Shown here piece by piece: positions 1-64,000 of a DNA stretch of 64,000 nt. This DNA is from Candidatus Sulfopaludibacter sp. SbA3 (GTDB lineage Bacteria; Acidobacteriota; Terriglobia; Bryobacterales; Bryobacteraceae), in NCBI GenBank assembly GCA_945861625.1, contig CAMAVI010000006.1:1-64000 (forward strand). Reading direction: 5' to 3'. The notes below the pieces were generated by a model that worked only from the letters and a program-made list of their open reading frames with translations, did no database searches and was not told where the DNA came from. Every line of letters begins with the position of its first letter. Positions within the stretch are counted from its first letter, which is position 1. The translations under genes were made by a program, and so were the position numbers.

Positions 1-129
1 CAAAAACTGATCCCGGCAAGAGAAGCCGCGCGCTTTATAATCGCCCTGATAACGCGTCACGCATTTTTGAAATTCATGGACCGGCAGGTGTTCCATCACC
101 TGCGAGAACACCAGCTTGCCTCTGTGCAT
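1..129 (-). mobile_element. IS4-family (DUF4372-type) transposase, N-terminal 43 codons, cut by window edge
   Basis: The ORF track misses this gene because it is truncated by the left edge. Reading the minus strand from the ATG at 127-129, which follows a GGGGG ribosome-binding stretch, gives 43 codons. They include VFSQVMEHLP, then FQKCVTRYQGDYKARGFSC and RDQFL. This matches the conserved N-terminal DUF4372 segment of IS4-type transposases (pattern: VFxQLMDHLP, FxKCVxRYxGxxxxxxFSCxDQFL), which precedes the DDE domain. The catalytic part lies outside the window, so intactness cannot be judged. The terminal inverted repeat should lie in about 130-250, but I could not identify it without the other end. 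Confidence 0.8.
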
Positions 130-249
130 CCCCCATTGTCTTCGCCATCTCCCCCTCGCTTCACGCGTGGAACGCCAGAAAAAAGTTCAAATCGAAAAAT
201 CTTTAAAGGCCAGTCATCTATCTACTGTTCAGTTAGTTAGCGGGAATCC

Positions 250-470
250 CTCGGACCATAACCGGACAGCAGTGGATGGGGATCATGACACGGCAATGGG
301 TTTTGACTGCGAGAGCTGCCATCCCGCGGCAGGCTCCGGCAAGGTGCGCTGGGAGATGGATACACCCAGAAGAATCCTGGCGCGCCGGATGACGACCATG
401 GTGGCCAATATTAATCCGGCGAACCGGCGGCGGGTCGAGCTTCGCCGCAGTTACGGCAGCGGAAAGTTGT
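250..470 (+). pseudogene. Decayed c-type cytochrome fragment
   Basis: The frame used by the 116-571 ORF contains a haem-binding CESCH (CxxCH) followed by a DTPRRILARRMTTMV segment and NIN. This order resembles single-haem cytochromes common in Acidobacteria (AMGxxCxxCH, then TARxMxxMVxxIN, then a second CxTCH). The second haem motif is absent and no signal peptide or convincing start is present. The ORF also runs through into the tRNA, so the full 151-aa ORF is not a gene. I read it as a remnant, possibly broken by the adjacent IS element. The remaining sequence between 130 and 250 holds no gene I can support. Confidence 0.4.
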
Positions 471-488
471 CGGGGCTACTGACAAAAC

Positions 489-511
489 ACGAAGACCCGC
501 CAGTGGCGGGC
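489..511 (-). terminator. Probable terminator after tRNA-Thr
   Basis: Read on the minus strand after the tRNA 3' end, a CCCGCC/GGCGGG hairpin with a 3-nt loop is followed by TTCGTGTTTT. The T tract is imperfect. Placement about 22 bp beyond the tRNA supports the call. Confidence 0.45.
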
Positions 512-533
512 CTGCAGACCTTTGACATAGAAC

Positions 534-609
534 TGGAGCCACCCGCCAGGATCGAACTGGCGACCTGCTGATTACGAATCAGCCGCTCTACCAACTGAGC
601 TAGGGTGGC
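534..609 (-). tRNA. tRNA-Thr (anticodon CGU)
   Basis: The minus strand folds as a full cloverleaf. The acceptor is GCCACCC/GGGTGGC, the D stem GCTC/GAGC with loop AGTTGGTA, and the anticodon stem GCTGA/TCAGC with loop TTCGTAA, giving anticodon CGT (reads ACG, Thr). The variable loop is AGGTC, the T stem GCCAG/CTGGC, and the T loop TTCGATC. CCA is encoded at 534-536. Length is 76 nt including CCA. Confidence 0.97.
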
Positions 610-676
610 CCTGGGTTAACGTACATTCGGTGAACGCAGCAGAGGGTATTTTCCCCTTGCTGCGTCTTCCATTTTA

Positions 677-1708
677 TCACCCCCGGCAGACATTGCCGAG
701 ATAGCCCGCGCCGCCGCAGTAAGTGGTGTCCTGCAACTGATACAGAATGCCGTCCGGGTCGGAGAAATACAGCTCCGGAGTTCCGCCCTTGGCGCCGCCC
801 GCATCCTCGCCGCGCATGCGCACATAGGAAGTCATTGGTCCAACGGCGCCGCTCGCATCGCCGCGCGGTTTCACACCCACCTCGGCCAGAGCCTTGAGGA
901 CCTTGTCGACATGGAAGCCGTCCATCAACATGCAGGCATGGCCGATGCCCATCTTGCGCGGCGCTCCGGCATTGGCTCCGCCGGCGGACAACGCTAGAAA
1001 CTGCGGTCCCCGCCCGATCCCAAACACCGGCGTATGGGGGCCTTGATGCGCCTGCACCGGCATCTGGAAAAGTCCTTGATAGAAGGCGATGGAGCGTGCT
1101 TTATCGGACACGTTCAGCGTGACATGACTCATGTCGCGCACGGCGAGCAGTCCTTTGCGTGGCGGAGCCTCCGGCTTGGCCAGGCAGATATTGCCCAGCG
1201 GACCCGATCCTCCGCAGTAGCTCGCGTCCTGCAATTGAACGAGAATACCGTCCTGGTCGGTGAAGTAGAGCTCCGGTGTTCCTTCTTTACCGCCGCCTTC
1301 GGCTTCGCTGCGCACCCTCACGAAAGATTGCAACGGACCCAAAGCGGCGGCCGATGGGCCTCCTGGCGTGACGCCGTGATCGGCGAGCATCTTGAGCACG
1401 CGGTCCACGCCGAAACCATCCGCCGTCATGCAAAAATGATGGAATCCGATCCTTTCGCCGGGAGCCGCGGCGCTCATGCCGATATGCTGCGGGCCTGTGC
1501 CGATGCGTAGACTTACCGTGGCGCCTTGATGGCCTTGTACCGGCATGCCGAGCAGAGTTTGATAGAACTCCAGCGACCGCTTGAAGTCGGACACGCGGAT
1601 GGTCACATGGTTGAACGATCGCAGCCGGATGGGGCCAGCGGATTGCGCCCAGGCCCTGGATGCCGCGAGGGCCGGCACGGACAGCAGCAGATTCCTCCGC
1701 GTGAACAT
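677..1708 (-). CDS. Secreted twin-domain VOC (glyoxalase/bleomycin-resistance superfamily) protein
   Basis: This 343-aa protein starts at the ATG at 1706-1708, giving MFTRRNLLLSVPALAASRAWAQ, a signal peptide with a twin-arginine look (RR then a hydrophobic run). The longer track ORF adds an unrelated N-terminus. Two homologous VOC domains follow, at about residues 32-170 and 190-340. Each begins HVTxxVSDxxRSxxFYQxLxxMPVQxHQG and ends TPELYFxDxDGILxQLQDxxYCGG. The repeat indicates internal duplication. VOC proteins are usually metal-dependent lyases, isomerases or dioxygenases; the substrate cannot be told here. Two Cys-bearing YCGG tails are a shared oddity of both halves. It stands alone between the tRNA and the Hpt gene. 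Confidence 0.85.
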   Translation of the reverse strand: MFTRRNLLLSVPALAASRAWAQSAGPIRLRSFNHVTIRVSDFKRSLEFYQTLLGMPVQGHQGATVSLRIGTGPQHIGMSAAAPGERIGFHHFCMTADGFGVDRVLKMLADHGVTPGGPSAAALGPLQSFVRVRSEAEGGGKEGTPELYFTDQDGILVQLQDASYCGGSGPLGNICLAKPEAPPRKGLLAVRDMSHVTLNVSDKARSIAFYQGLFQMPVQAHQGPHTPVFGIGRGPQFLALSAGGANAGAPRKMGIGHACMLMDGFHVDKVLKALAEVGVKPRGDASGAVGPMTSYVRMRGEDAGGAKGGTPELYFSDPDGILYQLQDTTYCGGAGYLGNVCRG

Positions 1709-1861
1709 GATCAGGCCAATTTTATCAGCTTGTTGCAAGAACAGGGATTTCGCCGCTTTCCTGTGTCGCTTTCTTGGCGCGGATACTTCAATATTTGCCA
1801 TAATCGGTCGATAGGCAATGAGGGCCTGAACTATCCTGAAGATGCTTGACTTCGGAGGAAG

Positions 1862-2209
1862 ATGAACGATCCAGTGCGGGAATCCGGGCTTGATCGCCAA
1901 TTTGCGCTGTCACGCGTGGGCGGCGACGAAGAATTACTGAAAGAAATTGCCGCTATTTTTCTGGAGGATTATCCCAATTCTTTACAGGAAATCCGCGCGG
2001 CAATCGATTCCGGCGGCGCCAGTCAGCTAGAGCGCTCAGCCCACTCCCTAAAAGGATCGGTGGCAAACTTCGGCGCGCGTGACGCGGTTGCAGCCGCTCT
2101 GCGTTTAGAGCAAATGGGCCGTGCCCGGCAGTTGCGGGATTGCGCCGGAGCGTTGCAGGAACTGGAGCAGGCCCTGGCGTCGCTTCACCCCGAGTTGGCC
2201 GCGCTTTAG
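1862..2209 (+). CDS. Hpt-domain phosphotransfer protein
   Basis: A 115-aa single-domain histidine phosphotransfer protein. The Hpt signature HSLKGS gives a phosphoacceptor His at residue 61, inside a predicted four-helix bundle. The N-terminus (VGGDEELLKEIAAIFLED) matches the Hpt helix that precedes the active-site helix. A strong GGAGGAA ribosome-binding site lies directly upstream. Such proteins carry phosphate between hybrid kinases and response regulators. No kinase is adjacent; the hybrid kinase at 42459 is far away but lacks its own Hpt domain, so it is a possible partner (inference). Confidence 0.88.
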   Translation: MNDPVRESGLDRQFALSRVGGDEELLKEIAAIFLEDYPNSLQEIRAAIDSGGASQLERSAHSLKGSVANFGARDAVAAALRLEQMGRARQLRDCAGALQELEQALASLHPELAAL

Positions 2210-2269
2210 TGTGACGCTTTCGCTGCAAGTCCGCAGTGCACCTGCTATCATCAAGGTTCACCCCAACGC

Positions 2270-3109
2270 ATGTCGCTTCCTGCTGAGATTGTTTGCGCCC
2301 ATAGTCCTGACTCCGATGACGCGTATATGTTTTATGCGCTCGCCACGCGGAAAATTCGCTCCAATCTGGTGCAATTCCGCCACATGCTGGACGACATCCA
2401 GACCCTGAACCGCAAGGCCCGCGAAGGGGAGTATGAGCTCACGGCGATCTCCTATCACGCCTATCCGTATGTGGCCGACAAGTACCGGCTGATGGCGGCG
2501 GGTTCCAGTATCGGCGATGGCTACGGACCCATGGTCGTCGCGTCACATCCCATGGCATTGGAAGAACTCAAAGGGAAGCGAATCGCGATTCCAGGGCGGC
2601 TGACCACGGCATACCTTACTCTTAAGCTGATGCAGCCCGATTTCGAGCCGGTTGACGTACCGTTTGACAAGATTCTCGAAGCAATTCAGGAACGTAAGGC
2701 GGATGCCGGTCTCATTATCCATGAAGCGCAGTTGACCTACGCCAAAGCTGGGTTTCACAGTATCGTGGACCTCGGCCGCTGGTTCAAGGACACCTACGAC
2801 TTGCCGTTGCCGCTCGGCGCCAACGCGCTGCGCCGGGATTTGAGTCCTGAAATGACCAGTGAGTGTTGCCGTCTGATGCGCGAAAGCATTCAATACGCTC
2901 TGGATCATCGCGAAGAGGCGCTGAATTACGCGCTGCAATTTGCCCGCGACATGGAAACGCCTCTGGCGGAGAAATTCGTGGGTATGTACGTCAACCACTA
3001 CACCGTGGATTGCGGGGAGATCGTGCCAAAGGCCGCACAGAAGCTTCTCGATATGGGGCACGAAGCAGGGCTGATCCCGCACCGCGTTCAGCTCGAGTTT
3101 ATTCGGTGA
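2270..3109 (+). CDS. mqnD: 1,4-dihydroxy-6-naphthoate synthase (futalosine menaquinone pathway)
   Basis: A 279-aa member of the MqnA/MqnD periplasmic-binding-protein fold. It carries the motifs of the MqnD branch: HSPDSDDAYMFYAL at the start, IQTLNR, AISYHAYPYV, GYGPMVVA, IPGRLTTAYLTL and AGLIIHEAQLTY, with a length typical for MqnD. The enzyme converts cyclic dehypoxanthine futalosine into 1,4-dihydroxy-6-naphthoate. Its presence means menaquinone is made by the futalosine route, and menG at 9498 would supply the final methylation. Its stop overlaps the GTG start of the next gene (GTGA), so the two are translationally coupled. Confidence 0.92.
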   Translation: MSLPAEIVCAHSPDSDDAYMFYALATRKIRSNLVQFRHMLDDIQTLNRKAREGEYELTAISYHAYPYVADKYRLMAAGSSIGDGYGPMVVASHPMALEELKGKRIAIPGRLTTAYLTLKLMQPDFEPVDVPFDKILEAIQERKADAGLIIHEAQLTYAKAGFHSIVDLGRWFKDTYDLPLPLGANALRRDLSPEMTSECCRLMRESIQYALDHREEALNYALQFARDMETPLAEKFVGMYVNHYTVDCGEIVPKAAQKLLDMGHEAGLIPHRVQLEFIR

Positions 3110-4398
3110 AACCAAAGCTTTTCTTCATCGTTGCTTTAACAATTTTCATCCCCGCCGTCGTCCTGCATGCCCAGGATGGCGATCCCCGCCAGCGCGCGCG
3201 CGCCGTACGCGACTTAGCCAAGCAGGGCGATGATTCCATTCCCAAGCTGGGTCCTTATGTTGGCGATCCGGATACCGCTGTCCGCGTGGAAGCCGTAAAG
3301 GCACTCGTCGAAATTGGCGGACCCAAGACGATAGACGGCCTGTTGCGCGCAGCGGCTGACCACGACGCTGAAGTGCAAATTCGCGCGACAGACGGCCTGG
3401 TGAATGTATATTTCCCGGGATTTGTGAAGACCGGGATCAGCGGAAGTTTATCGCGGGCGGGCACGGCCGTGCGCGCCAAGTTTACTGAAACCAACGAACA
3501 AATCATCGATCCCTTTGTCCAGGTGCGCCCGGAAGTGATCACAGCGCTGGGCAAGTTGGCTCGCGGCGGATCGGCCATGGAATCGCGCACGAATGCCGCG
3601 CGGGCCCTGGGAGTTCTCCGGGGACGCGCCGCGCTTTCCGATTTGATCGACGCGCTCCGCTCCAAAGACGACAAGCTCATGTACGAGTCGCTGGCTGCGA
3701 TCCAGAAAATCGGTGACCCGTCGGCGGCTCCGCGCATCAGTTTCCTGCTGCGCGACTTGGATGAAAAGATCCAGGTCACGGCGCTGGAGACCACGGGCCT
3801 GCTGCGCAACCGCGACGCCGAGCCGCAAGTGCGCGACTCCCTACAAAACGCGCGAACGATCAAGGTGCGGCGGGCGGCACTGGGGGCTTTGGCCATGCTG
3901 GCCGTTCCCGTGGATCGCACGATTTTTCAAACGTACTTGCAGGACAAAGACGACCTGGTGCGCGCCGCTTCCGCCGAGGGTCTTGGCCGGCTGAAGAATC
4001 CGGCTGACCGGGCCATTGTCCAGCAGGCGTTCACCAGCGAGCACGGCATGAATCCGCGTCTTTCCGCTGCCTTCGCGCTGGTGTCACTGGGAGATGTGAG
4101 CGCGGACCGCTACGGTCCGCTGCAGTACTTGATCAACACGCTGAACCAGAGGGCCTGGCGCGGCGTGGCCAGCGCGTTCCTGATCGAACTTTCGCACGAT
4201 CCGGCCATCCGCCAGGCATTTTATCCGATCTTGTCCACGGCGACCAAGGACGAAAAAATCCAGATGAGTATTATCCTCGCCAGGGCCGGAGACAAAGACA
4301 GCGTCCCGAACCTCGAGACGCTGTCGAAAGATCCTGATCCGGATGTGGCCGCCGAGGGCATCCGCGGCCTACGCACGCTGCGCGCCCGGCTGCCGTAA
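3106..4398 (+). CDS. Exported HEAT-repeat protein
   Basis: I place the start at the GTG at 3106, overlapping the mqnD stop. It gives VKPKLFFIVALTIFIPAVVLHAQ, a clear signal peptide; the longer track ORF is the mqnD shadow. The mature part, about 407 residues, is built of helical HEAT/PBS-lyase-like repeats. Recurrent units of the type D(P/A)xVRxEAxKALxxIG and LRxxDxxIQxxALExxG run from residue 30 to the end. Such repeats are protein-binding scaffolds with no catalytic residues. Function is unknown. A hairpin terminator overlaps the stop codon region. Confidence 0.85.
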   Translation: MKPKLFFIVALTIFIPAVVLHAQDGDPRQRARAVRDLAKQGDDSIPKLGPYVGDPDTAVRVEAVKALVEIGGPKTIDGLLRAAADHDAEVQIRATDGLVNVYFPGFVKTGISGSLSRAGTAVRAKFTETNEQIIDPFVQVRPEVITALGKLARGGSAMESRTNAARALGVLRGRAALSDLIDALRSKDDKLMYESLAAIQKIGDPSAAPRISFLLRDLDEKIQVTALETTGLLRNRDAEPQVRDSLQNARTIKVRRAALGALAMLAVPVDRTIFQTYLQDKDDLVRAASAEGLGRLKNPADRAIVQQAFTSEHGMNPRLSAAFALVSLGDVSADRYGPLQYLINTLNQRAWRGVASAFLIELSHDPAIRQAFYPILSTATKDEKIQMSIILARAGDKDSVPNLETLSKDPDPDVAAEGIRGLRTLRARLP

Positions 4399-4422
4399 AG
4401 CGAAAAACTACTTCGCTTTTTT
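4397..4422 (+). terminator. Rho-independent terminator after the HEAT-repeat gene
   Basis: The stem AAAGCGAA/TTCGCTTT with a 7-nt loop runs straight into TTTTCTGC. It overlaps the last codons of the convergent gene at 4408-4617, whose Lys-rich tail supplies the T-rich side. Confidence 0.6.
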
Positions 4423-4617
4423 CTGCTTCTGCTGACCGACGCGGACTTTGAACTGCTTGGCCTGAGCTTCCTGGTACGCTTTCCAGTCAAAGCGCTGGGC
4501 GGCTTCCGAAAGATACTTATTGACGTCAATCTCTTTGGGGAGCACAGCCATCAGGCTCGCCGTCATGCTGCCATCGGGACTGGTGATGCGGTACCGCTTT
4601 ACGTTCGGAATAGACAT
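4408..4617 (-). CDS. Small conserved-looking protein of unknown function
   Basis: A 69-aa cytoplasmic protein beginning MSIPNVKRYRITSPDG and ending in a very basic tail (KVRVGQQKQKKAK). No known domain is recognised. The N-terminal part looks like a short beta element, and the middle contains a Tyr/Trp-bearing helix (FDWKAYQEAQAKQFK). It sits convergent to the HEAT gene and about 40 bp downstream of the ThyX-like gene on the same strand, so it may be cotranscribed with it. It is chosen over overlapping ORFs because its composition is protein-like and the opposite ORFs are not. Confidence 0.6.
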   Translation of the reverse strand: MSIPNVKRYRITSPDGSMTASLMAVLPKEIDVNKYLSEAAQRFDWKAYQEAQAKQFKVRVGQQKQKKAK

Positions 4618-4659
4618 AACGACTTCAGGATAACACGAGCGATAACATGGTGGCCGGAT

Positions 4660-6120
4660 TTACCGCTTTAACGGGTCCTCTACCCAGGGCGGCGTGGCTT
4701 CCATGAGCCGCCCGAGCTCGGGTTCGAGCGCTTGCATCTTCTCCTTCATCTCCCAGGCGACCTTCCGATAGCTGAAATGGCCTTTGACGCCGCTGCGCAG
4801 GCGGGCGATGTAGTCGGCTTCGGCGAAATCCATCTTGAACAGGAAGCGCGAGCGGGCGCCGAAGGGCAACAGGGAGTGGGAGCCGGGTTCCGGCAGTGCT
4901 TGTATCGTCGCCAGGGTCTGCGACATGATGGTCTCATAGGACCCCGCGATCCCTGCGTCCCGCAAGGCTTGTGGAGTATCGAAGCCCAGGCGGCCTGAGT
5001 ACGCCTGCCGGAACTGCTGGCAGCGGCGATGCCGGTGCATGTCGCGGTAGGCTCCGATGTCCATGACGATGTCGTAGACGTATAAGCCCCCGCGGAAGCC
5101 GCGCATGAGCTCGTCCCTTCTAGTGCGGGAGCGCAAGGCCACGTCAATCACCTCATTGCGTCGCGCTGCCGGCCACGAAGACGCCAACTCGTACAAGTTC
5201 CGGAATGGCAATTGGGTCACCGGGTAGAGCAGTGTTGCCGCGGCTTCGGCGTGCGCATCCGTGGGCTTCAACAAATCCACGTCGTCCACTGGGATAGCTG
5301 TGATCGAAACGTTGTCGTGCGCCCACTCCGCCAGATCGCGCCGCGACTGAACCGCGTGTTCGTCCGTATCGACATGGCGTGCCAGAGTCGGCGCCAGCGG
5401 CTCGGCGGAGGACGCCTCATCCCAGCGGCACTCCGGCGGTTGCGCGCACGCTTCGGCGATCTCATCGGCCAGACAGCGGATCTCGGCGTACTCGGACGCC
5501 TTGAGGCGCCGGATCTGCCGCTCCAGCGTACGAATGCTGGTCACCTGCCCGACGCCGGTGGGGATCCCGAAGAATAGAGTGTAACGGGCCACATCGAACG
5601 CGCGCGCCGCAATGTTGCGCTGGTAGGCGTCCGGCTTCATGTCCTCCGGACGCGGCAGCTTTTCCGTTAAATGCTCCGTGATGCTCTTGTGGATCTGATG
5701 ATAGGCGCCCAGTAGCTCCTGCGCGGCGGCGGCATAGCGGGAGGCGTGCTCGCCGGTCAGTTCCGGTGGCGTCACGAATCCCGAGCGCGAGAAGTCCTGA
5801 TAGCGCGAAGAGCGCGCCTGACCATCCCACAACTGTTCGTCTTCGATCTCGGTCGCCGCCAGCTCGGAGATACCCTCGAAACACAGCACCACGTGACCTA
5901 AATCCGCGATGGATGCGTGGCCGTACTGGAAGTAGAAGCTCTCCAGGAACTTGGTGGAATCGTGGGTACGCACCCACGCCACGGAATCACGAATCGAATC
6001 GGGCGACCGCGAGTAGCGCGCCAGCGCGTACGCGATTTTTTCGGGAGGCATGGGACCGACCGCCACAACGCGGGAAGTTTTTTGTGTGTCCAAACGGTTA
6101 TGATAGCGATTTCCCATCAT
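4660..6120 (-). CDS. Double-length ThyX-like (FAD-dependent thymidylate synthase family) protein
   Basis: A 486-aa protein, about twice the normal ThyX length, with two ThyX-like halves (about 1-250 and 270-486). The first half has RYSRSPDSIRD, FYFQYGHASIADLGHV and FEGISELA, the ThyX core order. Where ThyX has RHRxxSxxxxSxR it reads DEQLWDGQARSSRYQ, so only the SxRY end is kept. The second half keeps RHRR (DMHRHRRCQQFRQAYS). The ThyX signature is therefore shared between halves. It may make dTMP from dUMP or do something related. The neighbours dut (divergent) and dcd supply dUMP, which favours a thymidylate role. The start is uncertain: the first ATG overlaps dut's ATG in a CATG, and a start one or several codons later is possible. 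Confidence 0.82.
   Translation of the reverse strand: MMGNRYHNRLDTQKTSRVVAVGPMPPEKIAYALARYSRSPDSIRDSVAWVRTHDSTKFLESFYFQYGHASIADLGHVVLCFEGISELAATEIEDEQLWDGQARSSRYQDFSRSGFVTPPELTGEHASRYAAAAQELLGAYHQIHKSITEHLTEKLPRPEDMKPDAYQRNIAARAFDVARYTLFFGIPTGVGQVTSIRTLERQIRRLKASEYAEIRCLADEIAEACAQPPECRWDEASSAEPLAPTLARHVDTDEHAVQSRRDLAEWAHDNVSITAIPVDDVDLLKPTDAHAEAAATLLYPVTQLPFRNLYELASSWPAARRNEVIDVALRSRTRRDELMRGFRGGLYVYDIVMDIGAYRDMHRHRRCQQFRQAYSGRLGFDTPQALRDAGIAGSYETIMSQTLATIQALPEPGSHSLLPFGARSRFLFKMDFAEADYIARLRSGVKGHFSYRKVAWEMKEKMQALEPELGRLMEATPPWVEDPLKR
6099..6104 (+). promoter_or_regulatory. Candidate -10 element for dut
   Basis: TATGAT lies 14 bp upstream of the dut ATG in a locally AT-rich stretch. No good -35 is seen at 17 bp. 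Transcription would start near 6111, leaving a leader of under 10 nt, and the site is inside the longest reading of the divergent ThyX-like gene. Confidence 0.35.
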
Positions 6121-6547
6121 GCAAATCCGCCTAAAGAAACTTCATCCCGACGCCGTGATGCCCCACTACGCCCACGGCCCTTTAGAAGACGCCGGCATGG
6201 ACCTGCGCTCCACTGAGCGCGCCGTACTCTCGCCCGGCGTGGCGCAAGGCGTCCCCACTGGCATCGCCATCGAATTGCCGCCCGGTTATGAGGCGCAAAT
6301 CCGGCCGCGCAGCGGCATGGCCCTGAAGCATTCGATCACCGTCAACTTCGGCACCATCGATCCCGGCTATCGCGGCGAGATCCGCGTGGTGATGTTCAAC
6401 CTCAGCGGAGCCGACTACGTTGTCGAAAAAGGCGACCGCATCGCGCAGCTCGTGATTGCCCGCTATGAGGCTATCGAGTGGGTTGAGCACGATGAGCTCG
6501 GTGAATCCCAGCGCGGAGCCGGCGGATTCGGGTCGTCAGGCCGGTAG
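6119..6547 (+). CDS. dut: dUTP diphosphatase (trimeric dUTPase)
   Basis: A 142-aa trimeric dUTPase with all five motifs in order: DAGMDL (residues 24-29), RPRSGMA (62-68), NFGTIDPGYRGEI (76-88), GDRIAQLVI, and the C-terminal RGAGGFGSSG arm that closes over the active site. It hydrolyses dUTP to dUMP and pyrophosphate, which keeps uracil out of DNA and feeds thymidylate synthesis. It is divergent from the ThyX-like gene and convergent with dcd. The first ATG is used; no Shine-Dalgarno sequence is obvious, so leaderless or near-leaderless translation is possible. Confidence 0.96.
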   Translation: MQIRLKKLHPDAVMPHYAHGPLEDAGMDLRSTERAVLSPGVAQGVPTGIAIELPPGYEAQIRPRSGMALKHSITVNFGTIDPGYRGEIRVVMFNLSGADYVVEKGDRIAQLVIARYEAIEWVEHDELGESQRGAGGFGSSGR

Positions 6548-6560
6548 CGCACGCGTTGCT

Positions 6561-7133
6561 TTACTTGCTGGTTTCGCTCGCCAGCTTGCTCGCGAGCGGC
6601 CGCTGCTGGCCGGAATACTTGTTGCCGGCTTTCTGGCGGTAGGGCACCGCGACACGCGTGGAAAGCTGCTCGAAGGTGAACGAGCAAATCCGCATGCCCG
6701 GGTAGAGCGCCACCGGCATGCGGCCCAGATTGCTGAGTTCAAGTGTCGCCTTGCCGCTCCAGCCCGGGTCGAACAGGCCCGCCGTGCCGTGCACGATGAT
6801 GCCGATGCGCCCCAGGCTCGAACGGCCTTCCAGGCGTCCTAGGACGTCGTCGTCGAGTTCCAGAACTTCTTCGGTAATGGCGAGCGCGAATTCTCCGGGC
6901 TGCAGAATGAACGGTTCTCCGGAAGGAACCTCGATGGTGCGCATCAGGTCTTGGATAGCCGTCTTCTCGCGCAGGTCGATGAAGGCGTGGCGGCTGTGCT
7001 CGAAGACGCTAAACTCCGCGCCCAGGCGGAAGTCCACCGAGCAGCTTCCGAATTGTTCCGTCGGAAGCTCGGGCGAAATCTTGATCTTGCCTTCCGCAAT
7101 GTATCTCTTGATGTCGATGTCCGAGAGGACCAT
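6561..7133 (-). CDS. dcd: dCTP deaminase, possibly the bifunctional dUMP-forming type
   Basis: A 190-aa protein that starts MVLSDIDIKRYI and carries GRSSLGRIGI and the dCTP deaminase/dUTPase core DPGWSGKATLELSN. It deaminates dCTP to dUTP. The stretch after the conserved His reads HGTAGLFDPGWSG. As I recall it, this is closer to the bifunctional actinobacterial and archaeal DCD-DUT enzymes (HSTAGFIDPGFSG) than to the monofunctional E. coli form (HVTAHRIDPGWSG). If so it would release dUMP directly, making the adjacent dut partly redundant. The bifunctional reading is inference from one motif. Confidence 0.93.
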   Translation of the reverse strand: MVLSDIDIKRYIAEGKIKISPELPTEQFGSCSVDFRLGAEFSVFEHSRHAFIDLREKTAIQDLMRTIEVPSGEPFILQPGEFALAITEEVLELDDDVLGRLEGRSSLGRIGIIVHGTAGLFDPGWSGKATLELSNLGRMPVALYPGMRICSFTFEQLSTRVAVPYRQKAGNKYSGQQRPLASKLASETSK

Positions 7134-7192
7134 AGTCAGAATTCTACTTTAGCAATCAAGTAAGAAGGTTCGGGTGACGCTGGCCCTATGGG

Positions 7193-8395
7193 TCAGGCGG
7201 TCCCTTTGATGTACAGCTTCCACATACGAACGAACAAAGGGAACGCTGGTGCGCTGCGCTGGCCCAGCAACATGCGCGCGACTTCGATGGCGGCCCAGCC
7301 AAAATAGATCCACGTCACCGCTTGCGCGGCCGCTGCATTGAGAAAGGGAACCGCGAACAGAACCGCGAGCGTCGCCGCCTCCCACCAGACCAATTCCATA
7401 TTGAGCAGGAATATCAACGCGATCACGGCCTGGCCGAGCGTCAGCCACAACTCCTTGGTCTGCGCGGCGTCGAAAACAATGGGCGTCGGCGCGCCCACGC
7501 TCATCGAATACACGATGGGAAGCATCGCGGCCAACAGAGTCCACTGGTTGATGTTGCTGGAAACCATGTTCATCAACGCGATGGCCGCGCGTTCGGGATG
7601 GCGGGCCCAATAGAGCGTGGACAGCATCTCCGGAAATTCGCTCACCAGCGGGGCGATCCACTGCACGAAGATGAAATCCGGCATACCCGCCAGAGTGGCC
7701 AAGGCCAGCAGGCTAGCCAAAAAAGGTTCGGCGCTGAAGTAGATCAGAGCGCCTCCGGCGACGAAAAGGCTGGTGATTGCCAGGATGCGCCTGCTCCGCC
7801 GCGCCTTCACAATCGTGCGCGGGATGATCTCGAGATCCTCGACCGTCTCGTGGTCTTCGCTCGGCAGCTTGCTCAGGATGATCAGATACGCCGCATAGAT
7901 GGCGATCAGCACGATGCCGTCATAGATTGTCAGCGTGCCTTTGATGGCGATGACCGGGATGTACAGCAACGGAACCATCAAGGCCACCACTTCGACGGAG
8001 TGATGATCGTGAAGCGTGATCCGCCGGAGAGGTCCGGCGCCGCTTCGCCGGTGGCATAGCGCGGCTGTGACGTAGATCGCGGGCCATCCGAATCCGGTCA
8101 ATAGGCGCAACGCACCCGTCAGATTGGCCAGCAGCAGGTGCGTCTGCTGGTGCCAGGCCAGCACGGCTTCGACAGCAAACTCCGGCAATGTCTGCAGCCA
8201 CGCCAGCATGGCCAGCGCAAATCCCTGCGCGACAAAATATTGCGCGGACTCCGCCGCCCAAGCGATCATCAGGGCGGCGAGCAGGATGGCCGGAGCCGTC
8301 CACAAGACCGTGGTTGCGCTCCTATGCTCGAGCGGGGCGGCGGCGAAAAGGAAGTATAGGAAAACGGGAACGGCGGCCTGGGGCAACATGCCCAT
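7193..8395 (-). CDS. Sodium/calcium exchanger-like (CaCA superfamily) membrane protein
   Basis: A 400-aa, very hydrophobic protein with about ten predicted membrane helices. Two inverted alpha-repeat-like segments are visible. The first, at about residues 60-95 (LPEFAVEAVLAW, then ANLTGALRLLTGFGWP), and the second, at about 265-300 (LVSEFPEMLSTLYWA, then ALMNMVSSNINQWTLL), place acidic residues in the positions used for cation binding in Na+/Ca2+ exchangers. A charged cytoplasmic loop lies between them (EDHETVEDLEIIPR). Likely role: cation/proton or cation/sodium antiport. The ion is not determinable. Its start is only 14 bp from the divergent aroB start. Confidence 0.75.
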   Translation of the reverse strand: MGMLPQAAVPVFLYFLFAAAPLEHRSATTVLWTAPAILLAALMIAWAAESAQYFVAQGFALAMLAWLQTLPEFAVEAVLAWHQQTHLLLANLTGALRLLTGFGWPAIYVTAALCHRRSGAGPLRRITLHDHHSVEVVALMVPLLYIPVIAIKGTLTIYDGIVLIAIYAAYLIILSKLPSEDHETVEDLEIIPRTIVKARRSRRILAITSLFVAGGALIYFSAEPFLASLLALATLAGMPDFIFVQWIAPLVSEFPEMLSTLYWARHPERAAIALMNMVSSNINQWTLLAAMLPIVYSMSVGAPTPIVFDAAQTKELWLTLGQAVIALIFLLNMELVWWEAATLAVLFAVPFLNAAAAQAVTWIYFGWAAIEVARMLLGQRSAPAFPLFVRMWKLYIKGTA

Positions 8396-8409
8396 GGTAC
8401 AACGAACGT

Positions 8410-9501
8410 ATGCCCTCTTTTCGCGTTGAGACTCCGCAACGCGCCTATGATGCGATCGTAGAACGGGGTTCCATCGCCCGTCTCCCTGAATTTATTCCGC
8501 CCCGCGCGGGCAAGATTTTCGTCGTAACCACGGCCGATGTTTGGAAGCTGTACGCGGCCGCCGCCGAACAGGCTCTGGCGGGCCGGCCGCATCAGGTCTT
8601 ATTTTTCCCCGGCGGAGAACCGCGCAAGAAGATGGCCGAGGTCGAAGCTCTTGCCGAACAAATGGTGGAGGGTGGGGGAGACCGCTCCAGCATCGTCGTC
8701 GCTTTTGGGGGCGGGATCGTTACGGATGTCGCGGGATTCCTCGCCGCCATCTTCATGCGCGGTATCCCTGTCATCCAGATTCCTACCACGCTGCTGGCAC
8801 AGGTGGACGCGGCGGTGGGCGGCAAGACCGGAGTCAATCTGGTGGCGGGCAAGAATCTGGTGGGCAGTTTTCACCAGCCATTGGTTGTGCTGATCGATCC
8901 CGCCGTACTACATACGTTACCGGAACGCGAATACCGCGCCGGACTTTACGAGATCATCAAGTGCGGCGTGATTCGCGACGCGGAACTGTTTCGCGAGTTG
9001 GCGGAGCATTCCCGCGAAGTATTAGCCCAGGATCCCGCCACCGTGGACCGCATCATCGCCGCCGCCGTGCGCATCAAAGCGGAAGTGGTTACCGCCGACG
9101 AACGCGAGGGCGATCTGCGGCGCATCCTGAACTTCGGCCACACGGTGGGGCACGCGCTGGAGGCGGAGACGCAATATGCCCGCTTCCTGCACGGCGAGGC
9201 GGTCGCCTTCGGAATGCTCGTGGCAACCGCTCTCGCCGAAGCCGTGTCCGGGTTGCCTGTGACTGACGCCGCGCAAATCCACACGGTGGTTCGCCAGTAC
9301 GGACCGATTCCTCCGCTCGACGGCATCACTCCCGAGAAATTGTTCGCGCGTCTGGCCGCGGATAAAAAAACGGTGCAGGGCAAAGTGCACTTCGTGCTCC
9401 CCACCAAGATTGGCGCGGTGAAGATTGCTACGGGCGTGGATGACCGCGCCGTGATGGCCGCGATGGAAGCCGTATTAGCTAGCCACGTGGCTCTCGCATG
9501 A
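8410..9501 (+). CDS. aroB: 3-dehydroquinate synthase
   Basis: A 363-aa protein starting MPSFRVETPQRAYDAIVERG (ATG at 8410; the longer track ORF runs antisense through the exchanger gene). It shows FPGGEPRKKM, GGGIVTDVAGFLAAIFMRGIP, IPTTLLAQVDAAVGGKTGVN, the ExxxIIKCGVI helix, and the zinc-site histidines in RILNFGHTVGHALE and LHGEAVAFGM. It catalyses the NAD-dependent second step of the shikimate pathway. Its TGA overlaps the ATG of menG (ATGA), so the two genes are translationally coupled. Confidence 0.96.
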   Translation: MPSFRVETPQRAYDAIVERGSIARLPEFIPPRAGKIFVVTTADVWKLYAAAAEQALAGRPHQVLFFPGGEPRKKMAEVEALAEQMVEGGGDRSSIVVAFGGGIVTDVAGFLAAIFMRGIPVIQIPTTLLAQVDAAVGGKTGVNLVAGKNLVGSFHQPLVVLIDPAVLHTLPEREYRAGLYEIIKCGVIRDAELFRELAEHSREVLAQDPATVDRIIAAAVRIKAEVVTADEREGDLRRILNFGHTVGHALEAETQYARFLHGEAVAFGMLVATALAEAVSGLPVTDAAQIHTVVRQYGPIPPLDGITPEKLFARLAADKKTVQGKVHFVLPTKIGAVKIATGVDDRAVMAAMEAVLASHVALA

Positions 9502-10271
9502 CGCCTGCCGCCGGCACCACGCCGAAAGGCGCCAGCAGCGAAGAGTCCGCCGCACGCTGGGTGCGCGGCATGTTTGGACGCGTCGCCGGCCGCTATGACC
9601 TGTTGAATCATCTGCTTTCTTTTAACCTGGACAAGCGCTGGAGGAGGCGCACGGTGGAGCGCCTGGCGGATGTGCTGGCCCAGCCCCATGCGAAAGTTCT
9701 GGATCTCTGCTGCGGAACCGGCGACGTGCTGCTGTCGATGGAAGCGCGGCGCGGGGCGATGGCCAGTTCGCCCGCGGCTAACTCACGCGCGGCCGTCTTG
9801 GGCAGCGACTTCTGCCATCCCATGTTGATCGAAGCCCGCCGCAAGATTGGCGGAGCCCACCTTCACTCGCCGCTATTCGAAGCTGATGCTCTCTCCCTGC
9901 CGCTGGCTCACGAGTCGCTCGACTTGATTACCGTTGCCTTTGGGTTTCGCAATCTGGCCAACTACCAGCGCGGACTTTATGAGTTGGAACGGGTGCTGAA
10001 ACCCGGCGGCGTGCTCGCCGTACTCGAATTCTCCCAGCCCACCAACCGGGTCTTCGGCGCGCTATACCGTTTCTTTTCCAAGTACGTTTTGCCCTTGGTG
10101 GGAGGATTGATTTCGGGCTCGCGCGATGCCTATTCCTATCTTCCGGAGTCAATTCGAAAATTCCCGCGCCCGGAAGAGCTCGCCCACCAAATGCGCGACT
10201 GTGGATTTTCCAGCGTTGAGTTCGAACGGATGACCTTCGGTGTCGTCGCTCTGCACCTTGCCAAAAAGTAA
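9498..10271 (+). CDS. menG: Demethylmenaquinone methyltransferase (UbiE/MenG family)
   Basis: A 257-aa class I SAM methyltransferase. It has the family start FGRVAGRYDLLNHLLSFNLDKRWRR, the SAM-binding motif VLDLCCGTGDV, and the UbiE signatures VAFGFRNLANYQRGLYELERVLKPGG and YSYLPESIRKFP. It methylates demethylmenaquinone to menaquinone as the last step of the pathway begun by mqnD upstream. No ubiquinone genes are seen, so MenG rather than UbiE is preferred. A 14-residue low-complexity insertion (AMASSPAANSRAAV) after motif I is unusual. It overlaps aroB by 4 bp and converges on tamB with a 19-bp gap. Confidence 0.93.
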   Translation: MTPAAGTTPKGASSEESAARWVRGMFGRVAGRYDLLNHLLSFNLDKRWRRRTVERLADVLAQPHAKVLDLCCGTGDVLLSMEARRGAMASSPAANSRAAVLGSDFCHPMLIEARRKIGGAHLHSPLFEADALSLPLAHESLDLITVAFGFRNLANYQRGLYELERVLKPGGVLAVLEFSQPTNRVFGALYRFFSKYVLPLVGGLISGSRDAYSYLPESIRKFPRPEELAHQMRDCGFSSVEFERMTFGVVALHLAKK

Positions 10272-10290
10272 CAGGCCAGGAAGTAGCCGC

Positions 10291-13200
10291 CTACTTGAAG
10301 CGCTTCCGGAATTGAATATCCACGCCGAACAGGCCGTTGCTGTTGCGGATCGCCACAGCTGACCACTGCCGGTTCAAATCCCATTGCACGCGCACAATCT
10401 GCTCCTGGGTGCGATTCAGGTTCGTGATGTAGGTGAGCGAAATATCCCGTGAAACCTGCTGTTCGATGGTCAGGCGCGCCGAAGGAAGATTGTCGATGCC
10501 GGTCATCGTCGGATCGATCTTCACGCGGCTGGCTCCAAAAAAACGCTGCAGGCGGTTGGAGAGTTCCTGGGAAACGGCCTGGCCCAGCAATCCACCCGCG
10601 TCACTGAACCCGGAGGTGCTGGAGGAAAACTGTGCCGCGTTCGATAGCGCCGTGGGATCGCGGCCCACGGCCAGCAACGCAATGATCTCGCGCGATTGCA
10701 ACGGCGGATCCGAACTGTAATTCACGTTCAAGCGGTCCGCCGACCCGGAAATGGCCACGTTGACGGTGATGCCTCGCGTGCGGGTTTCCAGGTTCATGTC
10801 CAAGATGGGCTCAATCTTCACGGGACTGAGAAACCGGATATCCCCGCGGTTGACCGCGTACCGGTTGCCGAACACCTGGATCTCGCCGCTGTTGACCGCG
10901 ATCGAGCCTTGCAGCGCCGGACGCAGGGGCGTACCGCGCAGATGCAGGTCCACTTCGGTCTCCACGTTGCGCGTGAGCGAAGTCTCCAGCTCAAACGTCG
11001 GTGAGTTACCGACGTGCACGTCGAACCGCATGCCGCGTAGATACTCGTTGGGGTTGGGCGGCGCCGGCGACGGTTTTGCGGCTTGTGCCAGCAGTCTTCC
11101 CAAATCCACGCGCGGACTGATGGCCGCGCGGTTGAGCGTCACCGTTCCGGAAAGCGTGCTGGCAGCGGAGGTGCCGGTCAGCGCCAATTGCGCGTTGCCG
11201 GTGAAACTCACATCCTCCGGATAGCGCACGCGCACTTGCCGGGCCTCGGCCTGCAGGCGATAGATCAACGTATTGCCAAACTCCAGGAATCCCTTGAAGG
11301 CCATCTGGCCGCCGCCTGTCTCCGCGGTGAGAGTTTCGATGGTGGCGCGGTTGCGGTCGAATAGAATCGTGCCGGAAGCGTTGTCCAGACCGCTGGGCAC
11401 ATCAGTCATGTAAAGCGAGGCCCCGGTGAACTCCATGCGGCCGTTCAGCAGCGGGTCCCGCACCGAGCCGCGAATGGAAACGCCAACCGTAGCCCTGCCG
11501 CGCGCCAGCAGTTCCGCATTCAGCAATTGCAAGGCTGCCAGATTCACCGTTCCCCGTACGTTCAAATCCGCGCCCCCATTGCGCTGGAACGGTACCGCGC
11601 CGCTGACTTCAAGGTCCGTATCGCGCGCGGTCAGGTGCGCCGCGCGGATGCGCGCCTCTCTGGCATTGATGGCAATCAGGATTGGTTGCGAGTTGCGGAT
11701 TTGCACGTCCTGCGACTGCACTCCCAGGCGGAGGTTCTCCGGCGACTTCGTGTTGAGCTGCAGCGCGTCGATCTTCACTTCCGCCTGCAAATTCTCCGGT
11801 GTCCGCAAAGAGAGGGTAGCCGTGCCGCTTCCTTCCACATAGCCATCCAGGGCCGGCGCTTCTGCTTTTTGTTCCGCGGTGCCCCGCAGCATGACCAGAT
11901 CGTGCAGCGCGGCAATCGTCAGGCGCGGGAATCGGAATGCCAGCGAACCCGGCATATCCGCATCCATGCGAAACTTCCCTTGCGCTTCGATTGGCGTGCC
12001 GCGTACCTGCGCCTTGGCCTGCAAGGCCAGTTCGTTGCCGCTGGTTTCGGCGGCAAGGTTCACGTCGCCCAACGCCTCTTTGTCGAGAGTGACTCCGCGT
12101 GCCGAGGCATCGCCTTTGATGGAACGTACCTGCAGCGCACCGTTCTGCACTCGCGCGCGCACTTCCGCCTTGCCGTCGAGCCGGGCGTCCGCGGTGGGCT
12201 GCAACTTTTGTAACGCCGCAATGCGCGTGAATCTGACATTCTGGCTCGTAACATCCAGTCGCGCCTCGCCGTTCTTGTAGTCGTTCACCGGATGCTCGAA
12301 CGCTCCGGCAAACAGAACCTTCCCTGTTCCTAGATCGGCCTGGCCGCCCGTCACGGCGAGCGAGCGATCTGTGTAACGCAGAGTTCCGCGCAGGCTCTCG
12401 GCCTGCTCGCCGTTGGCTGAAACTTCGCGCGCGTTGATGGTGATTTCCGCCTCTGGATTCCGCGCCGTGCCGGAGAGATGAACCGCCGCCGATGCCGTGC
12501 CGCGCGCATCGGTGGCGATGCCTAGTTCGCGTGCCGCTTCGGCAAGCGAGACGTTTCTCGCGTTGAGTTGCGCGGTAAGCGGGCCGGCGGTGAAATCTCC
12601 TCCGGCGGCCGCCACGGTCACGTCCCCGTCAATTTGCGTCTGCCCGCGCGAAACCGTAAGGCGCCGGATTTCGACACTCCCCCGGCTGGCCGCGATGTCC
12701 CCTCGCAGGCGGTCGAAAGCGTGGCCTTCCACGCTCGCATTGGCGAGCGCGATCTCGCCGTGGAACATTGGCTCCGTGAGCCTGCCGGTCAGTGTGCCCG
12801 CGAGAGTCGCTTCTCCCCCTTTAGCGAATTGCAACGGTAGCGTCTTGGGAGCTCCGTCTCCGGCCATGGAAAGAGCCGTGAGCACATCGTCAACGTTGGT
12901 TGTGCGCGCCCGCACCGTGAGGCTTTGATCGAACGCGCCGGCAACGATCAAGCTGGTGGCCGGCGTGCTGACCCGCGAATCGCCGAAGCTCAGAATAGAC
13001 TTCTCCTGGTCGTAGGTCATCTCAATCTGGCCATCCACAGGCACGCCTTCCGTCATCGGCGCGATCGCAATGCTCACGGTTGCATTGGTCCTCGGTTTTC
13101 CGAGGACCGCATGGGCTTCGACTGTTCCCGCCAGCATGCCGTTCCACGGGAGTTGCCGGTCGGTGAGGATGGCCGCCGCCTGGCGCACTTCAAGGTCGTC

Positions 13201-14316
13201 GATCTTGCCCTGGAAATGAAAATCCGGGTGTGCCGCATCCTCCGTGTGCACGAGATCGGCCTGGCCCGTGATTTTGGCGCCCAGCGCCGTTGCCTGCAAG
13301 TCCTGCAAGGTCACCCGCGCCGGAGTGGCCGTAACGGCGGCGCTCACGGTTGCGTTCTCCAGCCGCAAGCGGTCGTAGGTGTAGCTCAAACCCTTCGCGA
13401 TTGTCCGGCCGCTGAGCTTGTAATCGAAGCCTCCGGAAAACGAAACCGACAGTTCGCCGTCGAACGCAGCCGCGCCGGCCGGCTTCACGGGCAGGGAGAA
13501 CATCGGGACGGCGTCGGCCAACGCCAGCTCGGCTTTCGCTCTAAAGGTCCCGCGCGGCATGCGCAAATTCGTGAGGTCTCCGTTGAGTTCCACGCGGGAT
13601 TTGCCGGCCGTGACGCGTAATGGCGCAAGATTCAGTCGCGTGGCGTCCAGCGTAAAGGCCGCGCTCATGTCCGTTTCCGTGGGCGCCATGAAATCCGCGG
13701 CAATGCGCAGGCGGCGCGAGGCGACTTCTCCCCGGTACCGCGCCACGCCCGGATCGCGGCTCATTTGGACCGCCAGATCCTCACCGCTGAAGTTGAGCGG
13801 CACTTTCCGGACATCCACCTCGGCTAGACCGTCCGTCACGGCATACCGGCGAATCGCCAGATCCACCAAATTCTGCGCCCAGTCCTTCCCGTTGCGGACG
13901 CCGCGCGGTTCCGGAAGATTGTTGGAGCCGTCCGGATAGATCACGATGCGCAGCCGGGGCTTGTCGATCAGGAGCGATGACAAGTCCACTTTACGCTCCA
14001 TCATGGAGATGACGCGCAGCCCCACCCTGACCGATTCCACGCGTAACAACGGAGGTTCGCTTTCCGGTTCCATCCCGTGCAGCACGAACCCGGCGACCGT
14101 TGCCGTCAGCGTTTCCCAACGGAAGGAAAAGCGGCCAATTTCGACGCGCCCGCCGGTTGCCTGTTCCACCTCGGCGACGATGCGTGCTCGCACCTTCTCG
14201 CGGAACCAGCCGCTGCGGACCACCAGCACGCCCGCCGCGGCGCACACCAGCGACAAAATCACCAAGGCGGCTAGGAATCGCCCGAGCCATCGGAGTGCTG
14301 CCGGGAGACCGGTCAT
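10291..14316 (-). CDS. tamB: TamB-like (DUF490) inner-membrane/periplasmic AsmA-type protein
   Basis: A 1341-aa protein with one N-terminal membrane anchor (residues 10-32), an AsmA-like beginning, and a long beta-rich repeat region expected to form a hydrophobic taco-shaped groove. The C-terminal DUF490 domain covers about the last 350 residues (EIIALLAVGRDP, SQELSNRLQRFFG, LTIEQQVSRDISLTYITNLNRTQEQIVRVQWDLN). TamB spans the periplasm and is linked to lipid transport and outer-membrane assembly. It overlaps the upstream SurA-like gene by 4 bp (ATGA) and ends a three-gene operon beginning with an Omp85 protein, which strongly supports the TamA/TamB-type assignment. Confidence 0.9.
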   Translation of the reverse strand: MTGLPAALRWLGRFLAALVILSLVCAAAGVLVVRSGWFREKVRARIVAEVEQATGGRVEIGRFSFRWETLTATVAGFVLHGMEPESEPPLLRVESVRVGLRVISMMERKVDLSSLLIDKPRLRIVIYPDGSNNLPEPRGVRNGKDWAQNLVDLAIRRYAVTDGLAEVDVRKVPLNFSGEDLAVQMSRDPGVARYRGEVASRRLRIAADFMAPTETDMSAAFTLDATRLNLAPLRVTAGKSRVELNGDLTNLRMPRGTFRAKAELALADAVPMFSLPVKPAGAAAFDGELSVSFSGGFDYKLSGRTIAKGLSYTYDRLRLENATVSAAVTATPARVTLQDLQATALGAKITGQADLVHTEDAAHPDFHFQGKIDDLEVRQAAAILTDRQLPWNGMLAGTVEAHAVLGKPRTNATVSIAIAPMTEGVPVDGQIEMTYDQEKSILSFGDSRVSTPATSLIVAGAFDQSLTVRARTTNVDDVLTALSMAGDGAPKTLPLQFAKGGEATLAGTLTGRLTEPMFHGEIALANASVEGHAFDRLRGDIAASRGSVEIRRLTVSRGQTQIDGDVTVAAAGGDFTAGPLTAQLNARNVSLAEAARELGIATDARGTASAAVHLSGTARNPEAEITINAREVSANGEQAESLRGTLRYTDRSLAVTGGQADLGTGKVLFAGAFEHPVNDYKNGEARLDVTSQNVRFTRIAALQKLQPTADARLDGKAEVRARVQNGALQVRSIKGDASARGVTLDKEALGDVNLAAETSGNELALQAKAQVRGTPIEAQGKFRMDADMPGSLAFRFPRLTIAALHDLVMLRGTAEQKAEAPALDGYVEGSGTATLSLRTPENLQAEVKIDALQLNTKSPENLRLGVQSQDVQIRNSQPILIAINAREARIRAAHLTARDTDLEVSGAVPFQRNGGADLNVRGTVNLAALQLLNAELLARGRATVGVSIRGSVRDPLLNGRMEFTGASLYMTDVPSGLDNASGTILFDRNRATIETLTAETGGGQMAFKGFLEFGNTLIYRLQAEARQVRVRYPEDVSFTGNAQLALTGTSAASTLSGTVTLNRAAISPRVDLGRLLAQAAKPSPAPPNPNEYLRGMRFDVHVGNSPTFELETSLTRNVETEVDLHLRGTPLRPALQGSIAVNSGEIQVFGNRYAVNRGDIRFLSPVKIEPILDMNLETRTRGITVNVAISGSADRLNVNYSSDPPLQSREIIALLAVGRDPTALSNAAQFSSSTSGFSDAGGLLGQAVSQELSNRLQRFFGASRVKIDPTMTGIDNLPSARLTIEQQVSRDISLTYITNLNRTQEQIVRVQWDLNRQWSAVAIRNSNGLFGVDIQFRKRFK

Positions 14317-14948
14317 TGAAACACCGCCTCGCGATAGACGATCCGCAGTTCGCTGCGCATCATCTTCACCCAGTCATCCAGGGACTGCATGGTCTGTTGA
14401 TCGGTAAGCAGCTTTTCCACCTGGCCGCGGTTCTCCTCGAAGCTTTGCGCGGGCGCGTTCGGATTCTGCTCCATCAGCGCTTCATAGTAAGCGCGCAATC
14501 CCTCTTCGGAGATCTGCATCTGGGGGCGGAAGCGCACGCTGGTATAGCGCAGCATCCGCAGCCCCGCCAGCAGATGCGCCCGCAGGCCGCCATCGCTAAT
14601 CCGCGCCTTGGCAAGCGCCGCGAGGTAATCCGCCTCGTTGGCGTAGCGGGCTTTCAGCGGCTCCAGTAATGCGGCGGTGCTTTCGGCGGAAGGCAAGGCC
14701 GCTCGTGTTTCGGCCGCGTCCTGCAAAACCAAATACTGATCGATCAAGCGATCGGCCGTCTTACGCTTTTGTGCGCCGCCGAACTCGGGAAGCGAGCCAT
14801 CCAGAAATGCGGAAATGCGAATGTCGCGCAAGAGATCCTGCTCCGAAATGACATACTTCCCCACGGTCACGGCAATGCGGTCCAATGTCTCCGCGGGAGC
14901 CGCCGCGGAGAGCGTGAACAGCAAGGCGAGGCGCAGCCGGCTTATCAT
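14313..14948 (-). CDS. SurA N-domain-like periplasmic chaperone without a PPIase domain
   Basis: A 211-aa protein starting at the ATG at 14946-14948, giving MISRLRLALLFTLSAAAPAE, a signal peptide. The following ETLDRIAVTVGKYVISEQDLLRDIR is the SurA N-domain entry (LDRIxAVVNxxVItxSEL in the family), followed by all-helical sequence to the end. The parvulin PPIase domain of SurA/PrsA is missing, and the total length equals only the chaperone core. It lies between an Omp85 gene (1-bp overlap, TGATG) and tamB (4-bp overlap). A role in handing outer-membrane substrates to this assembly machine is inferred. Confidence 0.78.
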   Translation of the reverse strand: MISRLRLALLFTLSAAAPAETLDRIAVTVGKYVISEQDLLRDIRISAFLDGSLPEFGGAQKRKTADRLIDQYLVLQDAAETRAALPSAESTAALLEPLKARYANEADYLAALAKARISDGGLRAHLLAGLRMLRYTSVRFRPQMQISEEGLRAYYEALMEQNPNAPAQSFEENRGQVEKLLTDQQTMQSLDDWVKMMRSELRIVYREAVFQ

Positions 14949-17947
14949 CAGAACGTCTGCCCCAGCGAGAAATGGAATTGAAACGTGTTGATCCGCTGCG
15001 GAATACCCACGCACGCGGGAGGATTCTGCGCGGGCGGCAGTTTCGGATTGCAGGCCAGCAACTGATCGCGCGTGCCGCTGAATCCCACAAAGCGCGGCGA
15101 ATTGGGGCTATAGCTGAAATCCACGCGGATGGGCCCCACCGGCGTGCGGTAGCGGATCCCAAATCCTGCCGCCTGCACCATGTAGTTGAAGTCCTGATAA
15201 GAACCCTGGCGAAAGCGGAAGCTAACCTGGTCGATACTCGAATAGACGTTGCCCATGTCGTGAAACAGCACGCCACCCATATTTTCGCCGATCAGCGGGA
15301 AGCGTAGTTCGGTGGAGTGGAACAACATGGCATTGCCGCCCAGCGGGAAGCCGGTTCCTGGTGAGGTTTCGGTCTTGATGTCGCGTGGCCCCGCCTGATT
15401 GGCGGGAAAGCCACGGTGCGAGGTAGCGCCGCCCGCGAAGAATCGTTCGCCCAACGGAATCTTCGGAATGCCCCCCAGCCGTTGAATGTATCCGAACTGC
15501 AGCGTTCTTGCGATCACCACGTCGCGGCTGAGTGGGTGATACGTGGAGTTGCGCAAGACCAGCCGTCCGTAGTCGATCACCGATCCGAACTGCGGCAGCG
15601 CGAAGCCCAAGTCAACCGTGTTGTAGATCCCGCGATGCGTATCCGTGGGGTTGTCGCGCCGGTCCTGGATGAACGATGCGGAGGCCAATCCCACGCGCAC
15701 CGGCTGCGCGAGCAAGGGCACCAGTTCCGGCGAAATATTCAGCGTATTTTCGTCGATGGTGACGCGGCGGTAGACGAAACGGTATTGCAGGATGTTGGCG
15801 CGCGACAAGCGCTGCGCCAACTGCACGGTGCCCTCCCAGCGCCGCGCCGCGAAGGTGCGAACGTCCCTGGATGTGTCAAACAGGGTGGATACCGTAAACG
15901 TGAGATTCTCATTCCCGGTAAATTGAGCCGCTTGGTAGCTGGCCACCGCGCGCTGCTGGAGCGTGGAAGCCCGCGCCTGCAGGCCCACGGTGTGCCCGAT
16001 ACCCAGAAAGTTCAGCCGGCTGATGCCGGCCGAGACCCGTGGGCTGAAGATGGTTACCCCGGCCGGCGCGTCAAAGGAGGTGACGCCGCCTCCGATGCGT
16101 GCCAGCTCGGCTCCCAATCCAGCGTTGAAAGAGTACTTATTCGCTTCGTCCAATTGGAACAGAACGTACTTGCGTTCCTCTTTGCCCTCCGGATTCTGTA
16201 GAGCCGTCTGCACCTTGGAAAAGATACCCAGATCGTAGAGCTTTTGCTGCGTTTCCGCGATTTGGCTGTACGAAATCGCGTCGCCGGGACGAATCCGGAT
16301 GCGGCTCGCAGCCACTTCTTGCCGCGTCGTTTCCAGGCCTCGCACCAGCACGTCGCGCACGAACTGGCGCTCTCCCGGCCGGACTGCATAGCGCAGGTTT
16401 ACCCGATTGGACTCCGCGGATTCCGTCTGCGACCAGTCAAAATTGGCCTCCGGATAGCCGTTGTTGAAGTAGAACCCCAGGACCGTGTCGCGGTCGGCGG
16501 CCAGGTCGGACTCGCTGAAGGGTTGCCCTTCGCCGGAGCGGATGATGCTCCGCAGATAGCGGGCGTCCAGTTCCGAAGCGCCCTCGATCCCCAGTTGGTC
16601 CACAAACCACTGCGCGCCCTCTTGAATCTCAAAACGGACGCCCAGATCGTCGTGCTTGCCCTGATAGTCATCCAGGGTCGTCGCGGTTACCTGCGCGTCG
16701 CGGAAGCCGTTGGCCCGGTATAGTTCGCGGATCGCGTCGCGGTCGTCGTCACGCATTTTCTGGGAATAGCGCCCATAGCGGTAACGCAACGTGCCCGCTT
16801 CGTGAATCGCAATTCGTTCGCGAATCGTCGCGGTGTCGAAGAACTTGTTGCCGGCGATTTCAATACCCGCGAGCGTATGCCGCGCATTACGGGTAATCGT
16901 GTAGTCGATCTCCTGCACGCCGGGAGCCGGAGCGATCTGGTTGAAGTCCACGGCGACGTCGAAATATCCCTGCGCCTGGAAATAATTCGTCAGATTCCGC
17001 GAGCCCTCTTGCAGCAAAGCGCGATCCACGGCGCGCTCTTCGTAAATCGGAATCAGTTGCCGCAGCCGTCCCCGGGAAACGCTCGCGCCCAGCGTTCGCA
17101 CTTCAATCACGGGTCCGCTTTCCACGACCAGCGTTGGCTTGACCGTATTGGTCTTGCCGTCGTATTCCAGATTATCCAGGGTGACGCGGACTTGCAGGCG
17201 GTTCTCTTTCTGGAAGTCCCGGCGAACCCTGTCCACACCACCTTGCACCCGGCTTTCGGTCACCTCCCGCCAGCCCGGAAACGTAAGGGGTCCGAAGCCT
17301 CTGCGCCAGCGCGTGGAACGGACGATGTTGCCCATGGGCCGCTGGAAGTCGCCGCTTAACATGACGCCGCCGAAGCGGGCTCGTTTGCCGGCCTCCAGTT
17401 GGAAGCGGACGGACGCTTCCTCGGTTGCCGGGTCGCGCTGTATCTGGTAGCGCAGCTTGGCTCCATAGATGCCGTTTGCTTCCAGGCGCTCCTGCATATG
17501 CTCAACTGCCTGTGTAGCGCGGCCGTCGGCAAAAGGCGCCCCCAGTTCGAGCTTCGCCGACGTCAGCAACTGACTGCGATTGGGCGGATCGTCGATACCG
17601 TCGATACTCACTCCTCCCACGAAGAAATTGAGAGTCGTGGAGATGCGTACAATGACCGGCCCGGCAGCATCGGAGGACGGCAGGGCATCGATGACAACAT
17701 CAGCGAACCGTCCTGTTTCAAACAACTTCTGCAGGGTCTGTCGTACGTCCTCCGCGCGCAGCAAGGCCCCTGTCCGTAAGGGCAACAGCCGGTCCAATTC
17801 GGCACGGGGAAGGGGCTGGTCCACGGGATCGAAATCGATCCGGGCGATCACGCGGCCCTCCAAACTGGGCGATGGATCTTGCGCTGGCAAGTGGATGCCG
17901 GAGAGCAAAAGCAAGAGCGGCAACAGCGGCAAACGCACGTTCCTCAA
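14948..17947 (-). CDS. Omp85-family outer-membrane assembly protein with about seven POTRA domains
   Basis: A 999-aa BamA/TamA-type protein with signal peptide MRNVRLPLLPLLLLLSGIHLPAQ. I count seven POTRA-like units before the barrel, at about residues 30-105, 108-188, 190-280, 281-355, 357-445, 447-535 and 537-615. Each has the pattern of a short beta strand, a helix and a closing strand (for example IEIAGNKFFDTATIRERI). The C-terminal half is the surface-antigen (Omp85) barrel, with the lid-loop-like GGATSHRGFP and VGPIRVDFSYSP, ending in an aromatic-rich final strand (FQFHFSLGQTF). BamA normally has five POTRA domains and TamA three. Its coupling with tamB suggests a TamA-like job. Confidence 0.88.
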   Translation of the reverse strand: MRNVRLPLLPLLLLLSGIHLPAQDPSPSLEGRVIARIDFDPVDQPLPRAELDRLLPLRTGALLRAEDVRQTLQKLFETGRFADVVIDALPSSDAAGPVIVRISTTLNFFVGGVSIDGIDDPPNRSQLLTSAKLELGAPFADGRATQAVEHMQERLEANGIYGAKLRYQIQRDPATEEASVRFQLEAGKRARFGGVMLSGDFQRPMGNIVRSTRWRRGFGPLTFPGWREVTESRVQGGVDRVRRDFQKENRLQVRVTLDNLEYDGKTNTVKPTLVVESGPVIEVRTLGASVSRGRLRQLIPIYEERAVDRALLQEGSRNLTNYFQAQGYFDVAVDFNQIAPAPGVQEIDYTITRNARHTLAGIEIAGNKFFDTATIRERIAIHEAGTLRYRYGRYSQKMRDDDRDAIRELYRANGFRDAQVTATTLDDYQGKHDDLGVRFEIQEGAQWFVDQLGIEGASELDARYLRSIIRSGEGQPFSESDLAADRDTVLGFYFNNGYPEANFDWSQTESAESNRVNLRYAVRPGERQFVRDVLVRGLETTRQEVAASRIRIRPGDAISYSQIAETQQKLYDLGIFSKVQTALQNPEGKEERKYVLFQLDEANKYSFNAGLGAELARIGGGVTSFDAPAGVTIFSPRVSAGISRLNFLGIGHTVGLQARASTLQQRAVASYQAAQFTGNENLTFTVSTLFDTSRDVRTFAARRWEGTVQLAQRLSRANILQYRFVYRRVTIDENTLNISPELVPLLAQPVRVGLASASFIQDRRDNPTDTHRGIYNTVDLGFALPQFGSVIDYGRLVLRNSTYHPLSRDVVIARTLQFGYIQRLGGIPKIPLGERFFAGGATSHRGFPANQAGPRDIKTETSPGTGFPLGGNAMLFHSTELRFPLIGENMGGVLFHDMGNVYSSIDQVSFRFRQGSYQDFNYMVQAAGFGIRYRTPVGPIRVDFSYSPNSPRFVGFSGTRDQLLACNPKLPPAQNPPACVGIPQRINTFQFHFSLGQTF

Positions 17948-17969
17948 TGATAACCCACCGGCTTTGCAG

Positions 17970-17996
17970 TATACTTTTGAAACGTCCCCTGGGAGG
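17970..17996 (+). promoter_or_regulatory. Candidate -10 (TATACT) and ribosome-binding site for the NHL gene
   Basis: TATACT at 17970-17975 sits 25 bp upstream of the ATG, and GGGAGGA at 17991-17997 is a good ribosome-binding site. The -35 is weak. The 53-bp divergent gap also has to serve the Omp85 gene. Confidence 0.45.
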
Positions 17997-18000
17997 AAGC

Positions 18001-19173
18001 ATGACCGCGTTTAGACTGCGAAATCTCAAATTCATTGTAATCGCCGCCGGTATTGCCGTTGCATTAATGCTGACCCTTACCGGGAAAGCTTCCGCGCAAT
18101 CCAAGGTTCCACGCGAGGCGCCGAAGTTTGAAGTTGACCCCTCGTTCCCCAAGATCCCGAATGGATGGATTCTCGGCCAGGTCGCCAGCGCCGCCGCCGA
18201 CGAGAAGGATCACATCTGGGTCCTTCATCGCCCGCGCACCGTGCGCCCCAGCTTAAAGAGGGCACCGCCCGTTCTGGAATTTGATTCCGCCGGCAATTAC
18301 ATTCAGGGGTGGGGCGGCGACGCCCAGGGCTATGATTGGCCCAAGTCGGAACACGGTATTTACATCGACTACAAGGGTTTCGTATGGATCGGCGGGCAGG
18401 GTGACGACGATTCGATCCTGAAGTTCACCAAAGCCGGCAAGTTCGTCATGCAGATCGGCAAGGGCGGCCACAAGAAGACCAATAAAGACACGGAAAACTT
18501 CTGGCGTCCCGCCGACGTTTTCGTCTACCCCAAAACCAATGAACTCTTCGTGGCAGACGGCTACGGCAACACGCGCATCATTGTCTTTGATGCCGATAGC
18601 GGAAAGTTCAAGCGCATGTGGGGAGCGTTCGGGAACACTCCCGAAGACGTGCCCGCTCGCCCCCGGGGCGAAGGCGGAGAGCGTGTCGATCCTCACCATA
18701 TTGCCGCTAAGGAAATCGATCCGAAAGACCCCGGCCCCAAGCAGTTCAATACCGTCCATGGGGTCAAGGTCTCCAACGACGGGCTCGTGTATGTTTCCGA
18801 CCGCGGCGGCAAGCGCGTGCAAGTGTTCACCGTGGAAGGCAAGTACGTGACGCAGGCTTACGTCGACCGCTGGTGCGAAGCCCCGCATTGCGGCAACGGC
18901 CATACCGTCGCCAGCACGGCGTTTTCAGCCGATCCTGCGCAGCGCTTCTTGTACGTCGCCAGCCGCAGTCCCGAGCGCATCTGGATCTATGACCGCAAGA
19001 CGCTGACGCCCCTCGATTCCTTCGGCCGCCCCGGGATCAACCCCGGCGAGTTCTACGTTCTCCACCACATGACCTCCGATTCCAAGGGCAACCTATACTC
19101 GTCGGAGGTCGAAGACGGCCGCCGCATCCAGAAGTTCGTGTTCAAGGGCATCGTTCCGTTGCCGGCGAAATAG
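18001..19173 (+). CDS. Secreted NHL-repeat beta-propeller protein
   Basis: A 390-aa protein with an N-terminal signal sequence (LKFIVIAAGIAVALMLTLTGKASAQ). The mature part is made of NHL-type propeller blades with repeats such as GYDWPKSEHGIYIDYKGFVWIGG, ILKFTKAGKFVMQIG, LFVADGYGNTRIIVFD, and GLVYVSDRGGKRVQVFTVEGKY. This resembles the peptidyl-alpha-hydroxyglycine alpha-amidating-lyase-like propellers frequent in soil bacteria. The true substrate or ligand is not visible, and an enzymatic role should not be assumed. It starts at the ATG right after a strong ribosome-binding site; the upstream extension in the ORF track is antisense to the Omp85 gene. Confidence 0.85.
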   Translation: MTAFRLRNLKFIVIAAGIAVALMLTLTGKASAQSKVPREAPKFEVDPSFPKIPNGWILGQVASAAADEKDHIWVLHRPRTVRPSLKRAPPVLEFDSAGNYIQGWGGDAQGYDWPKSEHGIYIDYKGFVWIGGQGDDDSILKFTKAGKFVMQIGKGGHKKTNKDTENFWRPADVFVYPKTNELFVADGYGNTRIIVFDADSGKFKRMWGAFGNTPEDVPARPRGEGGERVDPHHIAAKEIDPKDPGPKQFNTVHGVKVSNDGLVYVSDRGGKRVQVFTVEGKYVTQAYVDRWCEAPHCGNGHTVASTAFSADPAQRFLYVASRSPERIWIYDRKTLTPLDSFGRPGINPGEFYVLHHMTSDSKGNLYSSEVEDGRRIQKFVFKGIVPLPAK

Positions 19174-19246
19174 CACCGGGCCGCGACAGTGATGGAACGG
19201 TTGGTTACCCGGAAAATAGCACCGAGCCGCGACAGTGATGGAGCGG
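19168..19246. repeat. Imperfect 46-bp-period direct repeat at the 3' end of the NHL gene
   Basis: AAATAGCACCGRGCCGCGAC and the following 13 bases, ending GGARCGG, occur at 19168-19200 and 19214-19246 with two differences. The first copy includes the NHL stop codon (TAG), so the second is a duplicated gene end. The spacer between this gene and the convergent tolC-like gene contains nothing else. Confidence 0.8.
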
Positions 19247-19250
19247 CCGG

Positions 19251-20480
19251 TCACTCCTCCCCCGCCAGCAGCCCTTGTATCTCAACCGCGCCGCGCCAGG
19301 CAGACATTAGTGCCTCCGCGTGGGCCTCTTCCAGTTGGATCAGGTTGCGTTGGCTGGCGAGCACGCGTTCATAGGGCGCGGCCATCTCGGCGAAGTTCGA
19401 GGCGTACATTTCATACGCCTGACGCGCCGCCGGAATCATCGAGCCGCGGTAGCGCGTGGCCGAGTCGACGGCGCTGCGGTAGTCCCGATACACGTCCGCA
19501 AAGCGCCGCGCCAGCATCTGCTTCTGGCGGTTCCCTTCCATGCGCGCGCGGTCAGACTCGGCGGCCGCGGCCGCGATCGCCCCCTGGTTGCGGTGGAACA
19601 GCGGCACCTGCACGCCGATGTCGAAAATTCCCTCCAGACCCACGGGTACACCTGGCCTGACAAGTTCGCGATTGTTGCGGACTCCGCCACGCATCAGAAT
19701 GTCCGGAATGTTCTCGGCACGGGCGCGGCGCAGTTGAAAATCCGCTCCCGCCTTCAGGTTCGCCGCCGCTTGCAGTTGCGGGCTGGCCTCGAATACTTTC
19801 TCCAATTCCGCAGCCGCGTCAAGCACCGGCACGGCATCGAAGTCGCCTTCCAGAGTCGAGGGCCGGAGACCCGGCTGGCTCACCACCGCCGCGATTTCGC
19901 GCCAGGTCCGCTCCAGAGCATTCTGCGCCAGCGTCACGGCAAGCTGCGCCTTCTGTGCTTCCACTTCGGCCGCCAGCACATCCGGACGGTCGGCACGTCC
20001 CAGATTGGCGAGTTCGCGCGCGGTTCTGGCGGTGCGTTCCGCGACGTCCGCCATCTCCTTGCGCACCGAGATCAGGCGCTGCTCCCCCAGCGCCTGGTAA
20101 TACAGGCGGCGGATCGTGGTCAGTACCTGGAGACGGCTGGTTTCCTGCACATGTTCTGCTGCCAGCCGCATTTGCTCGGCCGACTTTCGGGAGAGTCCCA
20201 GCTTGCCGGCGGTCACCACCCTTTGTTCGAAGAAGCCGCCGATCGTGCCGCCGCGCAGGTCCGGTCCCCCGGCCACGTGTTCGCCATTCGTTCCGAAAAC
20301 CGGATTCGGATACGCGCCGGCTTGCCGGGCGCGGCCCGCCGCCGCCCGTATGTCCGCCGCCCTCTGTTCCAGCGCTGGGCTGGCCGCCAGCGCCATCCGT
20401 TCTAATTCCGCCAGCGTCAGTGGCGCTTGCTGCGCGAGCGCGGGCAGTGTGATCAGAACCCAAAGCCAATGCCGGTTCAT
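19251..20480 (-). CDS. TolC/CusC-type outer-membrane efflux protein
   Basis: A 409-aa protein starting at the ATG at 20478-20480 (MNRHWLWVLITLPALAQQ, signal peptide). The longer track ORF is the multicopper-oxidase shadow. Two OEP repeats of long amphipathic helices follow. They include LTLAELERMALAASPALEQRAADIRAAAGRARQAGAYPNPVFG, ELANLGRADRPDVLAAEVEAQKA, and in the second half GIFDIGVQVPLFHRNQGAIAAA. This is the trimeric outer-membrane duct of RND-type efflux. No RND pump or adaptor lies nearby. A 4-bp ATGA overlap with the multicopper oxidase suggests a role in copper export. Confidence 0.88.
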   Translation of the reverse strand: MNRHWLWVLITLPALAQQAPLTLAELERMALAASPALEQRAADIRAAAGRARQAGAYPNPVFGTNGEHVAGGPDLRGGTIGGFFEQRVVTAGKLGLSRKSAEQMRLAAEHVQETSRLQVLTTIRRLYYQALGEQRLISVRKEMADVAERTARTARELANLGRADRPDVLAAEVEAQKAQLAVTLAQNALERTWREIAAVVSQPGLRPSTLEGDFDAVPVLDAAAELEKVFEASPQLQAAANLKAGADFQLRRARAENIPDILMRGGVRNNRELVRPGVPVGLEGIFDIGVQVPLFHRNQGAIAAAAAESDRARMEGNRQKQMLARRFADVYRDYRSAVDSATRYRGSMIPAARQAYEMYASNFAEMAAPYERVLASQRNLIQLEEAHAEALMSAWRGAVEIQGLLAGEE

Positions 20481-21676
20481 GCGCGGCCTCCCTTGGCTTC
20501 TCGTATTCGCCGCTGAATTTCGTCGTAGCGATCCGGCGGCAGCACGCGCACCATGGTCATCATGCCCATCATTCCGCCGGACCAGCCCTTGCGCAGTCCA
20601 AACGTCTCGGGCTTTTCGAACATCTGGTCCATGGGCATCCACATGTCCTGCGGATAACCTGGGATGGCTTTCTTCGCGGCATCGTCCACCGGGTACAGGC
20701 CAATGGTGCTGCTGCTCATCATTTTGGCGTGGGCGGAGGGAAGCATGGGCCCAGCCATGGACACCATCTGGTTCATCATGTGATGCGGCATATGGCAGTG
20801 CACCATCCAGTCGCCCGTATACTTGGCGTCGAACTCGATATTGTGCGCCTGTCCCACGCCGGCCAGCACGGTATTCTGAGGATGCCACTGGCTTTCCGGA
20901 ATTCTGCCGCCCTCGGTGCCGGTGATGACGAACTGGTTGCCGTGCATATGAATCGGATGGTGGTCCATGCCCAGGTTCACCATGCGGATGCGCACCCGCT
21001 CACCTTGCTTCACCAGCATCGGTGTCGTCGACGGACCAGACTTGCCATTGAACGTCAGCCAGTTGAACTCCATCGACATCGTGTTGGGTATGGTGTTATT
21101 GGGCAGGATGCTGAACTCCTGTATCAGCAGGCCGAAGTCGCGATGCACGTGCGGCGTGTACGGAGTCTTGGGATGAACGATCAGGAAACCCAGCATCCCC
21201 ATCATTTCCTGCATGGAAAAGTGCGAATGATAGAACAGCGTGCCGTGCTGATTCATCGTGAATTCATGGGTGTAGGTGGCGCCGGGAGCGACGGGGTCCT
21301 GCCCCAGGCCGACACTGCCTTCCATCTCCATCGGAGCCTCCAGGCCGTGCCAGTGCAGCGCGGTCATCTCCGGAAGGCGGTTTTCAAAGATCACGCGGAC
21401 ACGGTCGCCTTCGTTCACTTCGATGGTGGGACCGGGAATGCTGCCGTTGAATCCCCAGCCGTCCATGGCGCGCCCGCGCACAAGTTCTGTGTGCACCACC
21501 TCCGCGATCAAGTGAAATTCCTTGACGCCATTCACCATGCGCCAGGGCAGCTTGCCCAAGTCCGGTGTCTCGAATAAAACATTGCCAGCGGCAGGTTGCG
21601 CGTTGATTTTCCGGGCCGCAAACAATCCAGCGCCGGCCGCTGCCACGCCGGCAAAAAAGCTTCTTCGATTCGACAT
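20477..21676 (-). CDS. Exported multicopper oxidase, probably cuprous oxidase/copper tolerance
   Basis: A 399-aa multicopper oxidase with a Tat signal (SNRRSFFAGVAAAGAG). All four copper-binding motifs are visible: HWHG (about residue 107), HSH in LFYHSHF (about 152), HPIHMHG (about 243), and HCHMPHHMMNQM (about 297), with the type 1 Cys, His and axial Met at the expected spacing. It has Met-rich stretches near the C-terminus (SGGMMGMMTM, MWMPMDQMF), typical of cuprous oxidases. It is shorter than CopA (about 600 aa). It is followed by a TolC-like gene with a 4-bp overlap and preceded by a small Cys/His-rich protein. Copper detoxification in the periplasm is the likely role. Confidence 0.9.
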   Translation of the reverse strand: MSNRRSFFAGVAAAGAGLFAARKINAQPAAGNVLFETPDLGKLPWRMVNGVKEFHLIAEVVHTELVRGRAMDGWGFNGSIPGPTIEVNEGDRVRVIFENRLPEMTALHWHGLEAPMEMEGSVGLGQDPVAPGATYTHEFTMNQHGTLFYHSHFSMQEMMGMLGFLIVHPKTPYTPHVHRDFGLLIQEFSILPNNTIPNTMSMEFNWLTFNGKSGPSTTPMLVKQGERVRIRMVNLGMDHHPIHMHGNQFVITGTEGGRIPESQWHPQNTVLAGVGQAHNIEFDAKYTGDWMVHCHMPHHMMNQMVSMAGPMLPSAHAKMMSSSTIGLYPVDDAAKKAIPGYPQDMWMPMDQMFEKPETFGLRKGWSGGMMGMMTMVRVLPPDRYDEIQRRIREAKGGRA

Positions 21677-21732
21677 ACTTCTCCTTCATTCACAAACACA
21701 CAAGGTCACGAACGGGAGAGGAAGCGATCGAA

Positions 21733-22068
21733 TCAGATACGTAGAACAGAGGATGGGACTGCCGGTCCGGGCAGACCGGCAAAGATCACCGGTAATCCTG
21801 GAACCTGCGGAGCGCCTGCCAGTGGGGAGGCCGGACTTGCGGGCGGTAGCCACGCCGCAGCGGGTGCCGGCATCGCCATACTCTCGGTTGTAACCGCCTG
21901 TTGATGATCGCAGGAGCTTGCCGCCTGGGGCGCCACGGGCTTCTGATGCTGATGGCAGGGCGGAGTTTGTGTTTCTTGCGTGCGTGCGAGTTCCGCGGCC
22001 ACGCCGGTGCACGCTATAACCGTGCACAGCAGCAGCACCGCGACCGTCCCTGCAGCAATCCAGCGCAT
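21733..22068 (-). CDS. Small exported Cys/His/Pro-rich protein, possible metal binder
   Basis: A 111-aa protein starting MRWIAAGTVAVLLLCTVIACTG, a signal peptide with a possible lipobox-like LLLCTVIAC. A short motif region CHQHQ, then 13 residues, then CDHQQ, could bind metal. It is followed by an Ala/Pro-rich tail (AMPAPAAAWLPP). No Pfam family is recognised with confidence. The ATG lies 1 bp after the galE stop with no ribosome-binding site, so translation is probably coupled. It is followed 56 bp later by the multicopper oxidase. A role as periplasmic copper carrier or sensor is an inference from context and Cys/His content. Confidence 0.6.
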   Translation of the reverse strand: MRWIAAGTVAVLLLCTVIACTGVAAELARTQETQTPPCHQHQKPVAPQAASSCDHQQAVTTESMAMPAPAAAWLPPASPASPLAGAPQVPGLPVIFAGLPGPAVPSSVLRI

Positions 22069-22069
22069 C

Positions 22070-23038
22070 TTAATTGAATTTTAACGCGTAATAGGCCCAG
22101 GCGTCACGAATGATTTCGTGAATGTCACTACGCCGGGGCTCCCACTTCATTGTTTTTCGCAGTTTCGAGGAATCGGCCACCAGTTCCGTGGGGTCGCCCT
22201 CGCGCCGTCCTGTGACGCGGTAGGGAACCGGCTTGCCGGTCACTTCTTCCACGGCGCGCAAGACTTCCATGACGGTCTGTCCCTTACCTGTTCCCACATT
22301 GAACGCGCCAGAGCCGCCCCCGGCCATCAGGTGTTCCAGCGCAGCTATATGCGCTTCCGCGAGATCGCCTACGTGGATGTAGTCCCGCGTGCAGGTGCCA
22401 TCGGGGGTGGGGTAGTCATCGCCAAATACTTGAATCGGCTCGCCCGTCATCGCCGCCCGGAACAACAACGGAATCAAGTGCGTTTCCGGATCGTGTGCTT
22501 CGCCCAGGCCCGCTTCCGGCTCCGCTCCGCAAGCGTTGAAGTAGCGTAGCGCTACGCTGCGCAGTCCGCGATAGCGGTCTAGCTCGCCCAATACCTTTTC
22601 CACCATCGCCTTCGATTCGCCGTAAGGACTCACCGGCGCGATGCGCGCTGTTTCCGGAATCGGTACCCTCTCCGGATCGCCATAAACGGCGGCCGTCGAA
22701 GAAAACACCAGCCGGTGTACGCCGGCGCGCGCCATGGCCTCAAACAGGGACAATGAGCCGCCGACGTTATTGGAGAAATACATCTCCGGTTCCCGGGTCG
22801 ATTCGCCTACCGCTATGAACGCCGCGAAATGCACCACCGCATCCACGCCCGCAAGCAGTTCCGTCACCGCGCCGGTATCCTGCAATCGCGCCACATGCAG
22901 GCGCTCCGCGGGGACATTCTCGCGATGCCCCCGCGAAAGATCGTCGATCACAACCACTTCGTGGCCGCGGCGCAGTAAGAGATGAGCCGTAATGGAGCCG
23001 ATGTATCCGGCGCCTCCGGTGACCAAGATCTTCGGCAT
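22070..23038 (-). CDS. galE: UDP-glucose 4-epimerase (extended SDR)
   Basis: A 322-aa extended short-chain dehydrogenase/reductase. NAD binding is shown by TGGAGYIGS at residues 7-15. The catalytic residues are the Ser of VFSSTAAVYG and the Tyr/Lys of YGESK. GalE features follow: ALRYFNACGAEPE, HLIPLLFRAAMTG, FGDDYPTPDGTCTRDYIHV and FNVGTGKGQTV. It interconverts UDP-glucose and UDP-galactose for envelope polysaccharide. It is 10 bp after rseP in a leftward run that starts at dxr. Confidence 0.93.
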   Translation of the reverse strand: MPKILVTGGAGYIGSITAHLLLRRGHEVVVIDDLSRGHRENVPAERLHVARLQDTGAVTELLAGVDAVVHFAAFIAVGESTREPEMYFSNNVGGSLSLFEAMARAGVHRLVFSSTAAVYGDPERVPIPETARIAPVSPYGESKAMVEKVLGELDRYRGLRSVALRYFNACGAEPEAGLGEAHDPETHLIPLLFRAAMTGEPIQVFGDDYPTPDGTCTRDYIHVGDLAEAHIAALEHLMAGGGSGAFNVGTGKGQTVMEVLRAVEEVTGKPVPYRVTGRREGDPTELVADSSKLRKTMKWEPRRSDIHEIIRDAWAYYALKFN

Positions 23039-23048
23039 CGGCGGCGTG

Positions 23049-24365
23049 CTACCCAGGCGGGAAAATTTTTGCGATGTCGTTGTAGATAACGAACACCACC
23101 ACGAACATTAGGAACACGAAGCCCACCTTGACCACGGTTTCCTTGACTCTCATGTCCAGGTCGCGGCGCATCAACATCTCCACAAACAGCATCAACATGA
23201 CACCGCCATCCAGAATGGGGATCGGCAGCAAGTTGAAAATCGCAAGGTTGAGGCTCACGGCGGCCATGAGCCCAAAGTAAGGAATCGGACCCTCGCGCGC
23301 GGCTTCCCCGGACATCTGAGCGATGCCGATAGGACCCTGCAACGATTTCGCCGACATCTTGCGTTGCACGATGCCTTTCAGCGATTTCACGATGAGCTGC
23401 GTATTCTGTATATTCTGCCGCACGGATTCGCGCATGGCCTCCGGCAAGGCGAGCGTTGTGACTTCCACCCGCGGTTGCAGCGAGAGGCCGATCATCCAGC
23501 GCGGCCCACCGGGGCCTTCTTCCCGTTTCACCGGCTTAACCGTCACCCGCTGCTCCTGTCCTTTACGGGCATAGACCAGATCCAGGGGCGCGCCAGCGGT
23601 TTCATTTTCGATCTCGTTCAGGCGGCTGATGGAGCGCAGCGCCTGCCCGTTGACACTCACCAGGACATCGCCGCGCAGCAGACCTTTGCGTTCGCCTTCC
23701 ATCCCCTTCAGAACACCCGCGACTTCGATTTCGGATTCCTGCGCCCACCCAGCGTTGCCGATCCCCTGCTTTTCTTCGGCGTGGGGAGTGATCACCATAC
23801 GCAACCTTTCGCCGCCACGAACGATCCACACATTCAGGGGTTGGCCGGGACTGATCGCGCCTTTGATCGCGATCTGCTCCCAGGTTGGATCCGGAATATC
23901 TTCGATCTGAACCACTTTGTCGCCGAGTTTGATCCCTGCCTTGGCCGCGGCGCCGTCCGGCGCCAGATAGCCGATCACGGGCGAATTCGGGTTCGGGAAC
24001 TTTTCGTAGTGGACCATGAACAGACCGGCCAGCAGAGCGACGGCAAGCACAATGTTGATAGCGGGCCCCGCAAACGCGACGATCATCCGCTGCCAGCGAG
24101 GTTTGGAGGTCAAGGCGCGCGGATCGCTCTGCTCCTCCCCGGGTTGCTCGCCGGCCATCTTTACATAGCCGCCAAACAGGATCAATGAGAAGCGGAAGTC
24201 GGTCTCGCCGCGCCGGAACCCGAATAGCCGCGGGCCGAACCCAAAGCTGAAGGTTTCAATCTTTACGTCGAAATAGCGCGCCGCCCAATAATGCCCCAGT
24301 TCGTGGACCAGGATCATGACCCCGATCAGCACCAGATACCACCAGATGTTTTGGAGCAATGCCAT
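23049..24365 (-). CDS. rseP: Site-2 intramembrane zinc metalloprotease (RseP family)
   Basis: A 438-aa membrane protein with the catalytic HELGH at residues 21-25 in the first membrane helix and the third metal ligand in NLLPIPILDGG near the C-terminus. Two PDZ domains lie between (about 130-200 with GYLAPDGAAAKAGIKLGDKV, and 210-290 with VLKGMEGERKGLLRGDVLVSVNGQAL). RseP cleaves anti-sigma factors and signal-peptide remnants in the membrane. The membrane-anchored anti-sigma factor at 58908 is a conceivable substrate, but nothing here proves it. It lies 8 bp after dxr, a gene order common in bacteria. Confidence 0.95.
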   Translation of the reverse strand: MALLQNIWWYLVLIGVMILVHELGHYWAARYFDVKIETFSFGFGPRLFGFRRGETDFRFSLILFGGYVKMAGEQPGEEQSDPRALTSKPRWQRMIVAFAGPAINIVLAVALLAGLFMVHYEKFPNPNSPVIGYLAPDGAAAKAGIKLGDKVVQIEDIPDPTWEQIAIKGAISPGQPLNVWIVRGGERLRMVITPHAEEKQGIGNAGWAQESEIEVAGVLKGMEGERKGLLRGDVLVSVNGQALRSISRLNEIENETAGAPLDLVYARKGQEQRVTVKPVKREEGPGGPRWMIGLSLQPRVEVTTLALPEAMRESVRQNIQNTQLIVKSLKGIVQRKMSAKSLQGPIGIAQMSGEAAREGPIPYFGLMAAVSLNLAIFNLLPIPILDGGVMLMLFVEMLMRRDLDMRVKETVVKVGFVFLMFVVVFVIYNDIAKIFPPG

Positions 24366-24373
24366 AAAGTTTG

Positions 24374-25588
24374 CTATGCGTGCAGAGCGGCCTCAGTCGC
24401 CATCTTACCGGCGGACACAATCTTACCGCCTTTCTCAACAACCGCGAGGGCCACGGCGCGGGACTCCCGGTCAATCTCCAGCACTTCTGATACCGAACCT
24501 GGTTCCCGTACGGGGACACGCTCCATGGTCTCGGCAATGGTGGCGGCGATCGCCGGATAGGAAATGCGCCCGGTCAGAAAGGCCTCCACCGCAATCTCAT
24601 CGGCGGCATTCAAAGTACACGTAGCCGAACCCCCCGCTTCCTGCGCGGCGTAGGCCAATCTCAGCAGTGGGAACTTATGGAAGTCGGGCGGATCGAAGGT
24701 CCATTGGGAGGACCGCGTCCAATCCAATCGCGGCACGGGAGCGTCGGCGCGTTCCGGATAGGTCAGCGCATACTGAATCGGCATGCGCATGTCGGTGGCG
24801 GATACCTGAGCGACCACGCTGCCGTCAGCGAACTCCACCATGGCATGAACCTTGGATTGCGGATGCACTACCACTTCTATTTCTTTCGGCGCGAGATCGA
24901 ATAACCAACAGGCCTCAATCACTTCAAATCCCTTATTCATCAGGGTCGCCGAATCAATGGTAATTCTCTGCCCCATCTTCCAGGTTGGATGATGCAAAGC
25001 CTGCTCGGGCGTCACCTTTTCCAATTCCGCCGCGGGGGTCTGGCGGAACGGCCCGCCGGAGGCGGTCAATATCAGTTTGGCCACTTCTTTGCGGAGTCCC
25101 GCGCGGAAGCACTGGTGCGCCCCATTGTGTTCGCTATCCACGGGGATCAATTCAGCGCCCGACGCGCGCATTGCCTCCGTAACGAGCTTCCCGCTGGCGA
25201 CCAAAACCTCTTTGTTTGCAAGGCCTATGCGCTTCCCCAGGCGTACCGCGGCGTAAGTAGCTTCCAAGCCTTCCACGCCTACGATAGCTGACATGACGAA
25301 GCCAGCCTCTGCCGCGGCCGCCGCATCGATGCGGGCCTGCCGGCCGCTGGCCAGCTCGGGCACCGGCGTACCGTTGGCGGTGAGAATAGCTCGCAGCTCG
25401 TTTAGGGCGGCGTCATCGGCCACAACCGCCACCCGCGGTTTGAACTCAGCGATCTGTTGGGACAGAAGCTCAACATTGCGGCCCGCCACCAACGCGTAGA
25501 CACCAAACCGGCCGGGCCAGCGGCGCACCACGTCCAATGTGCTGGTGCCGATAGAGCCGGTGGAGCCCAAAAGCGTGAGGTAAGTCAC
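24374..25588 (-). CDS. dxr: 1-deoxy-D-xylulose 5-phosphate reductoisomerase
   Basis: A 404-aa protein starting at a GTG (25586-25588) with GGAAAAGA upstream. The motifs are TLLGSTGSIGTSTLDV (NADPH binding), NKEVLVASG, PVDSEHNGAHQC (metal and substrate binding), TASGGPF, TPEQALHHPTWKMGQRITIDSATLMNKGFEVIEA, and HPQSKVHAMVEF. This is the second enzyme of the MEP isoprenoid pathway. It heads the leftward run dxr-rseP-galE-small protein-multicopper oxidase-TolC-like, all closely spaced. Confidence 0.96.
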   Translation of the reverse strand: MTYLTLLGSTGSIGTSTLDVVRRWPGRFGVYALVAGRNVELLSQQIAEFKPRVAVVADDAALNELRAILTANGTPVPELASGRQARIDAAAAAEAGFVMSAIVGVEGLEATYAAVRLGKRIGLANKEVLVASGKLVTEAMRASGAELIPVDSEHNGAHQCFRAGLRKEVAKLILTASGGPFRQTPAAELEKVTPEQALHHPTWKMGQRITIDSATLMNKGFEVIEACWLFDLAPKEIEVVVHPQSKVHAMVEFADGSVVAQVSATDMRMPIQYALTYPERADAPVPRLDWTRSSQWTFDPPDFHKFPLLRLAYAAQEAGGSATCTLNAADEIAVEAFLTGRISYPAIAATIAETMERVPVREPGSVSEVLEIDRESRAVALAVVEKGGKIVSAGKMATEAALHA

Positions 25589-25597
25589 TCTTTTCCA

Positions 25598-25603
25598 ATC
25601 ATA
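25598..25603 (-). promoter_or_regulatory. Candidate -10 element (TATGAT) for the dxr operon
   Basis: On the minus strand TATGAT lies 9 bp upstream of the dxr GTG, just before GGAAAAGA. No convincing -35 is present. A leader of only a few bases would result. Confidence 0.35.
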
Positions 25604-25683
25604 TCACTTTGGAAGGAAATCGCCCCTTAAAACCTTCGGGCCGGGTTCGTTTCGCAATTTCGAGGGGAGTGTTTTTTAGGGGC

Positions 25684-25749
25684 GCCGGGGAGTGCTTCAG
25701 GGGTCTTTAGTGAGGTTAGTCTCGCTTTGGTGAGAGTTGCCTCCCCGGC
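25684..25749. ncRNA. Possible structured RNA element in the dxr/dehydrogenase gap
   Basis: GCCGGGGAG at 25684-25692 pairs perfectly with CTCCCCGGC at 25741-25749. Inside is a second small hairpin (CTCGC-TTTG-GTGAG, with one wobble pair). The repeated GGGGAGTG at 25664 and 25687 and the G-rich stretch to its left make alternative folds possible. The strand is not determinable and no known family is recognised. Confidence 0.35.
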
Positions 25750-25924
25750 TTGATTCCAATAATAATATACCTTCGGCCATATTGCAACAGTTTTTTGTAT
25801 TTCAATTTGAAGAATTTATCCAGTACCGATAGATTTTTTTTATCATGTTGATATAAAAGAGGTATGTATGACTGCCTACAAGTCAGGTCGTACGGCCACT
25901 GGCCTGTCTTCCGGCTGTGAAGAC
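25750..25924. other. AT-rich non-coding stretch
   Basis: This stretch is strikingly AT-rich against the GC-rich background, with AATAATAATATA, several T runs, an interrupted palindrome TTCAATTTGAA, and TTGATATAAAAGAGG. A short ORF from the ATG at 25868 (behind AAGAGG) runs 51 codons, mostly antisense to the dehydrogenase end. I do not call it a gene. The stretch could be a promoter region or a remnant of transferred DNA. Confidence 0.5.
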
Positions 25925-26815
25925 CTACCCTCTCACCTCAACACCCGCAAAATCTTCCAAAACCCGTATAGTGGACGAGAAGTCGTCCTCGCCGTAGCCC
26001 TTGGCGATCGCCGCCCTTAACATCTGTTGAGTGATTCCAGTCAGCGGCAGAGGGAGATCCAAGGCCTCCGCCGAGGCCAGCGCCAAGCCGACATCCTTGT
26101 GCATCCACTTGGTGGAAAAGTTGGTGCGGAAGTCCCGTTTCAGGATCGAGGGGGCTTTGGCGCTCAATAGTCCGCTCTTGGCCGCGCTGTTGTCGAGGAT
26201 TTGGAACATCAGCTCAGGATTCACGCCGTTCTTGGTGGCCAGCACCAGGCCTTCCGCGAACGCTTGCATGACGTTGGCCAGGATCAGATTCTGGGTCAGT
26301 TTGGCGCGAAGACCCTGGCCCGCCGAACCGCAATAGTAAAGCTTCTTGCCCATCACTTCGAAATAAGGCCTGGCCTGCTCGAAGGCTAGTTGATCACCGC
26401 CGACCATGAACGTAAGCGTGGCGTTCTCGGAGCCGGCTTTGGAGCCGGTGCAGGGGGCATCCAGGAAGTGCGCGCCGCGCGCGGAAAAGGCCGCTCCGAT
26501 GGTGACGCTATCATCGGGCGAGATGGTGCTGCAATCGGCCGTGACGCTGCCAGGATTGATCCCCTCAATCAACCCATCCTTACCGAGTGCGACCGAGCGC
26601 GACATCTCGCTGTCACCAACGCAGTAGAAGACAAACTCGGAGTGCTGGGCTACCTGTTTCGGCGTCGCGCAAACGGTGCCTTTGCCCTCCTTGGCTAACT
26701 CGTGAGCCTTGCTGGCCGTGTTGGACCACAGTGCCACCTCGTGCCCCGCCTTCAAGAGATGCCGGGCCATCGGGTAGCCCATGATGCCGAGTCCTAAAAA
26801 ACCAAGTTGTGCCAT
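25925..26815 (-). CDS. NAD(P)-dependent beta-hydroxyacid dehydrogenase (3-hydroxyisobutyrate dehydrogenase/GLYR family)
   Basis: A 296-aa two-domain dehydrogenase. It has the Rossmann motif GFLGLGIMGYPMARHLLKAGH at residues 5-25, the substrate-binding DAPCTGSKAGSENATLTFMVGG, the catalytic Lys in GQGLRAKLTQN, and the cofactor-side KDVGLALASAEALDLPLPL. It is of the glyoxylate/succinic-semialdehyde reductase or tartronate-semialdehyde reductase type; the exact substrate is not decidable. It is divergent from a D-2-hydroxyacid dehydrogenase gene, so the pair may share a regulatory region and serve related small hydroxyacid metabolism. Confidence 0.88.
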   Translation of the reverse strand: MAQLGFLGLGIMGYPMARHLLKAGHEVALWSNTASKAHELAKEGKGTVCATPKQVAQHSEFVFYCVGDSEMSRSVALGKDGLIEGINPGSVTADCSTISPDDSVTIGAAFSARGAHFLDAPCTGSKAGSENATLTFMVGGDQLAFEQARPYFEVMGKKLYYCGSAGQGLRAKLTQNLILANVMQAFAEGLVLATKNGVNPELMFQILDNSAAKSGLLSAKAPSILKRDFRTNFSTKWMHKDVGLALASAEALDLPLPLTGITQQMLRAAIAKGYGEDDFSSTIRVLEDFAGVEVRG

Positions 26816-26874
26816 GAGAAAATCTTAGCAGTGCCTCCAACATCCTGATTACCAAGAAAATCTTTCCTTCCACT

Positions 26875-27834
26875 GTGGAGTTCCTTCAACAGCGTACCGA
26901 GATTGATTATGAATCGACGGCCGATGGCCTGACTTCGCCGCAATTGATCGAACGCGCTCGCGGAAAGCGCGTGATCATCAGCCAGTTCACAGATCCTCTG
27001 CCGCGTGAGGTAATCACGCAATTAAAGGGGCTGGGCATGATTGCCCATGTGGGCGTCGGTTTTGACAACATCGATCTTCAGGCGGCCACCGAGCACGGCA
27101 TCCTGGTGAGCAACACGCCGGGCATCCTCAATGACACCACAGCCGATTTTGCCTTCGCCCTCCTGATGGCCGCCGCGCGGCGCGTGGTGGAGGCGGATGC
27201 GTTCGTGCGCTCCGGCCAATGGAAGAAGTGGAGCCTGGACATGTTGGCCGGCATGGACATTCATCACCGCACGCTGGGCATCATCGGCATGGGCCGGATC
27301 GGACAGGAAATGGCGCGCCGCGGCCGGGGTTTCTCCATGCGCGTGCTCTACAATAACCGCACGCGGTTATCGGCGGAAAAAGAGCAGGAACTCAACGCCG
27401 CCTGGGTCAGCAAAGAGCAATTGCTGCGCGAAGCGGACTACGTGAGCCTGCATTGCCCGCTCAACGACGCCACCCGCCACCTGATCAAGGAAGAAGACTT
27501 CCGCTTGATGAAGCCCACGGCGATCTTCGTAAACACCGCGCGCGGCCCGGTGGTGGACGAAGCGGCTTTGGTGAAGGCTCTGGAGGAGCGCTGGATCGCC
27601 GGCGCCGGGCTGGACGTCTTCGAGCGGGAACCCACTGTTCACGAGGGTTTGCTGAAATGTGAGCGCGCGGTGCTGGCTCCGCATATCAGTTCGTCCTCGG
27701 TGGAAACGCGCACCAAGATGACCGTGATGGCGGCGGAAAACGCGCTGGCGGCCGTTGCGGGCACGTGCCCGCCGAACCTGCTCAATCCCGCAGTGTGGGA
27801 TTCGTGGGCATTCCGGCCAGCAGCCGCAGGATAA
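26875..27834 (+). CDS. D-isomer specific 2-hydroxyacid dehydrogenase
   Basis: A 319-aa NAD-dependent dehydrogenase with VGVGFDNIDLQAATEHGILVSNTPG, the nucleotide motif GIIGMGRIGQEMARRGRGFSM, and the catalytic Arg, Glu and His region (VNTARGPVVDEAALVKALEERWIAGAGLDVFEREP, then LAPHISSSS). It is phosphoglycerate- or glyoxylate/hydroxypyruvate-reductase-like. The listed GTG at 26875 lies inside the conserved first strand. The in-frame upstream codons encode NILITKKIFPST, a typical N-terminus, but contain no ATG, GTG or TTG, so the true start may be non-canonical (ATC 26842, CTG 26845 or ATT 26848). Confidence 0.85.
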   Translation: MEFLQQRTEIDYESTADGLTSPQLIERARGKRVIISQFTDPLPREVITQLKGLGMIAHVGVGFDNIDLQAATEHGILVSNTPGILNDTTADFAFALLMAAARRVVEADAFVRSGQWKKWSLDMLAGMDIHHRTLGIIGMGRIGQEMARRGRGFSMRVLYNNRTRLSAEKEQELNAAWVSKEQLLREADYVSLHCPLNDATRHLIKEEDFRLMKPTAIFVNTARGPVVDEAALVKALEERWIAGAGLDVFEREPTVHEGLLKCERAVLAPHISSSSVETRTKMTVMAAENALAAVAGTCPPNLLNPAVWDSWAFRPAAAG

Positions 27835-28009
27835 GCAGATCCGACGGCTGAAACGTGGTCACCGGAACGTTGGTCAGATCTTCGTCCCGCTCCACTACAT
27901 GACTGCGGATCATGGTGCGCAGCCGCTCGACGGAAATGCCGAGCTCTTCGGCTGCCTCCACTTCCGTGTACTGCGATTTCGTGGGCCTCGTCGATACTAT
28001 GGTTGCCAT
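27782..28009 (-). CDS. Small MerR-like helix-turn-helix protein
   Basis: A 75-aa protein with a winged-HTH-like segment (YTEVEAAEELGISVERLRTMIRSHVVER) followed by TTFQPSDLLILRLL, as in the DNA-binding half of MerR-type or excisionase-like regulators. It has no effector domain. Its last 53 bp overlap the 3' end of the convergent dehydrogenase gene. The overlap looks real since both proteins keep family-like sequence there. Role unknown; it might regulate a neighbouring gene. Confidence 0.65.
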   Translation of the reverse strand: MATIVSTRPTKSQYTEVEAAEELGISVERLRTMIRSHVVERDEDLTNVPVTTFQPSDLLILRLLAGMPTNPTLRD

Positions 28010-28142
28010 CCACTTTCGATTCTAGGGTCTGCCGGCTCCCTGCCCAATCGGTAAGACTGCTTATATCGCGTATACGTATCACCTAACCTGTCCGGCAGTA
28101 CCAACCCGCTTACGGGCCGTCTCATACAATAGATAGGGACCT

Positions 28143-30155
28143 ATGAAGACACTCTTCGCGTTCTGCCTAGTTGCGGTTTCCGTTTCCGCTCAGACGTCAC
28201 CCATGTCCGCTCCGGGGTTCGATCCTTCGGCCATTGACCGCAAGGCCGATCCCTGCGTCGATTTCTATCAATACGCCTGCGGGGCCTGGATGGCGGCCAA
28301 TCCGATACCCGCCGACCAATCGCGCTGGGGGCGCTTCGATGCGCTCGCCGAGCGCAATCGCGAGCTTCTGCACAAAATGCTGGAAGACGTTTCCGCCGCC
28401 AAGCCTGGCCGCAACGGGATTGAACAGAAGATGGGCGACTACTACGCCGCCTGCATGAATGAAGCAGCCGTCGACGCCAAGGGCGCGGCGCCGATGAAAC
28501 CGGACCTGGACCGCATCGCGGCCATCCGGAATAAAGAGGGCATCACGGACGTTGCGGCCTACCTGTTCCGCAACGGCGCCAGCCCCTTCTTCCGTTTTGG
28601 TTCCGGACCTGACGCCAAGAATTCCTCGCAGGTGATCGCGGACCTGGATCAGGGTGGTCTGGGACTGCCGGATCGCGACTACTATTTCAAGACCGACGAG
28701 AAGTCCGTTGAGCTGCGCCAGCAGTATGTCGCGCATGCGCGGAAAATGCTGGAACTGGCGGGTGTTGCCGCGGGCGCGGCGGCGCGGCAGGCGCAAGCCA
28801 TCATGGACATTGAGACAGAGCTCGCCAAGGCGTCACTCGACCGCGTGGCCCGCCGCGATCCCGAGAAGCTCTATCACAAGATGACGCTGAAAGAGTTGGA
28901 CGCGCTGGGCACGGGCATCGCATGGGGCAAGTTTTTTCAGGGGATGGGCGCGCCCAAGTTCCCGTCCCTGAATGTGGATGTTCCGGACTTCACGAAGGCC
29001 GTGAATGGGGTCATTTCGTCGCACAGCCTGGATGACTTGAAAGCGTATCTGACGTGGAATCTGGTGCGCGATTCCGCCAGCGCCCTGTCCAAACCGTTTC
29101 AGGAAGAAGCGTTCAACTTCTTCGGTAAGACGCTGCGCGGAGCCAAGGAAATGCGCGTGCGCTGGAAGCGCTGTGTGGATTTGACGGATCAACAACTGCC
29201 CGACGCGTTGGGACGCAAGTTCGTCGAGACCACTTTGGGTGAAGAAGGAATGCGCCGCACGCATGAAATGGTGGCCGAGATCGAGAAGGCCATGGCGAAC
29301 GATCTGCAATCGCTGGAGTGGATGACGCCGGCGACCAAGCAACAGGCGATGGTCAAGCTGCGCGCGATCCTGAACAAGATCGGCACCAATGAAAAGTGGC
29401 AGACCTATTCCACCGTCAAGATTTCGCGCGACGATTTCTACGGCAATACGGGCCGCGCCAGCCAGTACGAAATCCACCGCGTGCTCGCGCGCATCGGCAA
29501 GTCCACCGACAAGACGCAGTGGGAGATGAGTCAGCCCACGGTCAACGCCTACTACGATCCGGTCCAGAACAACATTAATTTTCCGGCCGGTATTTTGCAG
29601 CCCCCGTTCTACGACAACAAGATGGACGACGCCGTGAATTATGGCGCCATCGGTTCCGTGATCGGTCACGAGTTGACGCACGGCTTTGACGACGAAGGCA
29701 GGCAGTTTGACGCGCAAGGCAATCTGCGGGACTGGTGGACGGAGGCAGACGCCCAGGCGTTCACCGAACGCGCCGATTGTCTGGTGGGGCAGTACGGCGG
29801 CTACACGGCGATCGAAAACATCAAGCTCAGCGGGAAGTTGACGCTCGGCGAAAACACGGCCGATAACGGGGGGCTGCGCCTGGCTTACATGGCTCTGCTG
29901 GAAAAGTTAGGCGGCAAGGAGCCACCGATGAAGGACGGCTTCACGGCGGCGCAGCGTTTCTTCCTTGGCTGGGGGCAGATCTGGTGCCAGAACGTGACGC
30001 CCGAAACCGCACGTTTGCGCGCGCAGACCGATCCGCATTCGCCCGGCGGGTTCAGGGTCATTGGCGCGGTCTCCAATATGGCGGAGTTCCAGAAAGCGTT
30101 CGCCTGCAAAGTCGGGCAGCCCATGGTGCGGGCGCCGGCCTGCCGAGTCTGGTGA
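28143..30155 (+). CDS. M13-family (neprilysin/PepO-like) zinc endopeptidase, exported
   Basis: A 670-aa protein with signal peptide MKTLFAFCLVAVSVSAQ. The M13 N-terminal domain (DPCVDFYQYACGAWMAANPIPADQSRWG) is followed by the catalytic domain. This has NAYYDPVQNNINFPAGILQPPF, the zinc motif VIGHELTHGFDDEGRQFD (HExxH), and ENTADNGGLRLAY with the third ligand. It ends CRVW, the usual family C-terminus. The enzyme is a periplasmic or extracellular oligopeptidase. It has an AGGGA-like ribosome-binding site directly before the ATG and stands alone. Confidence 0.95.
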   Translation: MKTLFAFCLVAVSVSAQTSPMSAPGFDPSAIDRKADPCVDFYQYACGAWMAANPIPADQSRWGRFDALAERNRELLHKMLEDVSAAKPGRNGIEQKMGDYYAACMNEAAVDAKGAAPMKPDLDRIAAIRNKEGITDVAAYLFRNGASPFFRFGSGPDAKNSSQVIADLDQGGLGLPDRDYYFKTDEKSVELRQQYVAHARKMLELAGVAAGAAARQAQAIMDIETELAKASLDRVARRDPEKLYHKMTLKELDALGTGIAWGKFFQGMGAPKFPSLNVDVPDFTKAVNGVISSHSLDDLKAYLTWNLVRDSASALSKPFQEEAFNFFGKTLRGAKEMRVRWKRCVDLTDQQLPDALGRKFVETTLGEEGMRRTHEMVAEIEKAMANDLQSLEWMTPATKQQAMVKLRAILNKIGTNEKWQTYSTVKISRDDFYGNTGRASQYEIHRVLARIGKSTDKTQWEMSQPTVNAYYDPVQNNINFPAGILQPPFYDNKMDDAVNYGAIGSVIGHELTHGFDDEGRQFDAQGNLRDWWTEADAQAFTERADCLVGQYGGYTAIENIKLSGKLTLGENTADNGGLRLAYMALLEKLGGKEPPMKDGFTAAQRFFLGWGQIWCQNVTPETARLRAQTDPHSPGGFRVIGAVSNMAEFQKAFACKVGQPMVRAPACRVW

Positions 30156-30180
30156 TGTGACCGCCTGGTGACCGCCCGCG

Positions 30181-30534
30181 CTATTTCTCGGCCGGCTGGC
30201 CGGGGGCGCCGGGCTTCGGCGGGTCGGGCAGAATGAAGGTGGTTTCTCCGGGGCGCAACAGTTTTAGCTGTTTACGGATTTCCATCTCCTGTTCGGTACC
30301 GCTGTGCCGGAGGCGTTCAATGCGTTCCCTGCGGCGTTCGATCTCGGCCGCGGCGGCGGCGTTTTGCTCTTCCAGTTGCCGTATCTCGCGGCGCTTCTCA
30401 AACAGCGCGGGAATTCCACGGGGGCCGCGCAGGGCCACCACACCGTACATCACCATGAGCCCAAGCAGAAAGGTATAGCCGGCGCGCTTTCCGAGCACGG
30501 AGTTACGCCAACGATGGGAGAGGGTGTGGGACAA
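30181..30534 (-). CDS. FtsB/DivIC-like septum formation initiator
   Basis: A 117-aa bitopic protein with a short cytoplasmic N-terminus, one membrane helix (about residues 20-40, FLLGLMVMYGVVAL) and a periplasmic coiled coil (IRQLEEQNAAAAAEIERRRERIERLRHSGTEQEMEIRKQLKLLRPGETTFIL). The final RPGETTFIL is typical of DivIC/FtsB (LRPGExxFxx). It would join FtsL and FtsQ in the division complex. It is convergent with the M13 gene. The Pro-rich tail is species-specific. Confidence 0.85.
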   Translation of the reverse strand: MSHTLSHRWRNSVLGKRAGYTFLLGLMVMYGVVALRGPRGIPALFEKRREIRQLEEQNAAAAAEIERRRERIERLRHSGTEQEMEIRKQLKLLRPGETTFILPDPPKPGAPGQPAEK

Positions 30535-30611
30535 GAGAATCTTAGTATCGTTATAACGTGGATCGCAAATAATTGCTAGTGCAGTGGTAATCTTTTATTG
30601 GTGCAGGTGCC

Positions 30612-30800
30612 GTGGAACTGGATAATGACAGCGGACTGACGGAATTTTCATGCCCGAAATGCGGGTCGAATGACGTCCGCAGGTCCAAGAACGAAGGATT
30701 TTTCGCCGCCCTGCAGCGGATCTTCGGACGCTGGCCCTTTCGCTGCCGGAGTTGCCGCTCGCGTTTCTTCCGGGCCGCTGAGCAGTCGGAAGACTTCTAA
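30612..30800 (+). CDS. Small double-CxxC zinc-ribbon-like protein
   Basis: A 62-aa protein from a GTG start. It has CPKCGSNDVRRSK and, 28 residues later, FRCRSCRSRFF, the two CxxC knuckles of a zinc ribbon. The rest is basic and aromatic. Partners and function are unknown. It is divergent from the DivIC-like gene with a 77-bp gap that must hold both promoters. Downstream 30801-30977 shows no gene. Confidence 0.65.
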   Translation: MELDNDSGLTEFSCPKCGSNDVRRSKNEGFFAALQRIFGRWPFRCRSCRSRFFRAAEQSEDF

Positions 30801-30977
30801 GGAACTCGCGGCACAACGCACGGTGGCGCGATCGGTTCTGTTTCGTTTCGGGCCGCGCCACGCAGCTGTGCCGCTTCTGAGGACCTCCCGCAAAACGGAC
30901 TCGCTCCGGCACCTGATGGATCGCGGGTTCCTCCCCGCTTGGTGCCGCGCCTCCGCGGCTTTGCGCTTCTGAGTACC

Positions 30978-31736
30978 TTACTTGGCGGCCGCTTTTGAGA
31001 TCAGTGCCTGGATTTCGGGCGGCAATTCGAAGTGCTGAGGCGGGATGGCTTCGTTAATCCGGACATCCGTGATCGTGATCACCATTTCCTGTCCTCCGGT
31101 TTGTTGCCGCGAGCGTGTCGGATAGAGCACGCCGCCGAATTGCTTATAGTCGGATACCTCGACCTCCACCGCGATTTCTCCCATCGGGCTGACGGCAGTC
31201 GCCACCGCCTTCAGCAGCAAGCCTGATTTACGTGAGTAGAACCGTGTTTCCGGTTTTCCCGAGGCCGGCGTGAGCGCCACTTTGTAGCATTTTTCGCCGT
31301 TGACAGTTTCCACGCTCAGGGTCTCGGCTTTAGGGAACAGTCTGCGCCATTCCACGGGAGCCCTGAACTGCGCTTCCCGCCCGGCCTGCGCTTTTTCGTC
31401 TCCGCTCTTGAGGCGGGGTCCCAGGAGCGCGCTCCTTTCCCATACCACGCCGCCGGATGCGCCCGATTCAATCTTACCGATGGGTCCCAGTTCCACAACC
31501 GAATATTCCTTATCCGGAGCGGATGCATAACGGGTGAGCCGGCCTGTCAATCCCGGGGTGGGGAACGCGATGGTTCCCGTCATTACTTCACTGGTATGTT
31601 GCTGGTAGGCAGCCTTGCCGCCGGTGGCTTCCACGAAGCGGTCCAGGATGGATTCCGCCGTGGGCAGGGCCTGCGCGTGAGCGTAGGCCGCGCCGCACAC
31701 GACCGTTATCAACCAGCGGGCGATGGACTTCTGCAT
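30978..31736 (-). CDS. Exported lipoprotein-sorting-like (LolA/DUF4292-type fold) protein
   Basis: A 252-aa protein starting at the ATG at 31734-31736, preceded by AGGAGGCAAACCA; the track start is upstream of this ribosome-binding site. It has signal peptide MQKSIARWLITVVCGAAYAHAQ. The mature sequence opens PTAESILDRFVEATGGKAAYQ, a pattern seen in many Acidobacteria proteins with a half-barrel fold like LolA/LolB. It continues with beta-rich segments (YSRKSGLLLKAVATA, EVEVSDYKQFGGVLYPT). The likely activity is binding of a lipid or hydrophobic ligand, by fold only. It follows the S41 peptidase gene by 11 bp on the same strand. Confidence 0.65.
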   Translation of the reverse strand: MQKSIARWLITVVCGAAYAHAQALPTAESILDRFVEATGGKAAYQQHTSEVMTGTIAFPTPGLTGRLTRYASAPDKEYSVVELGPIGKIESGASGGVVWERSALLGPRLKSGDEKAQAGREAQFRAPVEWRRLFPKAETLSVETVNGEKCYKVALTPASGKPETRFYSRKSGLLLKAVATAVSPMGEIAVEVEVSDYKQFGGVLYPTRSRQQTGGQEMVITITDVRINEAIPPQHFELPPEIQALISKAAAK

Positions 31737-31747
31737 TGGTTTGCCTC

Positions 31748-33022
31748 CTATTGTATTCTTTGACCGCGGATCCAAGCGAGAGCGGCATCCAGTACCGCAT
31801 CCTGGCCGGCCAACAAAGTTTCCCGTGTCAACTTAACTTCGACATCCGGAGTCACACCTTTAGCTTCTAAGGTTTCACCGCTTACGGAAACATAGTTGGC
31901 GACGGCGTACTGGAACCCGTCGCCATTGGGAAGACGCGTGAAGATGGAAGGCAATGCGGCCCCGGCGCTGCGGGTTCCGAAGACGCGCGCACGGCCCAGA
32001 TCCCGTAGGCCGCCGGCGAAAATTTCAGCGGTTGAAGCCGAGGAGCCGTCCACCAAAATCGCCAGGGGGCCGTTGTATGCCCCCGCGCGCGGATTGATGA
32101 AGAAGTTCAGCGTCGCGTTGCGCATGGTCATGGTGCCCAGCCGTTGGCCGGGCTTATCGACGAACCATCCCGCCATGCCCATGGCCATGGCGCCGATGCC
32201 GCCCACATTGCCGCGCAGATCGATGACGATGCCGCCGCAATGCGCGCACGCTTCCACGGCTTCGCCGAACGACTGCATGACGCGGACCAGATCGAGAAAG
32301 AAATTGAAACGGATATAGCCCGTTTCTCCCAGTTTTTTCGATTCCAACCAAACGTGTTGTGGAGGCAGGTTGCCGAAGCCGGCGAGCTCGCCACGGGGCG
32401 GCTCCAGTTTGAGCTCTCGCGTTTGAGGTTGGTCCGAGCCGTCGGCAAAGGTAATGCGGCGGGCTGCTCCCACCGGGCCGCTGAATCTGGCGGCGAGGGC
32501 GCGTTCCAATTGCAATTCATGAATGGCGGGGTCTTTTTGCAATGCCGCCACCAGGGCCCTGAGATCGGTTCCTTCGACGTTGAGCACTTGCCAGCCCAAC
32601 GGGACAGCGGAGCCTCCCGTGACGAGAACACGGCCGTCCACTACGCGGACTTCGAATCCTGGCCAACCGTCGCCGCCCGTAGCGGCGGCCAGGTCCTGAT
32701 AGACGGGAGCCGGGAAGATGGCGAAGTGGGTCTGCTTCAGCCGCCCCAGCATTTCGCGGAGGATTTCGCGGGCCGCTTCGCCGGTCGCCGCTTGCTCCAC
32801 GCGCGGGCGGAACTCGGCGCCGATGGCCTGCCAGTCCAAGCCTCCCGGATTCTTGTCCCAATGCTGGTCGCGAATGGTGGTCCAGACGAACTCGAAAGAG
32901 GCCAAGTTGGCTTGCTTCTGTTCGGGAGGGGCCTGGGCCGCGGCCGGAAGAACCAGCACTCCGCACAGCAGCGTAACGGAAACGGCAGCCACTGTACTGA
33001 CTCTTGACAGGAAGGAGCTCAC
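31748..33022 (-). CDS. Exported S41-family (C-terminal processing/tricorn-core-like) serine peptidase
   Basis: A 424-aa protein from a GTG start with signal peptide SRVSTVAAVSVTLLCGVLVLPAAAQ. It has a helical N-terminal S41 region (DWQAIGAEFRPRVEQAAT), a PDZ-like middle (GWPGFEVRVVDGRVLVTGG), and the catalytic domain. In the latter, the nucleophile Ser lies in ILVDGSSASTAEIFAGGLRD, after CGGIVIDLRGNVGG, and FGTRSAGAA lies in the S41 C-terminal block. The usual catalytic Lys spacing is not obvious (RSAG in place of GKG), so it may use tricorn-type catalysis. It is cotranscribed with the LolA-like gene. Confidence 0.82.
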   Translation of the reverse strand: MSSFLSRVSTVAAVSVTLLCGVLVLPAAAQAPPEQKQANLASFEFVWTTIRDQHWDKNPGGLDWQAIGAEFRPRVEQAATGEAAREILREMLGRLKQTHFAIFPAPVYQDLAAATGGDGWPGFEVRVVDGRVLVTGGSAVPLGWQVLNVEGTDLRALVAALQKDPAIHELQLERALAARFSGPVGAARRITFADGSDQPQTRELKLEPPRGELAGFGNLPPQHVWLESKKLGETGYIRFNFFLDLVRVMQSFGEAVEACAHCGGIVIDLRGNVGGIGAMAMGMAGWFVDKPGQRLGTMTMRNATLNFFINPRAGAYNGPLAILVDGSSASTAEIFAGGLRDLGRARVFGTRSAGAALPSIFTRLPNGDGFQYAVANYVSVSGETLEAKGVTPDVEVKLTRETLLAGQDAVLDAALAWIRGQRIQ

Positions 33023-33090
33023 TATTCTAATGTAACGATTCGACTTGCTCGCGTGGTAGTCAGGCTGATCCAGGTAGATACTCTAGGCAT

Positions 33091-33534
33091 ATGGCAGATC
33101 AAGAGGGTAGGGCTGTGCACACCCAGGAACAAGTACTGGAGTCCGACCTAGGCAGCGTGGATAGCGCGGAAGAAGCGGTCCTGAAAGAAGCCGGGTACTT
33201 GGGTTTCGATGAGGATGATCTGCATAGGATCGGGATGGCGCTGCGGGAATGCCTGGTGAACGCCGTGGTGCATGGGAACCGCTATAACCGCCGGAAGAAG
33301 GTTTACTTGAAAGTGGTCCGCACTCCGGATTGCCTGTCGATTACGATTGGCGATGAAGGCGATGGGTTTGATCCGGGCGCCGTGCCCGATCCGCTGGAAG
33401 GTGATAATTTGCTCCGGGGTTCCGGGCGGGGCGTAATGCTCATGCAGGCGTTCATGGATGAGTTTCAGGTTTCCCAACGGTCACCGCAAGGTACCGAAGT
33501 GCGAATGGTGAAGTGCAAGGCAAGAGCGGAATAA
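33091..33534 (+). CDS. RsbW-like anti-sigma serine kinase (HATPase_c_2)
   Basis: A 147-aa single-domain GHKL ATPase. It has the N box MALRECLVNAVVHGNRYNRRK at about residues 49-70, the D/G1 box IGDEGDGFDPGAVPDP, and the G2 box RGSGRGVMLMQAFMDEF. This is the RsbW/SpoIIAB layout without transmembrane or sensor parts. It should bind or phosphorylate the STAS protein encoded 56 bp downstream. A target sigma factor is not adjacent; the FliA/WhiG-type sigma at 37636 is the nearest in this window. Confidence 0.88.
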   Translation: MADQEGRAVHTQEQVLESDLGSVDSAEEAVLKEAGYLGFDEDDLHRIGMALRECLVNAVVHGNRYNRRKKVYLKVVRTPDCLSITIGDEGDGFDPGAVPDPLEGDNLLRGSGRGVMLMQAFMDEFQVSQRSPQGTEVRMVKCKARAE

Positions 33535-33590
33535 ATAGAAGTTGGGCGTAGATAATCAGTAGTGAAGCCAAGAGTGAAGGAGGTGTTCCA

Positions 33591-33935
33591 GTGAGTGTAA
33601 AACTGACCAGCCGCCAGGTTGGAGATGTGACGGTTGTAGATGCTGCGGGGCGCATTACGTTGGGAGAAGGCGCCAGTTCGTTCCGGGACACGATTCGTGA
33701 TCTGGCGGCCAGCGGCCACAAGAAGTTGCTGCTGAACCTGGCCGAGATTTCTTATATCGATAGCTCGGGTATTGGGGAATTGGTATCCGCGTTCACCAGC
33801 GTGGCCAACCAGGGCGGCGTCGTGAAGCTGCTGAATCTGACCAAGCGGGTGCAGGACCTGTTGCAGATCACCAAGCTTTACACGGTGTTTGAGGTCCACA
33901 ACGACGAAGCGAAGGCAGTGCAAAGCTTCCAGTAA
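33591..33935 (+). CDS. STAS-domain anti-sigma factor antagonist (RsbV-like)
   Basis: A 114-aa protein with a GTG start 4 bp after the strong ribosome-binding site GAAGGAGGTG. STAS signature: LLLNLAEISYIDSSGIGELVSAFT, with Asp57-Ser58-Ser59 as the phosphorylation site of the SpoIIAA/RsbV family, and an N-terminal beta strand DVTVVDAAGRITLGEG. When dephosphorylated it would capture the RsbW-like kinase. It completes a two-gene partner-switch module followed by a LuxR-type regulator. Confidence 0.92.
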   Translation: MSVKLTSRQVGDVTVVDAAGRITLGEGASSFRDTIRDLAASGHKKLLLNLAEISYIDSSGIGELVSAFTSVANQGGVVKLLNLTKRVQDLLQITKLYTVFEVHNDEAKAVQSFQ

Positions 33936-33995
33936 GTTTGTCCGGAATCGGGCAAGGGCGTGCCTGGGCTCAACGGGAACCCCGTTTAGGGTTGA

Positions 33996-34030
33996 CTGTT
34001 TCAGGGTGAACCCCTGTTTCAGGGTGAACC
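33996..34030. repeat. Two tandem 17-bp repeats (18-bp period) in the leader of the LuxR-type gene
   Basis: CTGTTTCAGGGTGAACC occurs at 33996-34012 and 34014-34030. Degenerate neighbours (GTTTAGGGTTGAC upstream, GGGTTCAGG downstream) look like older copies, and GAACC-TTG-GGTTC makes a 5-bp hairpin. The 219-bp gap from 33936 to 34154 holds no gene. Confidence 0.7.
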
Positions 34031-34154
34031 TTGGGTTCAGGCTCCCCTGGCGTGGAATTCAAGAGAATTACTGTGGCGCCCGCTTACTTTAGTGTGAGGG
34101 GAAGGCAGTCTAGTAAAGCCCCTTTGGGCTGTCTGTGGCAGTCCCTGGAAGCCC

Positions 34155-34820
34155 ATGGTCCCGATTAGAGAAATTAAGACGTATTCCGTTCTGCTGGCTG
34201 ACGACCTGACGTTGGTCCGCGAAGGCTTGGCCGCGTTGTGCCAGGCGACTCCGCAGTACCGCGTGGTAGGGCAATGCTCGGAAGGCTCGGTCGCGCTGCG
34301 GATGATCGAAGAACAGCGGCCGGATATCGCCGTGCTGGATCTGGGTCTGTCAGATCTCTACACTCTTCAAATTGTCCGCAAAGTGCGCGAGGCGAATATC
34401 CCCACGCGCATGGTCGTCCTGTCAACGCGCAAAGACCGGAAGACGGTGGTGGAAGCCCTGCGCTGCGGGGTGAGCGGGTTCCTTTTGAAATCCGATCCGG
34501 CGGCCCAGTTGCTGGACGCTTTCGACCAGGTTCTGGACGGGGGAATTTATGTTTCGCCGGGGCTGGAGTTGAACAAAATTTTCGGTCCCGGCCCGAAGAC
34601 AGCCCCCGAAGACCCCTTGGACACCCTCAGTACGCGCGAACACCAGGTATTCACCTTGCTCGTCGATGGCGTCCGCGCCAAGGAAATCGCCGCCCGCCTC
34701 GAGCTAAGCCCGAAGACCGTGGACACATATCGGGCAAGCCTTATGCGCAAGCTGGACATCCATGACGTCGCCGGGCTGGTCAAGTTCGCCATTCAACGGG
34801 ATTTGATTTCCTTTCGCTAG
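34155..34820 (+). CDS. NarL/FixJ-type response regulator with LuxR HTH output
   Basis: A 221-aa protein. The receiver domain (about 10-130) has the acidic pair in LLADDLTLVREGL and phosphoacceptor Asp62 in DIAVLDLGLSD, and GFLLKSDP carries the conserved Lys. The LuxR helix-turn-helix (about 155-215) reads LDTLSTREHQVFTLLVDGVRAKEIAARLELSPKTVDTYRASLMRKL. No histidine kinase is next to it. It follows the RsbW/STAS pair after a repeat-containing leader, so a functional link to that module is plausible but unproven. Confidence 0.92.
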   Translation: MVPIREIKTYSVLLADDLTLVREGLAALCQATPQYRVVGQCSEGSVALRMIEEQRPDIAVLDLGLSDLYTLQIVRKVREANIPTRMVVLSTRKDRKTVVEALRCGVSGFLLKSDPAAQLLDAFDQVLDGGIYVSPGLELNKIFGPGPKTAPEDPLDTLSTREHQVFTLLVDGVRAKEIAARLELSPKTVDTYRASLMRKLDIHDVAGLVKFAIQRDLISFR

Positions 34821-34943
34821 CCGCCCGTAGCCGCCCGCTGTGCCGGAATTGCCCATCTGGCACGTCTGTGCTACTAATAGAATTTAGCCTCCCGCCCGCT
34901 CGGCCCCAACCCGAACAAGCGTGCTGAAAAGTGAGAGAAATCT

Positions 34944-35204
34944 ATGGCATACGTAATTGCGGAACCTTGTGTTGGCGTGAAGGACGCGGCCTGCGTGGAC
35001 GCCTGCCCGGTGGATTGCATTCACCCCAAGAAGGATTCCGAAAAATTCGCCGAGAACGAATTGATCTACATCGATCCGGTGGAGTGTATTGACTGCGGCG
35101 CCTGCGTCCCGGTGTGTCCGGTCTCGGCGATCTTCGCGATCGACGATCTGCCTGAAAAATGGGCGGAATACGCCCAGCGCAACGCGGCGTACTTCGGGAA
35201 GTAA
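34944..35204 (+). CDS. fdxA: 7Fe/8Fe-type ferredoxin (FdxA-like)
   Basis: An 86-aa dicluster ferredoxin. The first set is C9, C17, C21 and C25 (EPCVGVKDAACVDACPVDC), matching the FdxA type with a C-x7-C-x3-C 3Fe-4S arrangement. The second set is C48, C51, C54 and C58 (CIDCGACVPVC), a 4Fe-4S cluster. It starts MAYVIAEPC as FdxA proteins do. It carries electrons in the cytoplasm. Partner enzymes are not adjacent. Confidence 0.92.
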   Translation: MAYVIAEPCVGVKDAACVDACPVDCIHPKKDSEKFAENELIYIDPVECIDCGACVPVCPVSAIFAIDDLPEKWAEYAQRNAAYFGK

Positions 35205-35218
35205 CTCGCGCGCCTGCC

Positions 35219-35593
35219 TTACGGCCGGTACGTGGCCGACTGAATATCGGTCTCCCAGATTTTGACCTCGGTGACCTTGACGGGCACGGGTGTGTTTCCC
35301 AATCCCTCGATCATCTTCTGGCAGAAGTATTCGGCAATATTCTCGGCCGATGGGTTCACCACATCAAAAGGTGGAATCTCGTTCAGGAACTGGTGGTCTA
35401 TGCGGTCGATGATTTCGGTCATTAGGTTCTTGACGTCAATGAAATCAACCAGCAGGCCCGTGTCATCCAGGCGCTCGCCCTGGATCACCACCTGCACTTT
35501 CCAATTGTGCCCGTGGATATTCTCGCAGCGGCCCTTGTAATTGCGCAGCGCGTGCGCGGAAGCGAATCCCTGCTCGACAGCAACTTCAAACAT
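35219..35593 (-). CDS. queD: 6-carboxy-5,6,7,8-tetrahydropterin synthase (queuosine pathway)
   Basis: A 124-aa protein if it starts at the ATG at 35591-35593; the ORF track uses a TTG two codons earlier. Zinc ligands appear in SAHAL and in ENIHGHNWKVQV (HGHxW), and the catalytic Cys in GRCENIHGH. DHQFLNE and ETDIQSATYRP are family marks. It makes 6-carboxy-tetrahydropterin on the way to queuosine. No queC, queE or queF lies in the window. It overlaps the 3' end of the DinG-like gene, so the two are translationally linked. Confidence 0.92.
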   Translation of the reverse strand: MFEVAVEQGFASAHALRNYKGRCENIHGHNWKVQVVIQGERLDDTGLLVDFIDVKNLMTEIIDRIDHQFLNEIPPFDVVNPSAENIAEYFCQKMIEGLGNTPVPVKVTEVKIWETDIQSATYRP

Positions 35594-37526
35594 GCTCAAA
35601 AAACCTCTCTACATCTTCCCGTTTGGTGGTGAACGCATAATGGGGCAGGCTATCGAAAAAGATTTGCCCATATCGCGTTTTCGTAATGCGATTGTCCAAG
35701 AGCGCCAGCACGCCGCGGTCGGTGCGGCTGCGGATCAGCCGGCCGAAACCCTGTTTTAACGCGATAGCCGCCTGCGGCACCTGGTAGCTGGAAAAGGGTT
35801 CGCCGCCATCGTTGCGGATGGCCTCGATGCGCGCTTCCACCACTGGGTCACTGGGCACCGCGAACGGTAACTTATCAATAATAACGCAGCTCAATTGTTC
35901 GCCCGGCACGTCGACACCCTGCCAGAAGGAGGACGTCGCGAACAGCACTGCGTTGGGCGTCGCGCGGAACTCGTCGAGCAGGGCGCTGCGCGGGCCCGTG
36001 CCTTGCAGCAGCGTTTGGAAAGGAACTTCGAGCGAGACCTTATCGTAAACCAGGCGCATCTGTTGGTAGCTGGTGAACAGGCAGAAGGCCCGGCCGCGGC
36101 TGTGCATCAGAATTTCGATGATCTCGCGCGCGGCGGCGGAAGTGAATGCCTGATTGCGCGGATCGGGAAGGTCCTGCGGGACGTACAACAACGCCTGCTT
36201 CTGATAATCGAAATGGCTTTCGACGACAAGCGTGCGGGCGCTGCGCAAACCCAGGCGCTGCTTAGTGAAATCGAATTCTCCCGATACCGCGAGCGTTGCC
36301 GAGGTCAGCACGGCCGTGTCGATGGCGTCGAACAGCTTTTCGTCAAGCAAGGAAGACACGTCGATGGGCGTGGCTTGCAGGAACGTCCCGCGGCCGCGCT
36401 TCTCAATCCAGTAAACGTAGGCCTTGTCGTTCGATTCCATCCAGAATTGCAGGCGGCGCGCGATCTCACGAGCCCGGTTCACCAACGGAAGGGCTTCTTC
36501 CGGGGCGGCGCGCAACAACTCCAGTTGCAGAGCGACGATTTCGAGCGCGGCGAGAATATCCCGGTAAGCTTCTTCATGCTGCATGAGAAACGCCTCGTGC
36601 CCGCGGAAGCCGCTGCGTCCGTCGGAGGCTCCGAATAAGGTGAAGAAGTGCGCCGAACGCTCGCCGAGGATCGTCAGAATGCGGTCGAGTTCTTTCGATC
36701 CGAAATTCTTGCGATGCGCGAGCGACGCCACGTCGCGCGTGAGTTCCTCGAACTGATAGGTGGAAACGCTGGTGCCGAAGTACTGCCCGGCAACGTCTTC
36801 GATATCGTGCGCTTCGTCGAAAATCACCGCGCCGTAATCCGGGATGATGCCGGCGCCCTCGCTGCCCACCGGACCGCCTTTCACCGCCAGGTCCGCGAAG
36901 AACAGGTGGTGATTGACGATGATGATGTCGCTTTCCTGCGCCTTCTGGTGCATGGCCGTGATGAAGCAACGTTCAAACTGTTGGCACTTCTGGCCGGAGC
37001 AGAGCTCGCTGCGGGCGTCGATCTTGGCCCACGCGGTGCTGGATTCCGGCAGTGTCTTGATCTCGGAACGGTCACCGGTCTCGGTCGTCTTTTCCCACTC
37101 GCGGATGACCCGGAAGTCGGCGATTTCCTCCAGGCCGTCGAGAATCGGTTCCTTTTCCGCGTCGTAAATTTTTTGGCGGCAGGCGTAGTTGCCGCGGCCT
37201 TTCATGTAACAGGCGCGCAACGGGCCCAGGTGTTTCTCCAGGAACGGAATGTCCTTAAAGAAAAGTTGTTCCTGCAGGTTCTTGGTGCCTGTCGAGACCA
37301 CCACGCGTTTGCCGGAGAGAATTGCGGGCACCAGATAGGCGAGCGTCTTGCCGGTTCCGGTTCCGGCCTCCACAATGAGATGCTTCTTTTCGGCGATGGC
37401 GGACTCAGCCGCTTCCGCCATGGCCAGTTGCCCTTCACGGAACTCGTAGTTGGCGTGCCACTCGGAAAGCAGTCCCTTGCGGCCAAAAAACTGGCGGGCG
37501 GTGAGTGGTTTGATTGCGGGAGGCAC
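35586..37526 (-). CDS. DinG/XPD-family Fe-S DNA helicase
   Basis: A 646-aa superfamily 2 helicase from a GTG start (37524-37526). Walker A is EAGTGTGKTLAYLVP at residue 54, and the DEAH box is IFDEAHDIED. The Fe-S cluster cysteines are visible as GNYAC and then CSGQKCQQFERC with C-x4-C-x5-C spacing, as in DinG. Later motifs include SATLAVSGEFDFTKQRLGL, LFTSYQQMRLVY, ATSSFWQGVDVPGEQLSCVIIDKLPFAVPSDP and QGFGRLIRSRTDRGV. It unwinds DNA with 5' to 3' polarity in the family. It precedes queD. Confidence 0.93.
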   Translation of the reverse strand: MPPAIKPLTARQFFGRKGLLSEWHANYEFREGQLAMAEAAESAIAEKKHLIVEAGTGTGKTLAYLVPAILSGKRVVVSTGTKNLQEQLFFKDIPFLEKHLGPLRACYMKGRGNYACRQKIYDAEKEPILDGLEEIADFRVIREWEKTTETGDRSEIKTLPESSTAWAKIDARSELCSGQKCQQFERCFITAMHQKAQESDIIIVNHHLFFADLAVKGGPVGSEGAGIIPDYGAVIFDEAHDIEDVAGQYFGTSVSTYQFEELTRDVASLAHRKNFGSKELDRILTILGERSAHFFTLFGASDGRSGFRGHEAFLMQHEEAYRDILAALEIVALQLELLRAAPEEALPLVNRAREIARRLQFWMESNDKAYVYWIEKRGRGTFLQATPIDVSSLLDEKLFDAIDTAVLTSATLAVSGEFDFTKQRLGLRSARTLVVESHFDYQKQALLYVPQDLPDPRNQAFTSAAAREIIEILMHSRGRAFCLFTSYQQMRLVYDKVSLEVPFQTLLQGTGPRSALLDEFRATPNAVLFATSSFWQGVDVPGEQLSCVIIDKLPFAVPSDPVVEARIEAIRNDGGEPFSSYQVPQAAIALKQGFGRLIRSRTDRGVLALLDNRITKTRYGQIFFDSLPHYAFTTKREDVERFFEHV

Positions 37527-37595
37527 CTACTCGACAATTTTAGCAGCCGAGCGTTCCGCAGCCGGGTGTCTAAGAATTGTGCCGGGCAGATCTAT

Positions 37596-37652
37596 GTTTA
37601 GAACGCCTGGCTGGGTTTAGAACGCCTGGCTGGGTTTAGAACGCCTGGCTGG
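37596..37652. repeat. Three perfect tandem 19-bp repeats spanning the sigma-factor stop codon
   Basis: GTTTAGAACGCCTGGCTGG is repeated three times without a mismatch (37596-37614, 37615-37633, 37634-37652). The copy at 37634-37652 holds the last codons and stop of the sigma gene on the minus strand (SQAF, TAA). The next two repeat this gene end downstream. The unit is not a multiple of 3. Confidence 0.97.
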
Positions 37653-38532
37653 AAGTGATGCCGGTGGATTCGAGCGCCACCTGCATCTTTTCGAGCGCGG
37701 CCTTGTGAATCTGGGATACGCGGCTTTCGTTGATGCCCAGGATGCCGCCGATTTCCTTCATGGTCATTTCTTTGGTGTAGTAGAGTGTAACGACCTTTTG
37801 GTAGCGCTCCGGCAGAACTTTCATCGCATCGCCCAACACGCTGCGCAGTTGCTCGTGAGCGCAGATGGAATCGGGGTGGGTTTCCGGACCGGTCGGAAAA
37901 TCCGGCGCCGGCAGATCTTCGTTTTCGTTGGCGCGTGTGGATGCCGATACAAGCCCTACATTGCGCAGGTCCAGCATCATGCTGCGCCAGCGTTCTTCGT
38001 CCAGGCCCAGCTTCTGAGCTACTTCGGCTTCCGTCGGGTTGCGTTGCAGCGTGGCAGCCAGCTCGCGCGTGGCGGCTTCCACTTGCTTATGGCGGCGGCG
38101 CATGTCGCGCGAAGCCCAGTCGAGTTGGCGAAGGCTATCGAGAATCGCGCCCTTGATGCGGTGCTTGGCGTAGCTTGAGAACGCCACTTGCTTTTCGGGA
38201 TTGAACTTGCTCGCGGCGTCGAACAGGCCCAGAACGCCGGCGTGTACCAGGTCGTCCAGATCGACGTGCACTGGCAGATTCTCGTGTACGCGGATGGCAA
38301 TCGCCTTGACCAAGGGAAGGTGCTCCAGCACCACCTGATCGCGCCGCGCGAGACTTTCCGCCTCTGCTTTGGCCGCTTTCTGCTTGGCGCTCCGCTGGGT
38401 GGAACTTCGTAGCGTAGCACTGACACCCATTGGTTTTACTGGCACCGCAGCGGCGGCCGTCCGGCGGCGAAGCGCGGGCGACGCGACAGGAGTGTGGGCG
38501 AGAGCAACGGCGGTGGCGGACTTGGTTTTCAT
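37636..38532 (-). CDS. Sigma-70 family factor of the FliA/WhiG/SigF type with a long basic N-terminus
   Basis: A 298-aa protein. Residues 1-66 form a basic, Ala-rich, unstructured extension absent from classic FliA. Region 2 is HLPLVKAIAIRVHENLPVHVDLDDLVHAGVLGLFDAASKFNPEKQVAFSSYAKHRIKGAILDSLRQLDWASRDMRRRHKQVE, characteristic of the sigma-28/FliA family. Region 3 and region 4 (LPERYQKVVTLYYTKEMTMKEIGGILGINESRVSQIHKAALEKMQ) follow. Flagellar genes are absent here, so it may control stress or development, with the RsbW/STAS module a candidate regulator (inference). GGAGG lies about 10 bp before the ATG. The gene ends in a triplicated 19-bp repeat. Confidence 0.9.
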   Translation of the reverse strand: MKTKSATAVALAHTPVASPALRRRTAAAAVPVKPMGVSATLRSSTQRSAKQKAAKAEAESLARRDQVVLEHLPLVKAIAIRVHENLPVHVDLDDLVHAGVLGLFDAASKFNPEKQVAFSSYAKHRIKGAILDSLRQLDWASRDMRRRHKQVEAATRELAATLQRNPTEAEVAQKLGLDEERWRSMMLDLRNVGLVSASTRANENEDLPAPDFPTGPETHPDSICAHEQLRSVLGDAMKVLPERYQKVVTLYYTKEMTMKEIGGILGINESRVSQIHKAALEKMQVALESTGITSSQAF

Positions 38533-38906
38533 AATCGTGTTTCCTCCGATGCCAGAGAAAATGCACGCCTTAGACCGTTCGTCCTAAAGCCCCGGAAAAA
38601 CATGCGAAGCGGGAAGCTGTAATAGCCATTAAGTCCAACGGAATGAATAATAAAGCGTATAGGGTTTGGGCCGGATTCGGCGGGTCCGCCGTGGGCTTGC
38701 CAGCCCTTGGTTCCTGTTCCCGTTCCATTTTGGGACCACATTTTCATGGAAGCTTTCCAAACCGGAACACGGACTCCGATTTGGGATCGGAATCGACAAC
38801 AAAATTCTCCGGTAAGTAGCAGCTTAATGGGTGAGCTAAGGGTAAGTACCTCGAAGAAACCCCTTAGATGAGTCCTAAAATAATCCCAAATTGTATATGC
38901 CGCACC
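38533..38906 (-). promoter_or_regulatory. Hairpin-rich non-coding region upstream of the sigma gene
   Basis: This 374-bp gap has no convincing gene; the 72-aa ORF at 38529-38747 looks spurious. It carries four perfect hairpins: GGCGG-GT-CCGCC (38679-38690), GGGCT-TGCC-AGCCC (38693-38706), TCCGAT-TTGGG-ATCGGA (38775-38791) and CTAAGGG/CCCTTAG (38836-38842 with 38861-38867). GGTAAGTA occurs twice (near 38811 and 38841). It probably contains the sigma gene's promoter and leader and the end of the TonB operon transcript. Confidence 0.5.
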
Positions 38907-39065
38907 TTAGTCGATGCGGTCTTTGAGCACAACCAGGTATGTTTTCAACGCGAAGCCGCCCAGGAAGATCCAGGTGGCAATGCGGATGGCGCCATCCAAG
39001 GTGAATGCCGCTACAATTGCCAAGGCTGCATAGGTCAGCATTGCGTATTTGAAACGACGTTTCAT
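38907..39065 (-). CDS. Small single-span membrane protein
   Basis: A 52-aa protein from the ATG at 39063-39065 (MKRRFKYAMLTYAALAIVAAFTLDGAIRIATWIFLGGFALKTYLVVLKDRID). It has two hydrophobic stretches (about 9-22 and 29-45) and basic ends. The ORF track gives a longer start (95 aa), but the extension is antisense-like and overlaps the TonB coding end. It lies 13 bp after the TonB-like stop and so is probably last in that operon. No family is recognised. Confidence 0.6.
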   Translation of the reverse strand: MKRRFKYAMLTYAALAIVAAFTLDGAIRIATWIFLGGFALKTYLVVLKDRID

Positions 39066-39078
39066 TTTGGGATCTGGG

Positions 39079-40104
39079 TCAGCGTGCCGCCTGATTGTAG
39101 GTAAACGCCAATTGTAGCCGGATCTCGTTGCCCTTAAAGTTCTTAGGCAGTTCCGGGAAGGGGTAGGAGGCGCTGATGCCCGCCACGGCGGCACGATCGA
39201 AGGCGGCTGTGCCGGAAGTTTCTGCGATCACGAGCTTGGGTACCCCTCCGCGCCGGTTGATGATGAACTGCACCAGCACGCGGCCCTTGCGGCCCAGGCG
39301 CGCGCTTTCCGGGATGACCGACATCCAGTTGACGCGGACGGCGGTGAGCACCTGGATGAGGTACGGCTTGAAGTCGATACCCTCCGGATCGCTGAGCAGT
39401 TGCAGGTTGCTTCGCACGGGCCCTGACGACGGAGCCTGCGTCGAATTGAGTGTGCTGTTGGTGGCGTCCAGATCGCCGATCACCATGCCGCCGCCGGTTG
39501 CGGACTGGGGTGTTTGGGCCGGCGGTGGCTGGGTACGCATGGCTTCTTCGACGGTGGCGGCAATGCGCGGCAGCCTGACGTTGGGATTCACGCTGATCCG
39601 CTCCGACGTGCCTCCCGCGCCCACGCTTTCAAACGTCAGCTTCGGTTTTTCCACGGGAGGCTCCAGGGGAGGTAAGTGCCCAGGGGAAGCCGCCGGCGGT
39701 AGAGGCGCGGTCAGGGCCACCTCCAGCCGTGGGGGTTCGATGGGCGCCGGAATCGCGGGGACCGGCGCGGGTCCCGGCTCCGGCGCGCGCACCTGCGGAG
39801 CCTGCGGCACCGGAGCCGGAGGAGCCGTACTGCGGACATCCAGATTGTGCGTGATTCTTCCCCGGTTGGGATCTCTTTGCGTCAGATCTTTCGGGATGAA
39901 GAGCGGCACGCTCTTGCGGACATCGAAGGCGACCTCGACGGGCGCGATACGTCCGCCGGGCACGTTCACGGCGGCGACGAAGCCCACAAACACGGCGACG
40001 TGATAGACCAGAATCCCGGCTATCGCGGCAGCCATCCGCGAGGGCGGAATGGGTTCGCGCCATTCCCGCAGCAGATTCAGTTCGTGAATGTCTCCGGGTT
40101 TCAC
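39079..40104 (-). CDS. TonB-family energy transducer-like protein
   Basis: A 341-aa protein with one membrane helix (about 25-47, AAAIAGILVYHVAVFVGFVAA) and a long Pro-rich periplasmic spacer (APVPQAPQVRAPEPGPAPVPAIPAPIEPP). Its TonB C-terminal domain (about 245-341) contains SARLGRKGRVLVQFIINRRGGVPKLVIAETSGTAAFDRAAVAGISASYPFPELP. It would couple inner-membrane energy to outer-membrane receptors. No ExbB/ExbD genes are in view. It overlaps the Gfo/Idh/MocA gene by 4 bp (ATGA), an unusual partner. Confidence 0.88.
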   Translation of the reverse strand: MKPGDIHELNLLREWREPIPPSRMAAAIAGILVYHVAVFVGFVAAVNVPGGRIAPVEVAFDVRKSVPLFIPKDLTQRDPNRGRITHNLDVRSTAPPAPVPQAPQVRAPEPGPAPVPAIPAPIEPPRLEVALTAPLPPAASPGHLPPLEPPVEKPKLTFESVGAGGTSERISVNPNVRLPRIAATVEEAMRTQPPPAQTPQSATGGGMVIGDLDATNSTLNSTQAPSSGPVRSNLQLLSDPEGIDFKPYLIQVLTAVRVNWMSVIPESARLGRKGRVLVQFIINRRGGVPKLVIAETSGTAAFDRAAVAGISASYPFPELPKNFKGNEIRLQLAFTYNQAAR

Positions 40105-41051
40105 GTGCTTGCCAGTGTCTTTTCCACTAAACGATAATGCTCGTCTATCCTGGCCAGGATTTCAAACGCCACTTCCAGCGCGGCCAGGCCTTGCTCTCCG
40201 GTCACGCGCGGGGGCTGGCGGGTGGCAATACTGGCGAAGAATCCCTCTAATTCAAGACGCAGAGGTTCGTCCTTGGTTACCGGGAGCTGGGCGAAGTCGA
40301 TGGCCATGGGCGGCTTTACGCGGAAGCGGACCGCGTCCTGGCGGTGATAATCCAGCGAAATGTATTCGTGCGGCTGGAACAGGCGGAGTTTGCGGACGCG
40401 TTCGGTGGAAACCCGGCTGGCGGTGAGGTTGGCGATGCAGCCGCTGGGAAATTGAATGCGCACGTTGGCGATGTCGACTTTTTCCGACAAGATGCGGACG
40501 CCCGCCGCGCGGATGTCCTCCGGCTTTTCGCCGGTCAGGGCCAGGAGGATATCCACGTCGTGAATCATCAGGTCCAGAACGACATCGACGTCCAGGCAGC
40601 GTGGGGAGAATTCGCTTAAACGGTGAATCTCGAAAAACAAAGGCGTACCGATCGCTTGTTCGAGCGCGATGATCGCCGGGTTGAAACGTTCCAGGTGTCC
40701 AATCTGCAGAATGCGCCCGTGGCGCACGGCAGCATCCACCAAGGCTCGCCCGGCTTCGAGCGAGTGCGCGATGGGTTTTTCCACCATCACATCCAAACCG
40801 GACTCGATCAGACGGCAGCCGATTTCCGCGTGCGTTACGGTGGGCGTGGCGACGACGGCGGCATCCGCGTTAGCCGCCAGTTCTTCCAGGTTTGCAAAGA
40901 CGCGGCACCCGTAAGGTTCGGCTACTTTCGCCGCGTGCTCCAGGTTGGTGTCAAAGACTCCCGCCAGTCCGGCGTGTTCCGATTGGTGAATGACGCGGAG
41001 ATGGTTCTTACCGAAGGCGCCAACTCCGGCGACGGCGATGCGTGGTTTCAC
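40101..41051 (-). CDS. Gfo/Idh/MocA-family NAD(P)-dependent oxidoreductase
   Basis: A 316-aa protein from a GTG start. The Rossmann motif is AVAGVGAFGKNHLRVIHQ at residues 5-22. The family EKP motif in LDVMVEKPIAHSLEAGRALVDAA carries the catalytic Lys. The C-terminal domain includes GHLERFNPAI and a possible His in MIHDVDILLAL. The substrate is likely a sugar nucleotide or cyclitol, not determinable here. It lies 19 bp after the 2OG oxygenase gene and overlaps the TonB-like gene. Confidence 0.9.
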   Translation of the reverse strand: MKPRIAVAGVGAFGKNHLRVIHQSEHAGLAGVFDTNLEHAAKVAEPYGCRVFANLEELAANADAAVVATPTVTHAEIGCRLIESGLDVMVEKPIAHSLEAGRALVDAAVRHGRILQIGHLERFNPAIIALEQAIGTPLFFEIHRLSEFSPRCLDVDVVLDLMIHDVDILLALTGEKPEDIRAAGVRILSEKVDIANVRIQFPSGCIANLTASRVSTERVRKLRLFQPHEYISLDYHRQDAVRFRVKPPMAIDFAQLPVTKDEPLRLELEGFFASIATRQPPRVTGEQGLAALEVAFEILARIDEHYRLVEKTLAST

Positions 41052-41070
41052 AATGTTGATCCCGGCGCTC

Positions 41071-42390
41071 TCATCCCAACATCTTCGTGAGTGTCCGCAC
41101 CAGCGGATGGCGGGCGCGGATCTCGGTCACCAGGAACGCCAGATCGCGGCTGTCCACGCTGATGTCCACCGCGCGGCCCTGGGAGGTGGTGTCAATGTTG
41201 AGACGGAAGGTTTGTTCGGCTGGCTGCGATAGTTTGAGCGCAACTTCAAAGCTTCCACCACCCACGGGAGTCTCCGCCGAGGCCGAGCCCGCGCTCAGAC
41301 GTACGCGCCCCGGCGGAGCATTTTCCGGGCGCCAGCCGCGCAACAGAATTCCGGAGACCTGCGTGAGTGGCTGAATGTCGAATTCGGCGTGCGACGCCAT
41401 CCAGCGGTCCGGGAAGACGCCAACGGCGGACCCTGCCTGCAGCACGTAGCCAGTGAGAGGCACCCGCACATACATGGTGAGATCTTTGATCAGATGATCG
41501 CGCGCGGCAAGCTCGCGGTTCTTTTCGAGCTCCATCTTGTGATACATCCGCAGCCAATCGTCGCGGCGTTTCAGGAGCATGTTGACCTCGGCGACATCCT
41601 CGTCTGTCAGCACGCGCCCTTCTTGGATATAAGGCGGCAGCGGCCGCTGCACATAAAACGTTGCGTGCATGGGCGCGATCTCTTCCGCTGGCCGGTCTTT
41701 CGTATACAGGTAAATCGAAATCGACTTCCGTGACAGGTTCCGCTTGTCCTCCGGCAGTTCAATCTTCGGGAATCCGTGCCACGAGTATTCGTTGGTCTCG
41801 AACATCACGCAACGGTTGAAGAGCGGAGCGAAGGCGTGAATCTGATTGCTTTTGTGGTCCCATGGATTGGAATGGATTTCAATGGCTCCGCCCCATTCGG
41901 TTTTCCACTCCTTGTTCATGTATACGATGACGTTCAGGCGCCGGTGCAACTGCTGGGCCTCGTCGTAGTTGAAATCCACGTGCGCGTCGAGTTCCTGGCC
42001 GTAGCGGTTTTCATGCGTGCCGCCGCCGTAAAGTTTGGGGTCCATCAACAGATCTGGGATGCCCGAAAGCCGGCTCATCAGATCCAGAAAGCCTTGCGAG
42101 CCAATCATTTCGTACAGTTCCTCGTAGGCCGGGCTGATTTCGCGGATCTTCGTATTCACCGCCTTGCCGCCCAGTTCGCCAATCTCATTCATCGCCAGCT
42201 TGCGGTCGAAGCTGGGGAATTCGCTCAACAGCCTTTCGGCGAACGCCGGCGCGAAAACATTTTCCATCATCACGTGCCGGAACGGACTCGCGTTGAGGAA
42301 GGTCTCGCGGTGCTGGTCCGCCTGCCGGGTGACGGATTCCGAGACTTGCGGCCCGGCAGTTTTCAAGGGTGGCATCGGCAGTGGGTTCAT
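41071..42390 (-). CDS. 2-oxoglutarate/Fe(II) oxygenase-like protein with extra C-terminal beta domain
   Basis: A 439-aa protein; I use the ATG at 42388-42390 ([14 protein letters not shown]), since the track start overlaps the divergent kinase gene. The double-stranded beta-helix region (about 30-240) has the facial triad candidates His and Asp in [11 protein letters not shown] and His in YSWHGFPKI, and a 2OG-binding Arg in [13 protein letters not shown]. It resembles prolyl-4-hydroxylase-like enzymes. Residues about 260-300 form a helical linker ([34 protein letters not shown]), followed by a beta-rich domain of unknown kind. It starts an operon with an oxidoreductase and a TonB-like gene. 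Confidence 0.8.
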
Positions 42391-42458
42391 GCTTCCTGTA
42401 TCAGGATACCCTAACGAAATCAATAAGAACCGCCGAATGGAGAGTGGGGAATACTCCC

Positions 42459-46157
<3,699 letters not shown>

Positions 46158-46159
46158 CC

Positions 46160-46714
46160 CTACTGCTTCTGGCTGGCCGCTGCCTGCATGGCCGCAAAGC
46201 GCTCGTTCATGATGCGGGTCAAGTGCGGCGTGATGCCCAACATGCGCTCGATCAGCATCAACTGTCCGCGGTGATGCATTTCGTGCTCTTTCACGCTGCC
46301 CAGCATGTCGAAACGCGTACGGCTGGCGGGCTCCGCGCCGGGAGGCATGGCGACACTCTGGCCCAGGAAGTCGTCACCGAGTTTCTCCAGCGCCGAGGCG
46401 AACTTTTCGCCCTCACCCTGGAGCAGGGCAATCAGTTCGGCCTTGGTGCGCGGCTTGGCCTGCTCGGCCATCAGAGCGCCCATGAGTTTGGGGAAGTCGA
46501 AGCCGTCGAAATTACTGCGCTTTTCGATAAAATTGATCTGCTCCTGAAACTTCCAGGAAAGCGCGATGTGCGCCAGTAATTCCGCGACGGTCTTGGTGCC
46601 CTCGGCGGGGCGGAAGCCGTACTTGTCTTCGGGAATTTCTTCGGCGACCTGCAGCGTATTCTTGCGCACGGTCCGGAAGGACGCGGCCAGTTCTTTTGCT
46701 CCGTAGTAGTTCAT
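46160..46714 (-). CDS. DinB-family protein
   Basis: A 184-aa four-helix-bundle protein of the DinB/YfiT superfamily. Its three metal-binding-type histidines are visible in AELLAHIALSWKF, in KEHEMHHRGQLMLIERMLGI (HxxxHRGQ) and nearby. It is often a thiol-dependent transferase or of unknown function. It is convergent with the kinase gene (2-bp gap). Its ATG directly follows an antitoxin-like remnant on the same strand. Confidence 0.88.
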   Translation of the reverse strand: MNYYGAKELAASFRTVRKNTLQVAEEIPEDKYGFRPAEGTKTVAELLAHIALSWKFQEQINFIEKRSNFDGFDFPKLMGALMAEQAKPRTKAELIALLQGEGEKFASALEKLGDDFLGQSVAMPPGAEPASRTRFDMLGSVKEHEMHHRGQLMLIERMLGITPHLTRIMNERFAAMQAAASQKQ

Positions 46715-46718
46715 AGCT

Positions 46719-46853
46719 ATACTCTAGCGCTTCGTCGAGCGAAGCCGTACGGCCCGCGTCGGCATCTGTGATGCCGAGTTCAATGGCCGCCCGCGTTTCG
46801 GTGTCTACGGCGACTTCGCCGGTGACCGGCACCTGGAGTTTCAGGTCCACCAT
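46719..46853 (-). pseudogene. Truncated antitoxin-like fragment upstream of dinB-like gene
   Basis: The minus-strand reading from ATG 46853 gives VDLKLQVPVTGEVAVD, then TRAAIELGITDADAGRTASLDEA. This resembles the N-terminal half of small type II antitoxins (xxVPVTGEVxVDxxTxxAIxxGIxDAxxGRxxxxEEV). After that the sequence continues in the same frame into the DinB gene and no longer resembles the family. No toxin partner is present. I read it as a remnant joined to DinB by a deletion. Even so, the ORF could be translated up to 113 aa. Confidence 0.4.
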
Positions 46854-46902
46854 GCTCCGACGGCAACGCCGATCGATGGGAGGATGCGAGCTGGGAGCCG
46901 TC

Positions 46903-47187
46903 TTATTGGCTGCGATGTACTCTTGCGTCGAGCAATATCCAGTGGATTACCACTGCGAATACAGCACCCCCTATGATGCCAGTAAGGACATCTGCCGCCA
47001 AACCAGTCCAGACCATCCCTCCGCCGCCGACATATCCACTATCGCGAAAGAAGGTAAAAGGTACGCCACGAGGGTAGAGGCAATCATTGCAATTAGGCCG
47101 ATGAAGAAATTCAAATATGTTCAAGGCACCGAGCGTGCCTATCGATAGCGCTTCGCTCACGACAAAGGTTCTACGGCCGATTCGCAC
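46903..47187 (-). CDS. Small membrane protein with an N-terminal and a C-terminal hydrophobic segment
   Basis: A 94-aa ORF from a GTG at 47185-47187. A moderately hydrophobic N-terminus is followed by PNCNDCLYPRGVPFTFFRDSGYVGGGGMVWTGLAADVLTGIIGGAVFAVVIHWILL. I have seen similar DCxxPYGFPF and GG-then-Trp patterns in small bacterial membrane proteins of unknown function, so I consider it coding. It has two Cys in a CxxC. No strong ribosome-binding site is visible. Confidence 0.55.
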   Translation of the reverse strand: MRIGRRTFVVSEALSIGTLGALNIFEFLHRPNCNDCLYPRGVPFTFFRDSGYVGGGGMVWTGLAADVLTGIIGGAVFAVVIHWILLDARVHRSQ

Positions 47188-47302
47188 CGGGATTAGTCTA
47201 GCAGTTCCGCAGTCGGCCTAACGCGAACGCGCGGTCGCACTCGTGGTCCACGTAATTCCCTGCAGAGCCTTCCCCCCCCACCTGCTAAAATCGAATTTCC
47301 CC

Positions 47303-49816
<2,514 letters not shown>

Positions 49817-49828
49817 AGTGTTGGGCGA

Positions 49829-50650
49829 ATGACGTTCGATATCACGCACCCCGACATCCGCTGCGCCGTAGAGATTGCGCTCGCCGAAGATGTCCGCACG
49901 GGAGACATCACGACAGACGCCACCATCCCCGCTGAACTTCAGGCTGAAGGCCGCTTCGTGGCCCGCGAGACCATGACTCTGGCAGGGGTCGAACTTCTGG
50001 GTCTGCTCTATGACAATCCCACCCTCAACCACGCCAGCGGCGCGCGCCTGCAACCGGGCGACGAAATCGCTGTTGTACGTGGTCCCGCGCGGCTTCTGCT
50101 CACTCGCGAGCGCGCGGCTCTGAATTTCCTGCAGCGGCTCTCCGGCGTCGCGACCCTCGCCGCGCGTTTCGTCGATGCCGTGGCGGGGACCGGCGTTCGC
50201 ATTCTCGATACGCGCAAGACCACTCCCGGACTGCGCGTACTCGAAAAAGCGGCATCCGCCGCCGGAGGAGTCGTCAACCATCGCATGGGATTATGGGACG
50301 CGATTCTCATCAAGAACAACCACATTCGTCTGGCCGGAGGCGTGCGCGCGGCCATCGAACGCACGCGGTCGCTGAACTTGCCGATTGAAGTAGAAGTCCG
50401 CACGCGGCCCGAGATCGCAGAAGCGCTGGCCTGCGGAGCGAGCCGCGTGCTCCTCGATAACATGACGCCGCAGCAGGCCGCCGAAGAGATTCGCCTCATT
50501 GCCAAGCGCGTGGAAGTCGAAATCTCCGGAGGAGTCACGCTGGCCAACGTCCGCGCCTATGCCGAAGCCGGGCCCGATTTTATTTCTTCGGGTGCAATCA
50601 CGCACTCCGCCACGGCGGTGGATATCAACTGCGGGATATATGACGCCTAG
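49829..50650 (+). CDS. nadC: Nicotinate-nucleotide pyrophosphorylase (carboxylating)
   Basis: A 273-aa protein with family motifs ALAEDVRTGDITTDA, LNFLQRLSGVATLAARFVDAV, ILDTRKTTPGLRVLEKAA, HRMGLWDAILIKNNHI, RVLLDNMTPQQA and SSGAITHSATAVDI. It converts quinolinate and PRPP to nicotinate mononucleotide in de novo NAD synthesis. It lies 12 bp after valS. Its stop overlaps the birA start by 11 bp. Confidence 0.96.
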   Translation: MTFDITHPDIRCAVEIALAEDVRTGDITTDATIPAELQAEGRFVARETMTLAGVELLGLLYDNPTLNHASGARLQPGDEIAVVRGPARLLLTRERAALNFLQRLSGVATLAARFVDAVAGTGVRILDTRKTTPGLRVLEKAASAAGGVVNHRMGLWDAILIKNNHIRLAGGVRAAIERTRSLNLPIEVEVRTRPEIAEALACGASRVLLDNMTPQQAAEEIRLIAKRVEVEISGGVTLANVRAYAEAGPDFISSGAITHSATAVDINCGIYDA

Positions 50651-51386
50651 CGGAGCGCAGTCCTTCGACATCCCCGGCCGGATCGTCAAGTGGTTCCCAT
50701 CGGCCGATTCGACGATGACCATCGCCGCGCAGATGGCGCGTGAGGGCTGCCCATCGGGAACGGTTGTCGGGGCGGATCAGCAGACGGCAGGGATGGGCCG
50801 CCAGGGCCGTTCCTGGCATTCCGCGCCAGGCGCGGGCCTCTACATCTCCGTCGTGCTGCGTTTGGATCTCGGAAAAGAGTCGATTCCGCTGTTGATGCTG
50901 GCGCTAGGCATCGCCACCCAACAAGCCGTCGCCGAAGTGAGCGGACTCGCCCCCGATTTGCGCTGGCCCAATGATGTTTTACTGGACGGCAAGAAATGCG
51001 CGGGCATTCTGGCGAACATGGAGGGCGACGCCATCATCGCGGGCATCGGCATCAACGTAAGTCATGAGAGCTTCCCGCCGGAACTCGCCGGGTTGGCGAC
51101 GTCACTTAGGCTCGCCGGAGCGCCCGGCGTTTCCCGCGTGGCTCTGCTCGGCGCACTGGTACAGGCCATCGATGAAACCTGCAGGACTCTGACCAATGAC
51201 GGCCTCGCCGCTATCTGCGAAATGTTCACCCATGCCTCCAGCTACGCACAGGGCCGCCGTGTACGCGCGGAACAGGATGGCATTGAAGGTGTGACGTGCG
51301 GCGTGAATTCCGCCGGCTTTCTCCTCCTTCGGCAAGACAACGGGCTGGAAACCGTCATACTGACAGGTGGGGTTCGCCCCGCATAA
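50640..51386 (+). CDS. birA: Biotin--[acetyl-CoA-carboxylase] ligase, catalytic-only form
   Basis: A 248-aa protein starting at the ATG at 50640. It has the biotinyl-AMP loop GRQGRSWHSAPGAGLYIS, LRWPNDVLLDGKKCAGILANME (Trp-Pro-Asn-Asp and the catalytic Lys), and a C-terminal SH3-like domain (QDGIEGVTCGVNSAGFLLLRQDNG). There is no N-terminal winged helix, so it is a ligase without the repressor function of E. coli BirA. It overlaps nadC by 11 bp and is 27 bp before coaX, an arrangement common in this phylum. Confidence 0.95.
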   Translation: MTPSGAQSFDIPGRIVKWFPSADSTMTIAAQMAREGCPSGTVVGADQQTAGMGRQGRSWHSAPGAGLYISVVLRLDLGKESIPLLMLALGIATQQAVAEVSGLAPDLRWPNDVLLDGKKCAGILANMEGDAIIAGIGINVSHESFPPELAGLATSLRLAGAPGVSRVALLGALVQAIDETCRTLTNDGLAAICEMFTHASSYAQGRRVRAEQDGIEGVTCGVNSAGFLLLRQDNGLETVILTGGVRPA

Positions 51387-51413
51387 CATAAAGGACTCAG
51401 ACGACGGGCATCC

Positions 51414-52184
51414 ATGCTTCTCGCACTCGATGTAGGGAACACGAATATCACCATCGGCGCGTTCCAGGGCCACCAGCTCACCGGCCGCTGGCGTCTGCGT
51501 ACCATTCGCGATCAGACTCCCGACGAATGGGGCATCCTGCTGCGCAATCTGTTTTCACTCTCTCAACTCGACCTGGCGCAGATTCACGGCGTCGTGATTT
51601 CCAGCGTCGTGCCCGCCGTGGATCAGCCGCTCACCGCCATGGCCCGGCGTTACTTCCACAGCGAGCCGATGTTCATTGGTCCAGAGACAAACACGGGTAT
51701 CAAGGTTCTGTATGACAACCCGCGAGAAGTGGGCGCGGACCGCATCGTAAACGCCGTCGCCGGGTTTGATAAATATGGCGGTCCGTGCGTCGTCGTGGAT
51801 CTCGGCACCACCATTAACTTTGACGTCGTCTCGCGCGAAGGGGAATTTCTGGGTGGTCTCATCGCTCCCGGCATCGGCATGTCGATTCAGGGACTGTTTG
51901 CGCGGACCGCGCGGCTGCCCATGGTGGATTTCCGCGAGCCGGAAAAACTAGTCGGCAGCAATACCGTAGGCAGCATTCAGTCAGGCCTCTACTACGGCTT
52001 TCTGGGGATGATCGACGGCATCGTGGAGCGCATCGCCGCCGAGCTTGGTCCGGATACGAAGGCCATCGCCACGGGCGGCCAGGGCGAGTTGATTGCCGAG
52101 CGCTCGCGTCTCGTGAAAGTTTATGACGCCGATCTCACTCTCGAAGGCCTGCGCATCATTTGGGAACGGCATCATCCGAGCTAG
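51414..52184 (+). CDS. coaX: Type III pantothenate kinase
   Basis: A 256-aa protein of the ASKHA fold. It has the phosphate motif LLALDVGNTNITIGAF, SSVVPAVDQPL, NPREVGADRIVNAVAGF, VVDLGTTINFDVVSREGEFLGGLIAPG, and a closing ATGGQGELIA. The usual GTATTFD segment reads GTTINFD. It phosphorylates pantothenate, the first step to CoA, and needs monovalent cations. It follows birA. Confidence 0.95.
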   Translation: MLLALDVGNTNITIGAFQGHQLTGRWRLRTIRDQTPDEWGILLRNLFSLSQLDLAQIHGVVISSVVPAVDQPLTAMARRYFHSEPMFIGPETNTGIKVLYDNPREVGADRIVNAVAGFDKYGGPCVVVDLGTTINFDVVSREGEFLGGLIAPGIGMSIQGLFARTARLPMVDFREPEKLVGSNTVGSIQSGLYYGFLGMIDGIVERIAAELGPDTKAIATGGQGELIAERSRLVKVYDADLTLEGLRIIWERHHPS

Positions 52185-52195
52185 TCACAACTAAG

Positions 52196-52858
52196 TTGAC
52201 GGAAAACTACTTCAACTACTTCACCGAAATCGAGGAGCACTTCCAGCGTGCCCGCCGCACCGGTCTGTTTCTGCTTTCGCCGCTCGACTGGGCGCTGATC
52301 GAAGCGTGGCGCAACGGCGGCATCCCGTTGGAAGCCGTGCTGCGCGGCATCGATCAGGCGTTCGAAAAGTGGCGCGCGCGTCCTCCGCGGGCACGGCTCC
52401 AGATGGTGAATTCGCTGGCCTACTGCGCCCAGGCCATCGCCGCCGAGGCGCAAGCCATGGCCAGCGGCGTTCCCGCACAAGCGAGTGCCCCGCCGCCTTT
52501 TTCACAAGACGATGTGCGTGCCTACGTGGCCGGCAACGCCGCGGCGTTGCGCAACGCGAAACTAGGGGATCTTGCGGCCTCCCTTGAGGCCCTTGACTTA
52601 GATGGCCTTTATGCCGACTTGGAGCAATTGGAGCAACGGCTTACGGCGATAGAAGAGAAGATGATCGCCCGCCTGCGGTCGGCAGCCAGCGACGAGGACC
52701 TCTTCGAGGCCCGCCGTTCCTTCGATCAGCAATTGAAGCCGTATCGAGGAAAGATGAGCGCCGGCCAACTCGCCATGCTGGAAAGACAGTTTCTCGAGCG
52801 GAAGTTGCTGGAAACACAAAAATTGCCGCGTTTGAGTCTGTTCTACCTGCAGCCTTGA
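52196..52858 (+). CDS. Conserved-looking hypothetical protein after coaX
   Basis: A 220-aa cytoplasmic protein. I prefer the TTG at 52196, 12 bp after the coaX stop; the track TTG at 52160 overlaps coaX. The N-terminal part (NYFNYFTEIEEHFQRARRTGLFLLSPLDWALIEAWRNGGIPLEAVLRGIDQAFEKWRARP) looks conserved in Acidobacteria. The C-terminal half is helical with a coiled-coil-like region (LEQLEQRLTAIEEKMIARL). No catalytic motif is seen. Function unknown; context suggests housekeeping. Confidence 0.65.
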   Translation: MTENYFNYFTEIEEHFQRARRTGLFLLSPLDWALIEAWRNGGIPLEAVLRGIDQAFEKWRARPPRARLQMVNSLAYCAQAIAAEAQAMASGVPAQASAPPPFSQDDVRAYVAGNAAALRNAKLGDLAASLEALDLDGLYADLEQLEQRLTAIEEKMIARLRSAASDEDLFEARRSFDQQLKPYRGKMSAGQLAMLERQFLERKLLETQKLPRLSLFYLQP

Positions 52859-53056
52859 ACTTGTCTGCCTTCATATTTCCGCTCCCTAGAAAGTCCTAAG
52901 GAAAGGGACTTAGTACAGGCACCGTAAGTGACTCATTTTGCGGTGCCAGGCTTATGTAACTCTCGGAAACGTCCGAATAAGTGCATGGAAGACAAATCCA
53001 TCCGGCTCGGCAGCAACAAGAGTGCCGCGGCTGAACCAGGGAGACAAGACAAGGTG

Positions 53057-53248
53057 ATGAAGAATCTGATCATGAAACTGAAGGTCATGCGCGACACTCG
53101 CGGTCAGGACCTGATTGAATATGCGTTGATGGCGGGCTTCGTTGCCGTCGCGGCCGGTGCGATCATGCCGGGCGTGGCGACAAGCATCAGTACGATCTTC
53201 TCGAAGGTCGCGTCTGTCATGGAAGCTGCAACCAACGCCGGCAGCTAA
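53057..53248 (+). CDS. Flp/Fap-type type IVb pilin
   Basis: A 63-aa prepilin from the ATG at 53057, with a short basic leader (MKNLIMKLKVMRDTRG) cleaved before QDLIEYALMAGFVAVAAGAIMPG. The Glu at mature position 5 and the hydrophobic helix are typical for Flp pilins (GxxxxEY). It is a building block of Tad pili. No tad genes are in the window, so it looks solitary. A strong terminator follows within 22 bp. Start choice: GTG at 53054 or ATG at 53057 both fit; ATG preferred. Confidence 0.88.
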   Translation: MKNLIMKLKVMRDTRGQDLIEYALMAGFVAVAAGAIMPGVATSISTIFSKVASVMEAATNAGS

Positions 53249-53269
53249 ACTACGTTCCTCCAAAACGGA

Positions 53270-53306
53270 AAACGAGGTTCGCCCGCGGGCGAACCTCGTT
53301 TCTTTT
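53270..53306 (+). terminator. Strong Rho-independent terminator after the pilin gene
   Basis: AAACGAGGTTCGCCCG and CGGGCGAACCTCGTTT form a perfect 16-bp palindrome, followed by CTTTTT. The A-rich 5' flank makes it usable on the minus strand too, where the peroxiredoxin gene ends. Confidence 0.92.
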
Positions 53307-53333
53307 TCCGCACCTTATTCTTACAGAGCCGTG

Positions 53334-53993
53334 TTACTTGGGCTGCTTGGCCACGCGCAGATACGGCTTGATGGTCTGGAAGCCCTCCGGGAACTTCTTC
53401 TTGGCATCTTCGTCGCTGACCGACGGGGGAATGATGATGTCCTCGCCGGGCTTCCAGTTCACCGGAGTCGCCACGGTGTGCTTCGCGGTTAACTGGATCG
53501 AATCCAGCGCCCGCATCACTTCGTCGAAGTTGCGTCCCGTGGTCATGGGGTAGATCAGCATCAGCTTGATCTTCTTGTCGGGGCCGACCAGAAACACGGT
53601 GCGCACGGTGGCGTTGTTGGCGGCGGTACGGCCCTCGGAAGTGGTTCCTGCTTCGGCGGGCAACATGTCATAGAGCTTGGCGACTTTTAACTCGGGGTCT
53701 CCGATCATCGGGTACGTCACCTTGTGGCCCTGCGTCTCTTCAATGTCAGCGGCCCACTTGCCGTGGTTAGTCACGGGGTCCACGCTCAACCCAATAATCT
53801 TCGTGTTTCGCTTTGCGAATTCCGGCTGCAGACCCGCCATGTAGCCCAACTCCGTGGTGCATACCGGCGTAAAGTCCTTGGGATGGGAAAACAGAATCGC
53901 CCAGCCGTCGCCGATCCATTCATGAAAGTTGATTGCGCCTTGCGTTGTTTCCGCCGTGAAATCCGGCGCTTCGTCGTTGATGCGTAAGGACAT
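53334..53993 (-). CDS. 1-Cys peroxiredoxin (Prx6 type)
   Basis: A 219-aa protein. The peroxidatic Cys45 lies in PKDFTPVCTTELG (PxxxTxxC), and no other Cys is present, so it is of the 1-Cys class. The Prx6 features AANNATVRTVFLVGPDKKIKLMLIYPMTTGRNFDEVMRALDSIQLT and PVNWKPGEDIIIPPSVSDEDA are present. It reduces peroxides in the cytoplasm. It faces the pilin gene across the terminator and is divergent from recA. Confidence 0.95.
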   Translation of the reverse strand: MSLRINDEAPDFTAETTQGAINFHEWIGDGWAILFSHPKDFTPVCTTELGYMAGLQPEFAKRNTKIIGLSVDPVTNHGKWAADIEETQGHKVTYPMIGDPELKVAKLYDMLPAEAGTTSEGRTAANNATVRTVFLVGPDKKIKLMLIYPMTTGRNFDEVMRALDSIQLTAKHTVATPVNWKPGEDIIIPPSVSDEDAKKKFPEGFQTIKPYLRVAKQPK

Positions 53994-54075
53994 GATTGAT
54001 CTCCTCTAGATAGTTTAGCGTCCCGTCCCTGAGAATTTTACCGCGGACGGCGCACCTTTATGCGAGGTCTTGTCC

Positions 54076-55158
54076 ATGCATTCCAATGCTCCCGCCGCCG
54101 CCGTGCTCCCATCCGGCGAGCGCGCGCGCCAGATCGCGCAGACTCTTCTGCAAATGGAAAAACAGTTCGGCAAGGGCGCCGTGTTGCAGCTTGGGTCGCG
54201 GAGCGCCCAACAGGTGAGCGTGATCCCGACGGGGTCCATTTCGCTCGATGCCGCACTCGGCGTGGGAGGCTTCCCGCGTGGCCGCGTGATCGAAGTGTTT
54301 GGGCCGGAGTCGTCCGGCAAAACCACACTCGCGCTGCACATCATCGCTCAGGCGCACGCGGCGGGCGGCTCGGCGGCCTTCATTGATGCCGAACATGCGC
54401 TGGATCCAACCTACGCGCGGGCTTTGGGCGTGGACGTCGACAATCTTCTGATTTCCCAGCCCGACTACGGCGAGCAGGCGCTCGAAATCACCAATGCGCT
54501 GATCTCCTCGAACGCGCTCGATGTCGTCGTGGTCGACTCCGTCGCCGCACTGGTGCCGAAAGCCGAGCTCGAAGGAGAGATGGGCGATAGCTTCATGGGG
54601 CTCCATGCGCGGCTCATGTCGCAAGCGATGCGCAAACTTACTGCCGCCGTCTCGCGAGCCAACGCCTGTCTGATCTTTATTAACCAGGTGCGCGAGAAGA
54701 TCGGCGTCGTGTTCGGCAATCCGGAGACCACCACCGGAGGCCGCGCCCTCAAGTTCTATTCTTCCGTTCGAGTCGAAGTGCGCCGCATCGGGGCGCTCAA
54801 GGACGGCGATCTGGTGATCGGCAACCGCACCAAGATCAAAGTCGTGAAGAACAAAGTCGCCGCGCCGTTCCGCGAAGCCGAAGTCGATATTCTCTATGGC
54901 CATGGCATCTCGCGCGAAGGCGATCTGGTGGATCTTGGCGCCGAACAGGGCGTGGTGGAGAAATCGGGCTCGTGGTTCAGCTACGGCGGTGAGCGGCTTG
55001 GCCAGGGCCGCGAGAATTCGCGCACGTTCCTCAAAGAACATCCCGAGGTCCGCGACCGGATTGAGGCTGCGCTGCGGTTAAAGCTGGGACTGGCAGGGCC
55101 GGCGGCTCTGCCCGTGGCCGCGGCACCCTCTACTAACGCAAAGGCGCAGACGGCGTAG
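54076..55158 (+). CDS. recA: Recombinase RecA
   Basis: A 360-aa protein. I use the ATG at 54076, with GAGG 8 bp upstream; a TTG at 54070 is the track start. The signatures are [20 protein letters not shown] (Walker A), [21 protein letters not shown] (Walker B and loop L1), [35 protein letters not shown] (loop L2), and [22 protein letters not shown]. It catalyses strand exchange and co-protease activity for LexA. The C-terminal tail is Ala-rich. Its 3' end overlaps the convergent plsC by 26 bp. Confidence 0.97.
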
Positions 55159-55879
55159 CTTCACGCGCGGGCTGGAGAAGTTCGACAATCTGTTCCCGCA
55201 TCCGCGCGGTAAGCGCCTTCCGGTCGTGGGACGTCATGCCCTCGGTCGGGATCGGATCGCCGATGTGTAGCGTGACTGGACCGGAGCGGAACGTTGCGCT
55301 GCCCATGGGCAGGATCTCACGAGTACCGATCAGCGCTACGGGCACAATGGGCACACCCGCTTTGATCGCCACGTAGGCTGCGCCGTCCTTGAACGGTTGC
55401 AGGATGCCGTCCTCGGAGCGCCCGCCTTCCGGGAAGATCAGCAGCGACACAGAGCGTTTCTCGATTGTGTGAGCGGCCAGCGTCAGCGTCTTCACGGCCG
55501 CGCGGGCGTCTTCGAGCGGCACGGGGATGTGCCCGGCCTGTGTGAGATGCGTGCCCATGAACGGAATTTGAAACAGCCCGCGCTTGGCCAGGAAGCGGAA
55601 CTGCACCGGAATGTGGCCCAGCACCACGGGCGTATCCATATAACTCAGATGATTGGTGCAGAAAACATACTTGCCATCCGGGTGGATTTTCTCCAGGCCC
55701 TCTACGCGCACCTTCACCCCCGCGAAGCCGAGCAACGAGCGCGCCCACACGCGCCCCACGCGTATCGCCGTGTTGCCGGTCTTATCAAAGAGCGTGCAAA
55801 AAATGCTGACCGTGCCGCACAGGATGGTGGAAAGAATAATGAGCGGGTCGATTACGACCAGGCTCCAGAGAATGGCCAT
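55133..55879 (-). CDS. plsC: 1-acyl-sn-glycerol-3-phosphate acyltransferase
   Basis: A 248-aa membrane-associated acyltransferase. An N-terminal hydrophobic segment ([21 protein letters not shown]) is followed by motif [12 protein letters not shown] (NHxxxxD), motif II-III ([22 protein letters not shown]), and [19 protein letters not shown]. It makes phosphatidic acid. Convergent with recA (26-bp overlap) and overlapping folC by 28 bp, so it follows folC in one transcript. Confidence 0.92.
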
Positions 55880-57105
55880 GTTTTTCTATTGTAAGAGGCG
55901 GCCCGTGCTTCTCCTACTAGAAATAGCGATCCCGTAGCGATGATGACATCATCGGCCGAGGCCTCCTGGGCTGCCAAGTGCAGTGCATCAACGACGTTGG
56001 GGGCCGTCCGTCCGCGCCCGGCGAGGGCGGCGATTTGCTCCGGCGGCATGGAGCGCGAGGAATTCGCCGCGGTCAGGATCAATTCATCGGCGAGCGGGAA
56101 TAGAATGGCAGCGATCTCTTCGACGGCTTTGTCACCCATCGCGCCGAAGATCATCCATCGCTTGCGGTCCCCATAAAAGCGGTTGACATAGCGTTCCAGT
56201 GCGCGCGCGCCCGCCGGGTTGTGCGCGCCATCCAGCACGACGTCGGGATTCGGTGAGACATGTTCCAAACGTCCCGGCCATCGTGCTTCCGCGATCCCAG
56301 CGCGCGAAACGCCCAGCGCGTCGAGGGCCAGCGCTGCCGTGATGGCATTGTCTACCTGATGCTCGCCCGCGAGCGGACATTCCATTCCCGAGAAGCGGCT
56401 GCCGCGCGAATCAACTTCCAGGTCGCGAATCGTAAAATCCTCGGCGCGGCTGACCTTCAAAGAAAGTTCCGCGGCCCTCGCTTCCAAGACTGCCTTTGCC
56501 CGCGGGACTTGTCTCGCGAAGACGGCCGGGACGCCGCGTTTCAGAATTCCGGCCTTCTCGGCGGCAATCAGCTCGATGGTATCACCCAAGAAATTCTGAT
56601 GGTCCAGGTCGACCGGAGTGATGACGGTGAGTTCCGGTTCGACGACGTTGGTCGAGTCCAGACGCCCACCGAGCCCGACTTCGACAACCGCGATCTCGAT
56701 GCCCATCTCGCGGAACAGCCAGAATGCCATCGCCGTGACCGTTTCAAAGTACGTCGGGTGCGCATCCAGATCGGCCCGCGCGGCGGCTTGGTGAACCACG
56801 TCGAATGCATTTGAAAACTGCCGCTGGCTTACCGGCATGCCGTCGATCTGGATGCGCTCAGTAGGCTCAATGAGATGCGGTGATGTGAACAACCCCGTCC
56901 GCCGCCCTGCCGCGCGCAGCCCGGATTCGATCATGGCGCAGGTGGACCCTTTGCCGTTGGTCCCGGCCACGTGCACGATGCGGTGGGCCGTTTGCGGATT
57001 GCCCAGAACCTCCAATAAAGCCCGAATCCGTTCCAGGCCCAGCTTGGCGGTCTTCATTTCATTGCCCAGCGCGTACAGAAACTGGACGGAATCGATGTAG
57101 GTCAC
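55852..57105 (-). CDS. folC: Folylpolyglutamate/dihydrofolate synthase
   Basis: A 417-aa ADP-forming Mur-ligase-family enzyme from a GTG start. The ATP motif is VAGTNGKGSTCAM at residues 46-58. Others are FTSPHLIEPTERIQIDG, VEVGLGGRLDSTNVV, NFLGDTIELIAAEKAGILK, WPGRLEHVSPNPDVVLDGAHNPAGARAL, and a C-terminal FGAMGDKAVEEIAAIL. It adds glutamate to folates, possibly also making dihydrofolate. It overlaps plsC by 28 bp and the Uma2 gene by 4 bp (GTGA). Confidence 0.95.
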   Translation of the reverse strand: MTYIDSVQFLYALGNEMKTAKLGLERIRALLEVLGNPQTAHRIVHVAGTNGKGSTCAMIESGLRAAGRRTGLFTSPHLIEPTERIQIDGMPVSQRQFSNAFDVVHQAAARADLDAHPTYFETVTAMAFWLFREMGIEIAVVEVGLGGRLDSTNVVEPELTVITPVDLDHQNFLGDTIELIAAEKAGILKRGVPAVFARQVPRAKAVLEARAAELSLKVSRAEDFTIRDLEVDSRGSRFSGMECPLAGEHQVDNAITAALALDALGVSRAGIAEARWPGRLEHVSPNPDVVLDGAHNPAGARALERYVNRFYGDRKRWMIFGAMGDKAVEEIAAILFPLADELILTAANSSRSMPPEQIAALAGRGRTAPNVVDALHLAAQEASADDVIIATGSLFLVGEARAASYNRKTWPFSGAWS

Positions 57106-57644
57106 GCGTTCAAGTCGAAGGCCTGATCGAGAGGAATTTCAATGGAGGGATTCTTCGTTCGCAGCACATCGCACAGCGCGCCGCGGGGGTCCGCTTGGGA
57201 ATAGCACAAGGCGGTTTTCAGTTCCGGATCGATCACCCACACCCACTCGACTCCGAGCGAAAGATATTCCTGAACTTTCGGCGCCATGCGCATCATCCGG
57301 TCTTCGGGCGAAAGAATTTCGACCACCAGGAACGGCGCGACCGTGGGAATGCCGGTCCCGATGTTGTCGTCGCGCCAGACCGCGAGATCGGCCACGCGGT
57401 AGCGGCGCGAGTGAATCTGAATGCGGATCTCGGGTACCACCCGAATTCCCAACCGCGGGCGCAACAGCCGCAGCAGATGGTAGAGGTTGCCTTGCACGTC
57501 TCCGTGCGGTAATTCGCCCATATTGCGTTCCACGACCTCGCCGTCCAGATACTCGCAGTCGGGGCCATCGAAACTGGTTCGCAGGTACTCCTCGACGTCC
57601 ATCAGTACTTTGGCGCTCATCGGTCGTGGTTGCCTACTAGGCAT
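57102..57644 (-). CDS. Uma2-family (DUF820) PD-(D/E)XK nuclease-like protein
   Basis: A 180-aa protein with the Uma2 pattern: MDVEEYLRTSFDGPDCEYLDGEVVERNMGELPHGDVQGNLYHLL, VVPEIRIQI, YRVADLAVW, PTVAPFLVVEILSPEDRMMRM, KVQEYLSLGVEWVWVIDPELKTALCY. These proteins have a restriction-endonuclease-like fold and are numerous in Cyanobacteria and Acidobacteria, with uncertain function. A second ATG at 57620 is possible. Unexpectedly it leads a transcript with folC and plsC. Confidence 0.88.
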   Translation of the reverse strand: MPSRQPRPMSAKVLMDVEEYLRTSFDGPDCEYLDGEVVERNMGELPHGDVQGNLYHLLRLLRPRLGIRVVPEIRIQIHSRRYRVADLAVWRDDNIGTGIPTVAPFLVVEILSPEDRMMRMAPKVQEYLSLGVEWVWVIDPELKTALCYSQADPRGALCDVLRTKNPSIEIPLDQAFDLNA

Positions 57645-57707
57645 TATGACACCAAGCGCGGGCCGCCAGCGGCTTTCTCAATCGCGGTTCAACGGTATAC
57701 TAATCGC

Positions 57708-57938
57708 ATGAAGCCCGCCGCCAAAGCCACGGCATTCGATCTGAAAGTGGAGTTCGATCGCGAAGCCGATGGCCGCTGGATTGCCGACATTCCCGCGCTG
57801 CCGGGGGTTATGGTCTACGGCCGGACCCGCAAGCAGGCGCTCGTGGCGGTTGAGGCCCTGGCATTACGTGTGATCGCCGACCGTCTGGAACATGGGGAAG
57901 CGGTGCCGGGCGAGATGACGGTGTCCTTCGCCGCTTAA
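57708..57938 (+). CDS. HicB-family antitoxin-like protein
   Basis: A 76-aa protein with LKVEFDREADGRWIADIPALPGVMVYGRTRKQALVAVEALALRVIADRLEHGE, the HicB RNase-H-like fold (ExDxxGxWxAxIPxLPGVxxxGxTxxEAxxxVxxLAxxxI). It has no clear C-terminal DNA-binding extension. It would neutralise a HicA mRNA interferase. The partner lies convergently, just 2 bp beyond the stop, and is frameshifted. The ATG is the third in-frame start; the earlier ORF extends through the Uma2 promoter region. Confidence 0.82.
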   Translation: MKPAAKATAFDLKVEFDREADGRWIADIPALPGVMVYGRTRKQALVAVEALALRVIADRLEHGEAVPGEMTVSFAA

Positions 57939-57940
57939 GA

Positions 57941-58157
57941 TTACAAATCCTTCGGTGTGAGTCCGGTCTTCCGCCCCAACTTCTCGAGTGCAACTGGACC
58001 AAGTTCCACTCGGTCGTGGTACGCGAACACGTAGTCGGGCCAGCCTCCTCGTTCCAAGGTTCGGTGAGAGCCCTTGCCGTTTGACTCGCCATCCGATGCG
58101 AAGTAGGCCCGTAAGCACCAGCCTCGCCTTCGTTGCCCGCCACCCCGAATACTTCAT
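57941..58157 (-). pseudogene. Frameshifted HicA-like toxin gene
   Basis: The minus strand from ATG 58157 reads MKYSGWRATKARLVLTGLLRIGWRVKRQ, then the frame breaks near 58072-58078. Reading on in another frame gives GSHRTLERGGWPDYVFAYHD, then RVELGPVALEKLGRKTGLTPKDL and TAA. Together this is a HicA double-stranded-RNA-binding-like toxin (WxVxRQxGSHRxxxRxGxPxxVFxxHDxxELxP, then KxxGLxPxDL). A 1-bp insertion or 2-bp deletion separates the parts. It is not in the ORF track as one gene. The convergent orientation to HicB is unusual; hicA and hicB normally lie on one strand. Confidence 0.78.
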
Positions 58158-58215
58158 TTCAGCTCATCATTCCCTTATCTTTCAACACGATCCCCAGCTC
58201 GCGACCGGTATTAAA

Positions 58216-58237
58216 AACATTTCTCTCAAGAAATGTT
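58216..58237. repeat. Perfect 9-bp inverted repeat between hicA-like pseudogene and ECF sigma gene
   Basis: AACATTTCT-CTCA-AGAAATGTT forms a 22-nt hairpin. On the minus strand it is followed by TTTTAAT, so it can act as a terminator there, but no minus-strand gene lies upstream of it. Alternatively it is an operator for the sigma gene. Confidence 0.55.
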
Positions 58238-58271
58238 CGTAGTAAGATAGTGGGTATCCGCGTCTCCGGCC

Positions 58272-58295
58272 AACTTTTTCCACTCCGGGGGCGTC
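58272..58295 (+). promoter_or_regulatory. Candidate ECF-type promoter of the sigma operon
   Basis: CAACTTTTT with AAC at 58272-58274 and CGTC at 58292-58295 are separated by 17 bp, the AAC/CGTC arrangement used by many ECF sigma factors. It lies 19 bp before the TTG start, with GGAGCAAACG as ribosome-binding site. This suggests autoregulation. Confidence 0.4.
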
Positions 58296-58314
58296 TTTAC
58301 GAACGGAGCAAACG

Positions 58315-58872
58315 TTGATCTTTCGGGAAGTCGAAGATCGCGATCTGATCGCCAAGGCGAGACAGGGAGACGTCGAGGCTTACAACCTTCTCGTATCCCG
58401 GTGGGAGAAGCGTATCTTCAACTATCTTCTGCGGCTGGTTTCCAATCGCGAGGATGCTCTCGATGTCAGCCAGGAAACGTTCTTGAAAGCGTATCAAAAC
58501 CTGCGCAAGCTCGATGATCCGGCCCGCTTCGCGGCGTGGCTGTACCGGATCGCCCACAACGAAGCGTACTCGTTGCTGCGGCGCCGGAAACCGGATAGCG
58601 AGCTGGCCGGCGAGCCCCGCCCCAAGGATTTCGGCGGACGCCTGCTGCCCATGGAACTGTCGCTGGCGGTCGAGAGCGCTCTCAAGATGCTGTCCGAAGA
58701 TCAACGTGAAGCTGTTTTGCTGAAGGTCTATCAAGGATTCAAGTTTGACGAGATGGCGGTGATCCTGTATTGTCCGGTCTCCACCGTCAAGTCGCGCTTG
58801 TATACCGCCCTGGATCTTCTAAGGACGGCGCTTGCTCCCGCGGTGTTCTTGAAAACCCGCGAGCTTTCGTAA
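58315..58872 (+). CDS. ECF-family RNA polymerase sigma factor
   Basis: A 185-aa sigma factor from a TTG start. Region 2 is DRDLIAKARQGDVEAYNLLVSRWEKRIFNYLLRLVSNREDALDVSQETFLKAYQNLRKLDDPARFAAWLYRIAHNEAYSLLRRRK, typical of RpoE-like ECF factors. Region 4 is LKMLSEDQREAVLLKVYQGFKFDEMAVILYCPVSTVKSRLYTALDLLR. It likely directs its own operon. The gene 35 bp downstream encodes its anti-sigma factor. Confidence 0.93.
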   Translation: MIFREVEDRDLIAKARQGDVEAYNLLVSRWEKRIFNYLLRLVSNREDALDVSQETFLKAYQNLRKLDDPARFAAWLYRIAHNEAYSLLRRRKPDSELAGEPRPKDFGGRLLPMELSLAVESALKMLSEDQREAVLLKVYQGFKFDEMAVILYCPVSTVKSRLYTALDLLRTALAPAVFLKTRELS

Positions 58873-58907
58873 GGACGTTCTGGCGTGAGTGCCAGAGGAG
58901 GCGGAAA

Positions 58908-59504
58908 ATGACCTGCAAGCTGGAAAATAGCAAGCCGGATTGGAAGGCCTACACGTTCGGTGAAATGGATGCCGCGGAGCGGCGCGAGGCCGAAGCTCAC
59001 GCCGCCAACTGTGTGGCGTGCCAGGAAGAAGTGGCCGGATTGCGCATCACGCTTGACGCGATGGCGGTATTGCGCGAAGAAGAGTTGCCGCGCCGCATCG
59101 CCTTCGTTTCCGATAAGGTTTTCGAGCCCAATTGGTGGCAGCGTATGGTGCGGAGCTTCCGGCAGCCGTCGTTCGCGGCGGCCGGCGTGATTGCCGCCGC
59201 CATTCTGATTCACGCTGTCGTGCGGCCGGTTACAGCCCCGGTGAGCCCGGCTGTTCCGCAGGTGGATATTGTTGCCATGGAAGCGCGGCTGACGGCCCAA
59301 ATCGAGGAAAAAGTTGCCCGGAAGATGCAGGCGGAGATGACGGCCGCCGTGGCCAAGGCGGTCGCCGATACTGAAAAACGCGATGACCAGCGGACCGCCA
59401 CGCTGCTGGCCACTACTGAGCGCCGCTACGCCGACGCCGCCGATTTTCTCAACAAGCAGGTGACTCACCTGTATGCGCTGAATACCGGCGCGGGGGTTCG
59501 CTAA
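58908..59504 (+). CDS. Membrane-anchored zinc-finger anti-sigma factor
   Basis: A 198-aa protein starting at the ATG at 58908 (MTCKLENSKPDWKAYTFGEMD). It has an anti-sigma zinc-finger (ZAS-like) HAANCVACQEEVAGL with HxxxCxxC, one transmembrane helix (about 88-106, AAAGVIAAAILIHAVVRP), then a periplasmic, helical, Lys/Glu/Ala-rich coiled coil (ARLTAQIEEKVARKMQAEMTAAVAKAVADTEKR). It should hold the ECF sigma factor at the membrane until a signal triggers its proteolysis, perhaps by RseP-type cleavage (inference). It ends at the base before the next gene. Confidence 0.9.
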   Translation: MTCKLENSKPDWKAYTFGEMDAAERREAEAHAANCVACQEEVAGLRITLDAMAVLREEELPRRIAFVSDKVFEPNWWQRMVRSFRQPSFAAAGVIAAAILIHAVVRPVTAPVSPAVPQVDIVAMEARLTAQIEEKVARKMQAEMTAAVAKAVADTEKRDDQRTATLLATTERRYADAADFLNKQVTHLYALNTGAGVR

Positions 59505-60062
59505 ATGAAAAAGTTCCTTGTCTCCTTTCTCCTTGCCATGACGGCCGCGGCTTCTGCCTCCGCGGCTGAATTGAGTAATGCGCCGCGCTTGGCGCGAAAT
59601 GCCGTCGCCATCACGGAAAGAAATCTCGATAACCGCTTCACCCGGTTATGGAGCGACAATCCGGTGCCGGTACTGGGCCCCTCGCGCGGCGTTTATTTGG
59701 AAGGGTATGGAATCGTATTTACCGCGGAAGTGAACGTCGTGGCGGGGCCGCCGCTGACGCTTTTCAATACCGCCACCTCCAAGGAATACGCGGCGCAGCA
59801 CAAACAGATCAAGATGAAGCGCATTCCGGATCTCAAAGCGGAGATGCAAAAGGCGCTGCTGGATGCCGCTGCATCGAAGGAACTGGCTCTGGTGCCGCCT
59901 GACGAACAGATCGTGCTGGTCGCGTTCCTGTCCCATTTTCCGTGGGAAGACCTGAGCGGCATACCCGCGCAGATCATGCTGCGGGGGTCAAAGAAGAAGT
60001 TGCTGGAAGCCAAGAGCTCCGGTGCCAATCTGGAAGCTGCCATTCAAGCCACCCAGTTCTGA
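59505..60062 (+). CDS. Exported protein of the ECF operon, unknown function
   Basis: A 185-aa protein with signal peptide MKKFLVSFLLAMTAAASASAA. It starts at the base after the anti-sigma stop. The mature part has RNLDNRFTRLWSDNPVPVLGPSRGVYLEGYGIVFTAEVNVVAGPP, then a Lys-rich helical stretch and FPWEDLSGIPAQIMLRGSKKKLLEAK. No known domain is recognised. I recall similar proteins beside ECF sigma factors in Acidobacteria, but cannot name the family. It may sense or respond to the envelope signal. gspE follows 2 bp later. Confidence 0.75.
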   Translation: MKKFLVSFLLAMTAAASASAAELSNAPRLARNAVAITERNLDNRFTRLWSDNPVPVLGPSRGVYLEGYGIVFTAEVNVVAGPPLTLFNTATSKEYAAQHKQIKMKRIPDLKAEMQKALLDAAASKELALVPPDEQIVLVAFLSHFPWEDLSGIPAQIMLRGSKKKLLEAKSSGANLEAAIQATQF

Positions 60063-60064
60063 TC

Positions 60065-61702
60065 ATGAGACTGGGCGAGATCCTGATCAAGCGGCAACTG
60101 CTTTCCGGCGATGACCTGGATCGCGCGCTGGAATTGCAGCGCGAACGCGGCGACAAGCTGGGGAAGATCCTGGTGGATCTCGGCTTCGTCGCGGCGCGCG
60201 ATGTGCTGACGGCCCTCGCCGAGCAGTTGCAAGTTCCCATTGTCTCGATTGACGGTCCGCCCGCCGTTTCTCCGGAAACCGAGACGCTTTCTCCCAAGTT
60301 TTTGCGCCAATACCGCTGCCTTCCCGTGGCGCTGCACGATCACACGGTGACGTTGGCCATGGCCGATCCGTTGGATTTCGAAACCCGCTCGACGGTGGCA
60401 TCTTGCACCGGACTTAAAGTGAATCCGGGACTGGCCTCCGAGCAGGAAATTCTTGACGCGATCGATCGCTACTACGGCCAGACCCAGAAGAACGAGACGG
60501 AGCTGGCGGCGCCCACCGGCGAGACGAATGAAGATCTTGAGCACTTGCGGGACATGGCCAGCGAAGCGCCAGTCATCCGCTTGGTCAACGCAATGGTGGC
60601 GCAGGCAGTGGAGAAGCGCGCCAGCGATATTCATATCGAGCCGTTCGAGAAAGAATTTCGCGTCCGCTTTCGCATTGACGGCGTCTTGGTGAATCAGGAC
60701 TCGCCGCCGCGCGATTTGAAAGCCGCGGTGATCTCGCGTGTGAAACTAATGGCGCGCCTGAATATTGCCGAGCGCCGTTTGCCCCAAGATGGCCGCATTA
60801 AGGTCAAGACCATCGGCCGCGAGGTCGATCTCCGTGTTTCGACGCTGCCCACGCTCTATGGCGAAAGCGTCGTCATGCGTTTGCTCGATCGTTCGGCGGG
60901 CGATTTTTACGATCTGGAGCGCCTGGGTTTCGACAAGCACATGTTGGATCGCATGACGTACTACACGTCGCTTCCGCATGGCATTTTTATGGTGACGGGG
61001 CCAACCGGCAGCGGCAAGTCCACGACTCTTTATTCCGCGCTGAAGCGAATCAATCAAAGCGACAAGAAGATCATCACCATTGAAGACCCGGTGGAGTATC
61101 AGATGGACGGCATCAATCAGATCCATGTAAATCCGCAGATTGGGCTGACCTTCGCGTCGGGCTTGCGCCACATCGTGCGTCAGGACCCGGACGTCATCAT
61201 GGTCGGCGAAATTCGCGACCGCGAGACGGCGGATATCGCGATCCGTTCCGCGCTCACCGGCCATTTCGTGTTTTCGACGCTGCACACCAATGACGCTCCT
61301 AGCGCGATTCCGCGGCTCACCGACATGGGCGTCGAGAATTACCTGATCACGTCGTCTCTCGTGGCGGTGCTGGCGCAACGGTTGGTGCGCGTGATCTGCA
61401 GTGGTTGCAAGACTTCCGCCGGTACGGCTTTGACTCCGGAAGGCGAATCGATCCCGGTGTTCCATGGCGCGGGTTGCGACCAGTGTTTCGGCACCGGCTA
61501 CCGGGGCCGCGTCGGCATATTTGAGCTGATGGAATTGAACGAGGAACTGCGCGGGGCGATCATGCGCAATGAGGATGCCGGCAAGCTCACCGCCATTGCG
61601 CGGCGCTACGGCATGGTCAATCTCCGCGAGGACGGCTGGAATAAGGTGCGGCGCGGCGTGACCACCGCGAGCGAAGTCCTGCGCGTGACGCAAGAGTTCT
61701 AA
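60065..61702 (+). CDS. gspE: Type II secretion/pilus assembly ATPase GspE
   Basis: A 545-aa protein starting at the ATG at 60065; the longer track ORF overlaps the upstream gene. The N-terminal MshEN domain (MRLGEILIKRQLLSGDDLDRALELQRERGDKLG) is followed by the ATPase. This has Walker A GPTGSGKST, Asp box ITIEDPVEYQMDGINQI, Walker B PDVIMVGEIRDRETADIAI, and the His box HTNDAPSAIPRL. A tetra-Cys zinc knuckle (CSGCK, then CDQCFGTGYRGRVGIFE) marks the GspE/PilB family. It powers pseudopilus or pilus assembly. It lies in the ECF operon and is separated from gspF by an inverted repeat. Confidence 0.95.
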   Translation: MRLGEILIKRQLLSGDDLDRALELQRERGDKLGKILVDLGFVAARDVLTALAEQLQVPIVSIDGPPAVSPETETLSPKFLRQYRCLPVALHDHTVTLAMADPLDFETRSTVASCTGLKVNPGLASEQEILDAIDRYYGQTQKNETELAAPTGETNEDLEHLRDMASEAPVIRLVNAMVAQAVEKRASDIHIEPFEKEFRVRFRIDGVLVNQDSPPRDLKAAVISRVKLMARLNIAERRLPQDGRIKVKTIGREVDLRVSTLPTLYGESVVMRLLDRSAGDFYDLERLGFDKHMLDRMTYYTSLPHGIFMVTGPTGSGKSTTLYSALKRINQSDKKIITIEDPVEYQMDGINQIHVNPQIGLTFASGLRHIVRQDPDVIMVGEIRDRETADIAIRSALTGHFVFSTLHTNDAPSAIPRLTDMGVENYLITSSLVAVLAQRLVRVICSGCKTSAGTALTPEGESIPVFHGAGCDQCFGTGYRGRVGIFELMELNEELRGAIMRNEDAGKLTAIARRYGMVNLREDGWNKVRRGVTTASEVLRVTQEF

Positions 61703-61704
61703 TG

Positions 61705-61800
61705 AAAAACCCGGGACAGTACACTCAAACACCATTTTCGCTCTCGTTGCGAACCCAAGGTCCCGGCCGGAAATTGGTGTTTGAGTGTACTGTCCCGGGT
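61705..61800. repeat. 96-bp inverted-repeat element (REPIN/MITE-like) between gspE and gspF
   Basis: Perfect 28-bp arms, AAACCCGGGACAGTACACTC (plus 8 more bases) at 61705-61732 and its complement at 61773-61800, flank a 40-bp centre. The GGGACAGTACACT/AGTGTACTGTCCC core is like the REP-type repeats that RAYT (REP-associated tyrosine transposase) proteins move in other bacteria. The right arm runs into GGGTTTTT, so the hairpin can also act as a terminator. No direct target duplication is obvious. Confidence 0.92.
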
Positions 61801-61815
61801 TTGGGTTTTTAGCGT

Positions 61816-63027
61816 ATGGCGACGGCGTATTTCTTCAAAGCGGTGGCGGCGGACGGAAAACTCCGCACCGGCACGCTGTCCGCCGAGACTGACAAGCAGG
61901 TCGCGCAGGAACTGAAGCGCCAGGGCCTGATTCCCGTCTACGTGGGCCTGGAGCAAAAGGCCGGCCTTACGCTCAACTTGCCGGCGTTCAACCGCGGCAA
62001 GCGCCAGGATGTTCTGTTTTTCACGCAAGAGCTTTCGACGCTGCTCAACGCCGGCGTGCCGGTGGATCGCGCTCTGTCCATCACCGCGGAACTCACGGAA
62101 CGCCCCAACTTCCGCTCCCTCGTGCTCGATGTGCTCCGGCTGATCAAAGGCGGCAAGGCGCTGGCCGACAGCCTGGCGGCGCATCCCGAATGTTTCTCCG
62201 AACTGTACGTGAATATGGTGCGTGCCGGGGAAGCCTCCGGGTCGCTGGGCCAAATCTTCGAGCGACTCGCTGAGTTTGAGCGCACGCGCGACGACCTGCG
62301 TGGCTACATCATCAGTTCGCTCATTTATCCCGGCCTGCTTACGTTGGTCGGTTTTGGCTCCATCATCGTGCTGCTGGAATTTGTGGTCCCGCGCTTTGCC
62401 GTGATTTTTTCCGATCCGCGCATGACCATTCCCGCGCCGACACTCATGTTGCTCACCGTGAGCCGCTACCTTCAGCAGTACGGCCTATTTGCCTTAGCCG
62501 GTACGGTTGTGGCCGTGATCGCCTTTGTCAGCTACATCCGGACGCCCGGCGGCGCCTTGTGGTGGGACGCGTTCCGCCTGCGGCTTCCCGTGCTTGGTGA
62601 TGCCCTGCGCAAAGCCGAAACAGCGCGTTTTGCGCGAGCCATGGGAACTCTGGTTGCAGCCAGCGTGCCATTGGTGCAATCCATTGGGATTGCGCGGGGA
62701 ATTCTCAACAACCGGCGCATCGCAGGTTCGCTCGAGCGCGTGATACAAGGCGTTAAGCGGGGCGAAGGTCTTGCCGGACCGATGACCAGGGCGGGCGAGT
62801 TTCCTCCTCTCGCGGGACATCTGTTGGCGGTGGGCGAAGAGACCGGACACCTCGATACCATGTTCGTCCGCATGGCCGACATCTACGACAACGAAACGCG
62901 CACGGCCATCCGGCGCTTTACGTCTTTGTTTGAACCCCTCATCATCTTGGTCATGGGTTTGTTGATTGGAACTTTGATTTTGAGTCTGATGCTGGCGATC
63001 ACGAGCATCAATGATATTGCCGGCTAG
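61816..63027 (+). CDS. gspF: Type II secretion inner-membrane protein GspF
   Basis: A 403-aa protein of the GspF/PilC family. The N-terminal cytoplasmic domain has VLFFTQELSTLLNAGVPVDRALSI, two T2SSF repeats follow, and there are three membrane helices (about 170-195, 218-240, 372-395). The second repeat has ETARFARAMGTLVAASVPLVQSIGIARGIL and LAVGEETGHLDTMFVRMADIYD. It is the membrane platform for pseudopilus assembly. The upstream inverted repeat left only weak ribosome-binding sequence before the ATG (GGGTTTTTAGCGT). Confidence 0.95.
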   Translation: MATAYFFKAVAADGKLRTGTLSAETDKQVAQELKRQGLIPVYVGLEQKAGLTLNLPAFNRGKRQDVLFFTQELSTLLNAGVPVDRALSITAELTERPNFRSLVLDVLRLIKGGKALADSLAAHPECFSELYVNMVRAGEASGSLGQIFERLAEFERTRDDLRGYIISSLIYPGLLTLVGFGSIIVLLEFVVPRFAVIFSDPRMTIPAPTLMLLTVSRYLQQYGLFALAGTVVAVIAFVSYIRTPGGALWWDAFRLRLPVLGDALRKAETARFARAMGTLVAASVPLVQSIGIARGILNNRRIAGSLERVIQGVKRGEGLAGPMTRAGEFPPLAGHLLAVGEETGHLDTMFVRMADIYDNETRTAIRRFTSLFEPLIILVMGLLIGTLILSLMLAITSINDIAG

Positions 63028-63036
63028 GAGATTGTC

Positions 63037-63483
63037 ATGCTGAGGAAACCTATGCGAAAAACCCGACGCGGCCAAAGAGGTATCACGCTGATTGAAATGC
63101 TGGTGGTGGTGACCATCATTGCGCTGTTTGCGGCGCTGGTCGGTCCACGTTTGTTCAGCAATGTCGATAAGGCCAAGCGCACGCAAGTGCACGCGCAAAT
63201 CAATTCTTTCATGACCGCGCTCGGTTCCTACAAGCTCGACACCGGCAATTTCCCGAGCACGGAAATGGGTATGAACGCCCTGCGCGTCAAGCCCGAGAAC
63301 GTCAATCAGTGGGCCGGTCCCTATTTGCCGCAGGACGTTCCCATGGATGCTTGGGAGCATCCCTATCTCTACAAATTCCCGGGCGAACACGGGGATGAGC
63401 CGGATATCGTTTCGCTGGGCGCCGACGGGCAGCCGGGCGGAGAAGGGATCAATGCCGACATCGTCAGCTGGAGCAATAAGTAG
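63037..63483 (+). CDS. gspG: Major pseudopilin GspG
   Basis: A 148-aa prepilin with a basic leader and cleavage site in QRGITLIEMLVVVTIIALFAALVGPRLF (G before I, Glu at mature position 5). The GspG calcium-binding and core segments are present: GSYKLDTGNFPSTEMGMNAL, WAGPYLPQDVPMDAWEHPYLYKFPG, and EPDIVSLGADGQPGGEGINADIVSW. It forms the T2SS pseudopilus. TAGGAGA lies before the ATG. Confidence 0.95.
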   Translation: MLRKPMRKTRRGQRGITLIEMLVVVTIIALFAALVGPRLFSNVDKAKRTQVHAQINSFMTALGSYKLDTGNFPSTEMGMNALRVKPENVNQWAGPYLPQDVPMDAWEHPYLYKFPGEHGDEPDIVSLGADGQPGGEGINADIVSWSNK

Positions 63484-63985
63484 GGGGTCGTTATCCCAGA
63501 GCGGCGTTACGCTGCTCGAACTGCTCATCGTCATGACGCTGATCGCCTTGGTGGTCGGCGTCGCGTATCCCTCGGCCGCGGCGGGCGTCGAATCGCTGCG
63601 CCTGCGCTCGGTTGCCGATACCGTGGTGAGTTTTCTGAATACAGCGGTGGACCGGGCCACCCGCCGCCAGCAAGTCATTGAGATCTGGATTTCACCCAAG
63701 GAAAATGTTCTGCTCGCGCGCTCTCCGGATCTGGCCTTTTCGCGCCGCCTGGATATCCCCGGGTCGTTCCGCATCACTTCCGTGCTGCCGCGGGCGCAAG
63801 TGAATCCCGACGAACCGCGCCGTTTTCTTCTCTATCCGGGCGGCGCGGCGCCCCGCATCGGTGTCGAAATTTCCAACAGCGCGGGCCGCAAGAGGTGGGT
63901 CAGCATGGACCCTTTCACCGGTATGCCCAGTCCGGTGAGCGAATCTCCAGTGGCCGCGCAGAGCGCCGTGCGGGAGCTGCACTAG
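63452..63985 (+). CDS. gspH: Minor pseudopilin GspH-like protein
   Basis: A 177-aa protein starting at the ATG at 63452, inside the end of gspG (32-bp overlap), with AGAAGGG just upstream. The prepilin motif SQSGVTLLELLIVMTLIALVVGVAYPSA has the cleaved Gly and the mature Glu5. A C-terminal beta-rich GspH/FimT-like domain follows (VIEIWISPKENVLLARSPDLAFS, FLLYPGGAAPRIGVEISNSAGRKRWV). It is probably the pilus-tip component. gspI is expected next. Confidence 0.85.
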   Translation: MPTSSAGAISRGSLSQSGVTLLELLIVMTLIALVVGVAYPSAAAGVESLRLRSVADTVVSFLNTAVDRATRRQQVIEIWISPKENVLLARSPDLAFSRRLDIPGSFRITSVLPRAQVNPDEPRRFLLYPGGAAPRIGVEISNSAGRKRWVSMDPFTGMPSPVSESPVAAQSAVRELH

Positions 63986-63987
63986 GC

Positions 63988-64000
63988 ATGAGAACGTGCG
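63988..64000 (+). CDS. Start of next gene (likely another T2SS pseudopilin), cut by window edge
   Basis: An ATG at 63988, 2 bp after the gspH stop, opens MRT and runs off the window. By gene order in T2SS operons it is probably gspI. Only four codons are visible, so the call rests on context. Confidence 0.4.

Follow-up and report, generated by a model that had tools for sequence, protein, structure and literature searches.

A probable REPIN-like mobile palindrome between gspE and gspF, linked to a RAYT-type transposase, in a Bryobacterales genome

Introduction

TIRtrons, which consist of RAYT-like genes with long inverted repeats (TIRs) carrying the common motif GGGGWSAS, belong to the less-studied repeats and are known from other Acidobacteria, namely Koribacter, Terriglobus and Granulicella (PMC3733652). 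The class 3 TnpA-REP of Acidobacteria have atypical repeats, about 600 in Solibacter, while in REPtrons the gene is static and short copies disperse (PMC6006769).

The locus reported here lies in a 3.82-Mb Bryobacterales (Acidobacteriota) genome, in a window (the whole stretch of DNA analysed, 64 kb) where a palindrome separates gspE from gspF. This palindrome is very probably a non-autonomous, REPIN-like mobile element in which the terminal repeat of the only RAYT-type (TIRYT) Y1/HUH transposase in the genome occurs twice, the second copy inverted, mobility being judged from presence and absence between species alone. It would extend transposase-linked mobile palindromes to the Bryobacterales lineage, where the transposase, the repeats, empty sites and a site both shared and deleted are all at hand.

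Results and Discussion

Structure of the palindrome

The element comprises the following features:
61707..61734, + strand: left arm, AAACCCGGGACAGTACACTCAAACACCA; a 25-nt version is also found on both sides of the RAYT gene of contig C34
61713..61726, + strand: near-invariant core, left, GGGACAGTACACTC; its first 12 nt have 27 exact genome copies
61735..61774, no strand: variable centre of 40 nt; its length differs in other copies, several of whose centres align with one another
61775..61802, - strand: right arm, perfect reverse complement of the left arm
61783..61796, - strand: near-invariant core, right, counterpart of the left core
61797..61810, no strand: repeated foot beyond the right core, reading GGGTTT, GGGTTT, TT; an abbreviated example of the shortening arrays described below

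The sequence-only reading had described a perfect 28-bp inverted repeat with a 40-bp centre, and pairing confirmed it: 28 consecutive Watson-Crick pairs join 61707-61734 to 61775-61802, and the arms reach 33 nt if one mismatch is allowed. The span of 61705-61800 given there thus contained a real repeat but placed each border 2 nt off, while its remark that the centre is no simple loop agrees with the short, weak inner helix found in these 40 nt. The core AGTGTACTGTCCC was found in both arms. The palindrome folds as RNA at -62.7 kcal/mol (z = -8.2) and as single-stranded DNA with z = -8.6, and in neither case did any of the shuffles fold equally well. No Rfam family matched 61400-62100, even at E <= 1, and a terminator consensus scan returned nothing on the + strand and only a weak, spurious site on the minus strand; the 40-nt centre and a T-run offset by GGG depart from the criteria of intrinsic terminators.

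Distribution of copies in the genome

A search of the genome found 27 occurrences of the 12-mer core GGGACAGTACAC and none of its reversed-pattern control; within the window the core is confined to the gspE-gspF site. A mismatch-tolerant search added a diverged single copy on contig C69 and a partner arm on C9. Inspection resolved ten inverted pairs of 51-84 nt end to end (on C1, C6, C9, C19, C20, C44, C63, C82, C100 and C108, that on C6 being the gspE-gspF element), some seven single copies and, on C34, a special pair whose arms stand 790 bp apart. The number of loci is about 17, a low copy number. The centres of several pairs of 64-65 nt align with one another. According to codon-based gene calls trained on the window, all inspected copies are extragenic, seven lying between convergent, eight between co-directional and one between divergent genes, in addition to the transposase locus. 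The exact core gave only unrelated matches in the open literature.

These copies bear on the simplest alternative, that the palindrome is a plain intrinsic terminator, or an unrelated and immobile palindrome, resembling transposase repeats by chance. Its strong stem and T-rich flank would suit a terminator, but the genome-wide copies (27 exact cores against 0 reversed) refute this reading, and it is extremely improbable given also that relatives have empty sites and that the arm recurs on either side of the RAYT gene. The search for further copies and for a REP-associated tyrosine transposase that had been proposed from the sequence thus returned both, and the dispersed copies exclude a repeat unique to this site.

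Regarding neighbouring genes, one pair (L008, on C19) separates an AGGAG site from the start of a rimO-like gene. At the prfA-prmC junction (L010, on C20) the usual prmC start codon is absent and an in-frame ATG is located within the right arm (ATGAGTGTACTGTCCC), from which prmC has apparently taken its start codon, giving the N-terminus MSVLSRIS; an in-frame ATG in the arm means that such inserts can supply start codons.

Symmetry of the arms

Across the ten pairs, arm positions 1-14 (the core) are almost invariant, while positions 15-20 differ between elements and pair within the element in 59 of 60 cells. Four arm types were found, each matching itself (AAACAC, AATCAC, ATTTCG and TGTCC), and since related elements share ancestry, the evidence for co-variation amounts to these four types and not to sixty independent events. 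The outer extensions of the arms are element-specific and often symmetrical. At the element on C44 (L015) the left side carries GCGTAGTAG, which repeats the right flank CTACTACGC in inverted form, and this inverted copy is absent from the Baikal relative; judged by this comparison, the palindrome on C44 is extended into host DNA. Template switching between arms would explain both the matched changes and the symmetrical extensions, and correction by template switching is known at quasipalindromes (PMC7202029, PMC3820800).

The transposase gene

The sole PF01797 (Y1_Tnp) gene of the genome is located at C34:25826-26161 and is bracketed by inverted copies of the same arm at 25469 (+) and 26258 (-), its stop codon falling within the right arm. 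In the encoded protein the HUH motif reads PNHVHL and the Y motif YVERNP; the protein scores 37.3 bits against PF01797 (above the cut-off of 23) and 74.2 bits against NF047646 REP_Tyr_transpos (E 9.4e-21), just below the curated cut-off of 80. In the Baikal Bryobacterales relative G061 this gene (L156, 82% identical) occupies the corresponding position but has lost its 5' part and the left repeat, which suggests that the transposase gene stays in place and decays while short copies scatter, in line with the description of REPtrons (PMC6006769). Among 77 named RAYT relatives with enough flank, drawn from many phyla, 58 have flanking inverted repeats above those of shuffled flanks, many with cores of the GGGGACA type.

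Two element sites are common to the genome studied here and G061. At one of them the former has a single 20-nt hairpin (GGGACAGTACACTCTGTCCC, L007 on C17) and G061 a full pair (L316); by this comparison the single is a central deletion product of the full pair.

A transposase gene with inverted ends resembles a 790-bp insertion sequence, and with central deletion occurring as on C17, the short palindromes might be passive, immobile remnants of an ordinary insertion sequence of the IS200/IS605 type from which the centre was deleted. This is quite unlikely, for IS200/IS605 elements are without terminal inverted repeats (PMC2817692), the mutually alignable centres of the 64-65 nt pairs indicate that short forms spread as units, and the full-length gene is found in one copy only.

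The REPIN-like element proposed here would move by a route in which single strands, on the lagging-strand template, fold into a hairpin and RAYT cuts and joins the foot, copies landing in extragenic gaps where they would do little harm. The arms would be kept symmetrical because each could serve as a template for the other (hairpin-templated correction), during transposition or replication.

Foot sequences and terminal arrays

The stem feet of the ten pairs (reading AAACCCGGGACAG...) contain GT[AG]G in none, and feet without GTAG or GTGG exclude a classical REP. The GGGGWSAS motif reads CGGGACAG here, matching at 7 of 8 positions with the first G changed, and GGGGACAG in relatives (L091, L092). 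The element would be placed with the TIRYT terminal repeats, as a REPIN-like dimer of one, and outside the classical GTAG REPs. The core had earlier been taken for one of the REP sequences mobilised by RAYTs: the RAYT link stands, with the same arms around the gene, and the classical, GTAG-headed REP does not.

Many ends have shortening copies of their own foot just outside the core, running outward. Read towards the core, the array on C1 is AAACCCG, AAACCCGG, AAACCCGGGACAG, and that at L311 of the relative G062 is AGTAAT, AGTAATTG, AGTAATTGGG, AGTAATTGGGGAC (twice). Direct repeats of 7 nt or more shared by the foot and the 30 nt that follow it were present in 18 of 56 Bryobacterales ends (32%, p 2e-11) and in 35 of 89 cross-phylum transposase ends (39%, p 7e-23), against about 3% at control positions, ends from related loci being incompletely independent. 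Every genome match to AAACCC-N1-3-AAACCC falls at such element ends. Loci with foot arrays include L311 around 1552-1620, L013 around 1460-1500, L187, L196, L207 and others.

The array units include site-specific tail bases, which means that the arrays arise locally and rules out a second, independently inserted element as their source. Where the transposase ends of this genome and the Baikal genome are orthologous, their arrays differ, each being homogeneous, which suggests turnover after insertion. A first guess at their origin would be polymerase slippage at the hairpin base, a known process (PMC4134008). A more speculative and rather doubtful reading is that the arrays are a footprint of the RAYT clade, with the end copied in aborted rounds at the target or by a hairpin-blocked polymerase, which would amount to an unreported end-copying step across phyla. 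A limited literature search found foot arrays reported nowhere. Being significant in two sets of ends, they provide sequence evidence on the fate of RAYT element ends during copying, a question that is still open.

The gspE-gspF junction in relatives

Of the 27 family relatives in which both genes were read, 24 have an intergenic distance of -4 to +18 nt between gspE and gspF. In the same-genus genome G024 the junction is gap-free (TTCTAA followed directly by ATGGCG) and the 12-mer core is absent from the genome; four further element sites are syntenic there with the palindrome absent, one of them having a standard-looking terminator in its place. Other relatives have different inserts at the junction: an unrelated 87-nt palindrome in G034 (L077, CCACAGATGAACACGGATAAACACAGAT...), 511 nt in G030 and, in G062 (L294), a different inverted-repeat insert, some 190 nt long and containing tandem GGAGACA units, into which gspE appears to read after losing its normal stop. 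The junction is one that tolerates palindromes without conserving this one. The proposal of a dispersed, RAYT-linked insert in a tight operon is thus borne out by the copies, the flanked transposase and the empty sites, and a plain terminator shared by all close relatives is excluded, the relatives showing none at the junction.

It has also been considered that the palindrome is a host-adapted regulatory hairpin, retained after insertion for terminating or slowing transcription or for protecting the mRNA upstream of it, whereby it would set the ratio of GspE to GspF or stabilise the upstream ECF-gene message. The RNA hairpin is very stable and stands in an otherwise tight operon, a T-rich tract (GGGTTTTT) follows the right arm, and classical REPs are reported to act in this way (PMC3733652). 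Against this, the + strand is without a terminator call, a strong terminator would silence gspF-gspH, the same element occurs at many unrelated places, and the relatives without such a spacer, together with unrelated palindromic inserts in at least two other lineages, argue against a conserved regulatory role, so that a regulatory hairpin is unlikely. Most likely, the insert between gspE and gspF would be tolerated selfish DNA.

Initiation of gspF

The following features are relevant to the start of gspF:
60065..61702, + strand: gspE (T2SSE, MshEN)
61692..61704, + strand: Shine-Dalgarno remnant with overlapping stop/start, AAGAG-TTCTAATG; many relatives start gspF with AGGAGTTCTGATG
61702..61812, + strand: 36-codon frame through the whole element, MKNPGQYTQTPFSLSLRTQGPGRKLVFECTVPGLGF followed by a stop; possible coupling leader
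61816..63027, + strand: gspF (T2SSF), first possible in-frame start ATG 61816

The first usable start of gspF is ATG 61816 because TAG 61810-61812 lies in frame just upstream. In many relatives the final codons of gspE contain AGGAG, at 5-6 nt ahead of the gspF ATG, and here the insert puts gspF 113 nt from the old ribosome-binding site, in accordance with the displacement of this site inferred earlier from the sequence. The anti-SD duplex energy is weak at the remnant of the old site (-2.4 kcal/mol) and fair at the new gspF start (-5.4 kcal/mol).

A 36-codon frame runs from the old start-like ATG 61702 (TAATG) to the TAG 3 nt before the gspF start, and since it stops so close to the new start, coupling may survive. 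As a coupling leader this frame is plausible, though weakly so and in one genome. As a selected feature it was rejected, an open frame of that length being common in Markov simulation (chance 0.41) and a stop so near the gspF start mildly unusual (about 0.04); the fair anti-SD energy at the new start means that coupling may be unnecessary. Translation of gspF now probably depends on ribosomes that traverse the 36-codon frame and re-initiate 3 nt beyond it, or else on weak independent initiation, and the separation of gspF from the old ribosome-binding site is likely to have lowered output without abolishing it. Inserts of this kind would thereby remodel operons, as with the moved ribosome-binding site of gspF, the prmC start apparently derived from an arm and the gspE stop apparently lost in a relative.

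Comparison with known systems

The matched arms resemble quasipalindromes corrected by template switching, a process which would account for symmetrical arms and for extension into host flanks; it is, however, a replication error process and forms no element family. Regarding the TnpA-REP / Y1 HUH superfamily (PMC6006769), the HUH and Y motifs, the single gene per genome and the flanking repeats are held in common. With REPINs (Bertels and Rainey, PMC3116915) the element shares the inverted repeat pair, variable spacer, hairpin, extragenic location and RAYT linkage, as well as the compensatory changes between arms reported there, while differing in being GTAG-free, in arms that are nearly fully complementary and in numbering about 10 pairs rather than hundreds. 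TIRtrons likewise have a RAYT-like tyrosine transposase flanked by long, GTAG-free inverted repeats, and their TIRs are dispersed too, as singles, dimers or clusters (PMC3733652); the present element differs from them in its core CGGGACAG, its Bryobacterales lineage and its documented compensatory arm changes and foot arrays.
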